Of a DNA stretch of 64,000 bases, positions 1-64,000 are shown piece by piece. The DNA comes from Elusimicrobiota bacterium (lineage in GTDB: Bacteria > Elusimicrobiota > Elusimicrobia > JACQPE01), in assembly GCA_016180815.1 (NCBI GenBank), contig JACPAN010000005.1, positions 62,001 to 126,000 of the forward strand. Direction: 5' to 3'. The notes beneath the pieces are model-generated. The model was not told the origin of the DNA, searched no databases, and saw only the letters and a list, made by a program, of their open reading frames with translations. Position numbers and translations under genes: made by a program. Positions within the stretch are counted from its first letter, which is position 1. Each line of letters begins with the position of its first letter.

Positions 1-62
1 CCCCCTTAATCATCCTTATTCAAAAGGCCGTTAGTTAAAAGACAAAATTTTTCAGGAAAGCT

Positions 63-2843
63 ATGATAAAGAACAAGATCATGCTGCCTAAAACGCCGAT
101 TAAAACATTTGTTCTTAAAAACGGTCTCAGGGTCGTTGTTGTCGAGGATCATTCGGTTCCCGTCGTTTCCGTGGCCGTTGTTTACGACGTCGGAGCCCGG
201 GCCGAGCGGCCGGGGCGTTCCGGCTTTGCTCATTTATTCGAGCACATGATGTTCCAGGGTTCGGCCAATGTGGATAAAACCGGGCATATGCGCCTGATCG
301 AGTCCCAGGGCGGCGTTTTAAACGGTTTCACCATGAAGGATTTCACCGCTTATTATGAGACCTTGCCGTCGAACCGGCTGGCGTTAGGCTTATGGCTTGA
401 GGCGGACCGGATGAAATCGTTGGCCGTTACTCAGGAGAATTTCGACAATCAAAAAGACGTGGTCCAGGAAGAAAAGCGCTGGCGCTACGACAATCGTCCA
501 TACATGACCGCGTTAAACGAGGAATTTCCCAAATTACTTTTTTCGCGTTGGGAGAATCAGCATTCGGTGATCGGCTCCATGAAAGATTTGGATGAATCCA
601 CGCTGGAAGACATCAGGGAATTTTTTAATGCCCATTACGTGCCCGCCAACGCGGTCGTGGTGGTGGCCGGGGACGCGCGGACTCAGGAAGTCAAAAAGTT
701 TGCTGAAAAATATTTTTCCGGCATCCCCGGTCGGTCCAAGCCGGTTCATCATGATTTAAGCGAACAAGCAAGCGCAGGGGGGCGTCAGCAAACCTATCAA
801 GACCGCTTCGCCGCGCTGCCTGTTTTGATGGTCGGGTGGCCCGCGCCCCCGCGCAGCAGCCCGCATTACAAAGCGCTTGAATTTTTGGGATCAGTGCTGT
901 CGGAGGGGGACGACAGCCGTTTGCATCAGCTTTTAGTCAAGACAAAAGAATGGGCTTTGGGCGTCTCCGGCGGCATGGGCTGGCCGTTCGGCAATGTATT
1001 CACACTGCGCGATCCGGCTCCGTTCGGATTGATGGCGCATTTAAAACCGGGCGTCGATTCTCGGGACGTTCTTGATGCGATCCGCCGGGAAATCGCCGCT
1101 ATCGCCGGGGGCAGTCTCACCGAAGAGGAAATGGTCCGCAGCCGGCGAAAATTTCAGGCCGGTATTCTCGATCAATTCCAGGGGACCGAAACCAGAGCCT
1201 ATTGGCTGGGCATTTATACCCATCTCAACGGCGGCAATCCGCAAGGTTTTGAGTCCGAGTTAAACGCTTATTTATCGGGAATCAGCAGGGAAATGGTGAT
1301 GAAAGCCGCGGGCGCCGGGTATTTTGAAGAAGGCAAACAAAGCGTTTTGTTGGTTGAGCCGGACCCGTCCAAGGCCGGCGCAACGCAAGCCCAGGCCGCC
1401 CGTCCCAAAGCTTCCTCTGGAAACGGGCATCCGGCAACAGAGGCCGCCAAGCGCGAACAGCCGCCTCTTCAGGGAGCCCCTAAAAAAACAACGCAAAAGA
1501 AAATCGTTTCGTGGCGGCTTGCCAACGGGTTTAACATTGTTTTGATCCGCGATCAGCGCCTGCCTTTTATCAAAGCAAGGCTGCTGTTTCCGGCTCTCAA
1601 CGAGGGACAAACAGGGCCCGGCATGGCTCAAGCGCAGGCCATGGCTCATTTGCTTAAAGCCGGCACAAGCCGGATGAATAATGCGCAAATCGAGTCGGCT
1701 CTGGCGGGCATGGGCGCCTCTCTAGGCGCCGGCGCCGGGCATGATTATTTTCACTTGAGCGGTTCGGTTTTATCCGCGACCAGCGGGGATTTCTTCAAAC
1801 TGTTGACTGAGCTGTTGACCGATTCTGTTTTCCCGGAAAACGAGTTGGAGCTTTGGCGCGCCAACACGCTTGAGGAATTAAAAGATGAGCGCAGCCGGCC
1901 CGAATTCCTTCGGGATGAGCGCTGGTCTGCGGAGGTTTTCGGCCGGCATCCCTATAGCCTTGTCTCGCCGAGCCCGGATCAAGTGCGCGCCGTTTCAAGA
2001 GGCGAAGTTTTGGGTATTTACCGGCGGCAATTTAATCCCGGCCAAGGGACCCTTGTCCTTGTCGGCGATGCGGCGCCGGCTGATCTCAAAAAGCTGTTGT
2101 CGGCAACGTTAGGCAAGCTGGCGCGGCCTAAGCCCCCGGCTTTGCGCGCATCTAAAAATCCGCCGTTTCCCGCCGCTGCGGCGAAACCGCGAATCGTCAT
2201 CGTCGACCGGCCGGCTTCCGCGCAGTCTGAAATCGTTTTAGGGCATTTATCCATCAAGCGCGCGCATCCTGATTATTACAACCTGGTTTTAGGCAATGCG
2301 GTTTTGGGCGTGACCTTTGATTCAAGGCTTAACCGGAAGCTTCGCGAAGAAAAGGGCTATACCTACGGCGCCGGCAGCGCGATCGGGCGGTATCTGCAAA
2401 CAGGCACCTTTAAGGTCAAGACTGCGGTGAGAACGGAAGTGACGGCTCCGGCTTTGGCGGAGATTTTTGATGAGCTAAAGCGCATCCGGGAATCCGGCAT
2501 CAAGGATGAGGAACTGAGCCTGGCTAAGAATTATCTTGCCGGCGCTGATGCGATCGCTCAGGGAACCCAGGATTATTTAGCGGATAAAATTGCGGAGTAT
2601 TGCTCTTTGGGCGTGGCGGCTGCCGAAATCAACCGTTTTCGCGGAAAAATTTTAGGCGTTTCCCGCAAAAAAGCGGAATCCGCCGTCAGAAAACATATGA
2701 ATCCGGGAGCGGCTGTTGTGGTCGTCGTGGGTGATGCCGCTAAAATCGCCGGGCCGCTTGAGCGTTTCGGCGCTATCGAGATTTATGACGCCCAGGGCGT
2801 AAAGCTTTCAGGCCGGACGCACGCTGCAGTTTCCTCCGCATAA
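63..2843 (+). CDS. M16 family zinc metallopeptidase, two tandem M16 units (pitrilysin/insulinase type)
   Basis: Zinc protease of 926 residues. The N-terminal unit has the inverted zinc motif HLFEH (residues 57-61), with a third ligand probably at Glu137 in VVQEEKR, the usual distance away. A Pro/Ala/Lys-rich linker (about 440-485) joins a second M16 pair that lacks HxxEH but keeps the R...Y motif (EEKGYTYGA), so it is the inactive clamshell half. A fused active plus inactive pair is known in bacterial M16 proteins. No signal peptide follows the chosen ATG, which has an AGGAAAG Shine-Dalgarno just upstream. A start further upstream cannot be excluded because only 62 bases precede it. The substrate is unknown. 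Confidence 0.93.
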   Translation: MIKNKIMLPKTPIKTFVLKNGLRVVVVEDHSVPVVSVAVVYDVGARAERPGRSGFAHLFEHMMFQGSANVDKTGHMRLIESQGGVLNGFTMKDFTAYYETLPSNRLALGLWLEADRMKSLAVTQENFDNQKDVVQEEKRWRYDNRPYMTALNEEFPKLLFSRWENQHSVIGSMKDLDESTLEDIREFFNAHYVPANAVVVVAGDARTQEVKKFAEKYFSGIPGRSKPVHHDLSEQASAGGRQQTYQDRFAALPVLMVGWPAPPRSSPHYKALEFLGSVLSEGDDSRLHQLLVKTKEWALGVSGGMGWPFGNVFTLRDPAPFGLMAHLKPGVDSRDVLDAIRREIAAIAGGSLTEEEMVRSRRKFQAGILDQFQGTETRAYWLGIYTHLNGGNPQGFESELNAYLSGISREMVMKAAGAGYFEEGKQSVLLVEPDPSKAGATQAQAARPKASSGNGHPATEAAKREQPPLQGAPKKTTQKKIVSWRLANGFNIVLIRDQRLPFIKARLLFPALNEGQTGPGMAQAQAMAHLLKAGTSRMNNAQIESALAGMGASLGAGAGHDYFHLSGSVLSATSGDFFKLLTELLTDSVFPENELELWRANTLEELKDERSRPEFLRDERWSAEVFGRHPYSLVSPSPDQVRAVSRGEVLGIYRRQFNPGQGTLVLVGDAAPADLKKLLSATLGKLARPKPPALRASKNPPFPAAAAKPRIVIVDRPASAQSEIVLGHLSIKRAHPDYYNLVLGNAVLGVTFDSRLNRKLREEKGYTYGAGSAIGRYLQTGTFKVKTAVRTEVTAPALAEIFDELKRIRESGIKDEELSLAKNYLAGADAIAQGTQDYLADKIAEYCSLGVAAAEINRFRGKILGVSRKKAESAVRKHMNPGAAVVVVVGDAAKIAGPLERFGAIEIYDAQGVKLSGRTHAAVSSA

Positions 2844-2875
2844 AAAAGGGGACAATGGTGTCTGTCACTATTTTT
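2842..2875. repeat. left arm of a 34-bp inverted repeat around the atoE-like gene
   Basis: This arm begins on the stop codon of the M16 gene. It matches the reverse complement of 4235-4268 at 32 of 34 positions, with single mismatches at the 12th and 29th bases. The core reads GGTGTCTGTCACT and is flanked by an A-run and a T-run. The two arms sit exactly at the edges of the transporter gene. Confidence 0.9.
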
Positions 2876-2877
2876 TA

Positions 2878-4236
2878 GTGGGACAAATCGTTTGGCGTTT
2901 GAACTCTTGGATGAGCCGCGTCGTTCCGGATGCCTTTATCCTCGCCGTTTTTTTAACCTTCATTGTTTTTGCTTTAGCCAAAGCATTGACGCCGTCGGGA
3001 TGGGGGGATATTGTGCTGGCCTGGGGCGACGGATTTTGGGCGCTGTTGTCCTTTTCCATGCAAATGAGCCTGGTGATGCTCACCGGCTTTATCGTCTCCC
3101 ATAGCCCTTATGTCCGCCGAGGGCTTCATGCGTTCTCTTCGCTGGCTAAGGATGGGCGTTCGGCCTGCGCGCTCATGGCTTTCTCATCCATGGTTCTAGC
3201 GTGGTTTCATTGGGGGTTGGGCATCGTGGGCAGCGCGGTGCTGACGCGTTATTTTGCTTTGCGCCAGCAAAAGATTCATTACCCGCTTTTGGTGGCCAGC
3301 GGTTATTTCGGCATGGGCGCAATCTGGCACGCGGGTTTATCCGGCAGCGCGCCTTTGTTGGTGGCTACCAAGGGCCATTTTTTGGAATCGAGCCTGGGCG
3401 TTGTGCCGTTCGGGCAGACGATTTTTTCCCCGTGGAATCTGATTCTTTCGTTCATCACCATCGGCGTCTTGACCGCGCTTGCCTGGCGGCTTTATCCGGC
3501 TAAGGGCCAGGCCGTGGCCGTCTGCCCGGAAGCGACGTTGGACCAATTCCATACGGAGCTGGTGGATAAAGACGAAGAAGCGCTCCAGCGCCGGATTGAG
3601 GCCCGAAGCCCGGCCCAATGGCTGGAAAGCACGTATTGGGTCAACGGCGCGTTGGGCGTTTGCGGGCTGATGTATTTAGCCTTATTGATCGGGCGCGGCC
3701 GGTGGAATTTCGATCTTAATCTTTTTAATTTCATTTTTTTGACGCTGGCTGTTTTGATTCACCCGAATATCAAAAGCCTCCTCGAGGCCGCGGCCGACGG
3801 CGCCAAAACCATCACCGGCATCGTGCTTCAGTTTCCGATTTACGCGGGCATGTTCGGCGTCATTAAAAGCACGGGGCTTGCGAATATCCTCGCGCAATGG
3901 TTCGCTTCATTGGCCGGGCCGAAAACGTTTCCCTTGGTCGTTTATTTTTATTCCGGAGTCCTGAATTATTTTGTTCCATCCGGAGGCTCGAAATGGGCCA
4001 TCGAAGCTCCGTATCTTTTGGAAGCCGCGAAATCGCTGGGTGTGCCGGCGCCAACCTTGGTTCTTTCTTATGCCTGGGGCGATATGGTCACGGATTTGAT
4101 TCAGCCGTTTTGGTGCTTGCCGCTGCTGGCCGCGGCGCAAATCGAATTTCGCCAAATCATGGGTTATTTGACGGCCGCTTTTGTGGCGGCAACAGCTGTT
4201 GGCACGGTGGGCATTCTTATCTTGGGGGTTTTATAA
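2878..4236 (+). CDS. atoE: short-chain fatty acid transporter, AtoE family
   Basis: Integral inner-membrane protein of 452 residues, the family's usual length, with about a dozen hydrophobic segments. It opens with the AtoE-like WRLNSWMSRVVPDAFILAV and contains conserved stretches such as WFHWGLGIVGSAVL, GYFGMGAIWHAGLSGSAPL and FVPSGGSKWAIEAPY, which are typical of SCFA_trans proteins. The family is associated with uptake of acetoacetate or short-chain fatty acids. No thiolase or CoA-transferase genes are nearby, so the physiological substrate is open. The start is a GTG only two bases past the left inverted-repeat arm, with no convincing Shine-Dalgarno. An internal ATG at 2911 would remove the first 11 residues. 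The whole gene is framed by the inverted repeat. Confidence 0.88.
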   Translation: MGQIVWRLNSWMSRVVPDAFILAVFLTFIVFALAKALTPSGWGDIVLAWGDGFWALLSFSMQMSLVMLTGFIVSHSPYVRRGLHAFSSLAKDGRSACALMAFSSMVLAWFHWGLGIVGSAVLTRYFALRQQKIHYPLLVASGYFGMGAIWHAGLSGSAPLLVATKGHFLESSLGVVPFGQTIFSPWNLILSFITIGVLTALAWRLYPAKGQAVAVCPEATLDQFHTELVDKDEEALQRRIEARSPAQWLESTYWVNGALGVCGLMYLALLIGRGRWNFDLNLFNFIFLTLAVLIHPNIKSLLEAAADGAKTITGIVLQFPIYAGMFGVIKSTGLANILAQWFASLAGPKTFPLVVYFYSGVLNYFVPSGGSKWAIEAPYLLEAAKSLGVPAPTLVLSYAWGDMVTDLIQPFWCLPLLAAAQIEFRQIMGYLTAAFVAATAVGTVGILILGVL

Positions 4237-4268
4237 AAACAGTGACAGACACCATTATCCCCTTTTTT
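4235..4268. repeat. right arm of the 34-bp inverted repeat around the atoE-like gene
   Basis: This arm starts on the last bases of the transporter gene and is the reverse complement of 2842-2875 with two mismatches. It also contains the GTG that I chose as start of the next gene, so the repeat encodes the first residues of that protein's signal peptide. Confidence 0.9.
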
Positions 4269-6440
4269 GCGCGGTTTATTTTAGCGGCCACCGTTTTGTT
4301 GCCGTTTCCGTTTTTGTTGATGGCCGAGGATGCTCCATCAAAAGAAGAAAGCTTAGAATCCGAGCCTTTTCGTCAGGAGGACGCTCAATACAATTGGTTG
4401 AGACTGGGATCGCTTTTTGACGATCGCGATCATGAACGCCGGGGTTTTAATCTCGATTTGCATTTGGACGTTGACGAACAGGCGAATCTGGGCGCGAGTT
4501 CGTTGGGGGTCAATTATCTGAGCCCCGCCCGCCAGTGGAGACTGAGAACCCAGATCGGGGTTATCGGTAAGGAAGCGTCGGAGAGCATCCAAGGCATTTC
4601 GCCTTATCTTTACCAGGATTTGGATTGGCGTTCGGCGCATGACGCCGAATTTTATCAGCGCGCAGCAGCCAGCATGGCGCTTCTTTATTCAAGGGCGCGA
4701 TTCTTCGCGGATGACCGGGGCGATTTTGAGCGAACCTTCGATTCCATGGTCGAGGGCACGGGTTTGGCGCCTTACGCTTTGCTGGTGGATTACGATTTTC
4801 ACGGCGCGTTCATTCCCATCGGCGCGGCGTTTTATCAGCTGGGTCAAATGTACCCCATGCCGTGGGACCTTGATGTCGGGTGGATGACGACGTTTTCCCT
4901 GCAGCACTCCTGGATATTCCCCAACCTTCAAACCGATGTCAGCTTGGGGGCTCAATGGCGGCCCGATCTTTTGCCTTTCCGCGTCGCTTTGTGGGCGGGG
5001 GAGAGCCAGAATTTTTCTCCGGCCGGGCAATATATTCTTCAAGACGCTATGGCGTTGCGGGAAAACAAGGTTCCTTTTGAAGTGCATGCCGAGCGCGCTC
5101 CTCATCTGGGAGCGGCTGTTTACGGACCGCTGCCCTTGGGGCTTCCCGGAGATTGGATTGTGGATCATTCTGTGCGCTTTAACCCGTTGACCACGGCCGC
5201 GCATTTGGGCGTGGGCGTTAACTCGAGGATCAAGGATTTGCCGATTCAAATCGGCATGGGCTGGGAGCATGAAGAAGGGGACGGGATCGAATTTAATCGC
5301 GACCGCAAAAGCGCTTATGTCAATGTTTCGCCTTGGGAGCTGGTGCAAATGACCGCATCCGTGGGGGCCGAGGATTTTCGCTATGGAGATGCCCGCTACA
5401 CGAATGTGGGCGCTTTTATCGGCTTGCGGGGAACTTGGGGAAAGCACCCGGTATCCGTGGCCCTAACTGCGCGTCCTGAACTTGAGGAAACCAGGCATGA
5501 GGATTTGCCTTACGGACGCGAGCAAATGGCCGATGATTTAGCCCGGATCAAGCATCGCTTGGCCGAGGAATTAATCGCCGATCTTGAGCGTCTTAAAGAC
5601 GAGCAATTCGATCAAGCTTTCGGGCCTTACCGACAAGGCGCCGGCGACGCTCAAGAATGGAATGATGAAAATTTGGATCACTTGATTGAGATGCTTCGTT
5701 TGATCGACGCCATCACCGCCGGGCAATCCGGCGTGGACACTCAAGCCCTGATTCAATCCTTGCAAAGCTACCGTGATTTGATTGCTTCGCTTAATAATGC
5801 GATTAGGGGCGCCGAGGGATCGTCCCGAGAGGCGGCCCATCGCATGATTGCGGCTTTACGCGATTTAAATAATTACACCGACTCCGTGGTCAGGGATTTG
5901 GGTCAAAGCGCGGCTTTGGAACGCGTAGCTCAGCGCGGCCTGCGTTATGCGGTCCAGGAAGCGGCCCGGCAAAATCCCGTGCGCTTCCGGTTATTTAACC
6001 GCGACTTGCGCATGGAAATGGGCGGGGCTCATATGATTTCCGCGGCCCAAATCATGAACGGCCGCCTATCGCCCTTGCCACCCTTGAGGCGGGGGGATAT
6101 CGAGGAATACATCGTTCCTTTCGGTTATTGGCAGCTTTCCCGCGCCATGGATAATGAAAATCCCGATGCCGACGCCGGCCATATCATTGAAACAGGGCTT
6201 CAAAACATTCCGGAGCAGGATCGTGATCGGGTGAGGAACGAATACGGTCCCGATGCCAAAAGCATGCTCGACAGCGGTATGCTTTATATGGGTTCAATGA
6301 CGCGGAGCGAGGCCAATCAAATGATGCTTGACGCCACCCGCGCCGGCGAACAACAGGATGATTTAACCATCACTCGGGGCCGCAAAGCCAACGAATTATC
6401 CGGTCAGGGGCTCTTGGAAATGTTCCGGCGGCAGCCGTAA
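4242..6440 (+). CDS. exported protein: predicted beta-barrel-like N-terminal half, helical C-terminal half; family not recognised
   Basis: About 732 residues. From the GTG at 4242 the protein begins TDTIIPFFARFILAATVLLP, a basic-poor but strongly hydrophobic signal sequence ending near MAEDAPS. The open frame continues upstream, but those codons are antisense-like translation of atoE. Residues about 60-420 alternate short amphipathic strands with aromatic ends (GVNYLSPARQWRLRTQIGVI, VDYDFHGAFIPIGAAFYQLG), as in an outer-membrane barrel. Residues about 430-620 are charged and helical (ARIKHRLAEELIADLERLKD), likely coiled coil. No terminal barrel signature is clear. I do not recognise the family. 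The start inside the inverted repeat suggests the repeat inserted near the 5' end or supplied the start. Confidence 0.7.
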   Translation: MTDTIIPFFARFILAATVLLPFPFLLMAEDAPSKEESLESEPFRQEDAQYNWLRLGSLFDDRDHERRGFNLDLHLDVDEQANLGASSLGVNYLSPARQWRLRTQIGVIGKEASESIQGISPYLYQDLDWRSAHDAEFYQRAAASMALLYSRARFFADDRGDFERTFDSMVEGTGLAPYALLVDYDFHGAFIPIGAAFYQLGQMYPMPWDLDVGWMTTFSLQHSWIFPNLQTDVSLGAQWRPDLLPFRVALWAGESQNFSPAGQYILQDAMALRENKVPFEVHAERAPHLGAAVYGPLPLGLPGDWIVDHSVRFNPLTTAAHLGVGVNSRIKDLPIQIGMGWEHEEGDGIEFNRDRKSAYVNVSPWELVQMTASVGAEDFRYGDARYTNVGAFIGLRGTWGKHPVSVALTARPELEETRHEDLPYGREQMADDLARIKHRLAEELIADLERLKDEQFDQAFGPYRQGAGDAQEWNDENLDHLIEMLRLIDAITAGQSGVDTQALIQSLQSYRDLIASLNNAIRGAEGSSREAAHRMIAALRDLNNYTDSVVRDLGQSAALERVAQRGLRYAVQEAARQNPVRFRLFNRDLRMEMGGAHMISAAQIMNGRLSPLPPLRRGDIEEYIVPFGYWQLSRAMDNENPDADAGHIIETGLQNIPEQDRDRVRNEYGPDAKSMLDSGMLYMGSMTRSEANQMMLDATRAGEQQDDLTITRGRKANELSGQGLLEMFRRQP

Positions 6441-6477
6441 AATTTTGGCGCAACGCATAATTTTTAGTTTACCGTTA

Positions 6478-6506
6478 TTGACATAATATATTATGTCATT
6501 TATACT
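6478..6506 (+). promoter_or_regulatory. sigma70-type promoter of the XRE/nucleotidyltransferase pair
   Basis: A perfect TTGACA at 6478-6483 and TATACT at 6501-6506 are separated by exactly 17 bp. The -10 box ends six bases before the ATG at 6513, so transcription should begin at or next to the start codon and the mRNA would be leaderless or nearly so. Confidence 0.85.
6479..6498. promoter_or_regulatory. perfect 20-bp palindromic operator between -35 and -10
   Basis: TGACATAATATATTATGTCA is a perfect dyad (10-bp arms) overlapping the -35 and filling most of the spacer. It lies immediately upstream of a gene for an XRE-type DNA-binding protein. This is the expected position for an autoregulatory operator of an antitoxin. 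Confidence 0.85.
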
Positions 6507-6512
6507 ATTCTC

Positions 6513-7079
6513 ATGCAGGGCATTAAAACCGCCAGGGAGCAGCGCCATATTTCGCAGAGACGTTTGGCTAAGTTGGCCGGCGTTTCTTTTAGGTCCGTAC
6601 AGCTTTTGGAATCCAAAAAGCATAATCCCACGCTCGTTACCCTAAAACGTGTCGCCAAAACCCTCGGTTATTGCCACCAGGCGGTTGATGAGCGTTTGGA
6701 ATCCATCTTCGCGGCGCCTTCGGATTCCATCGTCGCCATATCGCAGCAGATTGCCCAAGAAGGCGAGGGTTCCTGGAAACTTTGGTTTTTTAATTTTGTG
6801 GATGCGTTCAGGCGCGATCGGCATCAAACCTATGTGGAATCACCGCCAGTTGAGCGGACTCCTCAGAGAATAAAGGCGTTGTTGGCTTCGGGATCTGAAA
6901 CGCTTTGCGATGAGATCGGTTTGACTGCGCCTTGGTGGTGCGCCGGGGTCGGCCCTTTAAACGAACCGTGGTTTGTTTCAGGGTTGGACAGCTTGAAACC
7001 GTCGGTCCTGATTGAAAGCCCCGTGCATTTCAGGAAGCGCAATATATTTGTGTTGAAGAATTTTTTAAAGAGGGCCTGA
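6513..7079 (+). CDS. XRE-family helix-turn-helix protein, predicted antitoxin
   Basis: 188 residues. Residues 1-60 form a Cro/C1-type HTH (KTAREQRHISQRRLAKLAGV, then SFRSVQLLESKKHNPTLVTL). The rest is an uncharacterised domain ending in GLDSLKPSVLIESPVHFRKR. The gene overlaps the next start by one base (TGATG). Pairing of an XRE protein with a DUF6036-like nucleotidyltransferase is a known toxin-antitoxin-like arrangement. I infer that this protein binds the 6479-6498 palindrome and represses the pair. The ATG has no Shine-Dalgarno, consistent with a leaderless transcript. Confidence 0.82.
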   Translation: MQGIKTAREQRHISQRRLAKLAGVSFRSVQLLESKKHNPTLVTLKRVAKTLGYCHQAVDERLESIFAAPSDSIVAISQQIAQEGEGSWKLWFFNFVDAFRRDRHQTYVESPPVERTPQRIKALLASGSETLCDEIGLTAPWWCAGVGPLNEPWFVSGLDSLKPSVLIESPVHFRKRNIFVLKNFLKRA

Positions 7080-7585
7080 TGCTTGATATCCCCTTGATGC
7101 GGCGGCTTTTTGCAGCGTTGAATAAAGAGCTTGCCGATAAGGATATTGTCGGGGAAATCGGGCTCTGCGGGGGCGCCGCCATGTGCCTGGCATTTCAAGC
7201 CAGAAGAGCCACAAAAGACATTGATGCCATTTTTGCGCCGTCCGGCGAAATTCGTAAAGCCGCGCGGCGTGTCGCCAAGGAATTTGGTTTGCCCGAGGAT
7301 TGGCTCAATGACGCGGCCAAGGGTTATTTTTTGACCGACCCGCCCAGGCAGGACGTGCTGGAGCTTTCGCATTTGAGAATTTGGGCTCCCAAGGCGGATT
7401 ATATGCTCGTCATGAAATGCCTGGCCGGCCGCGCCGACACTCAGGATACGGATGACATTAAATTTTTATTGAAATACCTCAATATCAAAGCTTCACCAAA
7501 AGTTTTTTCTTTAATCGCCCGCTACTGCCCCCATGCCCGCGTCCCGGCTAAAACGAAATTTTTGGTTGAAGAAATTTTAGGATGA
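7079..7585 (+). CDS. nucleotidyltransferase-fold protein, DUF6036/AbiEii-like, predicted toxin
   Basis: 168 residues. The motif LCGGAAMCLAFQARRATKDI followed by DAIF gives the GG...DxD pattern of minimal nucleotidyltransferases. A later QDTDDIKFLLKYL helix resembles the C-terminal helix of the DUF6036 group. It is translationally coupled to the upstream XRE gene. By family analogy it would transfer a nucleotide to tRNA or protein and be neutralised by its partner. Neither activity nor target can be read from the sequence. Confidence 0.78.
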   Translation: MLDIPLMRRLFAALNKELADKDIVGEIGLCGGAAMCLAFQARRATKDIDAIFAPSGEIRKAARRVAKEFGLPEDWLNDAAKGYFLTDPPRQDVLELSHLRIWAPKADYMLVMKCLAGRADTQDTDDIKFLLKYLNIKASPKVFSLIARYCPHARVPAKTKFLVEEILG

Positions 7586-7592
7586 GGCCGTT

Positions 7593-7982
7593 TTACTCGT
7601 CCAGGATTTCAGCGAGTTTGGCGTAGAGTTTGTTGAGATCGAGCGGCTTGGTTACGTACGATGCGGCGCCCAGGCCGAAGCCGGTATTGATATCGCCTAA
7701 TTGATTGAGCTGAGTCAGCACCAGGACCGGGATATTTTTGGCTTTGTCCGTGGCCTTTAAATTATTCAATACCTGCCAGCCGTCGATATCGGGCAATCGG
7801 ATATCGAGAATGATCGCTTGAGGCACATGTGTCATGGCCATGCGTATGCCCTCATGGCCTTTGGACGTGCGCAGAATTTTATAGCCCTTGGCGTTTAAGG
7901 CGATTTCAATGGTATGGGCCACGGAGTCATCGTCCTCGATGACTAAAATCGTTTTTGATTTTTTAAAGAGCTTTTTAAACAT
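7593..7982 (-). CDS. stand-alone response regulator receiver domain (CheY-like)
   Basis: 129 residues comprising one receiver domain. The acidic pocket is E16-D17-D18, the phospho-acceptor is Asp60 (AIILDIRLPDIDG), the switch threonine is T90 and the conserved lysine is K112 in TKPLD. There is no output domain. The first 9 residues are basic. It is the last gene of a minus-strand run, five bases from the GT39-like gene. No histidine kinase is encoded nearby, so its partner is elsewhere. Confidence 0.92.
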   Translation of the reverse strand: MFKKLFKKSKTILVIEDDDSVAHTIEIALNAKGYKILRTSKGHEGIRMAMTHVPQAIILDIRLPDIDGWQVLNNLKATDKAKNIPVLVLTQLNQLGDINTGFGLGAASYVTKPLDLNKLYAKLAEILDE

Positions 7983-7987
7983 CCGCT

Positions 7988-9805
7988 TTATCTTACCTCA
8001 TAAATCGTAACGTTGGCATCGGCGTAGGTTTCGGCCAGGAACGACTCCTTAAAGCTTCGCCATCGCCGTTCGCCGGCTTCATCAAGAGGCATTGTCCGGT
8101 AACCTGCGATGCGTTGTTCTTCGGTCCGGTGGTGGAAGATATGAGTTATGCCTTCCGCTTTTAATGTTTGACGCAATGCCTGCTCGTTCGCGGCTTGGGC
8201 GATCCAGTCCGCCAAGGGATGCCGGTCGTGAACCGTAGCCACCACGAGACGCCGGTGAAATCCATAGGCGCGGGTTTCGCCCAAAAGGAGAACGCGTCCA
8301 TCGGCGGGAACATGATGATTGATCCACTCCAACGCCTCCTCGTAGCCTAATTTTTTTTGAAGGTAGTCTTTTTTGCTGACGAGACCGACCGCGGCTTTTT
8401 GATCGAGGGATCGCCGGAAGCCGTGGAGCATCCAGAAGGCATGGTACGCCAAGACCAGCGCGATGGCCGGTTTGAGCCACCGTTTTATTTTTTTATCGGC
8501 GTCATGAAATCCCAAAGCGCCGAGAAAGGCCGCGGGCGCAAGCAGGGGAGAGAGGTAACGCAGGTAATGGGTTTGGGCCAAACCAAGAATCCAGTTGCCC
8601 AGCGTCCAAACGCCCAGCGCCTGATGAATGTTGGATCGGCGGCAGGTTTTCACGGCAAAAGGCAAGACAAGAAGAAATCCTGGTCCGATGAAATAGGCGC
8701 CGGAAAAGTCGGCGAAGCTGCCTTTGAGAATGATCATGAAATCGCTGATGAAACGCGGGCCGGGATGCCAATGCCGGGCTTCCCAGAGAAAATGCGCCCA
8801 GCCTTCGGGGTTGGGATGGCGGCCCAAAAATGCGCTCAGGTAAGGGTAGAGCGGATCGCCCAACGCCGCCCAATTGCGCAAAAGCCAGGGCAAGGCGGGG
8901 ATTAGGGCCCCAAGGAAGAACAAGGCCAGGCCTCGGCTCATAAGAGCTCTGTTTTCCTTGAATAAGCGCCAGCAAAGCAAAAGAAAAATGGTTGCGCACC
9001 AGACACCCGCGAAATATTTGAATGCAAACATGAGTCCGGTAAACAGTCCCGCCAAAAACAACCCGGCATTGTTGACCGGAGTCCGAAGAAGCGCATGGAG
9101 AGCAAGAATCAAATAACCCGCTAACGTGGGTTCCACGAGGCTGCGCGTCATATTGCGAAAAATAATCGGCGCGGTGAGGAAAAGAAGCGTAGCGAGCTCT
9201 CCGGCTTTGGGTTTATTTAAGCTGCGACCCCAGGCGTAAAGAGCAAGCGGCGCGATCAGGCCCAGAAGTCCGGCGAGCATTTTAGCTACGGGTTCCCCGC
9301 CTGTGCCCAAGCCCAATGTTAGGATCATTTCTTCTAAAAGGGGCATAGGTGTAAATGCGTGGCGAGCCGTGGGGACAGTGTTCCCCTCGAGAAGAAAAAT
9401 TTGAGGCAGGCCAAGGTGGTACACCAAAGCGTCAAAATAGGTTTCAGGCCTATAGGCGTTGAACACAAGCAAGAACGCGGCCAAACCCATGAGAAATTTT
9501 CCGGGACGTGAAAGGCCGCCAAAAGCAGCCTTCTGCCATAATTGCGCGATGATCCGGCGTTCGGTCAAGGTGACCGCGATCAATAGGCCGACAATAACCC
9601 AAAGAGTCGCGGGGCTGAGCATGCCGGCTTGACCCAGGGCGAGAACGCTATAGCCGCAAAGGGCGAAGCCCAAGGCTAAGCTGGCCGCAAAAGCCATCGG
9701 ATCGTCAAGGCTCGCCCCTAAACGTTTGAACAGTTTAAACCCAAGACTGAGGCTGCCGCCTGTAACGGCGGCGAGAAGGAAAAGATGCCAGGGTAGAAGG
9801 ATCAA
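7988..9805 (-). CDS. multi-pass membrane glycosyltransferase-like protein (GT39/ArnT-like)
   Basis: 605 residues with about 12 transmembrane segments in the first 460 residues, then a soluble periplasmic-looking C-terminus (EALEWINHHVPADGRVLLLG). The YRPETYFDALVYHLGLPQIF loop near residue 115 carries an acidic residue at the position used by polyprenol-phosphate-dependent transferases. The C-terminal residues resemble those of dolichyl-phosphate-mannose transferase-like hypothetical proteins. It starts at TTG overlapping the ROK stop codon. Its likely role is transfer of sugar from a lipid carrier to an extracytoplasmic acceptor. The substrate is unknown. Confidence 0.7.
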   Translation of the reverse strand: MILLPWHLFLLAAVTGGSLSLGFKLFKRLGASLDDPMAFAASLALGFALCGYSVLALGQAGMLSPATLWVIVGLLIAVTLTERRIIAQLWQKAAFGGLSRPGKFLMGLAAFLLVFNAYRPETYFDALVYHLGLPQIFLLEGNTVPTARHAFTPMPLLEEMILTLGLGTGGEPVAKMLAGLLGLIAPLALYAWGRSLNKPKAGELATLLFLTAPIIFRNMTRSLVEPTLAGYLILALHALLRTPVNNAGLFLAGLFTGLMFAFKYFAGVWCATIFLLLCWRLFKENRALMSRGLALFFLGALIPALPWLLRNWAALGDPLYPYLSAFLGRHPNPEGWAHFLWEARHWHPGPRFISDFMIILKGSFADFSGAYFIGPGFLLVLPFAVKTCRRSNIHQALGVWTLGNWILGLAQTHYLRYLSPLLAPAAFLGALGFHDADKKIKRWLKPAIALVLAYHAFWMLHGFRRSLDQKAAVGLVSKKDYLQKKLGYEEALEWINHHVPADGRVLLLGETRAYGFHRRLVVATVHDRHPLADWIAQAANEQALRQTLKAEGITHIFHHRTEEQRIAGYRTMPLDEAGERRWRSFKESFLAETYADANVTIYEVR

Positions 9806-10731
9806 TTTGTCAGATAAGCGGCGGCGGCCCCCAGAACGCCGGTTTCACGCCCTAATTTAGCCGGCGCAACAGGGATGCGCGACGCCTGAGGATTGATGGA
9901 GTGCCGGGGGATCGTGCGGCGGATGACGTCAAAAAACGGCCGTCCGAGATTGGCGACGCCCCCGCCCAAAATCATGATATCCGGATCAAGCATATTAACG
10001 ATATTAGCGAGCCAAAGCCCGATGTAGCGGGCTGTTTCATCGATGAATGTTTGCAGGCGCCGGTCGCCTGATCGCGCTCGAATTCCGATCATCGCGGCGT
10101 CGAGATTTTTGGGCAATGAGGGCCAGGTTTCCAGGGCCCGGCGAACCATAGAAGGGCCGGAAGCATAGGCCTCGATGCATCCGCGCTGTCCGCATTTGCA
10201 CAACCGGCCGTTGAAATCGATGGTCAGGTGGCCGCCTTCAAGCGCGAGACCGGTATATCCGGTGAACAGCTTTTTATCGATGACAAACCCTGTGCCGATG
10301 CCCGTGGAAATGGTCGCATAGAAAACGAAACGTTTGTTGCGGCCCGCGCCCCAGAGCGCCTCGCTTAAGGCCGCGGCATTGGCGTCGTTTTCCACGGCCA
10401 CCGGCCGCTTGAACCGGCGCTCGAGCCACGCGCCGATGGGCAAGCGTTCCCAGCCCGGCAAATTCGGCGCTTTAAGAAGGCAGCCTTTCTCGCGGTCCAA
10501 TGGGCCGGGCACGCCTACGCCGATGCCTTGAACTCCGGCAAGTTTGGGGCCGGCCAAGCCTTCGATCAGGCGGGCCAACTGAGCTTTGACCGTTTCATGG
10601 CCTTGTGTTTGCGTGGGTTCTTCGATTGTGCGCAAAAGCCGGACTTGCCCGGGAAAAATGCCCGAGACTTGAATCAATCCGGTCATCACTTTGGTGCCGC
10701 CGATATCCACGCCGATGATGGTTTTTTTCAT
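9802..10731 (-). CDS. ROK family sugar kinase (glucokinase-like)
   Basis: 309 residues. It has the N-terminal phosphate loop GVDIGGTKVMTG, the catalytic region VENDANAAALSEALWGAG, and the ROK zinc-binding signature EGGH...CKCGQRGCIEAYASG. These place it among ROK glucokinases/N-acyl-hexosamine kinases, ATP-dependent cytosolic kinases. It overlaps both neighbours by four bases, so it is in an operon with the BsuPI/ASH-like gene upstream and the GT39-like gene downstream. The exact sugar cannot be assigned. Confidence 0.9.
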   Translation of the reverse strand: MKKTIIGVDIGGTKVMTGLIQVSGIFPGQVRLLRTIEEPTQTQGHETVKAQLARLIEGLAGPKLAGVQGIGVGVPGPLDREKGCLLKAPNLPGWERLPIGAWLERRFKRPVAVENDANAAALSEALWGAGRNKRFVFYATISTGIGTGFVIDKKLFTGYTGLALEGGHLTIDFNGRLCKCGQRGCIEAYASGPSMVRRALETWPSLPKNLDAAMIGIRARSGDRRLQTFIDETARYIGLWLANIVNMLDPDIMILGGGVANLGRPFFDVIRRTIPRHSINPQASRIPVAPAKLGRETGVLGAAAAYLTN

Positions 10732-11702
10732 TTTCCGGTAATGCTCATAACGGCCGGGCTGCGCAGATCGTTTGATTCAACGGTGATCAGGGAATGGCGG
10801 TGCCCGGGGGTTTTTGGTTCAAAAACAATCATGAATTCCGTCATTTCTCCGGGCTCAAGAATGAGCGGCGTTTTAGGCGGGCTTTTAAAACGAAAAGGAA
10901 GCTCCGGCGGCCCAATTTTTTTTATGTTCAGCGGTTCTTGCCCTGTATTTTTCAGGAACAGAGGATGTTCCTTGAGTTTTCCGGGCAGTGCGGGCGGAAG
11001 TTTATTGAAATCAATCGTGTCTTCCGGGTACGTCGTTAATTGAGCGAACAGCCCGGCGTCTCTTAGAGCCAGGCGCAGGGGCGAAGCGTACACGCTTTTG
11101 CCGTGGAGTTTTAAGAATTCCTGCGCTTTAACCGCTTGTTTGGAATTCGTCTTTAATCGGCGGCCGCCGGGATCGACATAAGGCAGGAGGCTGTTGGCCC
11201 CAAGATATTCCAAGGCTTTTTGTTCGGCTTCATCGGGAGCCTTAACGGTCAGTTCCAAGGCGTTCGATGCCGTTCCTTCTTCATAGGGGAAGCGGGCTGC
11301 GATTTTATAGCGTCCGGGTTCCATAAAAGCCGGGGTCTTAGTTCGGACATCGTAAGCCAAGTGGGCTGTGTAGCTGATGCTTTGTCCGGGTTCAATCCAG
11401 ACGGGATCAGGGGGCCTTCGCTGTGAAGCCGCGGCTTTGAGATGTTTGGCCGAAAAATATTGTTCGCTTTGGCCATCCGGCGCCGTGACGTAAACCAGGA
11501 GCCCCCATTCAAAGTTGAGCGGGAATCGAATACGCTTGGGTCTTGCGGAGATATTTTTGAACTCAAAGGAAATCGGCGCGGGCTCGCCGGCGATATAAGT
11601 TGATCGCTCGGATTTGATCGAAAGCCGCCAGGATTGATCGGCCGGTCCCTGCTGGGCAAACGCCAATTGGCTAAAGAGAATGAGTAAAAGAAATCGGCGC
11701 AT
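10728..11702 (-). CDS. secreted protein with BsuPI-like N-terminal and ASH/DUF1573-like C-terminal beta domains
   Basis: 324 residues. A signal peptide (RRFLLLILFSQLAFAQQ) is followed by a beta domain whose SERSTYIAGEPAPISFEFKN and PGRYKIAARFPY resemble the BsuPI/intracellular proteinase inhibitor fold. A linker follows, then a C-terminal segment (LFLKNTGQEPLNIKKIGPPE ... SLITVESNDLRSPAVMSITG) typical of ASH/Hydin-like or DUF1573 domains. The function is unknown and probably structural or adhesive. The start is the ATG at 11702. Confidence 0.7.
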   Translation of the reverse strand: MRRFLLLILFSQLAFAQQGPADQSWRLSIKSERSTYIAGEPAPISFEFKNISARPKRIRFPLNFEWGLLVYVTAPDGQSEQYFSAKHLKAAASQRRPPDPVWIEPGQSISYTAHLAYDVRTKTPAFMEPGRYKIAARFPYEEGTASNALELTVKAPDEAEQKALEYLGANSLLPYVDPGGRRLKTNSKQAVKAQEFLKLHGKSVYASPLRLALRDAGLFAQLTTYPEDTIDFNKLPPALPGKLKEHPLFLKNTGQEPLNIKKIGPPELPFRFKSPPKTPLILEPGEMTEFMIVFEPKTPGHRHSLITVESNDLRSPAVMSITGK

Positions 11703-11742
11703 GGATCACAAGATAGCAATCCTTGCGCCTTTTCCTCAAAAC

Positions 11743-11772
11743 AAAAAACCCTCTCATCATGAGAGGGTTTTT
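11743..11772 (-). terminator. rho-independent terminator of the subtilase gene
   Basis: CCCTCTC and GAGAGGG form a 7-bp GC-rich stem around an ATCAT loop, flanked by A- and T-runs on both sides. It lies 20 bases past the subtilase stop codon. The symmetric flanks make it potentially bidirectional, but only the minus strand has a gene running into it. Confidence 0.88.
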
Positions 11773-11791
11773 GAAATGAGATGAAACGGAC

Positions 11792-13009
11792 TTACGGAGT
11801 CGCGGTCAACCGTTGGCAATTGACCATGCCTGAGCCCTGTTGTTCGGCGGTCAAGCCGGTCAACAAATCGGCATTGGTTTTCATCGCATCGGCCAGGGTC
11901 GAGGGCGTGAGCGTCGGGTTCTGGGCCAATTTCATGGCCGCCGCGCCGCTGACATGCGGCGTTGCCATCGAGGTGCCGGACATGGTGGCGTAGACACCGC
12001 CTTTGTACGTTGATTTCACGTCTTTCCCCGGAGCGATCAAATCCACCTCCGGTCCTTGGCTGGAGAAGCCGGCCGCTTGATCCGATGAGTCGCTGGCCGC
12101 GACAGCAATGACTTCAGGGTAGCGGGCCGGGTAGCTGACGCAATTCGTGCAGGGTCCGGAATTGCCCGCTGCAGCGACCACGGTGACGCCGGCATTATAA
12201 GTTGCGGTCACGGCGTCGTGGAACGACTGATTGTCCGAAGATGAGCCCAGGCTCATATTGGCGACTTTGCCGCCGTTGGCCGCGCACCAGTCAAGACCCT
12301 CGATGATATCCGAAAGCCAGCCGGAGCCGTTTCTGCTTAAAACCTTAACAGCCAGAAGTTGGGCCTGCGGGGCGACGCCGACAACGCCGATGCTGTTGTT
12401 TAAACCGGCGATGGTTCCGGCGACATGGGAGCCGTGGCCGTTGTCGTCATCCGCGGATTTGGAGGGATTGACGGCATTGTAGCCGCCGGCAATATTGGCC
12501 TGAAGATCAGGGTGATCAAGATCAATGCCCGTGTCAATGACGCAGACTTTGACGCCCGCGCCTTGACTGGCGGACCAAGCTTCAGGGGCTTTGACGCGCG
12601 CAATACCCCAGGGCGTTTCCTGAGCCGGTTGAGCGGGGGCCGCGCCTCCGGGTTTGCCGTGTTCTTCAACTCGGCCGTGTTCCCGTACGGAATCTTTGAC
12701 GACCGCAGCCTCAACGATCAAATCTTCATCCACGCGTAAAACATTGGGGTTGGTTTTGACGCTATCAGCGGCGCCTTCCGGTAAATGCGCGGCCACGGCG
12801 TTAATGGAACCAAGATTTTTTTTGACGCGTCCGCCGACGGCTTCCACGGCCGCTCGTTTAGCGTCATCAGTCGTTCCCGCTTGAAAAACCACGATGCGCC
12901 GGTTTCTGGCTTCGTCGCGGTTGAGATCACCATTATCTTTGTCAGCTTGAGCCACAGCCAGCAAGGGCATGAGTCCCAGCATCAATTGAATTACGATTTT
13001 TTTGTTCAT
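11792..13009 (-). CDS. secreted subtilisin-like serine protease (S8)
   Basis: About 405 residues from the second in-frame ATG. A signal peptide (NKKIVIQLMLGLMPLLAVAQ) is followed by an I9-type propeptide (RIVVFQAGTTDDAKRAAVEA), then the catalytic domain: Asp159 in CVIDTGIDLDHPDL, His192 in NGHGSHVAGT, oxyanion Asn in AAAGNSGPC and Ser347 in GTSMATPH. The ATG 27 bases upstream (13036) would add nine residues ahead of the signal peptide, and a GAGGAGG lies between the two ATGs, so I prefer the inner start. It is the last gene of a three-gene secreted-protein run and is followed by a strong terminator. A Cys pair (CTNC) may form a disulphide. Confidence 0.94.
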   Translation of the reverse strand: MNKKIVIQLMLGLMPLLAVAQADKDNGDLNRDEARNRRIVVFQAGTTDDAKRAAVEAVGGRVKKNLGSINAVAAHLPEGAADSVKTNPNVLRVDEDLIVEAAVVKDSVREHGRVEEHGKPGGAAPAQPAQETPWGIARVKAPEAWSASQGAGVKVCVIDTGIDLDHPDLQANIAGGYNAVNPSKSADDDNGHGSHVAGTIAGLNNSIGVVGVAPQAQLLAVKVLSRNGSGWLSDIIEGLDWCAANGGKVANMSLGSSSDNQSFHDAVTATYNAGVTVVAAAGNSGPCTNCVSYPARYPEVIAVAASDSSDQAAGFSSQGPEVDLIAPGKDVKSTYKGGVYATMSGTSMATPHVSGAAAMKLAQNPTLTPSTLADAMKTNADLLTGLTAEQQGSGMVNCQRLTATP

Positions 13010-13041
13010 ATTCGTCGAATATCCTCCTCGATTCATTTTTT

Positions 13042-13779
13042 TTAAGCGGTGCGGACTTCTGCAGGCGCCGGACTTAGGTCGGAGGCTGCTGCCGGGATGG
13101 CATCCGCTTCTTCTTGAGCCTTGTCCGCTTCATTGCCGTGCTGCACAGCTTCAACGGTATTGACAATTCCGGAGACCAGCCCCATGGCGCCCATCGTCAC
13201 CAGCGCGCCTAAGCCCCAGCTGGCCGGACTGAAAATGGCCATAATGCCCATGCCGATTTGCAAAATCGTTCCCAAAACGCCCAGCACCTTATCTACGGTG
13301 GACATTTTATCCCAGTCCGCGATCATCTGATAAACGCGGTAAATGGACAAGGCGAACAGCAGTCCCGCCGCCGCATAACCGAAAATCGGCATGAGATTAG
13401 GATAAGGACCCAAACCTAGAGTCAAGCCTGTAACCGAGCCGGCCACGGCCAAGCCCGAAATCCCGACGTTGAGCCAACTTTTGCCGGCTAATTCACGATG
13501 CGCCCTGGCCCGGTCCTCAAGGATGCCTTTTCGAATCTGCTGCGTTTGTTGATAAACCCGTTCTTCGTAATTGTCACCCGGTAAGCCGTCATAGGAGGCC
13601 ACTAAGACCGGCGCGCAGGCGCCGGGCGATTGAGCGCCGTCGTAAATCGAAGCCATGTCCGCCGCCGCCAGATCGGCTCCGGCCACGGAGGGCGAGGCGC
13701 AGGAATCAGGCTGGGCTGAGGATTGAGACGCGCAGAAGAAAAAACACAGGGCGATGAACGTGTGAAAAATATTTTTCAC
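13042..13779 (-). CDS. signal-peptide protein with about four C-terminal transmembrane segments, unknown family
   Basis: 245 residues from a GTG start. The frame is open further upstream, but the signal peptide (KNIFHTFIALCFFFCASQSS) starts cleanly here. A 100-residue polar, Cys-containing region precedes hydrophobic segments around WLNVGISGLAVAGSVTGLTL, IFGYAAAGLLFALSIYRVY and MGIMAIFSPASWGLGALVTM. A TATATT box ends seven bases before the GTG, again suggesting a short or absent leader. Its layout (signal, polar part, glycine-rich membrane end) resembles the proteins of the 39-45 kb cassettes. I cannot assign a function. Confidence 0.68.
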   Translation of the reverse strand: MKNIFHTFIALCFFFCASQSSAQPDSCASPSVAGADLAAADMASIYDGAQSPGACAPVLVASYDGLPGDNYEERVYQQTQQIRKGILEDRARAHRELAGKSWLNVGISGLAVAGSVTGLTLGLGPYPNLMPIFGYAAAGLLFALSIYRVYQMIADWDKMSTVDKVLGVLGTILQIGMGIMAIFSPASWGLGALVTMGAMGLVSGIVNTVEAVQHGNEADKAQEEADAIPAAASDLSPAPAEVRTA

Positions 13780-13857
13780 GGATCTCAATATAGCACAGGG
13801 CGGGATTTGAGTTATAGGTCTTTTGGGTAGTTTAAAATTGCCCGAAAGGCCCACCCA

Positions 13858-14436
13858 TTATCGAAGAAGGGCGTTTAGGCGTTCTTTGAAGGCCTCTTTC
13901 GTGACGATGCCGTGGAGACGATCGCCCGATTCCCGTCCGCTTTTAAAGAAGACAAACGTGGGCACGCTGTCGACACCCAGACGCCGGGCCACGTCGGTGT
14001 GATCCCTCGTGTTAACCTGCACAAAACGGATTCTTCCCGCGTATTCATCGGACAGGTCGCGAACAACAGGATACATGCGCCGGCAAATGGGGGAGCGCGG
14101 ATCGTGAAAATAGACGGCGACCGGAATCTCGGATTTTACGACGATATTCTCAAAATCGTCATCCCCGATTTCCTGCACGGTCAAAGGGGCGGCTTGATCG
14201 CTTTGTTCGAATTCCTGCGCCTGGGCGGCTGCGCTGCCGGGGAGATCGACGCGGCTTGGGGTTCTATTTGGACTGCGGCCTTTGAAGGCGGGCATGGTTG
14301 CGCCCGTCGCAGGAGCACCGTCTAACAGCGCGGTTAAGGCATTCTGAACCTGCGCGGCGTCATTGGCGAGAACCCAAGCCAATGGGTTCAATAGCAAAAC
14401 AACCGTAAAAATGGCCGGCCACAAGGATTTTTTCAT
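13858..14436 (-). CDS. secreted thioredoxin-fold protein lacking the first active-site cysteine
   Basis: 192 residues: signal peptide (KKSLWPAIFTVVLLLNPLAW), a low-complexity 60-residue linker, then a thioredoxin fold with VAVYFHDPRSPICRRMYPVV, FVQVNTRDHTDVARRLGV and the cis-proline loop DSVPTFVFFKSG. The usual WCGPC is RSPIC, so only the second cysteine remains. A disulphide-exchange cycle is therefore unlikely, and a monothiol, binding or chaperone role is possible. It is the first gene of the minus-strand secreted cluster and lies downstream of the double-dyad operator at 14477-14514. Confidence 0.85.
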   Translation of the reverse strand: MKKSLWPAIFTVVLLLNPLAWVLANDAAQVQNALTALLDGAPATGATMPAFKGRSPNRTPSRVDLPGSAAAQAQEFEQSDQAAPLTVQEIGDDDFENIVVKSEIPVAVYFHDPRSPICRRMYPVVRDLSDEYAGRIRFVQVNTRDHTDVARRLGVDSVPTFVFFKSGRESGDRLHGIVTKEAFKERLNALLR

Positions 14437-14476
14437 TCTCTATATAAAATTTACCATGGCTTCTATCCAAAATCTC

Positions 14477-14514
14477 AGGACTTTAGACCTTAGTTAATAT
14501 AGGACTAAAGTCCT
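14477..14514. promoter_or_regulatory. double-dyad operator-like element between the thioredoxin-like gene and pyrD
   Basis: Two related 14-mers, AGGACTTTAGACCT (14477-14490) and AGGACTAAAGTCCT (14501-14514), flank a 10-bp AT-rich spacer. The second copy extends to a perfect 8-bp-arm dyad, ATAGGACT-AA-AGTCCTAT (14499-14516). A matching pair occurs at 62132-62170. Confidence 0.72.
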
Positions 14515-14580
14515 ATTGTCATTGATCAGCCTCAATCCTGCCTATATTAGAGTCATTTTTGTTTTGTTCTAATCAGATGG

Positions 14581-15651
14581 ATGCTCTTGCCCTGCCTTGA
14601 TTTGCTCGATGCGGAAACAGCCCATGAGGCGGCGCTGCGTTTTTTATCCGTTTGCCAAAGTGTCCCGCCGGTTTTGGGGCTGCTGAAAGCCTGTTACGGC
14701 CGCCATGCCTTCGTTCATCCGGAATTAAATACCCGTGTGGCTGATTTGGATTTTCCAAACCCGATCGGGTTGGCGGCGGGCTGGGATAAAAATGCGCGCG
14801 TGCCCCTGGCCTTGTCCAGCTTGGGCTTCGGATTTCTTGAGCTCGGCACCGTAACCTGTTGGCCGGAATCAGGTCATCCCAAGCCCAGGATTTTCCGCAG
14901 CCACCGGGACCAATGGATTATCAACCGGGTCGGCTTTGCCAATGACGGGGCTGATTCGGTGCGCGGCCGCCTTCAAAAGTTGCCGCATTTGGGCGGCCCG
15001 ATATTGGGCTTGAGTTTGGGGAAAATGTTGTTCTCGCCGCCTGAGCGGCTGATGCCCGAGGCCGTCAGGATGATGGAGCTGTTTTATCCCTATGCCGCTT
15101 TTTTTTCCGTCAATGTGAGCTCGCCCAATACCCCGCGCGGATTTTTGATGGGGCGCCCTGATTTTCTCCGGGAGATGCTTGGCGCCTTGAAGCGTTCGAG
15201 CCGGGACATCGGCTTAAGGCTGGGCCGCGTCGGCAAACCCCTTTTTGTTAAGATTTCTCCGACTCTAAACAAGGGAGAAATCGAAACATTGGCCGAGGTT
15301 TTGCGCGATTCCGGTGTTGACGGCGTGATCGCCACCAATACAATGGCGACCCCGCAGGGCGGCCTCTCCGGCTTGCCGTTGAAGGCCGCGGCCTTAAAGA
15401 CCACGGCCAGGCTTTATGCCTCGCTCAAGGGAGAAGTGCCGGTCATCGGCGTGGGCGGCATATTGACTCCGGAAGACGCCTGGCAGCGCATCACCGCCGG
15501 AGCTTCGTTGATTCAGATGTTCAGTGGTTTTGTTTTCAGCGGGCCTTCGCTGATTCGTCGGATTTCACGGATGCTTTCATCGCAGCTCGCTCAACACGGC
15601 TTTAAAAACATTCGCGAGGCCGTGGGCATTCACGCGGAGCGTTACGCTTGA
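14581..15651 (+). CDS. pyrD: dihydroorotate dehydrogenase, class 2 (quinone-dependent)
   Basis: 356 residues. It oxidises dihydroorotate to orotate with electrons passed to quinone at the inner membrane. The class-2 N-terminal helical extension is present before the barrel. Conserved stretches include NPIGLAAGWDKNARVPLAL, FLELGTVTCWPESGHPKPRI, the catalytic-serine region FSVNVSSPNTPRGF, ATNTMATPQGGLSGLPLK and the FMN phosphate loop IGVGGILTPEDAWQRITAGA. It heads a pyr operon and overlaps pyrF by one base. The ATG has no obvious Shine-Dalgarno. Another ATG four bases upstream is out of frame. Confidence 0.96.
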   Translation: MLLPCLDLLDAETAHEAALRFLSVCQSVPPVLGLLKACYGRHAFVHPELNTRVADLDFPNPIGLAAGWDKNARVPLALSSLGFGFLELGTVTCWPESGHPKPRIFRSHRDQWIINRVGFANDGADSVRGRLQKLPHLGGPILGLSLGKMLFSPPERLMPEAVRMMELFYPYAAFFSVNVSSPNTPRGFLMGRPDFLREMLGALKRSSRDIGLRLGRVGKPLFVKISPTLNKGEIETLAEVLRDSGVDGVIATNTMATPQGGLSGLPLKAAALKTTARLYASLKGEVPVIGVGGILTPEDAWQRITAGASLIQMFSGFVFSGPSLIRRISRMLSSQLAQHGFKNIREAVGIHAERYA

Positions 15652-16394
15652 TGAAGAGTCCCCGGGCCGGTATGGACGTCAAAAACAAACTGGTCGTGGC
15701 CTTGGATGTCACGCCGGCGCGGGCCAAAGAGATTGTGTCTCGGACCCGTGATTTGGCCGGGATTTACAAGGTCGGCCCGGTCCTGTGGCTTGAATGGGGC
15801 TCCGAGTGCCTGAAATTTTTCGCCGGAGAAGGGGCGCGCGTGATGATTGATTTTAAGTTTCATGATATTCCCAACACGGTCAAGGCCAGCCTCGCGGCGT
15901 TGCTGAGGGCGCCGGGATCGGAAAGCATTTGGGGGGTGACGCTGCATACGTTGGGAGGCTATGCGATGTTGACGACCGCGGTCAGCGAGCGCGACGCCGC
16001 GGCTCATCGCCCGATGCTCTTTGGCGTCACTGTTTTGACCAGTTTAAGGGAGAAAGACCTCTATCGCGTGGGCATCAATCGTACCGTGGAGGCCGAGGTT
16101 AAAAAATTGGCCGTGTTGGCCGAGGACGCGGGTTTGGACGGAGTCGTTTGTTCGGGGGATGAAACAGCGGTGATCCGCAAGGCCTGCGGCAGGGAATTTT
16201 TGACCCTTGTCCCCGGCGTCCGGCTCGACGCCAATCCAAAAAAGGATCTCGATCAAAAACGCGTCGTGACTCCGGCCGCGGCTTTGGCCGGGGGCGCGGA
16301 TTATTTGATCGTGGGCCGGGATATTTATGAAGCCGAGGATCCGCGCGAGCGGCTGGAAGCTTTGCTGGGCGCGGCGGCCACGGCCGAGCGTTAA
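15651..16394 (+). CDS. pyrF: orotidine 5'-phosphate decarboxylase
   Basis: 247 residues. It converts OMP to UMP. The catalytic Lys-Asp array is visible in MIDFKFHDIPNTVK, and the substrate-binding loop near the end in GADYLIVGRDIYEAEDPRER. A conserved VVALDVTPARA opens the barrel. The ATG overlaps the pyrD stop codon (TGATG), showing translational coupling. A second ATG eight codons in (GMDVKNKLVV) is an alternative start. Confidence 0.96.
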   Translation: MKSPRAGMDVKNKLVVALDVTPARAKEIVSRTRDLAGIYKVGPVLWLEWGSECLKFFAGEGARVMIDFKFHDIPNTVKASLAALLRAPGSESIWGVTLHTLGGYAMLTTAVSERDAAAHRPMLFGVTVLTSLREKDLYRVGINRTVEAEVKKLAVLAEDAGLDGVVCSGDETAVIRKACGREFLTLVPGVRLDANPKKDLDQKRVVTPAAALAGGADYLIVGRDIYEAEDPRERLEALLGAAATAER

Positions 16395-16430
16395 TTTTGT
16401 TATATCTTAGAAATAGGGAGGCATAAGCAA

Positions 16431-17021
16431 ATGGGCAAACTAGGAAAATTCGACTTTGTGGGACTGTTGGGGGAGCACGGCGCGCTTTTATCAGGGCATT
16501 TCCGTTTATCGTCGGGCATGCACTCATCCAGTTACATTCAGACCGCCCTTCTTCTTCAATACCCGCATATCTCCAACAAAATCGCCAAGGCCATGGCGGC
16601 TAAATTCCCTGCTGAGATCGATTGCGTTTGCTCTCCGGCCATGGGCGCGGTGGTGATCGGCCAGGAAGTCGCGCGCGTCAAAAAATGCCGCGCTATTTTT
16701 ACCGAACGCACGGGCGGGTCCATGTCTTTGCGCCGCGATTTTCATATCGAACGCGGGGAAAAAATTTTGGTGGTCGAGGATGTGTTGACCACCGGGCGAT
16801 CGACCGGGGAGGTCGTGAACTTGGCGCGTCAATACGGCGGCAAAGTCGTCGGCGTCGCCGCAATTGTGGACAGAACCGTCACCACTCCCAGCTTGGACGT
16901 TCCCTTTCGTTCTTTGATCAGTTATCCGCTCGAGCTGTACACGCCCGAAAATTGCCAGCTTTGTAAAAACGGCGTCCCTCTGACTTCGCCGGGCTCGCGT
17001 TATCTGGAACCGGCGGGGTAA
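16431..17021 (+). CDS. pyrE: orotate phosphoribosyltransferase
   Basis: 196 residues. It joins orotate and PRPP to give OMP. The PRPP loop ILVVEDVLTTGRSTGEVV and the ITERTGG-like IFTERTGGSMSLRRDF region are clear. The C-terminal CQLCKNGVPL, with two close cysteines, is common in thermophile- and anaerobe-type PyrE proteins. A good AGGGAGG Shine-Dalgarno lies 9 bases before the ATG. It sits between pyrF and purM in the same orientation. Confidence 0.96.
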   Translation: MGKLGKFDFVGLLGEHGALLSGHFRLSSGMHSSSYIQTALLLQYPHISNKIAKAMAAKFPAEIDCVCSPAMGAVVIGQEVARVKKCRAIFTERTGGSMSLRRDFHIERGEKILVVEDVLTTGRSTGEVVNLARQYGGKVVGVAAIVDRTVTTPSLDVPFRSLISYPLELYTPENCQLCKNGVPLTSPGSRYLEPAG

Positions 17022-17038
17022 GCCCTAAAACCCTCGCC

Positions 17039-18007
17039 ATGAAAGTCGGTTACGGCGCCAGCGGCGTCCATCTCTCCAGCGCGCATGCTCTGTTAAAGGA
17101 TATCGCCCGCCAAACAAAACAACCGATTTCTCATTTTGCCAGCGTCGTTTCTTTCGATGGTTTTCGCCTGGCCTTCTCAGCAGACGGCGTGGGCACTAAG
17201 GTTGAATTGCTGCGCGCGTCGGGGCTCAATTGGATCAGCGGTTGGGATGCCGTGGCCATGAACGCCAACGATCTTCTGTGCGTGGGCGCCCGGCCCATGT
17301 GGTGCCTGGATTATTACGCCCAGGGCCGGTTGAACAGACGCGTGTTCGGACAAGTGCTTCACGGCCTTAACAAAGCGTTGGATGTTCTCGGAGCGCGGCT
17401 TGTGGGCGGGGAAACAGCCGAATTGCCGGGGCTTTTTCACCGGCCCGAAGTTTATGACGTCGCCTGTTTTTTGACCGGCACCATTGCCGATCATGGCCTT
17501 AACCCCCGCAAAATAAGGCCGGGCGATGTTCTTGTGGGGTGGCCTTCGGCCGGGCCGCATGCCAACGGTTTTTCCCTGATCCGAAAAATTTTGACGGGTT
17601 CCGAAGTCAGAGCCAGGGCAAAAGAGCTGTTGGCTCCTACGCGGCTTTACGAGCGAGAGATCAGGCCGTTGCTGGCCGATCAAAAAACAAAGGGGATGAT
17701 CCGTTCATTGGCCCATATCACCGGCGGCGGCTTTATTGAGAAATTGCCCAGAGCCATGAATGAAAACTGCCGGGCCGTTCTTCGCTGGGGGTCCTGGCCC
17801 GTCCCTTCCGTGTTCGGGTATTTGCAGAAAAAGTCGAACCTTAATCATCAAGAGGCCTGCGGAGTCTGGAATATGGGCATCGGTTTGGTCGCTGTGATCG
17901 GTCAAGAAAGCTGGCCTAAGCTGGCCCGGCGCCTGGGCGACCAAGTTGTTCCTATCGGCGAAATCACGCGCCGCGAAGCGCGCCAAGAAAGCGTTTGTTT
18001 CGCTTAA
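17039..18007 (+). CDS. purM: phosphoribosylformylglycinamidine cyclo-ligase
   Basis: 322 residues. It forms AIR from FGAM with ATP in purine synthesis. Diagnostic stretches are FSADGVGTKVELLRASG, WDAVAMNANDLLCVGARPMW, LVGGETAELPGLF, GWPSAGPHANGFSLIRKIL and HITGGGFIEKLPRAM. At 322 residues it is slightly shorter than the common 340-350, mainly from a trimmed C-terminus. It starts 17 bases after pyrE and its 3' end overlaps the nuclease gene by 13 bases, so this purine gene belongs to the pyr transcription unit. Confidence 0.95.
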   Translation: MKVGYGASGVHLSSAHALLKDIARQTKQPISHFASVVSFDGFRLAFSADGVGTKVELLRASGLNWISGWDAVAMNANDLLCVGARPMWCLDYYAQGRLNRRVFGQVLHGLNKALDVLGARLVGGETAELPGLFHRPEVYDVACFLTGTIADHGLNPRKIRPGDVLVGWPSAGPHANGFSLIRKILTGSEVRARAKELLAPTRLYEREIRPLLADQKTKGMIRSLAHITGGGFIEKLPRAMNENCRAVLRWGSWPVPSVFGYLQKKSNLNHQEACGVWNMGIGLVAVIGQESWPKLARRLGDQVVPIGEITRREARQESVCFA

Positions 18008-18588
18008 ATCGATCGCTACTGATTTTTTTCGCGATGGCGCTGGCTTCGTGTCAGCGTGGGCCTATCGTGCGGGAAGCCATCGACGGCGACACGATCATTC
18101 TCAGCGATGGAACGCGCGTTCGTTATATCGGCGTCGACACCCCTGAAAAAGACCGGCCTTATTACCAGGAAGCCACGGATTTTAATCGCAGCATGGTCGC
18201 CGGCCGCAAGATACGGCTCGAATACGATATTGAGAAAACCGACGCCTATGGACGGCATTTGGCTTATGTCTATTTAAAGGACGGAACGTTCGTCAACGCC
18301 GAGCTCCTGAAACAGGGTTACGCTTACGTGTATACGATCCCGCCTAATTTGAAGCATACGGAACAGTTCGTGAAGTTTCAGCGTCGAGCCAGGGAAGAGA
18401 AAGCCGGGCTTTGGGGCGTGCCTGTGGATCCGGAGTCATCGTATGTGTTTTCGGCGCGCGGCCGCGCCTTTCACCGGCCATCTTGCGAATTCGCCAAAAA
18501 AATCGGCAAGAGAAACCGCATCCAAGTCGCTGATCGCGGCAAAGCCTTTGATCGAGGTCTGGCCCCTTGCCGCAAGTGCCGGCCGTAA
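17995..18588 (+). CDS. staphylococcal-nuclease-like lipoprotein with a C-terminal Cys-rich motif
   Basis: 197 residues from a TTG within the purM 3' end. A lipoprotein signal (LLIFFAMALASC) is followed by an SNase fold: IDGDTIILSDGTRVRYIGVD, TPEKDRPYY, YDIEKTDAYGRHLAYVYL and REEKAGLWGVP, with the family's catalytic Asp, Arg and Glu positions. The last 40 residues (FHRPSCEFAKKIGKRNRIQV, then GLAPCRKCRP) form an Ada-like metal-binding tail found on some SNase proteins. It probably degrades extracellular nucleic acid, which would fit supply to the adjacent nucleotide-synthesis genes. Confidence 0.9.
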   Translation: MFRLNRSLLIFFAMALASCQRGPIVREAIDGDTIILSDGTRVRYIGVDTPEKDRPYYQEATDFNRSMVAGRKIRLEYDIEKTDAYGRHLAYVYLKDGTFVNAELLKQGYAYVYTIPPNLKHTEQFVKFQRRAREEKAGLWGVPVDPESSYVFSARGRAFHRPSCEFAKKIGKRNRIQVADRGKAFDRGLAPCRKCRP

Positions 18589-18643
18589 GAAAGGCATTTT
18601 TGATCCGCCTTGCAAGAATGAGTAGAATTGTTGAGTTCAAGGG

Positions 18644-18663
18644 TCTAGAAACGAATTTCTAGA
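18644..18663 (+). other. 20-nt hairpin, 8-bp perfect stem with CGAA loop
   Basis: TCTAGAAA and TTTCTAGA pair perfectly around CGAA, 56 bases past the nuclease stop. No strong T-run follows (only GGTTTTC), so it could be a weak terminator or the first helix of the structured otsA leader. Confidence 0.6.
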
Positions 18664-18670
18664 GGTTTTC

Positions 18671-18722
18671 GGATGGTCGGGCCGCCATCTTAGGCATCGA
18701 AAGGTGCATAGGATGGTTTTTT
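18671..18722 (+). promoter_or_regulatory. putative attenuator/riboswitch-like leader upstream of otsA
   Basis: GGATGG at 18671 can pair with CCATC at 18685-18689, which can instead pair with the second GGATGG at 18711-18716. The second pairing encloses a GCATC-GAAA-GGTGC hairpin (18694-18707) and is followed at once by six Ts (18717-18722), like an intrinsic terminator. Two mutually exclusive helices with a terminal T-run are the layout of a transcription attenuator. I do not recognise a known riboswitch core. Confidence 0.45.
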
Positions 18723-18735
18723 AGTTTATAGGGAT

Positions 18736-21000
18736 ATGCGTATCACATATCGTTTCATCACCGCACTTGTTATTGTTGTGGCCTCTGTGGCCTTTTTTTC
18801 CGCTTATCTTCATGTCCGCCAAGAGAGAGCCAAGCAACAGGATGAATTGGAGCGCCGATCGCGTTTGCTGGCCGAAAGTTTGCAAGAAGCCATCGAGCCT
18901 CATTTGAGGAAGGGCCCTTCCAAAACAATCGAGCGATTGGTTGAAAAATTCGGCAATAGGGAGCGTCTGGCCGGGGTGGCCATCTATGACCTCAATGCCG
19001 GCCCTCTGGCTGTAACCTCCCATTTGACATCTGTCCTGCCGACAGCGCCCTCGGTTGTTCGGGAATCAATGGAGAAGAAAATAGACGTAGGTCAATTTGG
19101 GCGCATCGACAATAAAGAGATGCATATCTACAGCCTTCCTTTGGGCATAGAGAAGGGCCAGGTGTCAGGCGCTTTGGTTTTATTCCATGATGCCGCCTAT
19201 ATCCAGGCCCATCTTGGCTCAATCTGGCGGCGCACCTTCTGGCGCGTGTTGATCCAGACCATTTTGATTTCCCTTGTCACGCTTTTGCTTGTGCGTTGGA
19301 GCGTGGGCGGCCCTATTGCCCAGATGGCGGAGTGGATGAAGCAGTTGAGATTGGGAACCGACCTTGAATCATCCAAGCTGCCCAGGGAAGGCCTATTCGC
19401 CCCGATGACCCGTGAAGTTGCCACTTTTGCCAAACACTTGCAGCAAGCCAAAATGGCCGTTGAAGAAGAGGCACGCTTGCGCCAATCCGCCGAGGCGGTA
19501 TGGACGCCGGATAGGCTCAAAGAGCATGTTCGGTCCAAGCTGGACGGCAAGCCTCTGTTCGTTGTTTCCAACCGCGAGCCGTACATGCATATCAAACAGG
19601 GTCGCGCCACTCAAGTCATTGTTCCCGCTGGAGGCATGGTGACGGCTTTAGATCCTGTCCTGCGCGCCTGCGGAGGGACTTGGATCGCTCATGGCGCGGG
19701 CGACGCTGACTGGGATGTCGTGGATGAGCAAAACAGAATCAGCGTGCCTCCGGATGACCCTCTTTACACGTTGCGAAGGGTAGCCTTGACCAAAGAAGAG
19801 GAAGACGGATATTACTATGGATTTTCCAATGAGGGAATTTGGCCTCTATGCCACATCGCCCATACAAGGCCGATATTCCGGCCGGAAGATTGGCAGGCCT
19901 ATCAAAAAGCCAATCAGAAGTTTGCCGAGGCTCTTTTAGAGGAGATCGCCCAAGTTGATGAGCCCTGCGTTTTGGTTCAGGATTATCATTTTGCCCTTCT
20001 TCCCCGATTGCTTAAAGAAAAGCGGCCCGACGCAAGAGTGGCTCTTTTTTGGCATATCCCCTGGCCCAACCCTGAATCCTTCGGGATTTGCCCCTGGCAG
20101 AGAGAGCTTCTCTACGGCATGCTGGGAGCCGATCTTGTTGGCTTCCAGACTCAGTTCTATTGCAATAATTTTTTGGATACAGTGGACCGCGCTTTGGAGT
20201 CCCGCATTGATTGGGCGCGTTTCGCCGTTCAAAAAGAAAATCACACCACCTTGACCAAACCCTTCCCAATCAGCGTGGCCTTCCCTTCGGTTTTTGGGGA
20301 TATCGGTTCCCAAGATAAAGCCAAGATGGATCGCGCCGCGCTTTTTAAAGAACTGGGAATCAAAATCAAATATCTCGGCGTTGGGGTGGAGCGGATGGAT
20401 TACACCAAGGGAATCCTGGAGCGCTTTAGGGCCATCGAACGTTTCCTCGAGAAATACCCCAGCTATCAAAGTGAATTTACTTTCGTGCTCTTGGGCGCGC
20501 CCAGCCGCACCCACATCAAGCGCTACAACGAATTTATGGCTGAAGTGGAAACCGAGGCCGATCGCGTTAACTGGAAATTTAAGACAAAGGACTGGAAACC
20601 CATCGTTTTCTTAAAAAAACACCACAGCCACCAGGAGATTCTTCCCTTCTATCAAAATGCCGATGTGTGTTTAGTCACATCCCTTCATGACGGCATGAAT
20701 CTGGTCGCCAAAGAGTTTGTTGCCGCGCGCGAGGATTCCGGCGGCGTCTTGATCTTAAGCCGTTTCGCCGGGGCCTCCCGCGAGTTGCGCGACGCCTTGC
20801 TCGTTAATCCTTATGACATAGATCAGATGGCTCAGGCCATCCGTCTTGCTTTGGAAATGGATTCGGAGGAGAAAGCAAACCGCATGCGCAGGATGCGGGA
20901 AACCTTGAAAGAAAATAACATTTACCGATGGGCGGGAAATTTGATCACCGAACTAGCTCAAATTCGTCTGCCCCAGCAACCGGCAGCTAAGGGAGGATAA
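18736..21000 (+). CDS. otsA: membrane sensor-like domain fused to trehalose-6-phosphate synthase (GT20)
   Basis: 754 residues. TM1 (about 7-24), an extracytoplasmic segment of about 140 residues, TM2 (about 168-188) and a HAMP-like coiled linker (190-250) precede a full GT20 domain (about 270-745). The latter has [66 protein letters not shown] and [13 protein letters not shown]. It makes trehalose-6-phosphate from UDP- (or other NDP-) glucose and glucose-6-phosphate. The sensor half suggests that synthesis is controlled by an outside signal such as osmotic stress. No OtsB phosphatase gene follows. Instead the operon continues with an LMW-phosphatase-like gene, a DUF5752-like gene and treT. 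Confidence 0.9.
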
Positions 21001-21001
21001 G
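20973..21001 (+). repeat. 29-bp imperfect direct repeat, copy 1 (end of otsA)
   Basis: It encodes the last residues of OtsA (PQQPAAKGG) and the ribosome-binding site of the next gene. It matches 23329-23357 at 25 of 29 positions, bracketing the arsC-like, DUF5752-like and treT genes. Confidence 0.75.
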
Positions 21002-21003
21002 AT

Positions 21004-21405
21004 ATGCCTTCGATATTGTTTGTCTGTATTCACAATGCCTGTCGAAGCCAGATTGCGCAAGCCATTTGTAAAAAATCGGCGCCTGACTCCTGGATCATAG
21101 CCAGCGCCGGGATTCGCCCCTCCTCGCAGGTTGATCCTAAAGCCGCTCAAATTCTTGGCAAACATGGGCTTGCCATGACCCAAGCTAAGCCGATAGGTTT
21201 TGCTCAACTTTCCGATCATTCATGGGACTATCTAGTCGATATCAGCTGCTTATCGAAGCATTTGCCGGTCGTTGCCCAAAAAACCCTTCGGTGGGAATTG
21301 GCGGACCCTATGGATGGCCCGTTGGATCTTTATCAAGAGCTTTACGACGAACTCCAAAATCGAATTTCAAAGCTCATCGAAGAAATTGGCGGGATCCATC
21401 CGTGA
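21004..21405 (+). CDS. low-molecular-weight protein tyrosine phosphatase / arsenate reductase-like protein
   Basis: 133 residues. The CX5R phosphate loop is FVCIHNACRSQIAQA (Cys8 to Arg14). The expected distal Asp-Pro is ELADPMDG, and another Cys is at VDISC. The fold matches ArsC of the thioredoxin-linked type and LMW-PTPase. In this operon an arsenate role has no support, since no arsenite pump is present. Dephosphorylation of trehalose-6-phosphate or of a regulatory protein is speculation. It starts three bases after otsA and shares GTGA with the next gene. Confidence 0.83.
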   Translation: MPSILFVCIHNACRSQIAQAICKKSAPDSWIIASAGIRPSSQVDPKAAQILGKHGLAMTQAKPIGFAQLSDHSWDYLVDISCLSKHLPVVAQKTLRWELADPMDGPLDLYQELYDELQNRISKLIEEIGGIHP

Positions 21406-22082
21406 CCGCCCGCGCCAAAGAACCCTTTCATTTTTTCACCAGGCTTAGCCTGACATCCATGACAGGCATCAAGGCTAAAAATCTTCAAGAGCTTCTGGAG
21501 AGCCTCAAAACAGTCCCCGAGACCGTTGTCTACTACCATACCCATCGCTTCCTGCAGCAACATCAATACCTAGTTCCCGAGCCTCCCAATGATTTTGCCT
21601 ACTGGGTAACCAACATGCTGCAGAATAAAAAACTGGGAGAGCGTTTGGCCGCCATCGACACCGTTCAGTTCAACACCTTAAGTGATCTGAGAGCGGCTTT
21701 CGTACGCGTTCTGGAAGAATCTCTTAAAGAAAACAACAACGATCGCCAGGCCCCCCCGGAGGGCGAGGAATTTCATTTCATGCAGGCCGTCCGGTTTTCC
21801 CTGCCCACGCCTTACCAGGCGTGGGATTTGGGTGAATTTGTCTCATGCCTTAAGAAAGTCAGCATTTCTAGCCTCTACCTGCACATTTTTGAGGCAAGAC
21901 TGAGGCCCCCTCTGGGCATTAATGATTTTTCCTATTGGCTTGACAACCAACTTGCCGAGAAAGAGCTGGCCAAGAAAATAGCCGGTTTTGATCCTTACAC
22001 CCAAACTCTGGAAGGATTGCGCGTCCGGATTATCGGCTTCATGGAGCAGAGATTAAAGGAGATTCCCCGTGCCGCGCCTTAA
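21402..22082 (+). CDS. DUF5752-like protein with internal duplication, trehalose operon
   Basis: 226 residues from a GTG overlapping the previous stop codon. The protein is two copies of about 85 residues: VYYHTHRFLQQHQYLVPEPP with NDFAYWVTNMLQNKKL, and LYLHIFEARLRPPLGI with NDFSYWLDNQLAEKEL, each followed by a helical LxxLR segment. Such proteins are found beside trehalose and GT4 genes in diverse prokaryotes, from memory of the DUF5752 family. No catalytic motif is obvious. The HxHR/HIFEAR residues could bind a ligand or metal. It overlaps treT by 14 bases. Confidence 0.72.
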   Translation: MTARAKEPFHFFTRLSLTSMTGIKAKNLQELLESLKTVPETVVYYHTHRFLQQHQYLVPEPPNDFAYWVTNMLQNKKLGERLAAIDTVQFNTLSDLRAAFVRVLEESLKENNNDRQAPPEGEEFHFMQAVRFSLPTPYQAWDLGEFVSCLKKVSISSLYLHIFEARLRPPLGINDFSYWLDNQLAEKELAKKIAGFDPYTQTLEGLRVRIIGFMEQRLKEIPRAAP

Positions 22083-23304
22083 GGATTACGAAGGTGTCGT
22101 CGGGCAAGACACGGTGGAGGAGATTTATCTTTTAGCCGAGCGTCTTAAAGGAAAATCCTTGGTTCATGTTAATTCAACGGCCGTCGGCGGCGGAGTGGCT
22201 GAAATTTTAAACCGCATGGTGCCGCTTTTTTGCGAGCTCGGGATGGAATCTCGCTGGGAACTGATCAAAGGAGGCGAGGCTTTCTACGCGGTAACTAAAA
22301 AATTCCACAATGCCCTGCATGGCGATCATCAAGAGGTTGGGCCTGCGGATTATCAAATTTATGAGGATACGTTGGATCAGAATTTAGCCCAGATGAATTT
22401 GGACTCCGACATCGTCTTCATTCACGACCTTCAGCCGGCGGCCTTGGTTAAAAAGAGAAAGACTTTGAAAAATCGCTGGATCTGGCGCTGCCATGTTGAT
22501 TTATCTCAACCTAACCCGCAAGTCTGGGATTTTCTTAAGCCCTATGTGGAAGATTATGATGCCTGTGTTTTTTCAGCGCCGGCATTCGCACAACAGCTTC
22601 GCATCCCGCAAATTTTAATCTCACCTTCTATCGACCCCCTGAGCGACAAAAACAGAGAGTTAAGCCAGCAAGAGGTGAAAACTATTCTTGAGGGCCTTAA
22701 TATTCCAACAGACAAACCTCTTGTCACCCAGGTCTCCAGATTTGACCGTTTAAAAGATCCCCTGGGCGTCATTGAGGCTTTTCAAAAGATCAAGCCTTAT
22801 GTGGAAGCGAGGCTTCTTTTGGTGGGAGGCGGCGCTACGGATGACCCAGAGGGTATTGAAGTTTACGAGCGTGCCCGGGAGAAAGCTAAGAAAGACGCCG
22901 ATATCATGGTTCTCATGCTTTCCTCGGACAAGCATTTGGAAATCAATGCCATTCAGCGGGCGTCAACCGTGATCCTTCAGAAATCTATTCGGGAGGGTTT
23001 TGGTTTAACGGTAACCGAGGCTTTGTGGAAAGGCAAACCCGTTATTGCCGGCGCTGCAGGCGGCATTCCCCTTCAGATCACTCATAAATATTCCGGTATT
23101 CTGGTCCATTCTATCGATGGTTGCGCCTATCGGCTCAAACAACTGCTTCAAGAGCCAAGTTACGCAAAAAAGTTGGGAGAAAATGGCCGTGAGCACGTAA
23201 AGCAAAATTTCCTTCTTACTAGGCATCTAAGGGATTATCTGCTTTTGTTCCTATTCCTTTACCACCAAAACCAAGATTTGATTCGTTTGGATGCCAGGGC
23301 TTGA
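22069..23304 (+). CDS. treT: trehalose glycosyltransfering synthase (TreT), GT4
   Basis: 411 residues. It makes trehalose from NDP-glucose and glucose. The N-terminus LVHVNSTAVGGGVAEILNRM is characteristic of TreT. The GT4 C-terminal half carries VTQVSRFDRLKDPLGVIEAF, LLLVGGGATDDPEG and the EX7E region SIREGFGLTVTEALWKGKPV. It starts at GTG within the previous gene. Together with OtsA this gives two independent trehalose-forming routes in one operon; TreT needs no phosphatase. Confidence 0.92.
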   Translation: MPRLKDYEGVVGQDTVEEIYLLAERLKGKSLVHVNSTAVGGGVAEILNRMVPLFCELGMESRWELIKGGEAFYAVTKKFHNALHGDHQEVGPADYQIYEDTLDQNLAQMNLDSDIVFIHDLQPAALVKKRKTLKNRWIWRCHVDLSQPNPQVWDFLKPYVEDYDACVFSAPAFAQQLRIPQILISPSIDPLSDKNRELSQQEVKTILEGLNIPTDKPLVTQVSRFDRLKDPLGVIEAFQKIKPYVEARLLLVGGGATDDPEGIEVYERAREKAKKDADIMVLMLSSDKHLEINAIQRASTVILQKSIREGFGLTVTEALWKGKPVIAGAAGGIPLQITHKYSGILVHSIDGCAYRLKQLLQEPSYAKKLGENGREHVKQNFLLTRHLRDYLLLFLFLYHQNQDLIRLDARA

Positions 23305-23328
23305 CCGGCCCGGCCAACTTGTCGTGCT

Positions 23329-23357
23329 CCAGCAACTTGCAGCCAAGGGAGGATCAG
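23329..23357 (+). repeat. 29-bp imperfect direct repeat, copy 2
   Basis: It matches 20973-21001 at 25 of 29 positions and keeps the same reading (LQQLAAKGG against [10 protein letters not shown]). It looks like a vestige of an otsA 3' end left by a tandem duplication or rearrangement, and it supplies the GGGAGG ribosome-binding site for the mini-ORF at 23357. Confidence 0.7.
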
Positions 23358-23401
23358 TGGTAGCGGAAACTGTTGTCGTATGTTACGCTTACTGCGGCTG
23401 A
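23357..23401 (+). CDS. 14-codon leader ORF coupled to the His-rich protein gene
   Basis: A GTG placed eight bases after GGGAGGA opens a 14-residue frame (VVAETVVVCYAYCG) whose TGA overlaps the ATG of the His-rich gene (TGATG). The good Shine-Dalgarno belongs to this ORF; the His-rich gene has none of its own. It may be a coupling leader, and its two cysteines invite a metal-response idea. It is short enough to be fortuitous. Confidence 0.4.
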   Translation: MVAETVVVCYAYCG

Positions 23402-23802
23402 TGAAAAAAGTCTTTATGCGAAAATTGACGGCATCGTTTGCTCTCGTTGTTTTCTTTTCAGGGCCACGAATGCCCGTCTTTTTTCATGCCGTGGGCCATG
23501 TTTTTGAGCGTGCGCACCGACATCAGCATGATGGACACGCTCACAACCATGAGCACAAGGACGATCGCAACGGTCATCATCACGAAATCGCCGAATTTTT
23601 ATCGGTGTCAAGCATTGCGCCGCAATCCTTCAAAATTGAGAAGCCCGAGGATAAATTCCAAAATGTTTCTGGCGATTCTTTTTTTCTTAATAGAAAAAAT
23701 CCGGTTCAACATAGCGTCAGGTTAGGGGGGATCGGTCCACCTGATAACCGACACGCTTTTCTTTTAGACTCGCCGCCGACCGGACGGGCGCCTCCAGCCT
23801 AA
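23401..23802 (+). CDS. small secreted histidine-rich protein, metal efflux locus
   Basis: 133 residues. A signal sequence (KKVFMRKLTASFALVVFFSG) is followed by a His-rich stretch, AHRHQHDGHAHNHEHKDDRN plus GHHHE, able to bind Zn, Cu, Ni or similar ions. The C-terminal half is unremarkable and Pro-rich at the end. Small His-rich exported proteins are common at the front of HME-RND efflux loci. The start is the ATG overlapping the leader ORF. An ATG 21 bases upstream is possible but would put extra residues before the signal. Confidence 0.7.
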   Translation: MKKVFMRKLTASFALVVFFSGPRMPVFFHAVGHVFERAHRHQHDGHAHNHEHKDDRNGHHHEIAEFLSVSSIAPQSFKIEKPEDKFQNVSGDSFFLNRKNPVQHSVRLGGIGPPDNRHAFLLDSPPTGRAPPA

Positions 23803-23931
23803 ACCTTCGGGCAGAGTTTCTCTGTCTTAAAGCACCATTCAAGTCAGTTTGCCGTTGTCGTTCGCGCGCCGGCATCGTTTCAGGGTGCATGCTGATGCAA
23901 TCTTAAAAGATGTCTGACGATAGGAGTAAAA

Positions 23932-26900
23932 ATGCTTAACGCTATCATTCGACTTTCTCTCAACAATAGGCGTGCCGTGCTGCTTGCGGCCGCAGCCGTT
24001 CTTTTTTATGGAGCTTGGGTCGCCAAAAATCTTCCCGTGGACGTTTTCCCCGACTTAAACCGTCCGACGGTCACGGTTCTAACCGAGGCGCATGGATTGG
24101 CTCCTGAGGAGGTTGAAACCCTGGTCACGCTTCCCATCGAGTCCGTCTTAAACGGAACTCCCGGGGTAACCAGGATTCGATCCTCATCCGGCATCGGCAT
24201 CTCCATCGTCTACGTCGAGTTCGAATGGGGAACCGACATTTACCGCAACCGGCAGTTTGTTTCAGAAAGGCTCCAGCTTTTAGCCGGGCGGTTGCCTGAG
24301 GAAATGGCCCCGGTCATGGGGCCCGTGAGTTCGATTATGGGAGAAATTCAGTTTGCAGGACTCACCAGCCCTCAGGGCACGGTTTCGAACATGGAACTAC
24401 GCTCGCTCGCGGATTGGCTGGTGCGGCCTAGGCTCATGACCATTCAAGGCATCAGCCAGGTGGTTGTCATGGGAGGCCAAGTCAAACAGTACCAAATACT
24501 CGTCTCCAGCGAAAAATTGCAGCAAAAAGGCGTTTCGCTTGAAGACTTAAAGCATGCCTTATCAGAGATCAGCGAGAACACGACAGGAGGATTTATTGAT
24601 GTAGATGGCAAGGAGTTTCTGATTCGGCCTTTGGGACGGGTGGAAACGATTGAAGATATTGAAAACTCGGCCATCGGCCTACATTTAGGCCGGCCGGTCA
24701 GAGTTAAAGACGTGGCTGAGGTGAAGCTGGGTCCCAAGACAAAGCGCGGAGAGGCCTCCGTCAACGCCAAGCACGCGGTGGTCATGACCATCCAGAAACA
24801 GCCGGGCGCTGACACCATCAAGCTTACCGGGGCTATTGACGCCGAGCTTGCCGAGCTTCAAAACACCCTTCCCAAGGACGTGCGTATCGAAGGCGATCTT
24901 TTCAAGCAATCTAGATTCATTGAAGCCGCGATTTCCAACGTTGAGGAAGCGTTGTGCGATGGAGCCATTATGGTGGCCATCATTCTTTTTCTTTTTCTCA
25001 TGAATGTAAGAACTACGGCCATTACGTTGGTCACTATTCCGCTTTCGCTTTTGGGAACCGCGATCGCCTTCAAGCTGATGGGCTTGGGCATCAACACCAT
25101 GACCTTGGGAGGCTTGGCTGTCGCTATCGGCGAACTGGTGGATGACGCCATTGTTGACGTGGAAAACGTGTTTCGCAGGCTGCGCGAGGCCCGCGCTGCA
25201 GGACAAAAAAATTTGCTCCAGGTCATATTCTCGGCTTCATCCGAGGTTCGCAACTCAATTGTTTACTCCACCGTCATCGTTGTTTTGGTTTTTCTGCCTC
25301 TTTTCGCTTTGGGCGGTATTGAGGGGCGGCTTTTTGCGCCTTTAGGCGCGGCCTATATCGTGTCTTTGGCCATTTCTTTGATTGTTTCTTTGACGGTAAC
25401 CCCGGTTCTCTGTTCTTACCTTCTGCCCAAAGCCAAGGCCACAGCCCGCCATCAAGACGGCTCTCTTGTGCGGTTTTTGAAAGGCATGGACCGGCGCATC
25501 CTGGAGAGGACAATTCATCACCCCTACCTGGCGTTGGCCGGCTGCGGCGCTCTTTTGACCGGAGCTTTGGCGCTTCTGCCTTGGATGGGCCGGGAGTTTC
25601 TACCCGCGTTTAATGAGGGGACAGCCACGATCGGCGTGGCTGCCGCTCCGGGAATATCTCTAGCCGCCTCGGATGAATTAGGCATAAGAATCGAGCAAGC
25701 CATGCTTTCCGTTCCCGAAGTCAAATCCACGGTGCGCCGCACCGGACGGGCCGAGATGGACGAACATGCGGAAGGCGTGCACTGGAGCGAGATTGACGTG
25801 GATTTTAAGGAAAAAGGCCGGCCTCGATCCGTAGTTCTTCAAGAAATCCGGGAGAAGGTGGAGAAAACAGGCGACGTTTATGTCAATGTGGGCCAGCCCA
25901 TCAGCCATCGTCTCGATCACCTCTTATCCGGCGTGCGCGCCCAGATTGCGGTCAAAATTTTCGGTCCGGACCTCTCGGAGCTAAGACGACTGGGAGCCCA
26001 GGTCGAAAACGTATTGAAGGAAATACCCGGTATCGTGGATTTACAGCTTGAGCCTTTGGTGCTCATTCCTCAGCTTAAAATCGCTATAGACCGCGAGGAG
26101 TCTAGCCGCTATGGACTGAGACCCGGAACCTTGGCCGAGGATTTGGAGATGGCCTTAAACGGTGAAGCCGTGGGCTCGGTGATAGAAAAACAAAAACTGT
26201 TTGACATATTCATGCGGCTTGATGATCAATCAAGATCAGACCCTGAAGGCATTAAAAAAGCCCTTGTTAAGACTTTGCCTACGGGCGACAAGATTAGGGT
26301 AAGCGACGTGGCTGAGGTGTATCAAGGCAGCGGCCCTAATATGATCAACCGGGAAAATATGCAAAGGCGCATCGTGGTTTCGGCCAACGCAAAGGGAAGA
26401 GATTTAGGAAGCTTGATTGAGGAGATTCGGACCAAAATCACCGGTCGCGTCGAAATCCCGCGTGGGTACTTTATCGCCTACGGCGGTCAGTTCGAGAGCC
26501 AGCAAAAAGCATCGACAATGCTTCTCTTTTTGGGCGCGGCGTCGTTGGCTGCGATTTTTTTCGTGTTGTTCATCCATTTCCATTCCGTGCCGCTTACCCT
26601 TCAAATTATGCTCAATGTGCCCCTGGCTTTAATTGGAAGCATTGCGGCCATCTATTTGACCGACGGGATTCTCTCCGTGGCCACTTTGGTCGCTTTCATT
26701 ACCTTATGTGGGATCGCCTCCAGAAACGGGATTATGATGATCAGCCACTACATTCATTTAATGAAAGAAGAAGGGGAAGCCTTCAGTGAAAAAATGGTCA
26801 TCCGTGGATCGCTTGAGCGTCTTGTTCCGGTCTTGATGACCGCCCTTTCGGCCGCGCTCGCCTTGATTCCGCTCCTTCTCTCCAAAGGCCAGCCCGGCAA

Positions 26901-27090
26901 AGAAATTCTTTATCCGGTGGCCGTGGTCATCGTAGGAGGGCTTTTTTCCTCAACGCTTTTAGACATTATCGTTACCCCGGCCGTGTTCTACCGTTTCGGC
27001 AAAGCTTCGGCCGAGAGGCTGATCCATGCCATTAAGGTTAAGGAACAAGCCGTAATTCAAAATCAGGACGAGGAGGAGAATAAAAAATGA
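23932..27090 (+). CDS. heavy-metal efflux RND permease (CzcA/CusA family)
   Basis: 1052 residues, the usual length. Inner-membrane proton antiporter of the HME-RND group. It shows the N-terminal LPVDVFPDLNRPTVTVLTEA, twelve transmembrane segments, the TM4 signature GGLAVAIGELVDDAIVDVEN, and large periplasmic loops. The TM4 motif has acidic and polar residues as in CusA/CzcA-type pumps. The precise metal is not determinable from these residues alone. A TAGGAG Shine-Dalgarno precedes the ATG. It overlaps the next gene by four bases. Confidence 0.94.
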   Translation: MLNAIIRLSLNNRRAVLLAAAAVLFYGAWVAKNLPVDVFPDLNRPTVTVLTEAHGLAPEEVETLVTLPIESVLNGTPGVTRIRSSSGIGISIVYVEFEWGTDIYRNRQFVSERLQLLAGRLPEEMAPVMGPVSSIMGEIQFAGLTSPQGTVSNMELRSLADWLVRPRLMTIQGISQVVVMGGQVKQYQILVSSEKLQQKGVSLEDLKHALSEISENTTGGFIDVDGKEFLIRPLGRVETIEDIENSAIGLHLGRPVRVKDVAEVKLGPKTKRGEASVNAKHAVVMTIQKQPGADTIKLTGAIDAELAELQNTLPKDVRIEGDLFKQSRFIEAAISNVEEALCDGAIMVAIILFLFLMNVRTTAITLVTIPLSLLGTAIAFKLMGLGINTMTLGGLAVAIGELVDDAIVDVENVFRRLREARAAGQKNLLQVIFSASSEVRNSIVYSTVIVVLVFLPLFALGGIEGRLFAPLGAAYIVSLAISLIVSLTVTPVLCSYLLPKAKATARHQDGSLVRFLKGMDRRILERTIHHPYLALAGCGALLTGALALLPWMGREFLPAFNEGTATIGVAAAPGISLAASDELGIRIEQAMLSVPEVKSTVRRTGRAEMDEHAEGVHWSEIDVDFKEKGRPRSVVLQEIREKVEKTGDVYVNVGQPISHRLDHLLSGVRAQIAVKIFGPDLSELRRLGAQVENVLKEIPGIVDLQLEPLVLIPQLKIAIDREESSRYGLRPGTLAEDLEMALNGEAVGSVIEKQKLFDIFMRLDDQSRSDPEGIKKALVKTLPTGDKIRVSDVAEVYQGSGPNMINRENMQRRIVVSANAKGRDLGSLIEEIRTKITGRVEIPRGYFIAYGGQFESQQKASTMLLFLGAASLAAIFFVLFIHFHSVPLTLQIMLNVPLALIGSIAAIYLTDGILSVATLVAFITLCGIASRNGIMMISHYIHLMKEEGEAFSEKMVIRGSLERLVPVLMTALSAALALIPLLLSKGQPGKEILYPVAVVIVGGLFSSTLLDIIVTPAVFYRFGKASAERLIHAIKVKEQAVIQNQDEEENKK

Positions 27091-27533
27091 AACGACGAAT
27101 GATGAGTTGGATGTTGCCGTTGGCTCTCGCGGCCATCGTGTTCGCCCATGACGAAGGACACGGTCCTAAGCTCAGCGACATGCCCAAACAGGGAGGCGTC
27201 CTGGCCCCGGTCATCGACGCCAAGGAAGCCAATAAGGGGGCCAAAGCAACCCTTGTCTATAAGGCCGAGCTTCTGCGATCCGAGGACGGCGCCGTGCGGG
27301 TCTATCTCTACGACAAGGACATGAAACCTTTGGACCTGTCAAAATTAAACAATAAAGCCAAAGGCATCGTAGAGGTTTTTAAAAAAGGGAAGGCCACAAA
27401 AACTTCGTTTGAATTGACCTTGAAGGACGGAGCCTTTGTCGGTACCCCAGCCAAACCAGCCAAGAAGCCCTACAACATTGACATTACATTGACAGAAAGG
27501 ACGTTCCTGGCCGCCTTTGATAACTTGGACTAA
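27087..27533 (+). CDS. small periplasmic protein of the RND locus, function unknown
   Basis: 148 residues with a signal sequence (RRMMSWMLPLALAAIVFA) followed by HDEGHGPKLSDMPKQGG and a compact beta domain (ATLVYKAELLRSEDGAVRVY, LYDKDMKPLDLSKL). The beta region reminds me of FixH/YtkA-like modules that occur in or beside metal-efflux adaptor proteins, but this is a weak impression. It lies exactly where an adaptor (CusB/CzcB) gene would be expected, yet is far too short and lacks lipoyl and barrel motifs. Confidence 0.65.
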   Translation: MKRRMMSWMLPLALAAIVFAHDEGHGPKLSDMPKQGGVLAPVIDAKEANKGAKATLVYKAELLRSEDGAVRVYLYDKDMKPLDLSKLNNKAKGIVEVFKKGKATKTSFELTLKDGAFVGTPAKPAKKPYNIDITLTERTFLAAFDNLD

Positions 27534-27540
27534 GCCTGCC

Positions 27541-28830
27541 ATGAAAGTTTACGTCGCTTTCTTGGCGGTTTTAGCGGCGACTGGGCCAGCGCTGGCCCAG
27601 TCGCCTGCCCCGGCTGGGGCAGGCGTGGGTGGATCCGAAATTGTGGAACTCAATTTTGAGGATCTGTCCCGGCTGATCCAAGGTAAAAATGAAAACATAC
27701 GCGGGGCCAACCTTCTAGCCGAGTCCGCGCAAGCACGGCGCGGACATTTGCCGCGTTCTTATTGGCCTCAAATCAAAGCCGAAGGCGGTAGCGAACGATT
27801 CCAAACGGGACGCTACGCTACGGCGACACAGCCTTACGGATCAGCGGAAGCCCGGATCAATATTTATCAGGGCGGCAAGGATGCTCTGGAGGAGAAGGGG
27901 CGCGAAAGTCAAAGCCGGATAGCCGGCGCCGAGGCAAAAAAGGTTTTTTCTGCCGAGCTTCTGGAGGCAAGAAAACTCTATTGGATGATTGTCTGCGTTC
28001 GCGAAATGGTCCGCATTTTGGAATCCGCGCTTGAGCAAAACGAAAGGAACCTTAAGGCCGCTCAAAGGCGCATCCAAAGCGGGCTTGCCGCTGAGACGGA
28101 TCGCTTGGAGTTTGAAATTCATCGCACTCAGCTTAAAGAGGAGATTGCCTCATTAAATCACGAGGCCCAGTTAATCCAGATAAGCCTGGCTCCTCTGCTG
28201 GGCCTAGACATCACGACGCGCTTTACGACTCCGGAAAATATTCCTCACGGCCATGACGATGATCTGCTGGCCGCATCCATTGAGGTCAAAGAGAATCCTT
28301 TGGTTGAGACTTTAAGCGCCAAAAGCGTTCTCATCGAGACCCAGAGCCTTCAGGCCCAACGCTGGTGGATGCCTTCTCTTGATCTCTACGGCGCCTATCA
28401 GCTCTACACCCTCAGAGACCGGGATTATCTGACTCAAACCCTTCGGGATGACAGGGTAGTCGGCGTCAATCTGCGCATGTTTCTCTTTGACGGGTTCCGG
28501 TCAAGGGCTGACGCCAGATCATTCTCCCTCGCGCAGAAAGGATTTGAGCTTCAGAGGGCGCAAGCAGCCCTCACCATCGAAGCCCAGGTGAAAAGAGCCA
28601 AAGAAGAGATGCGGCATCTTCATGAGTTGATCCACAATGGCGAAAATCTCATTGAACAATCCAGTAAATACTTGGCCGGCATTCTTGACGAATACAGGCG
28701 GGGCGTTAAGAATTCGCTTGATGTGCTTGGGGCCTCGCAGAAGTATTTGGGATTCCAGAGGCAGTATGCCCAGCGCAGGCGAGATTATCAGGTCGCCAGG
28801 AGTTTGTTGTTTTCCCTTATCGGTCAGTAA
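27541..28830 (+). CDS. TolC/CusC-type outer-membrane efflux protein
   Basis: About 429 residues from the ATG at 27541; the frame is open upstream but the signal peptide KVYVAFLAVLAATGPALAQS starts here. Two OEP repeats follow with long amphipathic helices (RRGHLPRSYWPQIKAEGGSE; NLKAAQRRIQSGLAAETDRL; FDGFRSRADARSFSLAQKGF). This gives the outer channel for the RND pump. It starts eight bases after the small periplasmic gene. Confidence 0.9.
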   Translation: MKVYVAFLAVLAATGPALAQSPAPAGAGVGGSEIVELNFEDLSRLIQGKNENIRGANLLAESAQARRGHLPRSYWPQIKAEGGSERFQTGRYATATQPYGSAEARINIYQGGKDALEEKGRESQSRIAGAEAKKVFSAELLEARKLYWMIVCVREMVRILESALEQNERNLKAAQRRIQSGLAAETDRLEFEIHRTQLKEEIASLNHEAQLIQISLAPLLGLDITTRFTTPENIPHGHDDDLLAASIEVKENPLVETLSAKSVLIETQSLQAQRWWMPSLDLYGAYQLYTLRDRDYLTQTLRDDRVVGVNLRMFLFDGFRSRADARSFSLAQKGFELQRAQAALTIEAQVKRAKEEMRHLHELIHNGENLIEQSSKYLAGILDEYRRGVKNSLDVLGASQKYLGFQRQYAQRRRDYQVARSLLFSLIGQ

Positions 28831-28902
28831 TAATTTTTGTGGTGGTGGAATCCCTCGATCTCTGATAATCTTGTAAGAGCTGGGGGGAGGGGGGAAATAT
28901 TT

Positions 28903-29655
28903 TTGATTGAAATTCAAAAAGTCAGCAAAAGCTACGGCGGCGTTGAAGCGCTGAACAATTTATCCCTGAGCGTCCGGGAGGGGGAGATCGTGGCGCTCTT
29001 GGGGCCCAACGGCGCGGGCAAGACGACGACGGTCAAGCTTTTATGCGGGCTCCTGGCGCCGGATCAGGGGATCATCCGCATCAACGGATTGGATATTCAA
29101 AAAAATCCGAAGGAAGCCAAGAGGCAAATCGGCTTGATCCCGGATGAGCCTTATCTCTATCCCAAGCTCACGGCCTGGGAGTATCTGGAATTGATCGCGG
29201 GCATGTACAGCTTGAACGGGCATTGGGCCCAGGAAGCCCAGAAGTACCTTGAGTTGTTTAATTTGGCTCGCGCCGCCCATGCCCAGGGCCTTCTGGAGAG
29301 TTTTTCCCACGGCATGAAGCAGAAAGTGATTTTTACGAGCATCCTGATGCGTTCGCCCAAGGTTTGGGTGTTGGATGAGCCTTTGGTGGGCCTCGATCCC
29401 AAGTCCATCCGTTTGGTCAAGGAATTGCTGTTGGAACGCGTGCGCCAAGGCGCGGCCATTTTTTTGTCTACCCATGTTCTCTCCATCGCCGAGCAGATCG
29501 CGCACCGTGTCGGCATCATCAACACCGGGAATCTTGAATTCATGGGCACCAAAAAAGAGCTTGAGGATTATCTTCGTTCCAGAAAAATCAATCTTTCCTC
29601 CGGCGAAAATCTCGAAGAGTTGTTCCTGAAAGCGACGCTCGACAAAGAAGGCTGA
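28903..29655 (+). CDS. ABC transporter ATP-binding protein
   Basis: 250 residues. Walker A LLGPNGAGKTTTVKLLCG, Q-loop LIPDEPYLYPKL, a signature loop degenerate as ESFSHGMKQKV, Walker B VWVLDEPLVGLDP and the H-loop STHVLSIAEQ. This is the ABC-2 (DrrA/NatA-like) exporter type. I chose the TTG at 28903 because a GGAGGGGGG Shine-Dalgarno sits 10 bases upstream and the family N-terminus IEIQKVSKSYGG starts here. The open frame upstream encodes nothing family-like. It is paired with the permease two bases downstream. Confidence 0.92.
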   Translation: MIEIQKVSKSYGGVEALNNLSLSVREGEIVALLGPNGAGKTTTVKLLCGLLAPDQGIIRINGLDIQKNPKEAKRQIGLIPDEPYLYPKLTAWEYLELIAGMYSLNGHWAQEAQKYLELFNLARAAHAQGLLESFSHGMKQKVIFTSILMRSPKVWVLDEPLVGLDPKSIRLVKELLLERVRQGAAIFLSTHVLSIAEQIAHRVGIINTGNLEFMGTKKELEDYLRSRKINLSSGENLEELFLKATLDKEG

Positions 29656-29657
29656 AT

Positions 29658-31337
29658 ATGGACGCGCTGACCGTTGCGCGCCTGAAAATGTTGAAAAATT
29701 GGGCCCGTCAGGTCAGGGCCAACCGCTGGGAATTTTTTAAAGTCGTCTCCATCGTCTTGTTCGGCCTTTTGCTCATCGGCTGCCTGCATTGGTGGTTTTA
29801 CCGGGCGCTCGTTTTCGTCGACAATGTGCCGGCCATCGGGCATTTGTTGATGAAAAAGCTTTTTGAAATCGCTTTTCTTTCTTCGTTTTCGCTCATCGCG
29901 CTCTCCGCCATGGTCACCAGTCTGGCCACGCATTTCGGCTCAAGCGATTTGCCGCTGTTATTGTCGTTTCCCATTCATCAACGCCGGGTGTTCTTCCAAA
30001 AGGCGTTCGAAGCCATGATTCACGCCAGCTGGATGATTACGCTGGTCCTTCTCCCTTTTCTTATGGTGTTGGTCAAAATCAAGGAACTTGATTACGGGTT
30101 TTTGGTCCTGGCGTTCGTTTTATTTTTTCCTTTTTCGATCAGCGCCTCTTCCATCGGCATCGCCTTGTCTTCGCTGTTCGTGGCGGTTTTCCCCAGAAGG
30201 AAGCTGACCGAGCTCTTGAGCGTTCTCGGAGTTTTGGTTTTCGTGTTTCTTTATTCAGGGATTCGTTTAACGTTGCCCCAGCGTCTGATCCGCCCGGATC
30301 AGATGGAGGATGTATTCCAATATATTCTTTATCTCCAGGCTCCGGCCGGGTCGTTCTTGCCGTCGCGATGGTTCGTCGAAGCCATGGGCGCTTATATGGC
30401 CGGGGATTGGAATCGTCTGGTTTTCTCAGCAGGGATTCTCTTCGCGTTCGGCGCCCTGAGCCTGGCGCTGCTGGCTTTTTTGGGGACCAAGGTGCTGACC
30501 TTGGCTAAATGGAGCCAAGTTTTGGAGGGGGGGCACGACTCCATTTCTGAAGAATCCGGCGCCGCCGACGGCCCGCCGCCGTTGTCCGGCGCCAAAACCT
30601 TGGGACGATTGCTGCTGTTAAAAGAGATTCGGTTTTTTTTGCGCGATTCTCAACGATTTTCCAACGTTTCCTTCATCCTTGCGGTGTGCGCGATTTATCT
30701 TGTTTCCATTTACCGGCTGCCCATGGACACGCCGCAGCTAAAGAATTTCGTTTCATTCATCAATTTGGCGCTGGGGCTGTTCATTATCGGAGCCATTTCG
30801 TTGAGGTTTTGTTTTCCGCAGCCGAGCCTGGAGCTTTACTATGCCTGGATTATCAAAGCCAGCCCCATGGGTTCTCGAGAACTGTTGGGTTCGAAACTTA
30901 TTTTCAATCTTGTTTTTTTAAACGTCATCGGCGCCGTTTTGGTTTGTGTGTCACCGTGGCTGCTGGGGACGGATATGCGGTTGATTCCGATTTATTTAGC
31001 CGCTTCGTTTCTGACATCCTGCGTGATGTCCGTATTGTCTTTGGCCGTAGGCTCCGCGTTCCCCAAAACGCGTTTTGAGAACATCATCCAAATAGAGACA
31101 TCATTCGGCGGGTTTCTTTACGCTGTGTTCATTCTGGGCTTCATGGTCATCACCTTATCAGTCTTTGCCATGCCGATCAGGTTCTTTTTCCAAGTGCGCT
31201 ATATGAATTATGCGATGGGTTACTACGAATGGGTCTGGCTCGGCGTTTTGCTGGGCGGGCATGCCCTTTTTTCCGCCGTTATTTGCGCGGTCTCCTGGTT
31301 CGCAGCCCGGCGTTCCTGGGAGCGCTACGCCCCATAG
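29658..31337 (+). CDS. ABC exporter permease, about 12 transmembrane segments
   Basis: 559 residues, all-helical membrane protein. The pattern of two six-segment halves separated by a charged cytosolic loop (SQVLEGGHDSISEESGAADG) suits a full-size ABC-2-like permease of the putative ABC exporter type. LLLKEIRFFLRDSQRFSNV in the middle is a recurrent motif of such permeases. It forms a two-gene exporter with the ATPase. The cargo is unknown. Confidence 0.8.
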   Translation: MDALTVARLKMLKNWARQVRANRWEFFKVVSIVLFGLLLIGCLHWWFYRALVFVDNVPAIGHLLMKKLFEIAFLSSFSLIALSAMVTSLATHFGSSDLPLLLSFPIHQRRVFFQKAFEAMIHASWMITLVLLPFLMVLVKIKELDYGFLVLAFVLFFPFSISASSIGIALSSLFVAVFPRRKLTELLSVLGVLVFVFLYSGIRLTLPQRLIRPDQMEDVFQYILYLQAPAGSFLPSRWFVEAMGAYMAGDWNRLVFSAGILFAFGALSLALLAFLGTKVLTLAKWSQVLEGGHDSISEESGAADGPPPLSGAKTLGRLLLLKEIRFFLRDSQRFSNVSFILAVCAIYLVSIYRLPMDTPQLKNFVSFINLALGLFIIGAISLRFCFPQPSLELYYAWIIKASPMGSRELLGSKLIFNLVFLNVIGAVLVCVSPWLLGTDMRLIPIYLAASFLTSCVMSVLSLAVGSAFPKTRFENIIQIETSFGGFLYAVFILGFMVITLSVFAMPIRFFFQVRYMNYAMGYYEWVWLGVLLGGHALFSAVICAVSWFAARRSWERYAP

Positions 31338-31365
31338 TTCAAAGAGTTAAAATAATCTCCTATTC

Positions 31366-31450
31366 GCCGGCGTGGCGGAACTGGCAGACGCGCACGACTC
31401 AAAATCGTGTGGTGCTTGGCACCGTGTGGGTTCAATTCCCTCCGCCGGCA
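31366..31450 (+). tRNA. tRNA-Leu (anticodon CAA)
   Basis: The acceptor stem GCCGGCG pairs with CGCCGGC, discriminator A. The anticodon arm CACGA-CTCAAAA-TCGTG gives anticodon CAA (decodes UUG). A long class-II variable arm (TGGTGCTTGGCACC) and the T-arm GTGGG-TTCAATTC-CCTCC identify leucine. CCA is not encoded. A short T-run follows at 31455. Confidence 0.97.
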
Positions 31451-31475
31451 AACTGTTTTTAGATAATTTGACATA

Positions 31476-32138
31476 ATGCCCGCATCCCTGATGGTCAAGA
31501 ATATTATTTTCGATTTCGACGGCGTTCTAGCCGACAGCCTGGATTCCGTGATCGAGCTTTTAAACAATTACGGTTCCGAATACGGCCTGCCGCGGCTGTC
31601 ACGTTCAGACGTCAGAAATACGGGATTAACCGGCCTGATTCAGAAATCCAAGATTTCGACGTTCCGGCTGCCGTTTTTTGTCCGTAAAATGCGCAACGGG
31701 TTAAGTGAAATGATCGGGCGCATCCCCATTCACGGCGGCATGGCCGATACCATTCGGGAGCTTCGGAAAAATTTCAATTTGGGTATTCTGACCTCGAATT
31801 CATCGGACAATGTCAGCACGTTCTTAAAGCTGCACGATCTCGGCCAATATTTTTCTTATGTTTTTTCCTCCAATTCGTTCTTCGCCAAGAACGAATCGGC
31901 ACAGGAACTTTTATCTGGAAAAGGCTTGAAGAAAACGGAATCCGTTTACGTGGGCGATGAAGTCCGCGATATCGTGGCGATGAAAAAAATCGGGTTGCCC
32001 ATCGTGGCCGTGGGCTGGGGTTACGATGGGGATCATCTGTTGAAACCGCTGAAGCCGGAGTTTTTTGCGACGACACCGTCTGAATTTTTGTCGTTGGCCG
32101 CCGGCTGGCGCGTCAACGGCGCGAAGTTGCCCTGGTAA
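31476..32138 (+). CDS. HAD-superfamily hydrolase (phosphoglycolate phosphatase-like)
   Basis: 220 residues. Motif I is IIFDFDGVLADSLDSV (DxDx), motif II ILTSNSSDNVSTF (T/S after hydrophobics), and motif III/IV VYVGDEVRDIVAMKKIG. A helical cap insertion between motifs I and II marks subclass C1. The substrate is a small phosphorylated metabolite of unknown identity. It lies alone after the tRNA. The ATG follows TTGACATA without a Shine-Dalgarno, and an ATG five codons later is an alternative. Confidence 0.88.
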   Translation: MPASLMVKNIIFDFDGVLADSLDSVIELLNNYGSEYGLPRLSRSDVRNTGLTGLIQKSKISTFRLPFFVRKMRNGLSEMIGRIPIHGGMADTIRELRKNFNLGILTSNSSDNVSTFLKLHDLGQYFSYVFSSNSFFAKNESAQELLSGKGLKKTESVYVGDEVRDIVAMKKIGLPIVAVGWGYDGDHLLKPLKPEFFATTPSEFLSLAAGWRVNGAKLPW

Positions 32139-32208
32139 AATTAGAAATTATTATGTGCGCGTGCTAGAATAGCCGCGTTACTTGCGTTAGATTGGGGAGG
32201 TGCTTGCG

Positions 32209-32901
32209 ATGAGGGGAACGCGGATGTTAATCCTGACGGCCTTGGCTTTGACGGTCATCGCCGGCCAAAGCCAAGCTCAAAAATCAGATTCCAAAAAAGC
32301 GCTCGGCGCGCCCAAAAAAGCCGAGGCTAAAAAATCAAAAACAAAAAAGGAGCCCGGCATGTACGTTATTTTTGAAACGAATTTAGGCAAAATCACCTGT
32401 CGGCTTTTCGACGATAAAACGCCCAAAACCGTGGCCAATTTTACGGGTTTGGCCGAGGGAACCAAGGAATGGACCGATCCTAAATCAGGGCAGAAAACAA
32501 AGAAAAAGCTTTATGACGGATCGGTTTTTCATCGTGTCATTCCGGATTTCATGATTCAAGGCGGCGATCCTCTGGGCAACGGAACCGGAGGCCCCGGCTA
32601 TAAATTCGAGGATGAATTCGACCCGTCGTTGAAGTTTGACCGCCCCGGCCTTTTAGCTATGGCGAATTCGGGTCCCAATACCAACGGCAGTCAATTTTTC
32701 ATTACGGTCAAGCCCACGCTGTGGCTGACAAACCGGCATACGATTTTTGGCGAAGTAACGGACGGCCAGAATATCGTCGAAGCGATCACGCTGGTCGATC
32801 GCGATGAGCGCGACCGGCCTAGAACGCCGGTGATCATGAAAAAAGTGACGATTGAGCGCGTCAAGGCTCCGGCTAAAAACAAAGCCGGCGCGAAAAAGTA
32901 A
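32209..32901 (+). CDS. exported cyclophilin-type peptidyl-prolyl cis-trans isomerase
   Basis: 230 residues. A signal sequence (MLILTALALTVIAGQSQA) and a Lys-rich linker precede a cyclophilin domain with VFHRVIPDFMIQGGDPLGNG, LAMANSGPNTNGSQFFIT and WLTNRHTIFGEV. The active-site Arg (FHRV) and Gln (QFFIT) are kept. It probably helps folding in the periplasm. The start is supported by GGGGAGG nine bases upstream, and a TAGAAT -10 preceded by TGC lies at about 32165. Confidence 0.93.
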   Translation: MRGTRMLILTALALTVIAGQSQAQKSDSKKALGAPKKAEAKKSKTKKEPGMYVIFETNLGKITCRLFDDKTPKTVANFTGLAEGTKEWTDPKSGQKTKKKLYDGSVFHRVIPDFMIQGGDPLGNGTGGPGYKFEDEFDPSLKFDRPGLLAMANSGPNTNGSQFFITVKPTLWLTNRHTIFGEVTDGQNIVEAITLVDRDERDRPRTPVIMKKVTIERVKAPAKNKAGAKK

Positions 32902-32931
32902 GCGAGCAAAAATCAACATCAGGGGGTAATC

Positions 32932-33672
32932 ATGTTTGCAGAAGGGTACATCGGGATCGCCGGCATTATCGGCGTTGGGAAATCGACATTGACCGTGGAT
33001 TTGGCTCAGGCTTTGGGCTTTGATCCTATTTTGGAAGAAGTGGGAGGCAATCCCTATCTAGAACGTTTTTACGGTGACATGAAATCTTATGCCGCCATGA
33101 TGCAGATTTGGCTTTTGAATCATCGGTTCCGCCAGCATAAGGAATTCGTCTCGCGCATCAGCCTGGGCAAAATCCGGGGCGTGGTTCAGGATAGAACGAT
33201 TTGGGAAGACACAATTTTCGCCCGCATGCTCAACGATCACTCTGAAAAGTTCATTTCCGATTTGAATTACGCGACGTATTTAGACCTTTTCGATAATATG
33301 GTTCTTCACGAATTGGTCTATCCGCAACTGCTGATTTATCTTGATTGCAGACCGGAAACAGCCATCAAGCGAATCGACGTGCGCGGCCGGGTGATGGAGA
33401 AGACAATCACCATCGAATACTTGACGGCGTTGAGGGACAATTACCTTCAATTTCTAGATGAGATGGAAGACGCGGGCGTGCGCATTCTAAGGCTTGATTG
33501 GGAACGCTTTATCCCCACGTCCGAGGTTGTGCGCTTGGTGCATGAGTTGAGCCTAAAGCCGTCTAATTTTACGAAATGGGTCCGTCCGTTGAGGGCTAGG
33601 GCCGAAGCATTCGCCCTTGAGACCCCTGCGTCGAGAAAACCCGAGGGGGCGCTGGCTGGGATTGCCGCTTAA
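32932..33672 (+). CDS. deoxynucleoside kinase
   Basis: 246 residues. P-loop GIIGVGKSTLTVDLA, the substrate-binding Glu in EEVGGNPYLERFY, the ERS-like motif VVQDRTIWEDTIFARML (DRT in place of DRS) and the lid arginines IKRIDVRGRVME. It is a dNK/dGK-type salvage kinase. Its C-terminal 60 residues are basic. AGGGGG provides the Shine-Dalgarno. The gene overlaps the following one. Confidence 0.92.
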   Translation: MFAEGYIGIAGIIGVGKSTLTVDLAQALGFDPILEEVGGNPYLERFYGDMKSYAAMMQIWLLNHRFRQHKEFVSRISLGKIRGVVQDRTIWEDTIFARMLNDHSEKFISDLNYATYLDLFDNMVLHELVYPQLLIYLDCRPETAIKRIDVRGRVMEKTITIEYLTALRDNYLQFLDEMEDAGVRILRLDWERFIPTSEVVRLVHELSLKPSNFTKWVRPLRARAEAFALETPASRKPEGALAGIAA

Positions 33673-34405
33673 GAACGCAATCCGTTTCCAATCCTGGCCT
33701 GTTGATCAGGCCGGATCTTTTGTTCGCAACCCGGAATTTTTATCGCCCCATCCTCGCCTTGGGCTTTTTGTCACCACGCTTGCGGCCGGAAATATGCAGG
33801 AAGAGGCTGCTCGTGTTCGTTTCCTGAGAAAACTCGATTTTGACGCGAAGCATTTGGCGGTCAGTTACCAGGTGCATGGGAAGGAAATTCATGTCGTCAG
33901 GAAGATCGAGGATGTGCCCTTAAACCGCGCCGACGGCATCGACGGGTGGGTCGCGGGCCGCGTTCAAGGGGTTTCGTTGGGCGTTTTCATCGCGGATTGC
34001 CTGCCCATTTTTTTGATGCATCGAGAGGAGCCGATGGGAGCCTTGATCCATGCCGGTTGGCGCGGGCTTAAGGCGGGCATCGTGGAGGAGGCCTTTCGTG
34101 CCCTGACGGCTGAATTTCATTTGGAAGCCGGAGAAATTGTGGCGGCCATCGGCCCGCATGTGCGCTCCTGCTGTTATCAAGTTGGGGACGATGTGGCCGG
34201 GCAATTTCCGGAATCTTGGGGCCTCAAAAAAGAAAGCGGCTGTTATCTTGATTTGGGAAAAGGCGCTGCGGATAAACTGCTGGCCTGCGGCCTTGAGGAA
34301 GTCTTGGTTTCCACGGATTGCACTAAATGTGCCGAGAACCCTTTATTTTTTTCCAAACGCCGCGGTTTAAAGGGCGCTCAAATGGCGCTTTTGGCTTTTT
34401 CTTAA
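33662..34405 (+). CDS. YfiH/PgeF family purine nucleoside phosphorylase-like (laccase-domain) protein
   Basis: 247 residues from a TTG overlapping the kinase stop. The three zinc ligands of the family appear in SYQVHGKEI, FIADCLPIF and LIHAGWRGLKAGI, and the ending IGPHVRSCCYQVGDDV is diagnostic. Members were once called polyphenol oxidases; they act as adenosine phosphorylases/deaminases or edit peptidoglycan precursors. Translational overlap with a nucleoside kinase favours a nucleoside role here. The start codon is uncertain: the open frame runs 15 codons further upstream. Confidence 0.9.
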   Translation: MPLKNAIRFQSWPVDQAGSFVRNPEFLSPHPRLGLFVTTLAAGNMQEEAARVRFLRKLDFDAKHLAVSYQVHGKEIHVVRKIEDVPLNRADGIDGWVAGRVQGVSLGVFIADCLPIFLMHREEPMGALIHAGWRGLKAGIVEEAFRALTAEFHLEAGEIVAAIGPHVRSCCYQVGDDVAGQFPESWGLKKESGCYLDLGKGAADKLLACGLEEVLVSTDCTKCAENPLFFSKRRGLKGAQMALLAFS

Positions 34406-34435
34406 GCGTCATCCCGGCTGTATACTGTATGTCTT

Positions 34436-35230
34436 ATGCGGCCTTCAACAAGCAAACCATTGGCCTGTCAAACCGTGCTTTTGCTCAGAGACAAGCTGGG
34501 TCCGGAGAAAAATCGATTAAAGAAATTAGGCGCATGCGTTGTTCATGCGCCTCTGTTGATTAAAAAAGACAACGGCGCTGCCGGGAGCCATCATCCGGCG
34601 GCCGGCGGCCGGCCAGGGTTTGATTGGGTGATTTTTACCAGCGCCACGGGAGTTGTCGCCGCTCTGCGCCGTTTAAATCTTTCGCCCGTGGTTCGCTCGG
34701 CGCGTTTGGCTTGCGTGGGCCCGGCGACCGCAGCCGCCACCAGGCGCATGTTCGGCTTCAAGCCGGCCTTCCTGCCCAGCGCTTATACCACGCAGTGTCT
34801 GGCTCAAGAACTCCCGGTTAAAAAGAATCAACGCGTGCTCCTGATTCGTTCGGAAAACGCGGATCATTCAATGGATCGATTGCTCCAGAGACGCGGCGCC
34901 CGTGTTGTGCGCCTGTCGCCCTACCGGCTTGAATACCGCCCGTTTGCGCCTGGAATCCTGACTCTTTTGCGTTCGGGTAAATTAGACTATGTTCTTTTCG
35001 GCTCCCGCAGCCAAGCCCAGGCATTTCGAAAGGGGTTATCCAGCAACTGGAGGCCCGTTCGGAGGCGTTTGTTAAAAGAGGAGATGACGGCTTTGGCCAT
35101 CGGGCCTGAGACGGCCCGCGCGCTTTCGGGGCTGGGCATTCCCTATCAGCAGGCCCAAACCCATACCTTCGACGGTTTGATTGATTTGATGATTGAGCTA
35201 TGCGCGAAAAAGAACTCAAACAACGTTTGA
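34436..35230 (+). CDS. hemD: uroporphyrinogen-III synthase
   Basis: 264 residues. It closes hydroxymethylbilane to uroporphyrinogen III. The family is weakly conserved, but FDWVIFTSATGVVAALRRLN, RLACVGPATAAATRRMFG and GKLDYVLFGSRSQAQAFRKG correspond to the hinge and lobe motifs. It fits with hemE and hemH 23 kb away. A TATACT box ends nine bases before the ATG and no Shine-Dalgarno is seen. The 3' end overlaps the inositol monophosphatase gene by 31 bases. Confidence 0.85.
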   Translation: MRPSTSKPLACQTVLLLRDKLGPEKNRLKKLGACVVHAPLLIKKDNGAAGSHHPAAGGRPGFDWVIFTSATGVVAALRRLNLSPVVRSARLACVGPATAAATRRMFGFKPAFLPSAYTTQCLAQELPVKKNQRVLLIRSENADHSMDRLLQRRGARVVRLSPYRLEYRPFAPGILTLLRSGKLDYVLFGSRSQAQAFRKGLSSNWRPVRRRLLKEEMTALAIGPETARALSGLGIPYQQAQTHTFDGLIDLMIELCAKKNSNNV

Positions 35231-36045
35231 AATTTCTCATCGACGCGGCTTTGTCCGGCGGGGATTTGCTGCGGCGTTACTTTGGAAAAATCACCGTCGC
35301 CCAAGCAAGCTATAAAAAAGGCGATCCCATCAACTTGGTAAGCGTTGCGGATCATGAGTCCCAACATTTGATTGTCGGAAAAATCCGCAAAGCCTTCCCC
35401 GGGGAAGCTATTTTGGCTGAAGAGGGGGATTTAAGCCGCGGTGACATGGCTTTTAAAAAAGGGCCGCTATGGGTGCTTGATCCATTGGATGGAACAGTCA
35501 ATTTTCTTCACGGCTTTCCTTGTTTTGCCGTGAGTTTTGCTTTTTGCATGGACGGACGGCCGCTTGTGGGCGCTGTTTATGCCCCGGCCCAGAACGAGTT
35601 GTTTTGGGCTCAACAAGGTTCGGGGGCTTATCTGAGCGCCGGCAAAGCCCCGGCTTCAGGGCGGCGGCTTAAAGTGACCAAGGCTGCGCGCCTTGACAAC
35701 GCGCTGATGGTCACGGGATTCGGCTATGACCGGCGGGAAAGGGCGGATTTTTATTTGAAGTATTACCGATCCTTTTTGAGAATCGTTCATGATGTGCGCC
35801 GAACCGGCGCCGCCGCGGTTGATTTGGCCTGGCTGGCGGCCGGACGCTCGGACGGGTTTTGGGAATGGAGCCTTTCGCCCTGGGATGTTGCGGCCGGCTT
35901 GTTGCTGATCGAGGAAGCCGGCGGGCGCATGACTCATTTTGACGGGACTCAATATTCGATTTTTAGAAGCGAGGAGACGCTCGCAACGAACGGGCTGATC
36001 CATGACGAGTGCCTTAACGTCGTCGGGAGCGTGCCGCGTGGATAG
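35200..36045 (+). CDS. inositol monophosphatase family protein
   Basis: 281 residues. The metal-binding motifs are AILAEEGDL, VLDPLDGTVNFLHGFPCF and SPWDVAAGLLLIEEAGG, all complete. The family dephosphorylates inositol-1-phosphate, related sugar phosphates or PAP. Which applies here is unknown. The gene begins inside hemD and ends inside the next gene, so the three are co-transcribed. Confidence 0.94.
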   Translation: MREKELKQRLKFLIDAALSGGDLLRRYFGKITVAQASYKKGDPINLVSVADHESQHLIVGKIRKAFPGEAILAEEGDLSRGDMAFKKGPLWVLDPLDGTVNFLHGFPCFAVSFAFCMDGRPLVGAVYAPAQNELFWAQQGSGAYLSAGKAPASGRRLKVTKAARLDNALMVTGFGYDRRERADFYLKYYRSFLRIVHDVRRTGAAAVDLAWLAAGRSDGFWEWSLSPWDVAAGLLLIEEAGGRMTHFDGTQYSIFRSEETLATNGLIHDECLNVVGSVPRG

Positions 36046-36616
36046 TTTATCCCACGGCCTCTACGGCATGATTTGTTTCGGCCGGACCCGGCGCTCGAAA
36101 AGTTTGGCCGCGGCTTTTGCTTTTGGGGCGCTGCCGGATCTTTTGCCCATCGCCGCATTTTTGATTTTACGCTGGAATGTTTTCGAGGAATGGGCCGTTT
36201 TTCAAATGGCCACCGACGGGTTTTCACTCGGGGATTTTGAAACGGTCCCAACCGGCCGTTTGTTTTGGCCGACGCACAGCTTGGTGGTTTGGGCCGGTTT
36301 ATTCGCCGGGGCTTGGGCTTTGCTTCGCCGGGTTCCGTGGGAATTGGGCGCGTGGGCGCTTCATATTGTGATGGATATCCCGACCCATCCCCCGCATCCC
36401 TTCCCCGTGGCCTATTGTTGGCCGTTTGAGGCGCCGTTTTTTCCTTGGGGATTCTTTTGGTCGCGGCCTGGATTTTTAATCGTCAACGCCAGCGTCTTGG
36501 CGGCGCTTTGTTGGTTTAAATTTTGCCGGCGAGACAGGGTCAGCCCCGGGCGCGTTCCTGGACCCAGCGTTCGATCAATTCCCGAGTCGTCGGCAGCGGG
36601 ATCGAGCCGTTTTTAA
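36038..36616 (+). CDS. membrane protein of the YdjM/DUF457-type metal-dependent hydrolase group
   Basis: About 192 residues. SLSHGLYGM, FGALPDLLP, FWPTHSLVVW and HIVMDIPTHPP give the His/Asp pattern of LexA-regulated YdjM-like putative hydrolases, spread over four to five hydrophobic segments. The start is taken at the GTG eight bases before the previous stop codon, with CGGGAG upstream. The last 25 residues (Pro/Ser/Arg-rich) lie antisense to the DUF885 gene and are probably an unselected extension past an ancestral stop. Confidence 0.7.
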   Translation: MDSLSHGLYGMICFGRTRRSKSLAAAFAFGALPDLLPIAAFLILRWNVFEEWAVFQMATDGFSLGDFETVPTGRLFWPTHSLVVWAGLFAGAWALLRRVPWELGAWALHIVMDIPTHPPHPFPVAYCWPFEAPFFPWGFFWSRPGFLIVNASVLAALCWFKFCRRDRVSPGRVPGPSVRSIPESSAAGSSRF

Positions 36617-38321
36617 GCAGAACGTCGTGGAATTCCCTTAAGTCGAATTTTTCGCCGAGTTTAGTTTTGGCATAAGCCCTCAGCGATTCGATTTCCATTT
36701 GGCCCACTTTATAGGCCAGCGCTTGTCCGGGCCAGATGATATAGCGATCCACCTCGTTGATGATTTCTTCCTCGCTCAACGGCGCGTTGGTCTTCATGAA
36801 TTCAATGGCTTTCTCACGGCTCCAGCCCATGGCATGAATGCCCGTATCCACGACCAGGCGGCAGGCGCGCCAGGCCTGGTACGTCAGCATGCCGAATCGG
36901 CTCATGGGATCAGGATAAAACCCCATTTCCTCAGCTAATCGCTCGGAGTAAAGCCCCCAGCCTTCGGTGAAGGCCGTGAAATCACGCTGGCGGCGGAATT
37001 CCGGCAATTCCTTGGCTTCCAGAGCCGTGGCGATTTGAAGATGATGCCCGGGCACGGCTTCATGGGCGGCCAAAGCCGCCATGGTATAGCGCGTGCGCGA
37101 GGGGGGATTATAGGTATTGATGTAATAAATGCCCGGACGTTTGCCGTCTTGATCCGGTTGATAGTAAAAAGCGGCAACCGCGTCTTTTTCTCGGTAGTCC
37201 TCGATGGGCAGCACGTCGCAGTAAATTTGGGGGAGGCTTAAAAAGAATTTCGGCAGTTGTTGGTAGGCCGCTTCCACGTTTTTTTTAGCCGAAGCCACAA
37301 TTTCATCCCTGGTCGAAAAAAAGTTTTTTGGATCGGAGCGTGCGCGCGCCATAAACGCGGCCAATTCGCCTTTATGCCCTAATTTAGCGGCCACGGCCTG
37401 CATTTCCTGTTGGATTTTTTTGAGCTCTTCCAAGCCCACGGCATGAAGTTTCTCGGCGGTATAGTCGGTGGTTGTGTGAAAGCGGATCAGAAACCGGTAA
37501 GCCTCCTTGCCGTTGGGCAGGCTGGAAAGACCGACGGCCTGGGCGCGGCTTTGCGGCAGGTAATCATCTTTCAAAAATTGGACCAAACGTTCTAGAGCCG
37601 GATAAACCTGGGTGGAGATGGCCGCCATGGCCGTCTCCTCGTAGGATTCGGCCAGTTCTTTGGGCAGGGTTTTCACTTTGTCGCCGAAAGGAGACGCGTG
37701 CGGGGCTTTCAATGTCATGGCCTGGGTTTGCTTGATCACGCGCTCGACGGCCAAACGAGCGGCTGCACGCTTTTGGGTCAATCCTTCTTTTAAATTGGCG
37801 ATATATTGATCGATATAAATGGGAAACGTCTGAAAACGATCGAGGAGATTTTTGGCGTCCGACTCCGTAGCCAGCGGCGTGAAATTCATCAATTGTGCGA
37901 ACCATGTTTGCGGCCCGTACATGTGATCGATATTCCATTGATGAAAGTTGTGTTTGAGGTGTCCGGCATCGAATTCCAGAAGTTGAGCCAGAATGCTTCG
38001 AGTGACTTTGTCCTTTTCCGAAAGCAGCGAAGCATCGATGGCAGTCAGGCGTTGGGCGAAGGCGTCGAGTTCGGCTAGCTGCATTTTGCGGTTTTCAGCG
38101 GATAAATCGTCGAGGCGATTGTTATAACGGTGCTCCCCGATAAACGTCGCGTAGGTGGGGTTGTTTTTCAAATAGGCTTGCCAGTAGTCATTCGTCAATT
38201 GCGTGAGGGATTTTTCCGTTTCTTGTGCCGTGACGACGGAGAGGGCGGCCGTTTTTTGGGCAAGAGCGGTCAAGGGATTCAGAATCAAGGAGCAAATAAA
38301 AAACAGATTGAATAATTTCAT
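36540..38321 (-). CDS. secreted DUF885 family peptidase
   Basis: 593 residues. The signal peptide is KLFNLFFICSLILNPLTALA. The zinc motif HEAVPGHHLQ (His-Glu...His-His) and the downstream Glu in FTEGWGLYSERLAEEMGF are characteristic. DUF885 enzymes are periplasmic zinc carboxypeptidase-like proteins with gluzincin features. It lies 43 bases downstream of regulator gene 38365-39231 in the same direction and may share its transcript. Its 3' end overlaps the convergent membrane gene by 77 bases. Confidence 0.9.
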   Translation of the reverse strand: MKLFNLFFICSLILNPLTALAQKTAALSVVTAQETEKSLTQLTNDYWQAYLKNNPTYATFIGEHRYNNRLDDLSAENRKMQLAELDAFAQRLTAIDASLLSEKDKVTRSILAQLLEFDAGHLKHNFHQWNIDHMYGPQTWFAQLMNFTPLATESDAKNLLDRFQTFPIYIDQYIANLKEGLTQKRAAARLAVERVIKQTQAMTLKAPHASPFGDKVKTLPKELAESYEETAMAAISTQVYPALERLVQFLKDDYLPQSRAQAVGLSSLPNGKEAYRFLIRFHTTTDYTAEKLHAVGLEELKKIQQEMQAVAAKLGHKGELAAFMARARSDPKNFFSTRDEIVASAKKNVEAAYQQLPKFFLSLPQIYCDVLPIEDYREKDAVAAFYYQPDQDGKRPGIYYINTYNPPSRTRYTMAALAAHEAVPGHHLQIATALEAKELPEFRRQRDFTAFTEGWGLYSERLAEEMGFYPDPMSRFGMLTYQAWRACRLVVDTGIHAMGWSREKAIEFMKTNAPLSEEEIINEVDRYIIWPGQALAYKVGQMEIESLRAYAKTKLGEKFDLREFHDVLLKNGSIPLPTTRELIERWVQERARG

Positions 38322-38364
38322 GGAAGTATCTTAGAAATAAACAGGGGTATCTCCAAAGAATTTT

Positions 38365-39231
38365 TTAAAAGTCGAATATTTTTTTAACGGTAGCTTCAAC
38401 GGTAAAGAGGCCGGAATCAGATTTTTTGTCCAGCGTGGAGTAGATTTCAGAACCCCAAACCATCTGGGCAAGGTAGGGCAGGTATTGGGTTAATTCGGCT
38501 TGGGAAGCCCGAAAAGCCGCCAGGCGGCGAAAAAGCGTGCCTCCTTTTTTCTTGCGGGCCATCTCATCATAAAATTTGACCGCCGGGGCGTATTTTGGCT
38601 GCTCGCCGAATTCTGCGCCATAGGACTGAGGATAAATAAAGAATCGTCCGGCATGGGGCGAATAGTAGTCGCCGGTCTTGTGGCGCCGGACAAGACCCGC
38701 CTCGGTCAACGCGTCAAGGGCTTTTTGAATTTTTTTAGAAGCAAACCCCAATAATTTGGCCAATGCCGGAACGCTCCAGGAATTTTTGTCATTGGAAAAA
38801 ATTTCAAAAACCCAGTGATTGGCCGGAGTTGCTTTGATAATTTTCGCTTGGCGTTGACTTAAATTATAACGCTTGGGCTCAACGGCTCGCTGCATGGCCG
38901 CTTGAAGGGGATGGCGTTGACGGCTGGTTCCACTGGTCGTCAACAGCGGCGCCAGCAAGTATTGGAACGCGTCGCGGCCCCATGCGGAGCTGATATAGGC
39001 CAGGGTAAATTCGCCAAGGGCATTCTGGTCGCTGCGCAAAAAGAGCATTCGCGCGAGCATTAAAAGGGTACGCGGGCGCGGGAGGGATTTTTCCGTTTCA
39101 AAATTAAGGTATTCATTGTAGGTAAATCCAAAAATTTCATAGCCGCCGTTGCTGCGGTAGAACCCAGCCGCTGTTTTAAATCCGGCCGCTTTTCGTAGTC
39201 GCGCTAAGACCTCCCCGAATTTTTCTTGCAT
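38365..39231 (-). CDS. TIGR02147-like DNA-binding regulator A
   Basis: 288 residues. The N-terminal 70 residues form a helix-turn-helix-like region (RSNGGYEIFGFTYNEYLNFE then KSLPRPRTLLMLARML). The middle holds a winged-helix (FSNDKNSWSVPALAKLLGFA, then KIQKALDALTEAGLVRRHKT). The C-terminal domain ends PDSGLF-like as SDSGLFTVEATVKKIFDF. It is closely paralogous to the gene at 41226-42092: equal length, same motifs throughout. TIGR02147 proteins are expanded in a few phyla and their ligands are unknown. It is divergent from the secreted-protein cassette A, with a 16-bp palindrome in between. Confidence 0.82.
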   Translation of the reverse strand: MQEKFGEVLARLRKAAGFKTAAGFYRSNGGYEIFGFTYNEYLNFETEKSLPRPRTLLMLARMLFLRSDQNALGEFTLAYISSAWGRDAFQYLLAPLLTTSGTSRQRHPLQAAMQRAVEPKRYNLSQRQAKIIKATPANHWVFEIFSNDKNSWSVPALAKLLGFASKKIQKALDALTEAGLVRRHKTGDYYSPHAGRFFIYPQSYGAEFGEQPKYAPAVKFYDEMARKKKGGTLFRRLAAFRASQAELTQYLPYLAQMVWGSEIYSTLDKKSDSGLFTVEATVKKIFDF

Positions 39232-39260
39232 GCTGCCTTAAGCCTAGCTCAAGAAAGAAG

Positions 39261-39276
39261 TTAAATCTAGATTTAA
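39261..39276. promoter_or_regulatory. 16-bp palindrome in the divergent control region of cassette A
   Basis: TTAAATCTAGATTTAA is a perfect dyad 30 bases from the regulator A start. The counterpart at 42122-42137 keeps 12 of 16 positions, including both outer AAAT/ATTTAA arms. I infer an autoregulatory site for the TIGR02147-like proteins. Confidence 0.65.
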
Positions 39277-39308
39277 TTTTTTTCACAGGCTGACGAATCT
39301 CTCTTTAT

Positions 39309-39362
39309 GGGACTTTTTGTCAGATAGACCCTAGGGGACCGGCGCGGCATCGTCTTTAATAT
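39309..39362 (+). promoter_or_regulatory. conserved promoter block of cassette A
   Basis: GGGACTTTTT (39309), GACCCTAGG (39327) and TCTTTAATAT (39353) occur at the same mutual distances as GGAACTTTTT, GACCCTAGG and TCTTTAATAT at 42170, 42188 and 42214. TAATAT could be a -10, ending five bases before the GTG start at 39368. No -35 consensus fits a 17-bp spacing, so the conserved GACCCTAGG may be an activator or alternative-sigma element. Confidence 0.6.
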
Positions 39363-39367
39363 TCTTG

Positions 39368-39967
39368 GTGAGAATTTCCTTGCTATCCATTTTTTTATTA
39401 TCGGAGGTTCTTCCTTTGCGGGTTTATGGCGAAACGCCCGAACAATTGAGCTCTCAGCCCCGGTTTTTTTTCGGCGAAGCCGGAACTGGGCCGTCGATGG
39501 CCTTACCCGTGAACCCCGGTCCATCGTCTACCAGGGCCGGCGGCGTCGGGAGGGGTTCGTTTAATGCCATGTCCGTCAGCCCTGGTTCCGGCGGATCGAG
39601 TTCGGACGGCGACGGTATTGAGGAGAGACCTTGGGAGGGCGGCGGCGGTTCAGCCCACCCGTCTTTAGTTCCCGGGGTTTTGGGTTTGGGGCTTGCTACC
39701 TTGGGTATCGGGGTGCTTTTAACGAGCAAAGGTTCTGCTGGAAAGCGCTTGATCGGTTTGGGATTTTTGGGTTTGGGCCTGGCCTTCGGCGCTTTAGCCG
39801 CCGGCGCTTTTTTGTGGCCTGTTTTCTTTCAGGTGTTGGGAGCGGTTCTGATGGGCTTATCCGTTGCGCTGGCGATCAAGGGGTCGCAAGATTTGGAACG
39901 CGAAAAAAGTAAGCCACAAAAATGGAATTGCGAAAAGTATCCGGAAATGTGCGAGGAGAGCAAATAA
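39368..39967 (+). CDS. cassette A protein 1: exported, Gly/Ser-rich, C-terminal membrane segments
   Basis: About 199 residues. The GTG at 39368 starts a short signal sequence (RISLLSIFLLSEVLPLRVYG). A polar Gly/Ser/Pro-rich region (SPGSGGSSSDGDGIEERPWE) of about 80 residues follows, then three glycine-zipper hydrophobic segments (GVLGLGLATLGIGVLLTS; RLIGLGFLGLGLAFGALAAG; VLGAVLMGLSVALAI) and a charged tail with CEKYPEMCEESK. There is no Shine-Dalgarno, and the codon lies five bases after TAATAT. A TTG three bases upstream is an alternative. The family is not recognised. Confidence 0.68.
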   Translation: MRISLLSIFLLSEVLPLRVYGETPEQLSSQPRFFFGEAGTGPSMALPVNPGPSSTRAGGVGRGSFNAMSVSPGSGGSSSDGDGIEERPWEGGGGSAHPSLVPGVLGLGLATLGIGVLLTSKGSAGKRLIGLGFLGLGLAFGALAAGAFLWPVFFQVLGAVLMGLSVALAIKGSQDLEREKSKPQKWNCEKYPEMCEESK

Positions 39968-39968
39968 G

Positions 39969-40079
39969 ATGAAAAGAAGGGTATCGAGGGGTGAGCCTGG
40001 TGCGGTCGCTATGACCATGGGCCTTAGCGCCGTCGGCGGCGTGATTGGCGCCGCTATCAGCGATTGGTTGGTTGACTAA
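39969..40079 (+). CDS. cassette A protein 2: 36-residue glycine-zipper peptide
   Basis: A 36-residue ORF that starts one base after the previous stop codon, with GAGGAG ten bases upstream. It has a basic N-terminus (KRRVSRGEPG) and a hydrophobic glycine-zipper segment, MTMGLSAVGGVIGAAISDWL. Composition and size resemble pore-forming or toxin/bacteriocin-like peptides, or a small membrane subunit. It has no counterpart in cassette B. Placement within a tight gene string and a proper ribosome-binding site support it being real. Confidence 0.6.
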   Translation: MKRRVSRGEPGAVAMTMGLSAVGGVIGAAISDWLVD

Positions 40080-40099
40080 AAATAAGGAGTGGATTCAAA

Positions 40100-40627
40100 A
40101 TGAAGAACGGATGGTCTAAAGAATTTTTGGCAATGGCGGCGGTTTTAATAGCAAGCAGCACGGCGGTTTTTGCCGGTTCACCGGCTTTAAACAGCGAGGA
40201 GGAAAAACAGGCGGCGCAGCCTCAGGTGATTATGGAAGGGAGTGAAAAACCCGACTACACGCTTGGCGTTTCCGGCAGCGATTGCGATGGAACGTTCGAC
40301 AAGTGTGTTGTAGCGCCGGTTTCGCCTCTTGTTTACCCTAACAAAAGTGATCTTGAGGCGCGGGAGCAATGCAGTTTGGTTTGTGACGGCGCTCCAAAAT
40401 TCACTAAAGCCGCAAGAAATTTAATTTTGGCGCCCTATGCCCTGGCAACCACGGTTTACAACACGGTTAAATGGCAAGCAAGCAAAGTCGACAACCCGCT
40501 TGCCAAAGTCGGCGTCGGTCTTTTTGGCCTTGCTGAAGGTCTTATAGTCGGCGCTTTTGTCCTTGTCGTTGCGTTGTTCTTCTCTGTTTTTGGTCTATTG
40601 GCCGGCGCTTTTACAGGAAATTGGTAG
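40100..40627 (+). CDS. cassette A protein 3: exported, C-terminal membrane domain; paralogue of 42759-43436
   Basis: 175 residues. The signal peptide is KEFLAMAAVLIASSTAVFAG. A polar part with Cys residues (GSDCDGTFDKCVV, EQCSLVCDG) leads to ARNLILAPYALATTVYNTVK and a glycine-rich double membrane segment ending in AGAFTGNW. The last 75 residues align with those of the 225-residue protein of cassette B (ARNIVLSPYTLVATVYNTIR ... IGASSGRW). AAGGAG lies ten bases before the ATG. Function unknown. Confidence 0.78.
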   Translation: MKNGWSKEFLAMAAVLIASSTAVFAGSPALNSEEEKQAAQPQVIMEGSEKPDYTLGVSGSDCDGTFDKCVVAPVSPLVYPNKSDLEAREQCSLVCDGAPKFTKAARNLILAPYALATTVYNTVKWQASKVDNPLAKVGVGLFGLAEGLIVGAFVLVVALFFSVFGLLAGAFTGNW

Positions 40628-40639
40628 GAGGATAAAAAA

Positions 40640-40747
40640 ATGAAGAGAATATCGTCATTATCAATCTTCGTCATCTGCATTCCGTTCCTTATCGGTAGGG
40701 CTAAAAAAGGAGACGGACCCTGTGCGCGTCAGCGGCTCTACCGGTGA
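40640..40747 (+). CDS. cassette A protein 4, 5' portion: signal-peptide ORF, apparently frameshifted
   Basis: An ATG with AGGAGG eight bases upstream encodes a signal sequence (KRISSLSIFVICIPFLIGRA) and then stops after 35 residues. Skipping one base at the A6 run (40703-40708) would join it to the 137-residue frame beginning at 40722. All other genes of the string start with a signal peptide and this frame supplies the one missing from its neighbour, so a single gene of about 164 codons is likely. Confidence 0.55.
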   Translation: MKRISSLSIFVICIPFLIGRAKKGDGPCARQRLYR

Positions 40748-41135
40748 AGCGATAAAATTTTTGTCCACCGACTTCAAAAATGTCAGAACAAATTTCCATG
40801 TGGTCGAAAATCCAAACACAATTCATATCCGAAGCATTCAATATGCAAGCCGAAGGGCGGATAAAGTCGGTTTTTTTGTCGGTGTTACCGCAGGCGTCGG
40901 GGGCTTTTTGTTGTCGCCTAGCGTGCTCCTTATTACCGAGTTAAAAAGTAAAGGAAGAGCCGCTTGGGTGGCGGATGAGGGCGGGATGTTTTGTTTGAAT
41001 GCCGCTTTGGCCGTGGGGTTTTATTTTTTGGCGAAAGGTGTCTACAACACTTGGTTTCGTGACGGCGTTTATCAACGGGCCTATCAATACGCTCAGGACA
41101 ATCCTGTTGTTACTGATCCTGACCGAAACGATTAG
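40722..41135 (+). CDS. cassette A protein 4, main portion: two-segment membrane protein
   Basis: 137 residues from a GTG that has AAGGAG nine bases upstream, so independent initiation is possible. A polar part (FHVVENPNTIHIRSIQYASR) precedes two membrane segments (VGFFVGVTAGVGGFLLSPSV; MFCLNAALAVGFYFLAKGVY) and a charged tail. On its own it has no export signal; the preceding ORF carries one in another frame. It could be a natural frameshift, a slippage site, or a sequencing error in the A6 run. Family unknown. Confidence 0.6.
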   Translation: MRVSGSTGEAIKFLSTDFKNVRTNFHVVENPNTIHIRSIQYASRRADKVGFFVGVTAGVGGFLLSPSVLLITELKSKGRAAWVADEGGMFCLNAALAVGFYFLAKGVYNTWFRDGVYQRAYQYAQDNPVVTDPDRND

Positions 41136-41225
41136 ATGAAAAAGTAGTTGATTTCGCCCGGTTGGCTTTACCCATCCCGAAATTTTATCCATAACTTAAT
41201 CGCGGCGGTTGGACGCTTTTAAAGG

Positions 41226-42092
41226 TTAGAAATCGAACATTTTTTTAATGCTGGCTTCGACCAAGAATAAGCCGGAGTCCGGTTTGGGTTTGAGCGTCGA
41301 ATAAATATCAACACCGTACACCGCATGGCCGAGGTAAGGGATGAAATTGGCCAACTCGGATTCCGAAGCGCGCACCGTCAGCCAGCGCTGGAAAATGATT
41401 TTCGGTTTTTTATTGACCTCGATGTCCGCCGAAAACTTTTTGAGTTGAGCATAGCCGGGCACGTCCGCGCTCTGCGGCGCCGGTGAACGCGGCAAGAGGA
41501 TGAATTTTCCTGTCAGCGGGCTGGAAAAGCGCCCGTCTTTGTTGCGATCGACCAGCCCGACTTGCCGCAGTTTCTCGATTGCTTTGGCGATTTGAGCTTC
41601 AGGGAATCCCAGAATCTGCTTAAGACGCTGCGTATCCCAAGGCTCGTAATCATTGACCATCACTTCATAAATCCAAAACGTCAGAGCGGAGCTTCTGATC
41701 ACGTCAGCTTGCTTTTGCGTCAGGTTTACTTTTTTCACATCCACGGCCTGTTTCAACGCTTGCTGCATCGGCCCCGCGCCGGCAGGCGCGCTTGCGGATT
41801 GAAAAGCCGGCAAGAGGATAGAGTGCAAGATTTCCTTGCCCCAGAGGGATTCAAGATAAGCCAGCGTGAAATCCCTTAGCTTGCCGAGATCGGCTTTAAG
41901 CCTGAGCATCTGGGTCAGGGCGATGAGCGTTTTGGGCAGGGGGAGAGATTTGGCTTTTTCGAAATTTAAATATTGGTTGTAGCTGAACCCGAAAACCTGC
42001 CTCCCTCCGTTGGCTTTGTAAAACCGGGCCGCCGCGGTGTAGCCTTCTTCTTCCCGAAGTCGCGCGAGGCATTTAGCGAATTTGTCATTCAT
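41226..42092 (-). CDS. TIGR02147-like DNA-binding regulator B
   Basis: 288 residues, paralogue of the 38365-39231 product. Matching stretches include NGGRQVFGFSYNQYLNFEKA (against NGGYEIFGFTYNEYLNFETE), KSLPLPKTLIALTQML, VNLTQKQADVIRSSALTFWI, the winged helix TQRLKQILGFPEAQIAKAIE and the end PDSGLFLVEASIKKMFDF. It is divergent from cassette B across a control region that aligns without gaps to that of regulator A. It is convergent with the last gene of cassette A. Confidence 0.82.
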   Translation of the reverse strand: MNDKFAKCLARLREEEGYTAAARFYKANGGRQVFGFSYNQYLNFEKAKSLPLPKTLIALTQMLRLKADLGKLRDFTLAYLESLWGKEILHSILLPAFQSASAPAGAGPMQQALKQAVDVKKVNLTQKQADVIRSSALTFWIYEVMVNDYEPWDTQRLKQILGFPEAQIAKAIEKLRQVGLVDRNKDGRFSSPLTGKFILLPRSPAPQSADVPGYAQLKKFSADIEVNKKPKIIFQRWLTVRASESELANFIPYLGHAVYGVDIYSTLKPKPDSGLFLVEASIKKMFDF

Positions 42093-42121
42093 CGTATTTC
42101 AAGTCTAACCCCAAAAGAAAG

Positions 42122-42137
42122 TGAAATCATCATTTAA
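42122..42137. promoter_or_regulatory. imperfect dyad in the divergent control region of cassette B
   Basis: TGAAATCATCATTTAA corresponds, at an offset of exactly 2861 bp, to the perfect palindrome TTAAATCTAGATTTAA of cassette A. The arms are conserved and only the centre and one outer base differ. Confidence 0.6.
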
Positions 42138-42169
42138 CTTTTTTAACCGCCCACCCCATCCAGGTTTGT

Positions 42170-42223
42170 GGAACTTTTTACCGGTTGGACCCTAGGTGAT
42201 AGACGCTTTCTCATCTTTAATAT
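42170..42223 (+). promoter_or_regulatory. conserved promoter block of cassette B
   Basis: GGAACTTTTT, GACCCTAGG and TCTTTAATAT are spaced identically to the cassette A block. The GTG equivalent to the cassette A start (42229) is present and in frame with the ATG at 42253, but here an AAGGAGG Shine-Dalgarno has placed a second start downstream. Confidence 0.6.
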
Positions 42224-42252
42224 CTCTAGTGATTTGCCTAAGGAGGATAAAG

Positions 42253-42762
42253 ATGAAACAGATGAAGCCTGTAATTTGCTTTTGCGCCGTCGTGTTTGGT
42301 TTGGCTATCTCATGCGCGCAAGCGGCGCCGGGAGCGCCGGCCGGAGGGGATGAAGAGAGGGAGGCCGCCGGCCTAGCGGCTCATTTCGGCGAAGGCAGGC
42401 AAGCCGGCTCCTCGGCAAACCCATTTAACCTTCAAGCCGCATCACTTACTGCCGGCAAAGCGTCTGGGAATATGGCGGCATTGCCCAGAACCGGTGTATT
42501 GCCCTACCCGACCTATTACGATATGAAAAATATGCGAGTGGCCGCCCTACGGGCCGATGCCAAGGAGAAACTGATCTTGTCCATTGGAAGCGCCGTGGTT
42601 GGCTTCGCGGCGATCTGTGTGGCGGCTTTCTCCAGTATACCTGGGACGGTGGCGGCTATGGTTGCCGTGTTGGGCGCTGTGGCATTGCTCTGGGGCGTAA
42701 TCTTTGGCGTGACGGCCTACCGGCGTTATATAGCCGCTAATCTGATAACGAGTTGGTTATGA
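42253..42762 (+). CDS. cassette B protein 1: exported, C-terminal double membrane segment
   Basis: 169 residues. The ATG has AAGGAGG seven bases upstream; an in-frame GTG at 42229 is a possible leaderless start. The signal peptide KPVICFCAVVFGLAISCAQA is followed by APGAPAGGD, a polar region, and two membrane segments (KLILSIGSAVVGFAAICVAA; AAMVAVLGAVALLWGVIFG). The signal-cleavage region is shared with the next protein down to identical DNA. Its stop overlaps the next start (ATGA). Function unknown. Confidence 0.75.
   Translation: MKQMKPVICFCAVVFGLAISCAQAAPGAPAGGDEEREAAGLAAHFGEGRQAGSSANPFNLQAASLTAGKASGNMAALPRTGVLPYPTYYDMKNMRVAALRADAKEKLILSIGSAVVGFAAICVAAFSSIPGTVAAMVAVLGAVALLWGVIFGVTAYRRYIAANLITSWL
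42314..42344 (+). repeat. 31-bp exact repeat, copy 1 (encodes AQAAPGAPAG)
   Basis: Identical to 42805-42835, and in the same reading frame at the signal-peptide cleavage site of two adjacent genes, 491 bp apart. Confidence 0.9.
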
Positions 42763-43436
42763 AAAAAATTGTTGTTTCAGCTTTGTTGATTTTGACTATC
42801 TCTCGCGCGCAAGCGGCGCCGGGAGCGCCGGCCGGGGGTGATTCTTGGGAGAAAGAATCAGCGAGTTTATCTCAGACGTTTCATGGTTTCAAAGAAGGTC
42901 CGCGGGGCGCCCAACCTGTTAGGGTGGCCAATGTTGATTATGGGGTCGAAGTCGAAATGGAAGAGCAGGCCGCGCGCGCAACCGATCCGGAAACGAAGAA
43001 ACGACACCTGGAAGCCCTTCAAAGATTCCGGGCCATGAGAGGCAGGCCGCCTTTAAGCGTTCCTTGGAAAGCCGCTTATTTTAATGACCTTTATGGCTGC
43101 GGTGATTGGTGGACGAATCCTTCTGAACAAGAGAGGTTGAAGTCTTTCAATTGTTCGGTTTGGCAACCCGCGAAACCCTTGGTGAGCCCCGATGAAAACG
43201 GTGCAATGCGTGCAGGGGTATCTGCGCGAAATATCGTCTTGTCCCCTTATACCCTCGTCGCTACTGTCTATAACACCATACGGTGGCAGGTAAGAAGAGT
43301 CAGCGGCCCGCTTAAAGTTGTGACCGGGTTGTTCGGATTTCTTGAGGGAATCATTCTGGGCGTGGCGTTTATGGCGGCGGCCTTGGTAGCCGGACTTATG
43401 GGGCTAGTTATCGGCGCCTCGTCGGGCCGTTGGTAA
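42759..43436 (+). CDS. cassette B protein 2: exported, C-terminal membrane domain; paralogue of 40100-40627
   Basis: 225 residues from the ATG overlapping the previous stop. The signal peptide KKIVVSALLILTISRAQA is followed by the same APGAPAGGD as the preceding protein. A polar region with AYFNDLYGCGDWWTNPSEQE and the single Cys of FNCSVWQ precedes ARNIVLSPYTLVATVYNTIR and a glycine-rich membrane pair ending GASSGRW. The C-terminal third is homologous to cassette A protein 3. Unknown family. Confidence 0.78.
   Translation: MKKIVVSALLILTISRAQAAPGAPAGGDSWEKESASLSQTFHGFKEGPRGAQPVRVANVDYGVEVEMEEQAARATDPETKKRHLEALQRFRAMRGRPPLSVPWKAAYFNDLYGCGDWWTNPSEQERLKSFNCSVWQPAKPLVSPDENGAMRAGVSARNIVLSPYTLVATVYNTIRWQVRRVSGPLKVVTGLFGFLEGIILGVAFMAAALVAGLMGLVIGASSGRW
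42805..42835 (+). repeat. 31-bp exact repeat, copy 2
   Basis: Exact copy of 42314-42344 in the next gene, same frame. No synonymous change has accumulated, unlike the rest of the two genes, which are unrelated in sequence. Confidence 0.9.
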
Positions 43437-43505
43437 ATGCGCATGAAACTTGTGCCGAATCATTGTCCCTCCTGGACGGACGACTGGCGATATAAATGGG
43501 GATAA
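43437..43505 (+). CDS. possible 22-residue tryptophan-rich peptide
   Basis: An ATG directly abutting the previous stop codon (TAAATG) opens 22 codons: a basic start, MRMKLVPNHC, then PSWTDDWRYKWG with three Trp. It ends four bases before the next gene's start region. No clear Shine-Dalgarno is present, though stop-start adjacency could permit reinitiation. It may also be a remnant. Confidence 0.35.
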   Translation: MRMKLVPNHCPSWTDDWRYKWG

Positions 43506-43509
43506 CTAA

Positions 43510-43983
43510 ATGAAAATAAAAATTCAAATCGCACTAATCTCAGTTTTGATTACAGGGGAATTTGCTTTATCCCATGCGGGTCAAAATGATGACTTGGCCG
43601 CAGAAGCACAAGGCCGTTTTGACGGCGCCCAAACGCCTACGGATGAGCGCATTTACACTACGCGCGAGGTGCCTTTGGAGCAGGCCTATGATTACGTGCC
43701 CTTTTGCCGGGGTCTTAAAGCCCCTGCCCCTGCCGAAGGCCCCTCTCTTCAAGAAAGAAAACAGGCAGCGGCTCGCCGCGGGGCTAGGACGGGCCGCTAC
43801 GTTGGGCAAGGGGCCGGCTATATCCTGGGCTTTGCTATCCCCATGACGCTCGGTCTAACCGGAACTCTGTCAGGATTTTGGGTTTACGCCGGTGTCATGA
43901 TGGGCCTTTTCGCCATCGGCCCCATTCTAGGCGCCGCCATGGGTTGGACACTCGGCCGGCTGATCGGCTACTTAAAAACTTAA
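43510..43983 (+). CDS. cassette B protein 3: exported, glycine-rich membrane pair
   Basis: 157 residues. Signal peptide KIKIQIALISVLITGEFALS, a polar region with one Cys (YDYVPFCRGL), a basic stretch RKQAAARRGARTGRYVGQ, then two membrane segments (GYILGFAIPMTLGLTGTLSG; AGVMMGLFAIGPILGAAMGW). The layout matches its neighbours. GGGGATAA before the ATG gives a modest ribosome-binding site. Function unknown. Confidence 0.72.
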   Translation: MKIKIQIALISVLITGEFALSHAGQNDDLAAEAQGRFDGAQTPTDERIYTTREVPLEQAYDYVPFCRGLKAPAPAEGPSLQERKQAAARRGARTGRYVGQGAGYILGFAIPMTLGLTGTLSGFWVYAGVMMGLFAIGPILGAAMGWTLGRLIGYLKT

Positions 43984-43999
43984 AAGGAGACGGGTCATC

Positions 44000-44914
44000 A
44001 TGCAAAAAATAACATTTTTAATTTTGTGCTCTGTTATTGGCTTTAGTTCTCCAACAGCATCCGCCGAATCAATCAAGAGGGCTCGAAACCACCCGGTTTT
44101 ACGCCGCCGGCAGCCATCCCAAACGCCTCCTCTTACCCTGTATCATGCCTGCCGCGTGTATTGGCCAAGAGGCTATGTGTTTACACAACATCCTTCTTCA
44201 AATGGGTCCTACCATAATCTCTGTTTTGGAAGTCATGCGCCAAGCTTTTGGAAACGCTGGGAAAAAACAACAATGAATCTGATCATGCCGATTCAACTCT
44301 GCGCAGTAAATGACCGGTTCAAGGGCTGTCCTACATGCACCATGGTCGATGCCCACTCCATAGATTCAATGCTGCGGGAACACCTGACTTTTATGCGCAC
44401 CGGTTTCCGGGAGCTAGCAGACTCTCTTGATCGTTATGTTGGCTCTGCCAAAAATGAGGGCCATTGGAATCACCGTCATTATGAAATGTTTGAGAAATTT
44501 AACAAGGCGTTTCTTTACGAAATGAGCAAGTTGAAGCTTTATCAAACGTGGGATTCTGAACTGGTTGCCAACCAATTGGCCCAGCATGCCAAATTATCCA
44601 AATCAATTGATTATGCAGTTAAAACATGTCAACTGGAATTTCCAGCGTATGACATCCGGACTCAATCTTATTCCACCAAGGTCAATGCTCAGTGCCATTC
44701 TCCCGTATCGAAGTGCCTCTATGAGCAAGCAAATGGGTCACTTTTTCAAGGTAAAGCTTCCGGCAAAAACTGTGTTATGGAACGTGCGCTTGATCTGGCC
44801 GACGAGCAACTTCAAACTGATCTTAAAAAGCTTATGGAAATGAACAACTCCGGCCAAAAAATCTTTAGTCACTTATGGCTGGAATCCGGGCCCCTGCCGG
44901 ATGCCGTGCCCTAA
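44000..44914 (+). CDS. cassette B protein 4: secreted, cysteine-rich, no membrane segment
   Basis: 304 residues. The signal peptide is KITFLILCSVIGFSSPTASA. The mature part has about nine cysteines, including LCAVNDRFKGCPTCTMVDAH and NAQCHSPVSKCLYEQANG, and a charged helical middle. It is the only member of the string without a C-terminal membrane domain, so it may be the soluble partner or effector. AAAAGGAG lies ahead of the ATG. I do not recognise the family. Codon use is more AT-rich than in the neighbouring genes. Confidence 0.7.
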   Translation: MQKITFLILCSVIGFSSPTASAESIKRARNHPVLRRRQPSQTPPLTLYHACRVYWPRGYVFTQHPSSNGSYHNLCFGSHAPSFWKRWEKTTMNLIMPIQLCAVNDRFKGCPTCTMVDAHSIDSMLREHLTFMRTGFRELADSLDRYVGSAKNEGHWNHRHYEMFEKFNKAFLYEMSKLKLYQTWDSELVANQLAQHAKLSKSIDYAVKTCQLEFPAYDIRTQSYSTKVNAQCHSPVSKCLYEQANGSLFQGKASGKNCVMERALDLADEQLQTDLKKLMEMNNSGQKIFSHLWLESGPLPDAVP

Positions 44915-44937
44915 GCGCCGAAAGAATTTTAATTTAA

Positions 44938-45051
44938 AACATCGACAATCTCCAAGGTTCCGAACGCATCCTCGATAGCGAAGTCGAACAAGCCGCGGAT
45001 GATTGTTTGCTTGTGTTTGAGCAAGTCGTGGCTGAATCTCAAAAGCAATAG
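44938..45051 (+). pseudogene. possible C-terminal gene remnant
   Basis: A 37-codon stop-to-stop frame without any usable start reads like coding sequence: IDNLQGSERILDSEVEQAAD then DCLLVFEQVVAESQKQ. It is acidic and helical with no low-complexity bias. It sits between cassette B proteins 4 and 5. It may be the tail of a deleted cassette member. Short length makes this weak. Confidence 0.3.
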
Positions 45052-45071
45052 CGAAAAAAAATGCGGGGACA

Positions 45072-45695
45072 ATGAAAAAATTAAAAACGATGGCGGTCGT
45101 TTTGAGCGGTTTTTTGTCCGGGGTGACTCCTCTTGTTGCCGATCAACAGGATTTAATAAGCGGTTGGCAGCATTTGGGGATGATTAATGACGGTGCCCGG
45201 ACATCCGGCCGCGTAACGAAGAAACGTCCGGTTCCGGTGGAGAAGCAATATTTGCCGGAGTTATCTTTTTCCACGGCTTCCAGACTCCCGATGCAACGCG
45301 TTTTTATCAGCCAAAAGGCGGGCGAGATAGCTGGAGGGATTACGGTCGGCGCCGCGCTTTTGGGTATTCCTTCTTATTATCTTAGCCGGTGGTGGACGAG
45401 GGGGGCCCAGAGATTCATCGGAACTGCCGGGGTTGTTGTCGGTGGATCCGGCGGCTTGATTGGATCGGCGACACAGGGGGCAATGATGAAGAAGCATGGC
45501 CAGGGAATCAGTTTATTGGTTTCGTCGTTGGGCGCCGCCGTGGGAGTTGGGTTTGCATCCGGCTTGGCCGATATCGCATACACGCGTTCATCAACAACAT
45601 TTTTTGAAACGGCAAGCTGGATGGCTTTTTCCGGCGGTGTTGCCGGCATCGCCGGCGCCGGCGCCGTTCTTCTCGTTAGATATTTTTCGAATTAA
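45072..45695 (+). CDS. cassette B protein 5: exported, four glycine-rich membrane segments
   Basis: 207 residues. Signal peptide KKLKTMAVVLSGFLSGVTPL, a polar basic region (ARTSGRVTKKRPVPVEKQYL), then four Gly/Ala-rich hydrophobic segments (GEIAGGITVGAALLGIPSYY; FIGTAGVVVGGSGGLIGSAT; ISLLVSSLGAAVGVGFASGL; AFSGGVAGIAGAGAVLLVRY). The density of GxxxG motifs suggests close helix packing, as in pore-forming or channel proteins. It is the last gene of cassette B, convergent with the PorV-like gene. Function unknown. Confidence 0.72.
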   Translation: MKKLKTMAVVLSGFLSGVTPLVADQQDLISGWQHLGMINDGARTSGRVTKKRPVPVEKQYLPELSFSTASRLPMQRVFISQKAGEIAGGITVGAALLGIPSYYLSRWWTRGAQRFIGTAGVVVGGSGGLIGSATQGAMMKKHGQGISLLVSSLGAAVGVGFASGLADIAYTRSSTTFFETASWMAFSGGVAGIAGAGAVLLVRYFSN

Positions 45696-45727
45696 AATTT
45701 GACAATTTGCGTTTAGCGAACGGCAGG

Positions 45728-46717
45728 TTAGAACGCCATACTTAGGCCGACTCTAGGAAAAAATCCCAAATCGCCGAACGGGGCCAGGGCCGCGTCGATG
45801 GTGAGGCCGCCCAGGTATAAACCCAGGCCGAAGGAGAGTTTTCCCGTAAAGCTTTCCGTTTTATTTTTTGAATTGACCCCTACGCGCACGGCCAGGCCGC
45901 TTTCCGGATCTCCGCCGTCTGCCAACGGTTCGTTGTTGAAGGCGAGTTTCCACTCCATGGAGGCCGCGCCGTAAGCCGTTTGATCCACGGGCGCGATCAC
46001 ATCCAAGGCCAAAAAAGCCATCTCGCCCATTTTGTAGCCCATTTGCGCTTGGCCTTTCAGAGGAAGGGCGACGCTGCGGCTGCCCCATTTCACCGGCGGT
46101 CCGATATTAACGGCCGCCAGAGAGAAAGAGAGATTGGGATCGGCGAAGCGCCCGTAGGGGATATTCATGCCTAAGTTGGCGGCCATGCCTTGCCCGGAGA
46201 TGCCCGGCCCGATTTTAGATTGCAGGAAGGAAAGGCCCGCGCCCCAGCGAACGGGTTGCGGTCCACCGGCCACAGTCAAGCCGACCGCCATATCCGCGGG
46301 GCGGAATTCCCCGGTTTTATTGCCTAAAACGTCATAGAGGCCCAACGAGGGCTGAAGGACTTCATGCACGGCCAAGACGATTTTTTTTGAGCCGACGGGA
46401 TGGCCGTAAAGCGCATTGGCCTGGATAATGCCTTCGGGCAAAAATCCGCTGCCTAAAGCGAAGTTGCTGGCATCGGGGGCGCCCAAATAAGAAGCCGGCA
46501 TTTGAAGGCCGGCCAGAGGATCGGCCTGCGATGGATTGAGCGTCTCAGCCAACGCCGCGCTTCGCGGCGAGGCGGAGAGCTTCAAGAAACTAGCCGCGGT
46601 CGTTCCTTTGGCCTTGTTGCTGAAAGCGCCTTCCGGCAGGAATCCAGCGTCTAGAAAAGACGTAAAAAAGGTGATGAGTGTGGTCAACGTGAAAATGACG
46701 AAAAACCGGGTAGTCAA
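45728..46717 (-). CDS. PorV/PorQ-like outer-membrane beta-barrel protein
   Basis: 329 residues from a TTG. Signal sequence, then TAASFLKLSASPRSAALAET, which parallels the AxFLxIGxGARAxGMGxA opening of PorV/PorQ (UPF0164-like) barrels. The rest alternates strands (GAGLSFLQSKIGPGISGQGM; VRVGVNSKNKTESFTGKLSF) and ends in an aromatic residue (FFPRVGLSMAF), typical of BAM substrates. Its role may be a barrel of a secretion pathway. It starts 33 bases from hisC on the other strand. Confidence 0.75.
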   Translation of the reverse strand: MTTRFFVIFTLTTLITFFTSFLDAGFLPEGAFSNKAKGTTAASFLKLSASPRSAALAETLNPSQADPLAGLQMPASYLGAPDASNFALGSGFLPEGIIQANALYGHPVGSKKIVLAVHEVLQPSLGLYDVLGNKTGEFRPADMAVGLTVAGGPQPVRWGAGLSFLQSKIGPGISGQGMAANLGMNIPYGRFADPNLSFSLAAVNIGPPVKWGSRSVALPLKGQAQMGYKMGEMAFLALDVIAPVDQTAYGAASMEWKLAFNNEPLADGGDPESGLAVRVGVNSKNKTESFTGKLSFGLGLYLGGLTIDAALAPFGDLGFFPRVGLSMAF

Positions 46718-46726
46718 AGCATAAGG

Positions 46727-46739
46727 ATTCTAATAGAAT
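46727..46739. promoter_or_regulatory. symmetric bidirectional -10 element between the PorV-like gene and hisC
   Basis: ATTCTAATAGAAT is a perfect dyad around one A. It reads TAGAAT on the plus strand (46734-46739), ten bases before the hisC ATG. It also reads TAGAAT on the minus strand (46732-46727), nine bases before the PorV-like TTG. Both genes could be transcribed from this one sequence. Confidence 0.6.
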
Positions 46740-46749
46740 TAAGGTAGAG

Positions 46750-47919
46750 ATGTCAGTAACCACCGGCGTCCGCCCAGTTATTTTCGAGCTTGAATCGTAC
46801 GAGCCCGGCAAGCCGCTGCCCGAATTAAAGAGAGAAATTCCTCAACTTGCCCGGCGGACCATCATCAAGCTGGCTTCCAATGAAAACCCTCTCGGCCCTT
46901 CGCCGAAAGCGCTGCGCGCGGCTCGGTCCGCGCTTAAAGAGATGCATCGCTACCCTGAGCCGACCGCTCCTGTTTTGCGCGACAAATTGGCCCGGGTGCA
47001 TCGGGTAAACCCTGAGAATATTCTTGTCGCTTCGGGCGCTGATGAAGCGCTGAGGCTTGTCGTTGAAACGCTCTTGGACCCCTGCGATTCTGCCGTCATC
47101 AGCCAGTACGCTTTTTCACGCTTTCGCCAGCACGTGCGCTTGATGGGCGCCGGCGTGACCCAGGTGCCGATGAAGGATTTTCGCCACGACCTGCCGGCGA
47201 TGGCCTTGAAAGCCATGGAGCTTAAAGCCAAGGTGATTTTTGTGGCTAATCCAAATAACCCGACGGGAACGTTTAATACGGAACGCGAATTAAGGGAATT
47301 TTTCGCCGCTTTGCGGCGAGGATCGCCGGCCGGTGGAGAGCCTTGGGTTGTTTTGGACGAGGCCTATCATGACTTCGCCCGCCACGCTTTTGCGTCGCAA
47401 TACCCGGACACGTTGCCCGGCTTTTTTGAGGCTTACCCCAAACTCATCATCCTGAGAACGCTTTCCAAAATCGTGGGCTTGGCGGGCTTGCGGGTCGGCT
47501 ATTTGGCTGGACCGGCGGAGTTTGTGCGCCTTCTCCATCGGGCCCGGCTGATTTTTAACGTCAATATGATCGGCCAAGCCGCGGCTTTGGCGGCGCTTGA
47601 TGATCATGCCCATATTCAACGCACGCTGAAAACGATCAGCCAGGGCCGCCGTTTTTTAACTCAAGAGCTCGGCCGGCTCGGTTTTGACGTTGTTTCACCG
47701 AGCGCCGCCAATTTTTTGTTTGCGCGCATCCCTGCAGGCAATGCCCGCGACCTTTATCGAAGACTCCTGGAGGAAGGAGTCATTATCCGGCCCGTCGGCG
47801 AGCCGGGATTGGAAGCGTTCGTGCGCATCACCGTCGGCACGCCTGCTCAGAATAAAATTTTGATCCGGGCGTTGACGAAAGTTTTATCCGTCAAGGCAAC
47901 GGCGGTTTTAAGCGGATAA
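46750..47919 (+). CDS. hisC: histidinol-phosphate aminotransferase (class I/II PLP enzyme)
   Basis: 389 residues. KLASNENPLGPSPKALRAAR, the PLP-binding Tyr/Asn regions (FVANPNNPTGTF, VVLDEAYHDF) and the Schiff-base Lys in LRTLSKIVGLAGLRVGYLAG are all present and typical of HisC. Its reaction transaminates histidinol phosphate with glutamate. No other his gene is in the window. Its position before cmk recalls the aro/his-cmk-S1 order in many bacteria, so an aromatic amino acid role is also conceivable. AAGGTAGAG precedes the ATG. Confidence 0.9.
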   Translation: MSVTTGVRPVIFELESYEPGKPLPELKREIPQLARRTIIKLASNENPLGPSPKALRAARSALKEMHRYPEPTAPVLRDKLARVHRVNPENILVASGADEALRLVVETLLDPCDSAVISQYAFSRFRQHVRLMGAGVTQVPMKDFRHDLPAMALKAMELKAKVIFVANPNNPTGTFNTERELREFFAALRRGSPAGGEPWVVLDEAYHDFARHAFASQYPDTLPGFFEAYPKLIILRTLSKIVGLAGLRVGYLAGPAEFVRLLHRARLIFNVNMIGQAAALAALDDHAHIQRTLKTISQGRRFLTQELGRLGFDVVSPSAANFLFARIPAGNARDLYRRLLEEGVIIRPVGEPGLEAFVRITVGTPAQNKILIRALTKVLSVKATAVLSG

Positions 47920-47939
47920 AGGACCCTAAGACGGCGGCT

Positions 47940-48677
47940 GTGTCGACCAAAAAAACAACAACTCAAGCTGGAAATTCATTGGCGACCGTCGTGGCCATCG
48001 ACGGTCCCGCGGGCGTCGGCAAATCCACGGTCGCGCGTTTGATCGCCAAGAGGCTTGATTTTTTGTTCGTCAACACCGGAGACATGTACCGGGCGTTGAC
48101 TTGGCGCGCGCTGCGCGACGGCGTCAACATCAGGGATCAGCGCGCCGTTACCCGTTTTTTGAGAAAGCGCATGGATTGGCGTTTTCATGTTCACGACGGA
48201 AGTTTGAAAATCCGCTTGGACGGCAAGGAACTGGGCCGCGAACTGCGCAGCGAACGGGTTTCGCGCTTGACTCCTACCGTGGCTCAGATTCCGGCCGTGC
48301 GCCTCGTGTTGCGCCGGCTCCAGCGCGAATTGGCCTTGAAGGGCTCGGCCGTGCTCGAGGGCCGGGATACCACCACCCATGTGGCCCCGGAAGCCGGCCT
48401 GAGGATTTTTTTGGACGCGCCCGTCGAGGAGCGGGCCAAGAGGCGCTATCATCAGCTCATCGGCGATGGCAAGCGCGTCAAACTCCACGCCATTCAGGAA
48501 GCTGTGCGCATCCGGGATTTAAGGGAGCGCAAGAAAAAAATCATGCCCCGGCGCCTTTCCCCGGGCACGGTGGTTTTAGATACCACGCATTTGACTCTCC
48601 ATGACGTTGCCGATAAAATCATTGAACTCTACCGACACCGAAAACAACGAAACGCGGGTGCCAGAAGAAACTCCTAA
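47940..48677 (+). CDS. cmk: cytidylate kinase
   Basis: 245 residues from a GTG. P-loop VVAIDGPAGVGKSTVARLIA, NMP-binding NTGDMYRALTWRAL, and the catalytic region EGRDTTTHVAPEAGLRIFLD with the following ERAKRRYHQL lid. It phosphorylates CMP/dCMP, complementing the pyr genes upstream. A 15-residue Thr/Lys extension precedes the P-loop segment. The gene overlaps plsC by 77 bases. Confidence 0.94.
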   Translation: MSTKKTTTQAGNSLATVVAIDGPAGVGKSTVARLIAKRLDFLFVNTGDMYRALTWRALRDGVNIRDQRAVTRFLRKRMDWRFHVHDGSLKIRLDGKELGRELRSERVSRLTPTVAQIPAVRLVLRRLQRELALKGSAVLEGRDTTTHVAPEAGLRIFLDAPVEERAKRRYHQLIGDGKRVKLHAIQEAVRIRDLRERKKKIMPRRLSPGTVVLDTTHLTLHDVADKIIELYRHRKQRNAGARRNS

Positions 48678-49278
48678 GATTTCGCGGGTCATCCACGGGG
48701 CCGCCCAAGTGATCTTCGAATCGTTGTTTTGGTTCCAATCCCGCTGGCAGGTGAGCGGGCTTGAATATGTGCCGCGTCAAGGCGGCGCCATCGTGGCCGC
48801 TAATCACAAAAGCGTTTGGGACCCGCAATTTTTAGGGACGGCCATAGCGCGCGTGCGTCCGGCTTATTTTTTGGCCAAAGCCGAACTCTTTGAAAATCCG
48901 GCGTTGGCTTATTTGATATCGAGATTGGGCGCCATGCGCTTGTACCGCCAGGGTTCGGATGTTGGAGCCTTGAAGCGCGCCATGGTTTTGTTGCGCCGGG
49001 GCGAGTTGTTGGGTCTCTTCCCAGAGGGGACCAGAAAAAGGGAAAATAAGCTGGAGCGTTTTCTGCCGGGCGTGGGCTTTTTGGCGGCTAAGACGGGGGT
49101 CCCTGTTATCCCGGCTTATATTTCGGAATTCGGCGTATTCCCAAAATTCGGCCAAAAGGTTTATGTGCGCTTCGGCGCTCCGGTCGCGCCCGACGGCGAT
49201 CCGGATGAAATCGCCAAAAAAGTTTTAGATAAAGTTCGAGAATTGGCTGCTTTAGGAGGAACCCATGAGTCTGGATGA
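48601..49278 (+). CDS. plsC: 1-acyl-glycerol-3-phosphate acyltransferase
   Basis: 225 residues. The acyltransferase motif I is AANHKSVWDPQFLG (HX4D), motif II RLGAMRLYRQGSDVG and motif III LGLFPEGTRKRENKL. These make phosphatidic acid from lysophosphatidate at the inner membrane. The N-terminal 25 residues are translated from DNA shared with the cmk 3' end. The order cmk-plsC-S1 is a widespread conserved arrangement. Confidence 0.92.
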   Translation: MTLPIKSLNSTDTENNETRVPEETPKISRVIHGAAQVIFESLFWFQSRWQVSGLEYVPRQGGAIVAANHKSVWDPQFLGTAIARVRPAYFLAKAELFENPALAYLISRLGAMRLYRQGSDVGALKRAMVLLRRGELLGLFPEGTRKRENKLERFLPGVGFLAAKTGVPVIPAYISEFGVFPKFGQKVYVRFGAPVAPDGDPDEIAKKVLDKVRELAALGGTHESG

Positions 49279-50521
49279 GAATAAACCGATCGAAGAAGGC
49301 GAAGAAGATTTTGCCAAGCTTTTTGAGGCGACGACTGAAACGCATGTTTCAGCAGGGTCCCGCGATATCACGGTCGGACGGGTGGTGTCCAAGCATGAAG
49401 ACTATTATCTGATGGACATCGGATTGAAGCTGGAAGGGCGCTTGAAGGCCGGCGAGGTGCCCCAGGGGCTGTCTTTGGAACCGGGGGCGCTGCTGCCGGT
49501 TGTGCGTTCCGGCGCTCCTCAGGAGGGCTTCGGACCTCTTCTTTCGTTGAAATATGCCGTGCGTTCGCTTCAAGTGCAGCGGCTTCGCCGCTATCAGCAG
49601 GAAAATCAGCGTTTGGACGCCCAAATTTTCCGACGCCGGGGGGACGGGTTTTTTGTCGGGCTTGATGTCGAACCCGATGCCTCGGCAGGCCTGCCGGCCG
49701 GCATCCCGGCTAAATTGTGGAAGCTGGTGCCCTATCCGGCTGAAATGCCTTTGGCTGAATTGGATACGGATGATCCCAGGCCGATTCATCGTTGGCTGGG
49801 CCGCCGGGTCCAGGTCAAGATTCTGGATATGCGCGGCGACGGGCTGGTGCTCGTCTCGCGAAAGAAAGTCGCCATTGAAATGAAGGAAGTTTTGAGGCGT
49901 GAAACATTGACCTCGGCCAAAGAGGGCGATACCCTGACCGCCAAGATCAGGGAAATTACCCCAGAGGGTCTTAGGATGGATGTTTCGGGCGTTGAGGCCC
50001 ATCTTCCACAAACCGAAGCTTCCTGGTATCCCAAAGCGGATTTAAGGCGCCGGTTCAGGGTGGGGGAAACCCTTGAGGTCAAAGTCATGAAAAAAGACGA
50101 GCAGGCCGAGCGCTTTTTGGTCAGCCGCCGCGCGGTCGAGCCTCATCCTGCGGACGCTTTGGAAGCCAAATTCCGCCGGGGATCGGTGATCGAAGGAACG
50201 GTCAGCAAGGTTCTGCCCAACGGGGGCTGCTTCGTGCGCATCGACGGGATCAAGCGCGAAGCTTTCGTGCCCGCCGGAGAGACGGTCAAAGACACGCCGC
50301 CTAAAGAAGGCACCAAGATCAAGGCCACGATTATCCGCGTTGACCGTGAAAATATCCGCGTGATTCTGTCTCCGAAGAAATTCGAGGACAAGATGATGCC
50401 GGATATGGTGCGGCAGTATTCGAAGGAAAGCCAGCCGTTTAGCTTGGGACAAATCTTGAATCCATCCGAAGAAGCCGAGGAAGGGGACACGCCGGAGGGA
50501 GGCAGCGTTGAGTCACCTTAA
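49265..50521 (+). CDS. S1-domain RNA-binding protein (ribosomal protein S1-like)
   Basis: 418 residues with four S1/OB repeats: about 33-100 (ITVGRVVSKHEDYYLMDIGL), 165-210 (RVQVKILDMRGDGLVLVSRK), 215-275 (LTAKIREITPEGLRMDVSGV) and 300-365 (IEGTVSKVLPNGGCFVRIDG). The first repeats are divergent. Position directly after cmk-plsC supports a ribosomal S1 or close paralogue acting in translation initiation. The acidic C-terminus (EEAEEGDTPEGG) is unusual. It overlaps both neighbours by 14 bases. Confidence 0.87.
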   Translation: MSLDENKPIEEGEEDFAKLFEATTETHVSAGSRDITVGRVVSKHEDYYLMDIGLKLEGRLKAGEVPQGLSLEPGALLPVVRSGAPQEGFGPLLSLKYAVRSLQVQRLRRYQQENQRLDAQIFRRRGDGFFVGLDVEPDASAGLPAGIPAKLWKLVPYPAEMPLAELDTDDPRPIHRWLGRRVQVKILDMRGDGLVLVSRKKVAIEMKEVLRRETLTSAKEGDTLTAKIREITPEGLRMDVSGVEAHLPQTEASWYPKADLRRRFRVGETLEVKVMKKDEQAERFLVSRRAVEPHPADALEAKFRRGSVIEGTVSKVLPNGGCFVRIDGIKREAFVPAGETVKDTPPKEGTKIKATIIRVDRENIRVILSPKKFEDKMMPDMVRQYSKESQPFSLGQILNPSEEAEEGDTPEGGSVESP

Positions 50522-51539
50522 GCAACAGCCGTTAAGCGCTCATCAACGGTTGAGCGCATTGGCGCGTGAAAACGCGGTCTGGGCCGTGGCGATTTTTGTT
50601 TTGGGCCTGACCAGCGGAATGCTGGCCGTTTATTTGCCGGGTTTCATTCGAGCCAAGGCTACGGCCGCGTCGTTTGAGCGCTTCGCTGACCCCGGATTCT
50701 TCCCCAGGCAGACGCAGGAGTTCCCGGCGCGTGGGCAAATCGAAAAGGCGCTTGCAGAAGCGCAGAAGGCCTTGGAAACCGATCCCACCGATTTGGCGGC
50801 TTTGGCGGCCTCGGGCATCGCTTATTATGCCTTGGGCCGGGAGCATGCCGTCGAAGCCCTGAATCGTCTTGAAGCCGCCAGGGATTACGGCAGCGTCGAT
50901 GGCCGCATCCCCTATTACCTGGCTGTTCTTTATGACACCGTGGGTTTGAAACCCTTTGCCGCGGGCGAATACGATCGGTATTTAAGAAATCAGCCCAATG
51001 ATCCGGTCGCGATTTTGGGGGCGGCGCGCGTGCATTTCGAACTTGAGGAGTACGCTCAAAGCGCGGCTTTTTACGAGCGTTTATTGGCGCTTAAAAAATC
51101 ATATCGCAACGACCCGGTCATCATTGAGAATTTGGCTCTCGCTTCGTTCAAACTGAAAGATTGGGAAAAAGCCAAATCGCTTCTAGAAGGTTTGAGGGGC
51201 CAGAATAATCATTACTCAAAAGATATTTCTTATTTTTTAGCCGAATCTCTGCGGCATTTAAGCCGCTGTCCGGAAGCATTGCCTTATTATGATGAAACGC
51301 TGGGGGTCACGTTGGATGCTTCAAAGGAAACGGCCGTTCTTGAGGGAAAATTGACTTGTCTAAAAAGCGCGCCGACTCCCGATCTTGAAAGCATCGAAGC
51401 CACGGCGCAGAAACTTCTTGATGTGGACGCCAAAAACAAGCTCGCGGGCGGGATTTTAAAGCAGATGAAGAAATCAAAAGGCCCCGGCCGGCGTTCCACC
51501 CAAGGAAGAGCGCCGAAGGCAAAGGGCCGAAACGGATAA
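50508..51539 (+). CDS. TPR-repeat protein with N-terminal membrane anchor
   Basis: 343 residues from TTG with GGAGGGAGG upstream. One transmembrane segment (VWAVAIFVLGLTSGMLAVYL) places the rest outside the cytoplasm. TPR-like helices occupy about 75-320 (EKALAEAQKALETDPTDLAA; AAGEYDRYLRNQPNDPVAIL; PVIIENLALASFKLKDWEKA). The C-terminus is strongly basic. It is probably a scaffold, perhaps for the very large exported peptidase that begins directly after its stop codon. Confidence 0.85.
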   Translation: MSHLKQQPLSAHQRLSALARENAVWAVAIFVLGLTSGMLAVYLPGFIRAKATAASFERFADPGFFPRQTQEFPARGQIEKALAEAQKALETDPTDLAALAASGIAYYALGREHAVEALNRLEAARDYGSVDGRIPYYLAVLYDTVGLKPFAAGEYDRYLRNQPNDPVAILGAARVHFELEEYAQSAAFYERLLALKKSYRNDPVIIENLALASFKLKDWEKAKSLLEGLRGQNNHYSKDISYFLAESLRHLSRCPEALPYYDETLGVTLDASKETAVLEGKLTCLKSAPTPDLESIEATAQKLLDVDAKNKLAGGILKQMKKSKGPGRRSTQGRAPKAKGRNG

Positions 51540-54398
51540 TTGCGTTTCCAATCACTAGCCCTTTTTTTTCTTATTACAGTTGCGGGTCTGTGGCCGGTTA
51601 ACGAGGCCGGAGCCCAGGCCTTCGGCAAAAATCGCCTGCTGACCCGCAAATATCCCTATAAGATTTGGGAAACCGACCATTTTAAAATCCATTACTATGA
51701 AGAGAATCCGCTTCTGCTTGAAGAATGCGCGCGTTACCTTGAGGCGGCCTACGCCGATGTCACGGATCTTCTAGACGCCAAGCCCAACAAGAAGCTGCCT
51801 TTTTTCCTCTACACAAATCACAACGAATTCGAACAAACGCGCATCGTGAATATCGGCGAAGGCACCGGCGGCGTGACCGAAGCTTTTAAGGACAGGCTGC
51901 TTATCTTTAACAACGGGTCCATGGCTTGGCTCAAACACGTTATCTTCCACGAATTCACCCACGAGGTTCAGTTCGCCATCTTGAACGAGGGTTTTTGGAA
52001 ATCGGCGCGGCTTTTGAAATCCATTCTTTATCCTTTGTGGCTGATGGAGGGTTCCGCTGAATATGCTTCCGGCAATATCGACACGGCCACGGACCTGATG
52101 TATGCCCGCGATGCAGCCACCAGCCAAACGTCGCCGGCTTTTTCCGTGCGCGATTTGCACAATTTTAATCATCTAAAGCCCAATCAAGTCACCAAGGCCT
52201 ACAAGCAGGGCGGCACCATGATGGAATTCATTGTTGAGGAGTACGGCCGCGACAAACTGGGCAAGCTGTTTAAATCGTACCGGGAACGTTTCGATGCCGC
52301 GAGCGTTCTCATCGACGTGTTGGGCCTTGACGACGAGCGCTTCGACCGCAATTTTCGGGAGTGGCTTGAGGAAAAATACGGCGAGCCGGCCAAACGCCTC
52401 GATGAGCCTACGAAGTACGGTCCGCGCCTGACTGCTGCCGAGCCGCCGGTCCCCGTGTTTAATTGGAGCCCGGCGGCCTCTCCGGATGGAGGGCGGATTT
52501 TTTTTATCGGCATGAGGGAAGGTTACCCGGCCGTTTACGAGCTTGATTTAAAAAGCGGGAGAAAATCGGCTTTAGTCGGCAGGAATTTTCGCCAGCTCGA
52601 TTGGATTGCTTTAGACAACAGAAACCTTTCCGTTTCCGCCGACGGCCGGTACCTTTATTTCATCGGCGAAAAAAACCTCAAAGATTATTTGTACCGTTAT
52701 GACCGGAATTCAAAAGACCTCAAGAGGTATCAGTTTTCGGAATTTTCAGCCCTCAAAAGTCCGGCTCCGGATCCGGCTGATCCTAATCGCGTGGCGTTGG
52801 GGGGAATGGACAACGGCTTTTACGACCTTTACATCGTCGATCTTACCCGGCAAAAAATCGCCGAACGGATCACCTCCGATCCCCAGGATGACGACGATCC
52901 GGCTTTTCTTCCGGACGGCTCCGGTTTGATTTACAGCACGGAGGTCGGTATTTCATCCCAAGGGTTCCCCAATAGGGACCTGTATCTCTGGCGCAAGGAT
53001 TCCGGGATCGCCGAATCGTTAACCCAGGGGCCGCACATCGAAAAGGAGCCCGCCGTTTCGCCGGACGGCAAGCGGATTCTATTCGTATCGGATGAGGACG
53101 GCACGTGGGATCTCTACGAGTTGAATCTTGAGGGGAATAAAATCACCCGGCGAACCCGCGTGATCGGCGGCGCTTTTTCTCCAAATTATTTAAACGGGGA
53201 CATTCTGTTCGCCGGTTTCCGCGACGGCGAGGTTCACGCTTACAGGGGAACGTTCGACGCTCTGTCGTCCGAGGATAAAACCCAGGTCATGGCCGTCGCG
53301 CAAAAACCGGCGAAACGGATCGAAAAAGAATTACCCCAGCTCGATTACAAAGGGCCTTATCGCCCGCGCTTCGGCACGGATCTTTTTTTTCCGGCGTTTT
53401 TCTTTTCGACTCAGGGAGGGTTTTTCGCTTTCGCCTACTGGCAGGGCTCCGACATGCTCGGTTATCACAATATGGGCACGAATCTGCTGCTGAACTCCGG
53501 TTCGGGAATTCTCGATTACAGCATCGGCTACTCATTCGCCCGGTTCCGGCCCGAACTGCAATTTGTTTTTAAAGGCTCTCATTACCGTGATCCCTTCCTG
53601 GTCAGCGATAAGGGGGAAGACTTAAGGAAGAAAGAGCATCTTCAGGCCATGTTCGTCAGCTACCCCCTCGATCGGCAGCATCGCATTGAAGCGGGGACTC
53701 AATTCGTCGAGCGTTATCATACGTTCCCATCCGATCCGGTGGCCTTGACCAATCTTCAGGATTTACGCTTGATCGGGCAATTCGTGAGGGACACGACTAC
53801 GGGGCCCTATTTAGTCGTGACCAAAGGCTCACGCTTGGCCTTGGGCGTGCGCCGCGCCGTGCCCATGTTTGAATTTGATTTGGATTATGTTTCGAAATTC
53901 GCGGAGTGGCATCAATTCATCCCGATCGGCAAGGATTCCGCGGTCGCCTCCCGTTTCGAATTCAACAGAAGCTACGGCCCAAGCTATGAGGTATTCCCGT
54001 TGACCGGTCAAGGCGGCGTGCGCGGCTACGCCAGGGAGCCGGATTCAGCCAAGAAAAGGGGGACATTGGTCAATAATTTGGAATTACGGTTCCCTCTGTT
54101 CCCGGACGTTAATTATCACATGTGGTATATCTTTCCTGATTTTTACATCAAAAATATTTATTTGAACCTCTTCAGCGATCAGGGCGTGCGTTGGGATGAT
54201 GAAACCGAAGATTTCTGGCGCGATCGGCAAGCCCGCCGAAAGACGGATATTTTGCATTCGGCCGGTTTCGGGCTCAGGTTCAACACGTTCATTTTGGAGA
54301 CATTCCCATTTTTCTTTACTTTGGAATGGGCCAAGAGAACGGCCAGCAACGGGGGAGTTTTATATGGCTCCGTCGTTCAATACTTTTTGTTTCAATGA
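51540..54398 (+). CDS. giant exported protein: gluzincin peptidase domain, TolB-like propeller and outer-membrane barrel
   Basis: 952 residues from a TTG that directly follows the previous TAA. Signal peptide; then a peptidase domain with HEFTH (137-141) and a Glu ligand in WLMEGSAEYASG (Glu170), the gluzincin pattern. Residues about 300-580 hold at least five PD40/TolB blades (SPDGKRILFVSDEDGTWDLY; LPDGSGLIYSTEVGI). The last 330 residues look like a 16-strand-type barrel with the BamA/Omp85 feature GGVRGYARE and end with YFLF. I infer a surface-anchored protease. Metal residues are intact. Confidence 0.87.
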   Translation: MRFQSLALFFLITVAGLWPVNEAGAQAFGKNRLLTRKYPYKIWETDHFKIHYYEENPLLLEECARYLEAAYADVTDLLDAKPNKKLPFFLYTNHNEFEQTRIVNIGEGTGGVTEAFKDRLLIFNNGSMAWLKHVIFHEFTHEVQFAILNEGFWKSARLLKSILYPLWLMEGSAEYASGNIDTATDLMYARDAATSQTSPAFSVRDLHNFNHLKPNQVTKAYKQGGTMMEFIVEEYGRDKLGKLFKSYRERFDAASVLIDVLGLDDERFDRNFREWLEEKYGEPAKRLDEPTKYGPRLTAAEPPVPVFNWSPAASPDGGRIFFIGMREGYPAVYELDLKSGRKSALVGRNFRQLDWIALDNRNLSVSADGRYLYFIGEKNLKDYLYRYDRNSKDLKRYQFSEFSALKSPAPDPADPNRVALGGMDNGFYDLYIVDLTRQKIAERITSDPQDDDDPAFLPDGSGLIYSTEVGISSQGFPNRDLYLWRKDSGIAESLTQGPHIEKEPAVSPDGKRILFVSDEDGTWDLYELNLEGNKITRRTRVIGGAFSPNYLNGDILFAGFRDGEVHAYRGTFDALSSEDKTQVMAVAQKPAKRIEKELPQLDYKGPYRPRFGTDLFFPAFFFSTQGGFFAFAYWQGSDMLGYHNMGTNLLLNSGSGILDYSIGYSFARFRPELQFVFKGSHYRDPFLVSDKGEDLRKKEHLQAMFVSYPLDRQHRIEAGTQFVERYHTFPSDPVALTNLQDLRLIGQFVRDTTTGPYLVVTKGSRLALGVRRAVPMFEFDLDYVSKFAEWHQFIPIGKDSAVASRFEFNRSYGPSYEVFPLTGQGGVRGYAREPDSAKKRGTLVNNLELRFPLFPDVNYHMWYIFPDFYIKNIYLNLFSDQGVRWDDETEDFWRDRQARRKTDILHSAGFGLRFNTFILETFPFFFTLEWAKRTASNGGVLYGSVVQYFLFQ

Positions 54399-54407
54399 GA
54401 GAGCAAC

Positions 54408-54656
54408 ATGAGCAAGAAGAAAGATAAAAGGGCCCAGGAAACGGTTGCGCCGGCTCAGGTTCCGCCGGCTAAGCCTCTGTGGACCTCCGGACAATGGAAG
54501 ATCATAGCGGGGGGAATATTAACCGTTGCCGCAGGATTCATTGTGTTGTCTCGGGCCGACCCCGCAGGGCAGAACTGGGCGAGTCATTTGGCGCCGTTCC
54601 TGATTCTGGGAGGATATGCGGCTATCGGTTGGGCGCTTTGGGGTCGAAGAGCATAG
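54408..54656 (+). CDS. small two-segment membrane protein
   Basis: 82 residues. A Lys/Pro-rich N-terminus (KKKDKRAQETVAPAQVPPAK) precedes two hydrophobic segments (WKIIAGGILTVAAGFIVLS; LAPFLILGGYAAIGWALWG), with a layout like DUF3098 proteins. It starts nine bases after the giant peptidase stop and has GAGAG upstream, so it belongs to that transcript. Function unknown. Confidence 0.72.
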   Translation: MSKKKDKRAQETVAPAQVPPAKPLWTSGQWKIIAGGILTVAAGFIVLSRADPAGQNWASHLAPFLILGGYAAIGWALWGRRA

Positions 54657-55463
54657 ACCATCAAACGGTTTTCTGCGCATCTGATAACCGGCTTTAATTC
54701 AGTCAGTTTCAAAAAATCCGGGTTCCCCTTTTTTTCTAATTTTTTTTCATTGGGTTTGCAGGGTTTTTTCTATTTTCTATTCTGTGATTTGTCGGCATTT
54801 TTTCGGGGTCCAGTATGGCCTTTTGGATTCTGATCAGCCTGAGCCTTTTGATTTTTGGTTGTTGAGGCGGGGGAATAGGGCCGGCTTTTGGTGGTTTTTT
54901 GCAGCCTTCTTTCCCCGTTTTTGGGACCATGAAACCAACGGTTTTTAGGCTGCTCCGAGGCTGGGTTTCAGGGGTTTTTCGAAACCCGGCTTTGATGGTT
55001 TTTTAGACCCCTATCCCGGTCTTTTCCAGGTATGGGTTTTTGTCTATTTTAAAACTTGTTTTTTGGGGTATCCGGATACCTTGAAATTCGAGTTTTGAAA
55101 CCTTGCTTAATGACACCCCAGAGGACCCTTTGATGGGTTTTTTCGAACGCCCAGAATCTTTATTTTTTAATACCCGGATACCCTAAATTTCAAAACTTGT
55201 TTTTCATCTTTGCCGCATCGGTCGGCGTTATTCTAATTAAATGAGACTGCTAACTTTGAAATTCTTACAAAGCATATGAATAATGTAGGTAAATAAGCTT
55301 ATTTCCAGGCATTTTTGAATATAAATTGCGATTGAGTCTAGAATGGGTTGTTAAATACGTATCCAATAATATTTAACATAATAGAAATTATGCAAAGTAA
55401 TAAATATGAGCAGGGGGATGTCAAATGCTGCGTTATATTGAATCTTCCTGATATAATTCCGGC
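54657..55463. other. about 0.8-kb T-rich non-coding stretch with degenerate repeats
   Basis: No gene is visible on either strand. From 54710 to 55210 the plus strand is dominated by G2-4T4-8 tracts (for example GGGTTTTTTC, ATGGTTTTTTAG, GGGTTTTTTCGA). Two imperfect copies of a unit containing CCGGATACC followed by AAATTT/AAATTC and an AAAACTTG-like segment lie about 101 bp apart (around 55070 and 55172). From about 55230 the DNA is markedly AT-rich up to the promoter of the next gene. The function, if any, is unknown. Confidence 0.6.
55449..55457 (+). promoter_or_regulatory. extended -10 promoter of the glucosidase-like gene
   Basis: TGATATAAT is a perfect extended -10 (TGn plus TATAAT). No good -35 is present. 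The box ends six bases before the GTG start at 55464, so the transcript is probably leaderless. Confidence 0.68.
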
Positions 55464-56642
55464 GTGATTGCTGAACACTCAGATTTGAAAAAAACAATCC
55501 TGGATATCGCCGCAAAATCTTTGCGCAGCAATATCAGAAAAGCGCAAGGACCTGACGGCCGAAGCCGGCATGTCGTGACCGCCGGCGCCAAGCAGTTTAG
55601 AACGGTCTGGGCCAGGGATTTCGGATTTACGGCCGGCGGCCTGATTAAGCTTGGCGAAACCGGTGTCGTTCGGGATACGTTGGAGGCGTTTTTAGCCTTC
55701 CAAAAACCCAGCGGTTTATTTCCGCATATCTTGGATACGCTGCCCTGGTATATCCGGGTGGCGGCCGCCAGCCTGGGCTTAAGGCTTCCTTTCGAAGGCC
55801 GTTTAAAGCCCTATTACACGAATCAGCATTTTGTTATTGCGATTGATTCGGGTCTTTTATTGACCTATGCCGCGGAGCTTTATTTAAAGGCTTCCGGCGA
55901 TGTTGATTTCGCCGTTCGATATTATCCGGCATTAAAACGCGGGCTTGAATTTTATCAGGGCCTTTTAAAGGACGGATTGATCGCGCAGCCGCCTTGCGCC
56001 GATTTTCAAGACACGGTGATCGCGCGCAGGGGGCGAGTGTTTTTTACCAATCTTATTTATTGGAAAGCGTGTTTGTCGTTGTCTCGGATCGCCGCAGCAA
56101 CGCGCAATTTCGATGAGGCCGAGTCGTGGAATCAGCAGGCGGCCCGGCTTAAAGAAAATGTCGAACGTTTTTTTTGGATTGAGGACGCGGGTTATTTTCG
56201 AAACACCGAAACCTCGCGGCAATTATCTTCGGACGGCAATTTGTTCGCAATTTTATGGGATTTTGTCGATGGTTCGCGGAGCAATCGAATTCTAAAAGCA
56301 ATGGATCAGATGAATGTTTGGACGCCGTCGGGTCCGCGTTGCACGGTCCCCCCCTACTCTTGGCGCGAGATCGAGCCCCATGCTCTTTTTGCCGGAGTTA
56401 GCGATTACCATGACTCCATGGTTTGGATGTGGCAGTCGGCTCTGAGCGTTCAAGTCGAGCGCAAAATGGGCCGTCGAACGCAAGAAAATCGTTTGATCGA
56501 GGCCGTGCAAAAAATTCTTGAGCGCGACGCCATGGTCTGTGAAGTTTATGATCCGCTAACGTCCTTGCCTGCGCGGCGGTGGCTTTATCGTTCCGAGGGC
56601 CCGTTTTCGTGGGCTTCGGCTATGCTGCTGGAAGCGATTTAG
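55464..56642 (+). CDS. (alpha/alpha)6-barrel glycoside hydrolase-like protein (amylo-1,6-glucosidase/GH100-like)
   Basis: 392 residues from GTG. The helical repeats with FRTVWARDFGFTAGGLIKLG, PYYTNQHFVIAIDSGLLLTY, GVSDYHDSMVWMWQSAL and EGPFSWASAMLLEAI fit glycogen-debranching/neutral-invertase-type barrels, with WARD and the late Glu as candidate active-site acids. There is no signal peptide, so it acts in the cytoplasm on an alpha-glucan or sucrose-like sugar. The following gene is convergent, four bases away. The exact family is uncertain. Confidence 0.75.
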   Translation: MIAEHSDLKKTILDIAAKSLRSNIRKAQGPDGRSRHVVTAGAKQFRTVWARDFGFTAGGLIKLGETGVVRDTLEAFLAFQKPSGLFPHILDTLPWYIRVAAASLGLRLPFEGRLKPYYTNQHFVIAIDSGLLLTYAAELYLKASGDVDFAVRYYPALKRGLEFYQGLLKDGLIAQPPCADFQDTVIARRGRVFFTNLIYWKACLSLSRIAAATRNFDEAESWNQQAARLKENVERFFWIEDAGYFRNTETSRQLSSDGNLFAILWDFVDGSRSNRILKAMDQMNVWTPSGPRCTVPPYSWREIEPHALFAGVSDYHDSMVWMWQSALSVQVERKMGRRTQENRLIEAVQKILERDAMVCEVYDPLTSLPARRWLYRSEGPFSWASAMLLEAI

Positions 56643-56646
56643 TCTT

Positions 56647-57033
56647 TTATCTAAGCGGAGGGGCGGTTTTTAAAATCGTATGAACCCTGGTTGCCAGGGC
56701 CGCTGTGTTTAAGGGCTTTTGAAGAAATTCAACCACATTCGTTTCCTGCCGGATCAAATCCTGCGTTGAGTTATCGGTATAGCGGCCGGTGAACACGATG
56801 ACGGGGACCCTGTTCATATCAGGCCGCTGAAGTTCGCGCAGCACTTCAAAGCCGCTCATATTGGGCAGCATTAGATCGAGAAGAATCAAATCAGGGGACG
56901 AAGACAGGACGATGCTTAACGCTTCTTTGCCGTTTTTTGCGGTTAAAATTTCGAAACCTTCCCTTGCAAGCGCGACGCGCAGCAGCTCGCAGATGGATTC
57001 TTCGTCATCGACAACAAGTATTTTTTTGCTCAT
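56647..57033 (-). CDS. stand-alone response regulator receiver domain
   Basis: 128 residues. Acidic pair D9-D10 in ILVVDDEESICELL, phospho-acceptor Asp53 in ILLDLMLPNMSGFEVL, T82 and K106 (FLQKPL). No output domain is present. I chose the inner ATG (CKMSKKILVVDD) because the family N-terminus begins there. An ATG 16 codons upstream is possible. TATAGT lies ten bases before the chosen start. The target and kinase are unknown. Confidence 0.9.
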   Translation of the reverse strand: MSKKILVVDDEESICELLRVALAREGFEILTAKNGKEALSIVLSSSPDLILLDLMLPNMSGFEVLRELQRPDMNRVPVIVFTGRYTDNSTQDLIRQETNVVEFLQKPLNTAALATRVHTILKTAPPLR

Positions 57034-57134
57034 CTTGCATCCAACTATATTATTTTGGCGGTTTTTTATGAAATTATCCATAAGCAGTTTGTATTTTGCG
57101 CCATCCGGCCCGAAGTGTCGAAGTTACTGAAGAC

Positions 57135-58073
57135 TTACGCCGGTTTTTGTTTGATCGCGGCAGCTAAAGCCCCGATGAAGGTGGGCGAGGTGTTGAGGGA
57201 TTCGGCCCGGACGAATTTTATTCCCAAGGATTCGGCAATTTTTTTGTAGAGAATATCATCATCGTAAAGGGTTTCCATATGGTCGGAAATAAAACCGATG
57301 GGATCCACGATGATATTTTTAACGCCGCGCTGGGCTAGTTGTTCGAGCATTTCGCGGACGTCGGGTCCCAGCCAAGGCTCCGGCGTTCGCCCCTGGCTTT
57401 GATAAGCGAAATACCAGCGTCCGGGCGGGACGCCCGCATGTTGAGCGACCAAGCGGGCCGTTTCCAGGAGTTCACCGGGGTAAGGATCTTTCCATTCCAA
57501 AATTTTTTGCGGCAGGCTGTGCGCGGAAAAAATAACCGCAACCTCCGATTTATTTTTGCTTGGAAATTTCATCAGGGCGGCCCGAAGTTTTTCCGCAAAG
57601 GCCTCGATGAGAAGAGGCTGCGTATGCCATCGTTCGATCAAGCGGATTTGAGGGCGGGGTTTCAAATTGTTGATCGCTTCATTTAATTTGCTCCGGTAAG
57701 CCTCGACGCTCAGCTTCGAGTAGTAGGGGGTCAGGCACAAGGCCGTAATTTTTTTGAAGCCTTCCTGCGCCATTTGAGCGACCGTGTCTTTGATGTAAGG
57801 GTGCCAATGGCGCATGCCGATGAAAACTTTGGCTTGAGGAAGTTTTTTCTGCAGGGCCAGAGCCTGGTCTTTAGTGATGGAGAGCAAGGGAGACTTTCCC
57901 CCCATCGCCCGATAGCGTTCTTGAACTTCATCAATCAGCTCTTGGCTGACCGGGCGGCCGCCCCTGATGTCTAAGAGATAGGGTCCGATTTCTTCAAGGG
58001 ATTGGGCCGCTCCATAGGCCATCAGTAGAACGCCCGTCGTCTGTTTTTCCGTCGTTGCCGCCATTGGGGTCAT
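57135..58073 (-). CDS. hemH: ferrochelatase
   Basis: 312 residues. It inserts Fe(II) into a porphyrin. Diagnostic stretches are VLLMAYGAAQSLEEIGPYLL, RYRAMGGKSPLLSITKDQ, GMRHWHPYIKD, the catalytic His region IFSAHSLPQKILE and the acidic metal path IGFISDHMETLYDDDI. It could act on coproporphyrin (CpfC type) or protoporphyrin. No oxidase gene in the window decides this. It is two bases downstream of hemE. Confidence 0.94.
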   Translation of the reverse strand: MTPMAATTEKQTTGVLLMAYGAAQSLEEIGPYLLDIRGGRPVSQELIDEVQERYRAMGGKSPLLSITKDQALALQKKLPQAKVFIGMRHWHPYIKDTVAQMAQEGFKKITALCLTPYYSKLSVEAYRSKLNEAINNLKPRPQIRLIERWHTQPLLIEAFAEKLRAALMKFPSKNKSEVAVIFSAHSLPQKILEWKDPYPGELLETARLVAQHAGVPPGRWYFAYQSQGRTPEPWLGPDVREMLEQLAQRGVKNIIVDPIGFISDHMETLYDDDILYKKIAESLGIKFVRAESLNTSPTFIGALAAAIKQKPA

Positions 58074-58075
58074 GC

Positions 58076-59140
58076 CTAGCGCTCCTTGAAAGAAATTTTG
58101 TGAACCAGGTCGACGACCAGTTTCACATTGTCGACCGGCGTATGTTGAAGAATGCCGTGGCCTAGATTGAAAATATGCCCCGGCCGTTCATCGGCCTCGT
58201 CTAAAATCGTGCGCACGCGGCGCTCGATATATTCGTGAGGGCCGAATAAAGCGGCGGGATCGAGATTGCCTTGAACGGCGGTTTCGTAATCCAGGCGCCG
58301 CCAGGCTTCACCGAGTGAAACGCGCCAATCAACGCTGATGACGTCGGCTTGAGTTTTCTTGAGGAGTTCGATGCAGCCGCCCGTGCCTGTGCTGAAATAA
58401 ATCACGGGGACGCTTTGCGCTTGAAGAGCCGCGACAATTTTTCGCACGTGGGGGAGGACGAATTCTTCATAATCGCCGGGCGCCAGGCAGCCGGCCCAGC
58501 TGTCGAAAATCTGGATGATGTCCGCGCCGGCTTGAACCTGGATCAGGCATAAATCGGTGACGGCGCGGCTGAGTTTTTCCATCAGCATGGTCCAGAGAGT
58601 CCGATCTTGGCGCATCAGATTCTTGGTTTTAAGATAGTTGTCTGAGTGTCCCCCTTCGATCAGATAACTGGCCAGGGTAAACGGCGCGCCGGCGAATCCG
58701 ATCAGCGCTTTTTCCGGCGGCAAATTTTTGCGGATCAGGCGCACCGCGTCGGCTGTGAATTTCATTTCTTGCGCGGCGTCGATTTCGGGAATCCTGCGGA
58801 TATCGTCTGGCTCGCGAATTGGATTATGAAAGGCCGGCCCCTCCCCTTCGGTGTATTCCAGCTTAAAGCCCATGGGTTCGGCCAACAGCAAAATGTCCGA
58901 AAATAAAATCGCGGCGTCAACGCCTAACTTGCCGACGGGATCAATCGTCACCTGCGCCGCCAATTCCGGCGTCTTGGCGATTTCCTTGATCGTCCATTTT
59001 TTCCTGACTTTGCGGTACTCTTCCATGTAGCGCCCAGCCTGGCGCATGAACCAGACGGGCGTCCGCTCTGTCTTTTGCCCGCGGCAGGCTTGAACCACTA
59101 GCGGGTTCTTCTTGATCGCCGGCGGATGCTTAATGTTCAT
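58076..59140 (-). CDS. hemE: uroporphyrinogen decarboxylase
   Basis: 354 residues, standard length. RTPVWFMRQAGRYMEEYRKV with the substrate-binding arginines, ILFSDILLLAEPMGFKLEYT with the catalytic Asp, and the ending HIFNLGHGILQHTPVDNVK are all intact. It converts uroporphyrinogen III to coproporphyrinogen III. The start overlaps the upstream lipoprotein gene by four bases, which makes this haem pair part of an unusual operon with secreted proteins. Confidence 0.97.
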   Translation of the reverse strand: MNIKHPPAIKKNPLVVQACRGQKTERTPVWFMRQAGRYMEEYRKVRKKWTIKEIAKTPELAAQVTIDPVGKLGVDAAILFSDILLLAEPMGFKLEYTEGEGPAFHNPIREPDDIRRIPEIDAAQEMKFTADAVRLIRKNLPPEKALIGFAGAPFTLASYLIEGGHSDNYLKTKNLMRQDRTLWTMLMEKLSRAVTDLCLIQVQAGADIIQIFDSWAGCLAPGDYEEFVLPHVRKIVAALQAQSVPVIYFSTGTGGCIELLKKTQADVISVDWRVSLGEAWRRLDYETAVQGNLDPAALFGPHEYIERRVRTILDEADERPGHIFNLGHGILQHTPVDNVKLVVDLVHKISFKER

Positions 59141-59898
59141 TTGTCAGATGATTCGGGTTTTTCTGGAAACGCCCTCTTTAAATCTTTTTGATTACAAATT
59201 ATAGATTTCTCAAATTCTTCCATGGATTCCAGGGTGTCGCCCGGGCCTGCCGTGTCGCTGAAGCAGTAGCGCTGAACATCGGTATGCCAGCTGACGTTAT
59301 CAGATTCTTGAAAACCAAAATATTTTTTATCGTCAGGACGGAAGTGATCGAATAATCTTATCCCAAAACCCTTATATTCCCCGGAGCGGGCATAATCAAA
59401 AGAGACATAAGGGGTTTTTCTGCCGTTTTCGTCCATTCTTAAAAGTTTATTCCATTGGTCCTTGTCCCATTCGCTAACGACAAGAGTTCTGATTTTGGGC
59501 AGATTGGGCATGGTTTCAATGAAAACAGCCGTTGGTTTTCCGGTGTTGAGAAAATCGTGATAAAGAACGAACGACCTCTCGTTAAGAGCCCAGGGATAAG
59601 GCTTAATTGAACCCGGAGGACTTTCTTTGGCTTCGGGAAAAATTGCGAGGATATAATTCTTCCAATCCTCAGCCGAGCGGATGGCGCGCTCGTGCAGTTG
59701 GAGATACCTTTTTTCCCCAAATCTGGTTCTGTCGGCATTTTTCCAGTCCTCTTCGGATTTGTATAGACCCCCGCTGGGGGTGATGATCAAACCCTTTTTT
59801 GAGGACGAAAAAAGATCATGGATTTTATCTTCCACCTTTGAGCAGGAAACAAGGGCCGCCGCAAGGATCAAAAACAAAATTTTTGAATTTTTTATCAT
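59137..59898 (-). CDS. lipoprotein of unknown family
   Basis: 253 residues. A lipobox signal (ILFLILAAALVSC) precedes a polar mature part with repeated Trp/Lys motifs (LYKSEEDWKNADRTRFGEKR; AIRSAEDWKNYILAIFPE), a weak internal duplication around E-DWKN. No known domain recognised. GGAGGAAGG provides a strong Shine-Dalgarno. It overlaps the NlpC/P60 gene and hemE by four bases each. Confidence 0.78.
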   Translation of the reverse strand: MIKNSKILFLILAAALVSCSKVEDKIHDLFSSSKKGLIITPSGGLYKSEEDWKNADRTRFGEKRYLQLHERAIRSAEDWKNYILAIFPEAKESPPGSIKPYPWALNERSFVLYHDFLNTGKPTAVFIETMPNLPKIRTLVVSEWDKDQWNKLLRMDENGRKTPYVSFDYARSGEYKGFGIRLFDHFRPDDKKYFGFQESDNVSWHTDVQRYCFSDTAGPGDTLESMEEFEKSIICNQKDLKRAFPEKPESSDK

Positions 59899-61367
59899 CG
59901 GCCTTCCTCCAAACCGCGCATTCTCAGAGAATCGGCAAAGTGGTGCGGTTCGGTGCGGCGAGGGCCAGTTCTTGGTTGAATTATTCTATGCCATTGGCCG
60001 TTTTGAAAAGTAAAAGTCCAAGGATTTTGTTCCTGTTGAATTGTGCAACTTATTTCATCAAACGTGACGCTCGGCGCACACTTCCCTTCAATTTCCATAT
60101 CAGAAGACACGTGGTGATTGCGTCTGTATTCCCTGGTTTCCTCATAGGTGGTCAACTCTCTTCCGTCATGAGTTCTGATCCGAGGGGTACCATTGGCGTG
60201 AATAACGGTACATTCCATGGTATGAGCGCCGGTTCGTCGGCAGTCTTGGATGAATCCAATGTGGTTAATGCTGCCGGAATTTTCTCTGAAGAAAATGTCG
60301 CCCGGCTGAGGCATCTCACCATCAGCAAGTACGGCATTTAGACGGCGGGCCTCTTGGAAATAACCATCAGCGTTTCTTTTCTTACCTGTAGGCTGACGCC
60401 CAAAAAGAATCTGATAAGCGAATCCGCTGCAATCTAAACCGCCGGGAGCGCTTTTAAGAGCGCAGCCATTCCAGCCATAAGGCTGGCCACGAAAAGCTTG
60501 GGCTGATCGCACAGTTAAATCGCGGATTGCCCTGGCTCTTTCCGATGATATGCGCGCGGGTTGGCTTGCTTTCTCTATTGCTTCTTGCGTACTCGCGGTA
60601 TCCGCTTTTGATCGGGAGTTTCCCCTTGGGCTAGGTGGCGGGGTAGCGGGAAGCGATTGAATCCTTGATCGCTCCATACGCTGTCTCATCTGAGCCTCTC
60701 TGGCCACGCCTTCGCTAATATTGCGGATGGTTTCCTCATCAATTCGAGGCGCGGGCTGCCCGGCGCTCCCTGATCCGGACCGGCTTCTTGCTGCCGGACG
60801 CCGGTTCGCACGATCCCCGGGAGCCGGGACCGCAGGATTGCGCAACAGCCTGTTTATTCTCTCGCGTTCCCGTTGAATTCGTTCCTCTTCGCCACGCTGC
60901 AACGCTCTGTTTCGCTCCGCGTCAAGAACATCGATTTGTTGACGCAAACTTGGTTCCAACGTCGGACGGCGCAATAAATTCGGGGATATAACCGGGGTTC
61001 TGGGAGCAAGAGAAGTTCCCGGGCCTGGGCTGGAGCCGGAATTCCTTGACGAAGGAGACGGGATGGGACCGGCAGGCGACGGGCTTGGGTTAGGTCTGGA
61101 TTGACTGGATGATCCGCCGTTGACCAGATGATCGTAATACCTGGGTGAAGACGGGTGCGGGGTGCCGGTGACGCTTTCGTAATGCTGCCGGGCTCTTTGG
61201 CGGCGGGCCTCTTCCTCAGCCTGTCTTCTGGCTTCATCCCTGCGCCGTTGAGTCTCCTCCAAATTGGCTTGGTCCCTGGGCACGGGGCGGGCAGCGCCGT
61301 CATCCTGGGCAAAAATAGGCAAAGCAGACAATGAAATAATGGCCGCCCAAAGCGATATTTTTATCAT
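59895..61367 (-). CDS. secreted NlpC/P60 (C40) peptidase with long Pro/Ser/Arg-rich region
   Basis: 490 residues. Signal peptide (KISLWAAIISLSALPIFAQ), then about 260 disordered residues rich in Pro, Ser and Arg. A C-terminal NlpC/P60 domain follows (about 300-420) with the catalytic Cys in GGLDCSGFAYQILFG and the His in GSINHIGFIQDC. Such domains cut gamma-D-Glu-diamino-acid bonds of peptidoglycan. About 70 extra residues follow with two Cys (CAPSVTFDEISC). It is in the transcript with the downstream lipoprotein gene and hemE-hemH. Confidence 0.86.
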   Translation of the reverse strand: MIKISLWAAIISLSALPIFAQDDGAARPVPRDQANLEETQRRRDEARRQAEEEARRQRARQHYESVTGTPHPSSPRYYDHLVNGGSSSQSRPNPSPSPAGPIPSPSSRNSGSSPGPGTSLAPRTPVISPNLLRRPTLEPSLRQQIDVLDAERNRALQRGEEERIQRERERINRLLRNPAVPAPGDRANRRPAARSRSGSGSAGQPAPRIDEETIRNISEGVAREAQMRQRMERSRIQSLPATPPPSPRGNSRSKADTASTQEAIEKASQPARISSERARAIRDLTVRSAQAFRGQPYGWNGCALKSAPGGLDCSGFAYQILFGRQPTGKKRNADGYFQEARRLNAVLADGEMPQPGDIFFRENSGSINHIGFIQDCRRTGAHTMECTVIHANGTPRIRTHDGRELTTYEETREYRRNHHVSSDMEIEGKCAPSVTFDEISCTIQQEQNPWTFTFQNGQWHRIIQPRTGPRRTEPHHFADSLRMRGLEEGR

Positions 61368-61418
61368 GGTTATGACGGTGGGAACTATTTTAGCAATTAG
61401 ATTTTTTGCTGGTTTTCG

Positions 61419-62096
61419 TCAGTACGGCCGGTCGTTTTGACAGACCGAGGATTGGGCTTGCTCCCAATATTGACCGTTGATGATGCCGTCGTAGCGTTCA
61501 TGGGTGCGGCGTTCCTCGATCTCTTCGGCCGTAAAAATTTCGGGCATTTGTTCGGCCTGCGTTCGGGCCAAGGCCGCGGCCTGTTCGATTTCTTCGGCAG
61601 ACGAAGGGTCAACGATGGCTTCGATCACATTGCCGATGCCCAGGGTCATTAAGCCGAGCATGGCATCGCGGCGTTCGCGAGGGCGTCGAGCGGCAGTTTC
61701 TCGATGGGCGACGAAGCGTTCTCGGTTGACGATTTGGTACCTGCGTTGAAAGCGTTTCCTGGTTTCAATAAGGCAGGAAGCGCGGCACCAGCGTTCACCC
61801 CAGTCGTTTTCCCTGCAGGTGCCGAGCACCGGAGTTCTGGTTTGTGTTTCTTCAAGAAGGGTTTCATCAAGCAAAACCGTGCCGTCAGGCCGCACTGGGC
61901 CCGCTGGGGTGCGGCGTTGGATCAATGTTGTGCGTGCGGCGTTGGGACGAATCCGCGGTTGATCGCCGAAGGCTTCGTTGATGCTGCGCTCCATCCGCGT
62001 ATGGTCCCGGCCGCAGAGATCGCAGGCAGCGCCGGGCGGATTCCCCCAGGCGAGCATCGGGAACAAAAGAACGATACAGGCTAAAAGCCTTGTCAC
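61419..62096 (-). CDS. exported Arg/Glu-rich protein with Cys pairs, unknown
   Basis: 225 residues from GTG. Signal peptide TRLLACIVLLFPMLAWGNPP, a CDLCGRDH motif, then VLGTCRENDWGERWCRASC and a long Glu/Arg-rich helix with one moderately hydrophobic patch (AMLGLMTLGIGNVIEAIVD). It is upstream of the P60 gene and downstream of the double-dyad operator at 62132-62170. No family recognised. Confidence 0.68.
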   Translation of the reverse strand: MTRLLACIVLLFPMLAWGNPPGAACDLCGRDHTRMERSINEAFGDQPRIRPNAARTTLIQRRTPAGPVRPDGTVLLDETLLEETQTRTPVLGTCRENDWGERWCRASCLIETRKRFQRRYQIVNRERFVAHRETAARRPRERRDAMLGLMTLGIGNVIEAIVDPSSAEEIEQAAALARTQAEQMPEIFTAEEIEERRTHERYDGIINGQYWEQAQSSVCQNDRPY

Positions 62097-62131
62097 GATT
62101 TAATTATGGCCTGCCCTAGCCTGCGGACCTA

Positions 62132-62170
62132 GGGCCTTTGGTCCCGATTTTATACTAGGACTATGGTCCC
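62132..62170. promoter_or_regulatory. double-dyad operator-like element, second instance
   Basis: GGGCCTTTGGTCCC (62132-62145) and AGGACTATGGTCCC (62157-62170) flank an 11-bp AT-rich spacer (GATTTTATACT). The architecture and sequence match 14477-14514. The first copy is an imperfect dyad. Here too a divergent pair of genes, one for an exported protein, flanks the site. Confidence 0.7.
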
Positions 62171-62177
62171 TAATGGT

Positions 62178-62195
62178 CTGTGCTCAAAAGCACAG
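62178..62195 (+). other. 7-bp-stem hairpin followed by T5
   Basis: CTGTGCT and AGCACAG pair perfectly around CAAA, and TGGCATTTTT follows. It lies between the operator and the plus-strand gene at 62249, so it could attenuate that transcript or be a protein-binding dyad. Confidence 0.5.
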
Positions 62196-62248
62196 TGGCA
62201 TTTTTCTCATTTGTCCCTTACAATTAAGCCAGTCTGGGGGTTAAGGCA

Positions 62249-63157
62249 ATGAAGTCTTGGCTATTGGGGCAGTTCGAAAGGCTCAAGCAATTCCGGGTCT
62301 TTTTAGTCGTTTTTATGGTTTTGCACCGGCCGACTTGGGGTAATTTAAGAGTTCGGGAAATAGTCGTGACTCTATTAGCTTTGCTCGGCCTGATTCAAAT
62401 CAGTTTCGGCGCCAAGCATGTTTTTCTTCGGGCCGTCAACGCCGTCTTTGTCCCGGCTCAACCCGATATCCAGATGCAGACTCAACCGCAAGAATCCATC
62501 ATGAAACCTCCGGAAGCGGCGCCTTCATCGGCGAAACAGGAGGCCGTGGATTTGCCCGAGGTCCCTCCGGTTACTTCTTCTTCCGGCGATGGTGATTTGG
62601 AGCAACTGTTCCAAGGCTATGAAAAAGATGCTTTGTCTCAATTCGGGAACGAACCCGAGTCCGCGCAGAAGGAATTGCCCCTGCCGCCCACCGTTGAAGA
62701 TTCCCACAACGGCCCTCAATTGCTTGGAAACGTCCGCGAGGATGTCTCTTTGTCCTTGCCTTTGGCCGATGCGCCTCAGAGGCCTGTTGCGGGCGAAACA
62801 ATCGCGCTTCAGGACCGTTCCGAGTCCCGGCCGGTCGAACGGATTCATACATTTGGGTGGCACCGCAATTACACGGATATCGTGCTTTGTTTTTTAGGCA
62901 CGGTCGGATTCGGCGTCGGCATCGCCAAGCTGTTGATCATGGGCAACGCTCCGTCGCTTCTTCGATTCTTGAACTGCTGCGTTTTAATGGGATTGTTTTT
63001 GCGTTCGTTGTATTGTTTTGTATCGACCAGCGTCCAATCGGATATCTTCCAGTTTATCGGCGTGGCTTTGGTTTTCATCAGCGGGATCATTATGATCAAG
63101 GGCTTCAGCTCGAGCTATGCTTTCGGCGCATCCCAGAGTTCGGCCCGGCGGTTTTAA
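62249..63157 (+). CDS. membrane protein with N-terminal anchor, acidic Pro-rich loop and C-terminal transmembrane bundle
   Basis: 302 residues. One hydrophobic segment (IVVTLLALLGLIQISFGAKH) is followed by about 140 polar residues rich in Pro, Glu and Gln, then three to four segments (DIVLCFLGTVGFGVGIAKLL; LNCCVLMGLFLRSLYCFV; IFQFIGVALVFISGIIMIKG). No family recognised. A GGGGGTTAAGG Shine-Dalgarno precedes the ATG. Its end overlaps the FHA gene by four bases in convergent orientation. Confidence 0.72.
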   Translation: MKSWLLGQFERLKQFRVFLVVFMVLHRPTWGNLRVREIVVTLLALLGLIQISFGAKHVFLRAVNAVFVPAQPDIQMQTQPQESIMKPPEAAPSSAKQEAVDLPEVPPVTSSSGDGDLEQLFQGYEKDALSQFGNEPESAQKELPLPPTVEDSHNGPQLLGNVREDVSLSLPLADAPQRPVAGETIALQDRSESRPVERIHTFGWHRNYTDIVLCFLGTVGFGVGIAKLLIMGNAPSLLRFLNCCVLMGLFLRSLYCFVSTSVQSDIFQFIGVALVFISGIIMIKGFSSSYAFGASQSSARRF

Positions 63158-63849
63158 GGTTTTTTCAAATCGAATCGAAACGTCGTTCCGCTGATTTCAA
63201 TCATATCTCCTTCATGCAGCAGTTCGCGTTCCTGGACATTGGCGCCGTTTAATTTGGGGTAGCCGGGTTTCAACGCGATCAAGAAATAGCCTTCGGGGCG
63301 GCGCGCGATCATGGCCGCGACTTCCGGAGTGAACATGCCGCCTTTAACCGGGATTTGAACCTTCTCCGATTTGCCGATATAAGTGGAGAGTCCATTGAGC
63401 TCGTATTCCGGCTTGTCGACTACGCCGTTGACCACGCTTAATATGCCGGTGGTCTCGGTTTTTGCGGAGGCGGCGGCTGCCTGGGCCATTTGAGCCTGCG
63501 AGGTCTGGCTTAGGGCGACCGTGGCTTCGGGATTGGCCGCCTGAGCGCTGCCGGCGCTCGGACGGTCGTCGATGAAAACAAGCGCGTGTTTTACGATGCC
63601 GATGGCGTCGTTGTTTTTTAAGCCGGCCTTGAGGATTTTTTTCTCATTGACATACGTGCCGTTGGTGGAATTTAAATCTTCGACGAAGAAGACGTCGCTT
63701 TGAAGGTAGATTTTGCAGTGATGCCCGGAAACCGCCGGGTTATCGATGATGATATCGTTGTCGTCTTTGCGGCCCACGGTCATTGAGTCCTTGTTGACCG
63801 GGATTTCTTTTATTATTGCGGCGTTGAATTTAAGAAGGAATTTAGGCAT
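63154..63849 (-). CDS. protein with two FHA-type domains
   Basis: 231 residues. The first FHA domain (1-90) has MTVGRKDDNDIIIDNPAVSG, HHCKIY and NSTNGTYVN, the complete phosphothreonine-binding set. A linker rich in Ala/Gln follows. The C-terminal 85 residues (LSTYIGKSEKVQIPVKGGMF ... KLNGANVQERELLHEGDMIE) are a degenerate FHA with a longer insertion. It lies directly beside a PP2C phosphatase gene, the classic partner in Ser/Thr kinase signalling. Confidence 0.88.
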   Translation of the reverse strand: MPKFLLKFNAAIIKEIPVNKDSMTVGRKDDNDIIIDNPAVSGHHCKIYLQSDVFFVEDLNSTNGTYVNEKKILKAGLKNNDAIGIVKHALVFIDDRPSAGSAQAANPEATVALSQTSQAQMAQAAAASAKTETTGILSVVNGVVDKPEYELNGLSTYIGKSEKVQIPVKGGMFTPEVAAMIARRPEGYFLIALKPGYPKLNGANVQERELLHEGDMIEISGTTFRFDLKKP

Positions 63850-63852
63850 GGC

Positions 63853-64000
63853 TTATGACCTCCGGCCGTCCGCCGCAGCCGGGCGTTGATTTTTAGATTT
63901 CGCAAATTTGGATTTCAGATTTTGAATAAACGAGGCTTTTTCGATCAGCGCCACGATCACGCTGACATTGTCTTTGCCGCCCGCTGCATTGGCGGCCTCA
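63853..64000 (-). CDS. PP2C-type Ser/Thr phosphatase, C-terminal 49 codons (cut by window edge)
   Basis: The last 49 codons of a gene entering from the right edge. EAANAAGGKDNVSVIVALIE is the terminal PP2C motif (the GGxDN metal/phosphate site), followed by a basic tail. Its stop is four bases from the FHA gene start, so the two are co-transcribed. Only the C-terminus is visible. Confidence 0.85.
   Translation of the reverse strand, partial: EAANAAGGKDNVSVIVALIEKASFIQNLKSKFAKSKNQRPAAADGRRS

What the first reader, a model, noticed from the sequence alone, without database searches (positions are those of the whole stretch)
38365..45695. Two paralogous regulator plus secreted glycine-rich membrane-protein cassettes: candidate undescribed system
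Seen: two 288-residue TIGR02147-like regulators, clearly paralogous, each point away from a string of short genes. Almost all of these encode a signal peptide, a polar 40-120 residue part and C-terminal Gly/Ala-rich membrane segments. One member of cassette B is soluble and Cys-rich, and cassette A has a 36-residue glycine-zipper peptide. None matches a family I know. Two members are homologous across cassettes. Known: TIGR02147 proteins are putative DNA-binding regulators of unknown role. Inference: a regulated envelope system such as pore-forming/bacteriocin-like components, a contact-dependent toxin set or a surface structure, duplicated in tandem.
Basis: partly seen in the sequence, partly recalled or inferred. 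Interest (0 to 1): 0.85.

Follow-up and report, generated by a model that had tools for sequence, protein, structure and literature searches.

The report
Tagged secreted-protein regulon in Elusimicrobiota
Two look-alike gene clusters in an uncultured Elusimicrobiota bacterium belong to a genome-wide set of exported, membrane-hairpin proteins that share a short 'FDGA' tag just behind the signal peptide and similar promoters, suggesting an unrecognised regulated envelope system whose exact job is still unknown.

Summary
Two paralogous 288-residue regulators (43% identical) each face a string of small secreted genes, and two string members are homologous (E 1e-22). No protein reaches a curated Pfam or NCBIfam cut-off; TIGR02147 itself does not match, DUF4423 is just under threshold.

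It is not an isolated tandem system. The genome (Elusimicrobiota; nearest named relative a groundwater MAG) has eight such regulators, six facing secreted genes. Roughly 30 secreted proteins here and in related genera carry a short motif after the signal peptide: a helix ending in [F/I/Y]-[D/E]-G-[A/G/S]. A profile trained on this genome alone picks secreted proteins of two other genera as its best hits.

The operons share promoter elements: GACNCTAGG before a -10 box (9 of 14 genomic copies precede secreted genes), a GGACTWWAGTCC palindrome (DosR/NarL box core) enriched in four genomes, and cassette-specific palindromes next to regulators.

Best reading: a clade-specific regulon of envelope proteins under a NarL-type response regulator plus local autoregulating winged-helix proteins, the tag being a shared docking or sorting element. 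Regulation is supported by sequence; the tag's role and the biochemical function are inference. Pore or bacteriocin roles have no positive support.

The parts
38365..39231 (-). Regulator A, 288 aa: N-terminal HTH-like part, central winged helix, DUF4423-like
   Evidence: PF14394 6.9e-6, 26.4 bits against cut-off 30; eight paralogues; model pLDDT 85
39258..39279 (.). Palindrome AAGTTAAATCTAGATTTAATTT, candidate operator of regulator A
   Evidence: 26 nt from the regulator start, p about 0.01 by shuffling
39327..39335 (+). GACCCTAGG promoter element, -10-like TAATAT at 39357-39362
   Evidence: one of 14 GACNCTAGG in 2.85 Mb; context
39365..39967 (+). Cassette A gene 1: signal peptide, PRFFFGEAGTG (weak motif), three hydrophobic segments; start codon uncertain
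39969..40079 (+). 36-aa Gly-rich ORF, possibly coding
   Evidence: coding score weak
40100..40627 (+). Cassette A: secreted protein with IMEGS motif and C-terminal hairpin, homologue of 42759
   Evidence: blastp 1.3e-22; motif profile E 5.7e-4, training member
40640..41135 (+). Cassette A last gene, signal peptide and body in different frames
41226..42092 (-). Regulator B, 288 aa, paralogue of A
   Evidence: PF14394 7.8e-7, 29.5 bits against cut-off 30; 43% identical to A
42118..42141 (.). Palindrome AAAGTGAAATCATCATTTAACTTT, candidate operator of regulator B
   Evidence: 25 nt from the regulator start, p about 0.03; same distance to GACCCTAGG as in cassette A
42188..42196 (+). GACCCTAGG promoter element, -10-like TAATAT at 42218-42223
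42253..42762 (+). Cassette B gene 1: secreted, HFGEG motif, hairpin
42759..43436 (+). Cassette B gene 2: secreted, FHGF variant of the motif, hairpin; homologue of 40100; shares AAPGAPAGGD with gene 1
43510..43983 (+). Cassette B gene 3: secreted, FDGA motif, Gly-rich hairpin
   Evidence: motif profile E 4.8e-4, training member
44000..44914 (+). Cassette B gene 4: secreted, soluble, Cys-rich
   Evidence: weak relative in the G002 operon (22%, E 2e-5 for the single comparison)
45072..45695 (+). Cassette B gene 5: secreted, MINDGA (weak motif), hydrophobic Gly/Ala segments
11792..14436 (-). Same regulon elsewhere in the window: thioredoxin-like LLDGA protein (13858-14436), 4-TM IYDGA protein (13042-13779), subtilisin-like protease (11792-13009)
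   Evidence: motif profile hits; 4-TM protein 44% and protease 70% identical to a G002 pair behind the same box
14478..14513 (.). Two DosR-like boxes (GGACTAAAGTCC and GGACTTTAGACC) upstream of the 14436-11792 operon
61419..62096 (-). Family-1 protein (YQIVNRERF) with degenerate motif; GGCCCTAGG at 62128 and GGACTATGGTCC at 62158 upstream

Best explanation
Cassettes A and B are two modules of a clade-specific regulon of envelope proteins in an Elusimicrobiota lineage. The products carry Sec signal peptides, then a short helix ending in FDG[A/G/S]-like residues, and mostly a Gly-rich alpha hairpin. Their promoters have GACCCTAGG over the -35 region and often a GGACTWWAGTCC palindrome further upstream, most likely read by a NarL/DosR-type response regulator. 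Each local 288-aa winged-helix protein most likely binds its own palindrome between the divergent genes, controlling itself and the string. The common tag is most likely a docking or sorting element that brings otherwise unrelated exported proteins (hairpin proteins, a thioredoxin, a 4-TM protein) to one envelope machine or site. Shown: paralogy, recurrence, the motif, the cis elements and their positions. Inferred: export, binding, direction of control, tag function and the final job of the proteins.
For: Eight regulator paralogues, six facing secreted motif genes. Motif found de novo (LLR 223 against 180-200 in four shuffled sets); profile trained on this genome ranks secreted proteins of G001 and G002 on top. 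9 of 14 GACNCTAGG copies lie upstream of secreted genes; 8 of 10 exact copies in G002 are intergenic; the same lytic transglycosylase gene has it in both genera. GGACTnnAGTCC enriched in four genomes and mostly upstream of secreted genes. Searching with the DNA elements led to motif proteins not known before: L075, L105, L113, L136, L144. Operator-like palindromes shared between regulator and target promoters in G002 and between two C16 operons. Cassette-B-like operon in another genus.
Against: No binding or expression data. Palindromes at C15, C21 and C13 are not above shuffles. Several string members (39365, 44000, 45072, the C13 string) have no or a weak motif. A simple regex test of the motif is only moderately above shuffles (8 of 33 against 1.8 expected; 8 of 71 against 3.5 in other secreted proteins). 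Two of the seven top cross-genus motif hits score below the best reversed control. Four G002 promoter copies are near-identical repeats and not independent.
Confidence: 0.5

Rival explanations
1. The regulon is real, but the FDG stretch is not a tag: it is a propeptide or spacer inherited together with promoter and signal-peptide region by shuffling of gene starts, and the mature proteins do unrelated envelope jobs.
For: Genes 42253 and 42759 share AAPGAPAGGD right after the signal peptide; bodies behind the motif are of several unrelated kinds; G002 has near-identical promoter-plus-leader copies at contig ends.
Against: Within family 1 and within the 4-TM family the flanks of the motif diverge while the D or DG stays, which points to selection on the motif itself.
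Confidence: 0.3
2. A stress or hypoxia-type response regulon that builds an envelope structure or remodels the wall: hairpin proteins assemble in a membrane around a lytic transglycosylase, a subtilase and a thioredoxin.
For: DosR-box-like sites; lytic transglycosylase, subtilase and thioredoxin in the same operons.
Against: No scaffold, ATPase or secretion gene common to the loci was seen; the box does not tell which signal is sensed. Compatible with the best explanation rather than exclusive.
Confidence: 0.25
3. Secreted pore-forming, bacteriocin-like or contact-dependent antagonism proteins.
For: Small secreted proteins with Gly-rich hairpins in diversifying paralogous sets; family-1 model has a beta domain with a long alpha hairpin.
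Against: No immunity-like partner, dedicated exporter or large exoprotein in the strings; no profile match in Pfam, NCBIfam, PHROGs or PADLOC beyond weak membrane-segment hits; no fold match.
Confidence: 0.08
4. Coincidence: fast-evolving orphan secreted genes next to a common regulator family, with low-complexity resemblance after the signal peptide.
For: Low identity between most string proteins; cassette proteins mostly lack relatives in the loci fetched.
Against: Genome-wide enrichment of two DNA elements upstream of these genes, recurrence in another genus, motif hits across genera.
Confidence: 0.06

Closest known systems
DUF4423 (PF14394) / TIGR02147 putative regulators
   Same: Length, winged-helix region aligned to DUF4423 positions 7-75, paralogous expansion
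   Different: DUF4423 just under its cut-off, TIGR02147 no match; a distinct conserved N-terminal HTH-like part (FGxxLxxLRxEAGF...YxxYLNxExGxSLP)
DosR (NarL/LuxR-type response regulator) regulon of Mycobacterium tuberculosis
   Same: Palindrome core GGACTWWAGTCC as in TTSGGGACTWWAGTCCCSAA (PMC2275270); the genome has a receiver plus GerE protein
   Different: Different phylum and different target genes; binding and signal untested; the second element GACCCTAGG is not a perfect DosR box
N-terminal sorting signals behind a signal peptide (for example lipoprotein sorting residues)
   Same: Short conserved stretch near the mature N-terminus on unrelated bodies
   Different: No lipobox Cys, helix plus FDG core, up to about 30 residues from the cleavage site; no receptor known. 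Comparison rests on general knowledge
Glycine-zipper hairpin and holin-like proteins
   Same: Gly/Ala-rich alpha hairpins
   Different: No match to glycine-zipper families; holin family PF07332 only at 11-15 bits against a cut-off of 28.4; in family 1 a predicted beta domain precedes and closes the hairpin

Membership tests
TIGR02147 (Fsuc_second) | Profile match above 50 bits | tested here: not met
   No match at E <= 1 in the whole genome
DUF4423 (PF14394) | Profile match at or above 30 bits | tested here: inconclusive
   26.4 and 29.5 bits, E 6.9e-6 and 7.8e-7, half the profile covered
DosR/NarL-type regulon | GGACTWWAGTCC palindromes concentrated upstream of member operons | tested here: met
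   17, 18, 8 and 10 sites in four genomes against 1-3 in the reversed control; mostly intergenic, upstream of secreted genes
DosR/NarL-type regulon | Response regulator with receiver and GerE domain | tested here: met
   C26:19713, 64.6 bits; 229-aa protein with a receiver beside a histidine-kinase-like gene
DosR/NarL-type regulon | The regulator binds the boxes and controls the genes | not testable with these tools
   Needs binding and expression data
Bacteriocin or contact-dependent toxin system | Immunity gene, dedicated exporter or large exoprotein in the locus, or a toxin profile | tested here: not met
   None seen among the genes of the strings; no profile support
Known anti-phage defence systems | PADLOC profile match beyond membrane segments | tested here: not met
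   Only weak membrane-segment or helix-turn-helix hits, at most 14.8 bits
N-terminal sorting tag | Same short motif on unrelated mature proteins | tested here: met
   Hairpin, thioredoxin-like, 4-TM and 685-aa proteins
N-terminal sorting tag | Motif needed for localisation or processing | not testable with these tools
   Needs experiment

The most novel reading that the evidence does not exclude
The helix-FDG[A/G/S] stretch is a previously unknown N-terminal sorting or docking tag of a dedicated envelope system confined to one Elusimicrobiota lineage, with tagged hairpin proteins as its substrates, switched on by a DosR-like regulator and tuned cassette by cassette by a new family of autoregulating winged-helix proteins.
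Probability: 0.3. Interest if true: 0.8.

Novelty: new variant of a known kind. Interest (0 to 1): 0.6.

Why it matters
It turns a list of orphan genes in an uncultured phylum into a testable regulon with predicted operators, promoters, members and a candidate targeting tag, and gives handles (DNA box plus tag) for finding further members. If the tag is a sorting signal it would point to an unknown envelope machine in a poorly studied diderm lineage.

Tried and rejected
TIGR02147 assignment: no match. Known families for the string proteins: Pfam, NCBIfam, PHROGs and PADLOC without support. Fold matches: regulator best E 0.022 to an ArsR-type protein, family 1 best E 0.57 in PDB and 0.06 in viral models; not used. 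An 8-column motif search gave nothing above shuffles. A plain FDG DNA pattern genome-wide gave 201 hits, most of them expected from ordinary coding; not used. GACCCTAGG as a general promoter of the whole GTDB family: rejected, in G001 and G003 all copies lie inside genes. Alignments A3 and A4 were too divergent for the named collection, so A5 was used. Paper searches for TIGR02147 and for this phylum gave nothing usable.
Full report
What is there. Regulators A and B are 43% identical. Proteins 40100 and 42759 are homologous (1.3e-22). Signal peptides, Gly/Ala-rich C-terminal membrane segments and the soluble Cys-rich 44000 are as described. Two corrections: the gene at 40640-41135 is split over two frames near a run of six A, and TIGR02147 does not match at all; PF14394 (DUF4423) is half a bit short of its cut-off for regulator B. 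The regulator model, made from 15 sequences, has pLDDT 85 with an all-helical N-terminal HTH-like part and a central winged helix; only winged-helix proteins are weakly similar in the PDB.

Genome-wide picture. The genome holds eight such regulators on six contigs. Six of them (both window copies, C21, the second C16 copy, C3, C15) face one or more secreted genes with the motif; the first C16 copy lies within 5 kb of three such genes; the C13 copy follows co-directional secreted genes without the motif. The nearest named relative carrying family 1 is an Elusimicrobia MAG from groundwater, JACQWW01, which corresponds to G002 by identical sequence.

The shared motif. Among 83 predicted secreted proteins of these loci, a de novo search at width 12 found A-E-x-A-x-x-V/T-F-D-G-G (log-likelihood 223 against 180-200 in four shuffled sets); width 8 found nothing above shuffles. 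A profile of 19 segments recovered its own members, which is circular, plus new ones in secreted genes of C9 and C13. The independent test used proteins of related genera that were not in the training set: the top seven matches are small secreted proteins with the motif near the mature N-terminus; the best reversed-sequence control scores 4.9 bits and five of the seven exceed it. The motif also appears on unrelated bodies: a thioredoxin-like protein (13858-14436), a 4-TM protein (13042-13779) and a 685-aa protein (L113). A crude regular expression shows only moderate enrichment.

Family 1. Nine places in this genome match one family: motif, beta region with a Cys pair, YxIVDRExY, hairpin, final strand. 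It occurs in all four genomes of the GTDB family and in one other genome of 147 class members searched. The motif D is among the few nearly invariant columns of twelve aligned members although its flanks vary. The model has pLDDT 80 overall and about 90-97 in most of the beta part, with helices 119-153 and 157-185 inserted before the last strand; nothing in the PDB (best E 0.57) or among viral models (best E 0.06) matches. G002 carries a six-gene operon of the same make-up as cassette B: hairpin proteins, a 330-aa protein weakly similar to 44000, a family-1 pair, and a 36%-identical relative of a C21 cassette protein. So the strings recur in architecture rather than gene for gene; of the cassette proteins only 40100/42759 and, weakly, 44000 show relatives in the loci fetched.

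Promoters. GACNCTAGG occurs 14 times in 2.85 Mb, against 54 for the reversed pattern, and nine lie within about 200 nt upstream of secreted genes or operons: both window cassettes, C15, two in C16, C21, C2, C9, C10. A binomial test gives 1e-14 to 4e-10 for background fractions of 1.2 to 4%; that background is my estimate. A -10-like box follows at about 18-21 bp in most. In G002 eight of ten exact copies are intergenic and most have an AT-rich -10 about 19 bp on; in G001 and G003 all copies lie inside genes. The same lytic transglycosylase gene has the element in both genomes. Searching with the element led to motif proteins not known before (L075, L105).

A second element, GGACTnnAGTCC, is enriched in all four family genomes (17, 18, 8 and 10 sites; controls 1-3) and usually lies 40-200 nt upstream of secreted genes, among them further motif proteins (L113, L115, L136, L144). 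It is the core of the DosR box TTSGGGACTWWAGTCCCSAA (PMC2275270). In the window two such boxes precede 14436-11792 and a degenerate one precedes 62096-61419. The genome encodes one clear receiver plus GerE protein. GACCCTAGG may be a variant of the same box placed over -35; that is inference.

Third, the regulators have their own palindromes. A and B have TTAAATCTAGATTTAA- and GTGAAATCATCATTTAAC-type palindromes 25-26 nt from their start codons and at the same distance from GACCCTAGG. In C16 near-identical palindromes (TTATATCCAGATTTAA, TTATATCCAGATATAA) precede two separate operons. GAAATnnnnATTTC occurs six times at distinct places in 640 kb of fetched DNA, about 0.6 expected: once upstream of the G002 regulator and five times upstream of unlinked G002 promoters of this kind, four of them near-identical copies. 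C3 has a palindrome with 11-bp arms; C15, C21 and C13 have none above shuffles.

How it probably works. A NarL-type regulator sets the regulon (inferred), each 288-aa protein adds autoregulated control of its own string (inferred from operators), Sec exports the products (inferred from signal peptides), and the tag brings them to a common site (inferred). What they build or do remains open; an envelope structure or remodelling set fits best with the lytic transglycosylase, subtilase and thioredoxin in the same operons, while toxin readings have no positive support.

Caution. Gene calls and signal-peptide calls come from simple scripts written here, not from dedicated predictors. Fetched DNA was picked around hits, so frequencies within it are biased; the genome-wide pattern counts are not.

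Noticed in passing
40640-41135: The last gene of cassette A has its signal peptide in one frame and its body in another, with the change near a run of six A: a broken gene or a misread run.
   Followed up: partly
L010 5208-5351 (G000 C16): A 47-aa remnant resembling the C-terminus of a ninth regulator directly precedes an intact regulator copy.
   Followed up: no
L089, L091, L093, L094 (G002 contig ends): Near-identical copies of the promoter, followed where readable by a signal peptide and an IFEGA-type motif, sit at contig ends: a repeated gene family that seems to break the assembly.
   Followed up: partly
L133 188-246 (G003 C32): Two DosR-like boxes precede a type IV pilin-like gene, so the box may control more of the envelope than the tagged proteins.
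   Followed up: no
39355-39420: The start codon of the first cassette A gene is uncertain: the predicted -10 box nearly touches the TTG/GTG start, while a GGAGG lies further downstream.
   Followed up: no
6513-7585: A small XRE-type regulator gene overlaps a nucleotidyltransferase-like gene, looking like a toxin-antitoxin or AbiE-like pair.
   Followed up: no
45728-46717: PorV-like outer-membrane barrel gene next to cassette B; another lies near the C21 cassette (L009 5713-6681).
   Followed up: no

What the first reader, a model, noticed from the sequence alone, without database searches (positions are those of the whole stretch)
39261..42229. The two divergent control regions align without a gap over about 100 bp
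Four elements recur at a constant offset of 2861 bp: the dyad (39261/42122), GG(G/A)ACTTTTT (39309/42170), GACCCTAGG (39327/42188) and TCTTTAATAT (39353/42214). Even the leaderless-type GTG (39368/42229) corresponds. Conservation of non-coding spacing after the flanking genes diverged implies strong functional constraint: a regulator dyad plus a non-standard promoter with GACCCTAGG as a possible activator or sigma element.
Basis: seen in the sequence. Interest (0 to 1): 0.72.

Follow-up and report, generated by a model that had tools for sequence, protein, structure and literature searches.

The report
DosR-like promoters behind local regulators
Two duplicated regulator genes in an Elusimicrobia-type bacterium share a conserved promoter that turns out to belong to a class-wide set of promoters, built from boxes almost identical to the tuberculosis dormancy regulator's binding site, that mostly drive genes for exported proteins.

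Summary
At an offset of exactly 2861 the two control regions match at 86 of 136 bases, while third codon positions of the flanking regulator genes match at only 31%, so the non-coding DNA is under real constraint. 'GACCCTAGG' is not special to these two loci. It recurs at 9 intergenic promoters in the genome (14 genome hits in all), and a TATAAT-type -10 lies exactly 19 bases downstream; relatives repeat this. 'TCTTTAATAT' is that -10, and GTG 39368 is very probably a leaderless start. GACCCTAGG is the promoter-proximal half of a palindromic box (TAGGACTWWAGTCCTA) that overlaps the -35 region; further boxes lie about 22-25 bp apart upstream. The box core GGACTWWAGTCC is the M. tuberculosis DosR/DevR box core, and the class carries a NarL-family response regulator with DosR's KTVKN DNA-contact residues. 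In the window the upstream boxes are degenerate, and a second dyad (39258-39279 / 42119-42140) sits there instead; it also overlaps the regulator's own predicted -35. Best reading: promoters of a class-wide DosR-like regulon of exported proteins, taken over by local DUF4423-like regulators. Architecture shown by sequence; binders inferred. The TIGR02147 label itself fails its model.

The parts
38365..39231 (-). regulator A (DUF4423-like; N-terminal XRE-like helices, central winged HTH)
41226..42092 (-). regulator B, tandem paralogue of A (43% identity, gapless)
39258..39279 (.). dyad-1 A, AAGTTAAATCTAGATTTAATTT, centre 58.5 bp upstream of the GACCCTAGG box; overlaps predicted -35 of regulator A
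42119..42140 (.). dyad-1 B, AAGTGAAATCATCATTTAACTT, same position relative to box B
39241..39246 (-). predicted -10 (TAGGCT) of regulator A, 22 nt from the dyad-1 centre
   Evidence: aligned by eye with copies B and C16
42102..42107 (-). predicted -10 (TAGACT) of regulator B
39309..39318 (+). GGGACTTTTT, degenerate DosR-like half box, centre -11.5 from the GAC box (same place as in C21)
42170..42179 (+). GGAACTTTTT, same element in copy B
39327..39335 (+). GACCCTAGG, promoter-proximal half of DosR-like box overlapping the -35 region
42188..42196 (+). GACCCTAGG, same in copy B
39355..39360 (+). -10 hexamer TTTAAT (inside TCTTTAATAT), exactly 19 nt after GACCCTAGG
42216..42221 (+). -10 hexamer TTTAAT, copy B
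39368..39967 (+). first gene of divergent operon A; GTG start at predicted +1 (leaderless); signal-peptide protein
42253..42762 (+). first gene of divergent operon B; ATG with AAGGAGG; signal-peptide protein
40100..40627 (+). operon A exported protein, homologous to 42759-43436 (37%, E 1e-23)
42759..43436 (+). operon B exported protein, homologue of 40100-40627
62128..62136 (-). independent member: GGCCCTAGG box, CATAAT -10 19 nt on, GTG 62096 at predicted +1; upstream box AGGGACCATAGTCCTA centred 27.5 bp from the box
14476..14515 (-). two tandem DosR-like boxes (TAGGACTTTAGTCCTA and AAGGTCTAAAGTCCTG, 24 bp apart) ahead of exported-protein operon 13042-14436

Best explanation
The two control regions are duplicated divergent promoters of a class-wide, DosR-like activator regulon, overlaid with a binding site for a local regulator. 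Core (shown by sequence statistics): a palindromic box whose promoter-proximal half is GACYCTAGG overlaps the -35 region, 19 nt upstream of a TATAAT-type -10, with transcription predicted to start about 40 nt after the G of GAC (inferred), which makes GTG 39368 a leaderless start. The proximal box centre is then near -42, the class II activator position; further boxes sit about 22-25 bp apart upstream. Inferred: a NarL-family response regulator resembling DosR/VraR binds these boxes and recruits RNA polymerase to promoters that lack a TTGACA -35. In the regulator-linked promoters the upstream boxes have decayed and a second dyad for the local DUF4423-like regulator lies 58-73 bp upstream of the box. 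Inferred: the local regulator binds there, represses its own promoter (the dyad overlaps its -35) and helps or gates the divergent operon of exported proteins, giving a two-input promoter.
For: Control region 63% identical vs 31% at third codon positions. GACNCTAGG has only 14 hits in 2.85 Mb, against 54 for the reversed control pattern; 9 are intergenic and point at genes, most of them for exported proteins. Aligned with a tenth site, they show TATAAT at offset +28 and nowhere else (40/60, 0 of 5000 rotations). A PWM scan found a new member in the window, 62136, with GTG at offset 40. In relatives GACYCTAGG-N19-TANNNT: 12 vs 0 control in the family, with exact TATAAT in 6 of 7 G002 sites; free spacing 8-30 nt gives 19 in 9 of 14. 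TAGGACTWWAGTCCTA: 24 vs 6 control in own genome, 93 vs 14 over 60 class genomes; 48 of 55 sites intergenic, most just upstream of signal-peptide genes. Box centres fall at -2.5, about -24.5 and about -48.5 relative to GAC; -10 hexamers fall at the predicted distances from boxes (p 0.0015; sequences). DosR 20-mer TTGGGGACTAAAGTCCCTAA and contacts K179/K182/N183 (PMC5999986); DevR promoters have closely packed boxes with the proximal one overlapping -35 (PMC3029386). The response regulator in this genome (C26) matches DevR 3c3w at 9e-32 and carries KTVKN. Class genomes with a GerE protein: 91 box sites vs 9 control; without: 2 vs 5.
Against: No binding or transcript data. The window promoters themselves contain no upstream box scoring above threshold, so for them DosR-like control rests on the proximal half box. 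NarL-family regulators share similar contacts (VraR is a better overall match than DevR), so KTVKN does not fix the specificity. The response regulator's own upstream region shows no box by eye. Some genomes with a GerE protein show no box excess. Dyad-1 assignment to the adjacent regulator rests on position and family resemblance only; its copies are not uniquely cognate.
Confidence: 0.66

Rival explanations
1. GACCCTAGG is the -35 element of an alternative sigma factor and no activator is needed.
For: Rigid 19-nt spacing to the -10; no TTGACA -35; GGRACTTTTT resembles ECF -35 elements.
Against: The -10 is a plain housekeeping TATAAT. The element is half of a palindrome that recurs upstream in tandem, which sigma factors do not need. 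GGRACTTTTT is present in only 3 promoters. Sigma genes were not surveyed.
Confidence: 0.1
2. The boxes are bound by a different, non-NarL factor with a similar palindrome.
For: No binding data; similar palindromes are known for other families from general knowledge (for example GntR-type TGGTCTAGACCA).
Against: 12-base core identity to the DosR box, the same packed, -35-overlapping geometry, and a conserved KTVKN response regulator present where boxes are and absent where they are not.
Confidence: 0.17
3. The local DUF4423-like regulators themselves bind GACCCTAGG as well as dyad-1.
For: Both elements are conserved at the same loci.
Against: GACYCTAGG-N19-TATAAT promoters occur far from any such gene, and box palindromes occur in genomes (G001, G003, G009) where no such regulator was found.
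Confidence: 0.06
4. The alignment is only a relic of recent duplication without function.
For: Regulators and one operon gene pair are duplicated.
Against: Third codon positions are near-random while the control region is 63% identical; identity stops at the start codon region; the same elements recur at unrelated promoters.
Confidence: 0.01

Closest known systems
Mycobacterium tuberculosis DosR/DevR regulon promoters (NarL-family response regulator)
   Same: Box core GGACTWWAGTCC identical; several closely packed boxes; proximal box overlaps -35; response regulator with the same KTVKN contact residues (PMC5999986, PMC3029386).
   Different: Outer bases TA rather than G; different phylum; targets are mostly exported proteins, not dormancy genes; in several promoters the upstream boxes are replaced by a local regulator's dyad; leaderless starts.
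Streptomyces OsdR regulon
   Same: DosR-type 16-nt palindrome used outside mycobacteria (PMC5069765).
   Different: OsdR consensus AGGGCCGATCGGCCCT is GC-rich and less like the box found here.
Class II activator promoters (CRP, FNR type)
   Same: Dimeric site centred near -42 replacing the -35 (geometry; class II rule from general knowledge).
   Different: Different activator family and tandem boxes about 22-25 bp apart.
DUF4423 / TIGR02147 (Fibrobacter-type) proteins
   Same: All 8 paralogues match DUF4423 weakly (best E 2e-7).
   Different: The two window proteins score below the Pfam cut-off and none of the eight matches the TIGR02147 model.

Membership tests
TIGR02147 (Fsuc_second) | match to TIGR02147 model above its cut-off | tested here: not met
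   no match in the genome or by hmmscan of the regulators
DUF4423 (PF14394) | match above gathering score of 30 bits | tested here: not met
   26.4 and 29.5 bits for the window proteins, E about 1e-6; all 8 paralogues match at E<0.01
DosR/DevR-type regulated promoter | palindromic box with core GGACTWWAGTCC | tested here: met
   24 sites vs 6 control in own genome and 93 vs 14 over the class; core identical to DosR oligo; degenerate in the two window promoters
DosR/DevR-type regulated promoter | closely packed boxes, proximal one overlapping the -35 element | tested here: met
   centres at -2.5, about -24.5 and about -48.5 from GAC; -10 at +28; met for the promoter class, only the proximal half box is clear in the two window promoters
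DosR/DevR-type regulated promoter | response regulator with receiver plus GerE domain and K179/K182/N183 contacts | tested here: met
   KTVKN or KTIKN in G000-G004, G007, G009 and G010; DevR 3c3w E 9e-32
DosR/DevR-type regulated promoter | binding of the regulator to the boxes | not testable with these tools
   needs EMSA or DAP-seq
ECF-sigma promoter | GGAAC-type -35 at fixed spacing from a non-TATAAT -10, across members | tested here: not met
   GGRACTTTTT in 3 promoters only; -10 is TATAAT-like
Leaderless mRNA | start codon at the transcription start, no Shine-Dalgarno | tested here: inconclusive
   GTG 39368, GTG 62096 and GTG in G011 lie 40-41 nt from GAC with no SD; transcripts not mapped

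The most novel reading that the evidence does not exclude
Elusimicrobiota share an ancestral DosR-like two-component regulon that controls exported proteins (many with a post-signal-peptide FDG motif), and expanding families of local DUF4423-like regulators have repeatedly taken over its promoters by replacing the upstream DosR-like boxes with their own operator while keeping the -35-overlapping half box, giving two-input promoters.
Probability: 0.4. Interest if true: 0.8.

Novelty: new variant of a known kind. Interest (0 to 1): 0.66.

Why it matters
A literature search in the open-access library found no described regulon of this kind for Elusimicrobiota. This gives a sequence-defined promoter class, a probable regulator, a target set of exported proteins, and a testable case of a local regulator taking over a global activator's promoter. 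It also shows the DosR box grammar in a phylum remote from Actinobacteria.

Tried and rejected
The search for related loci with alignments A2 and A1 gave no relatives. A profile of the promoter (R1) searched genome-wide found essentially only its own training sites, so the core class is small in this genome. Strict GACYCTAGG boxes were seen near only 2 of 55 box palindromes, both at 48.5-49.5 bp: most class members keep the palindromes and TATAAT but not the exact GACCCTAGG. ECF-sigma reading rejected because the -35 is not shared. The fold search gave no confident whole-protein match, only HTH and winged-helix fragments (model pLDDT 76). One-to-one pairing of dyad-1 with each regulator was not supported.

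Full report
Observation. The region 39232-39367 aligns to 42093-42228 without a gap at 86/136 identical bases; shuffled copies average 35 (max 53 of 2000), and neighbouring offsets reach at most 53 of 137 against 87. Identity falls to background after about 39372. The flanking regulators are 43% identical over 288 gapless residues, and a downstream gene pair is homologous (40100 vs 42759, 37%, E 1e-23), so the unit is a tandem duplication. Third codon positions of the regulators are 31% identical (88/288), against 63% in the control region.

Wider family. The genome (2.85 Mb, 39 contigs) holds eight full-length paralogues of the regulator. The TIGR02147 model does not match; DUF4423 does, below its cut-off in the two window proteins. 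The model shows N-terminal XRE-like helices and a central winged HTH, but no confident whole-protein match. Six paralogues have a divergent neighbour; five of these upstream regions carry GACNCTA on the strand of the divergent gene.

Core promoter. GACNCTAGG has 14 hits in the genome (54 for the reversed control pattern). Nine are intergenic and point towards a gene, most of them encoding exported proteins; the other five lie in or at genes without that arrangement. When these nine and the C3 site are aligned on GAC, a TATAAT-like hexamer appears at offset +28 (40 of 60 letters; next best offset 30; 0 of 5000 rotations). TCTTTAATAT is this -10. A weight-matrix scan then found a further member inside the window, 62136 on the minus strand, with CATAAT at +28 and a GTG start at +40. 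In relatives, GACYCTAGG-N19-TANNNT occurs 12 times vs 0 control in the four family genomes; in G002 six of seven have exact TATAAT, though several look like copies of one another. Over 235 class genomes with the spacing left free (8-30 nt), 9 of 14 GACYCTAGG/TATAAT pairs have exactly 19 nt. A named-genome scan returned four hits in one groundwater Elusimicrobia MAG and two scattered others; the phylum of the window is inferred from that and the class searches.

The second element. Promoters with GACYCTAGG also carry palindromes of the type TAGGACTWWAGTCCTA. In the genome there are 24 sites vs 6 control (2 mismatches), over 60 class genomes 93 vs 14 (1 mismatch); 48 of 55 examined sites are intergenic, mostly within 130 bp upstream of signal-peptide genes. 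Relative to GAC the palindromes are centred at -2.5, about -24.5 and about -48.5. GACCCTAGG is thus the downstream half of a promoter-proximal copy (GGGTCTTTGGACCC, TAGGTCTTTAGACCC in relatives) fused to the -35 region. The -10 hexamers fall at the predicted distances from palindromes chosen without reference to GACCCTAGG (20 vs 10.3 expected, p 0.0015), for example TAGGTCTTTAGTCCTA-8-TAGGTCTTTAGGCTC...TATAAT. With a start at about offset 40, the proximal centre is near -42, a class II activator position (general knowledge).

Likely binder. The M. tuberculosis DosR oligo is TTGGGGACTAAAGTCCCTAA, with K179, K182 and N183 contacting DNA (PMC5999986); DevR promoters have closely packed boxes with the proximal one overlapping the -35 (PMC3029386). 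GerE-domain proteins are found in 53 of 60 class genomes. The one in this genome on C26, beside a kinase-like gene, matches DevR 3c3w at 9e-32 (VraR better, 8e-40) and has KTVKN; its relatives in G001-G004, G007, G009 and G010 keep KTVKN or KTIKN. The seven genomes without a GerE match hold 2 palindromes vs 5 control; the rest 91 vs 9. This is an inference, not a demonstration.

Local dyad. Dyad-1 is centred 58.5 bp upstream of GAC in both window copies, -60 in C21, and -71 to -72.5 in C3 and both C16 promoters. On the regulator side its centre is 22 nt from a TAGRCT -10 in three loci (read), so it overlaps the regulator's -35: probably autorepression. In the own genome, promoters near a regulator gene have no upstream box scoring above threshold, only degenerate ones, while the four others (C2, C9, C10, 62136) have a scoring box. 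I infer that the local operator has replaced upstream boxes. How regulator and response regulator combine is unknown.

Leaderless starts. GTG 39368, GTG 62096 and the GTG in G011 lie 40-41 nt after GAC with no Shine-Dalgarno. Copy B has GTG at the same place but a better start at ATG 42253.

Verdict. Observation confirmed; interpretation right in outline but too local. It is a new variant of a known kind, DosR-type promoter grammar in another phylum with a local operator added.

Noticed in passing
43510-43983, 13042-14436, 39368-39967, 61419-62096; L041 13722-17465; L043 6852-8492; L052 2453; L113 686-1441: Exported proteins of these operons share a short motif just after the signal peptide, roughly EAxxxFDGxxxxG (F[DEG][GDE]), in otherwise unrelated sequences, also in a relative (G001); possibly a sorting or processing signal.
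   Followed up: partly
L189 (G000:C26) 326-1749 and the same place in G001, G003, G004 (L190, L191, L199): The DosR-like response regulator gene lies beside a histidine-kinase-like gene and near TadE/G-like pilus-type proteins, conserved across the family.
   Followed up: partly
L041 (G000:C16) about 5144-6256: A truncated extra copy of the regulator C-terminus (C16:63144-63347) lies directly upstream of a full paralogue, a decayed tandem duplication.
   Followed up: no
L074, L075, L083, L085: Box palindromes occur as two or three tandem copies 24-25 bp apart, also ahead of a FabI-like gene (L083), so the regulon is not limited to exported proteins.
   Followed up: partly
L133 and L157 (G029, G228): The promoter is conserved at orthologous positions between species of another family (same upstream neighbour, same downstream exported-protein gene).
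   Followed up: partly
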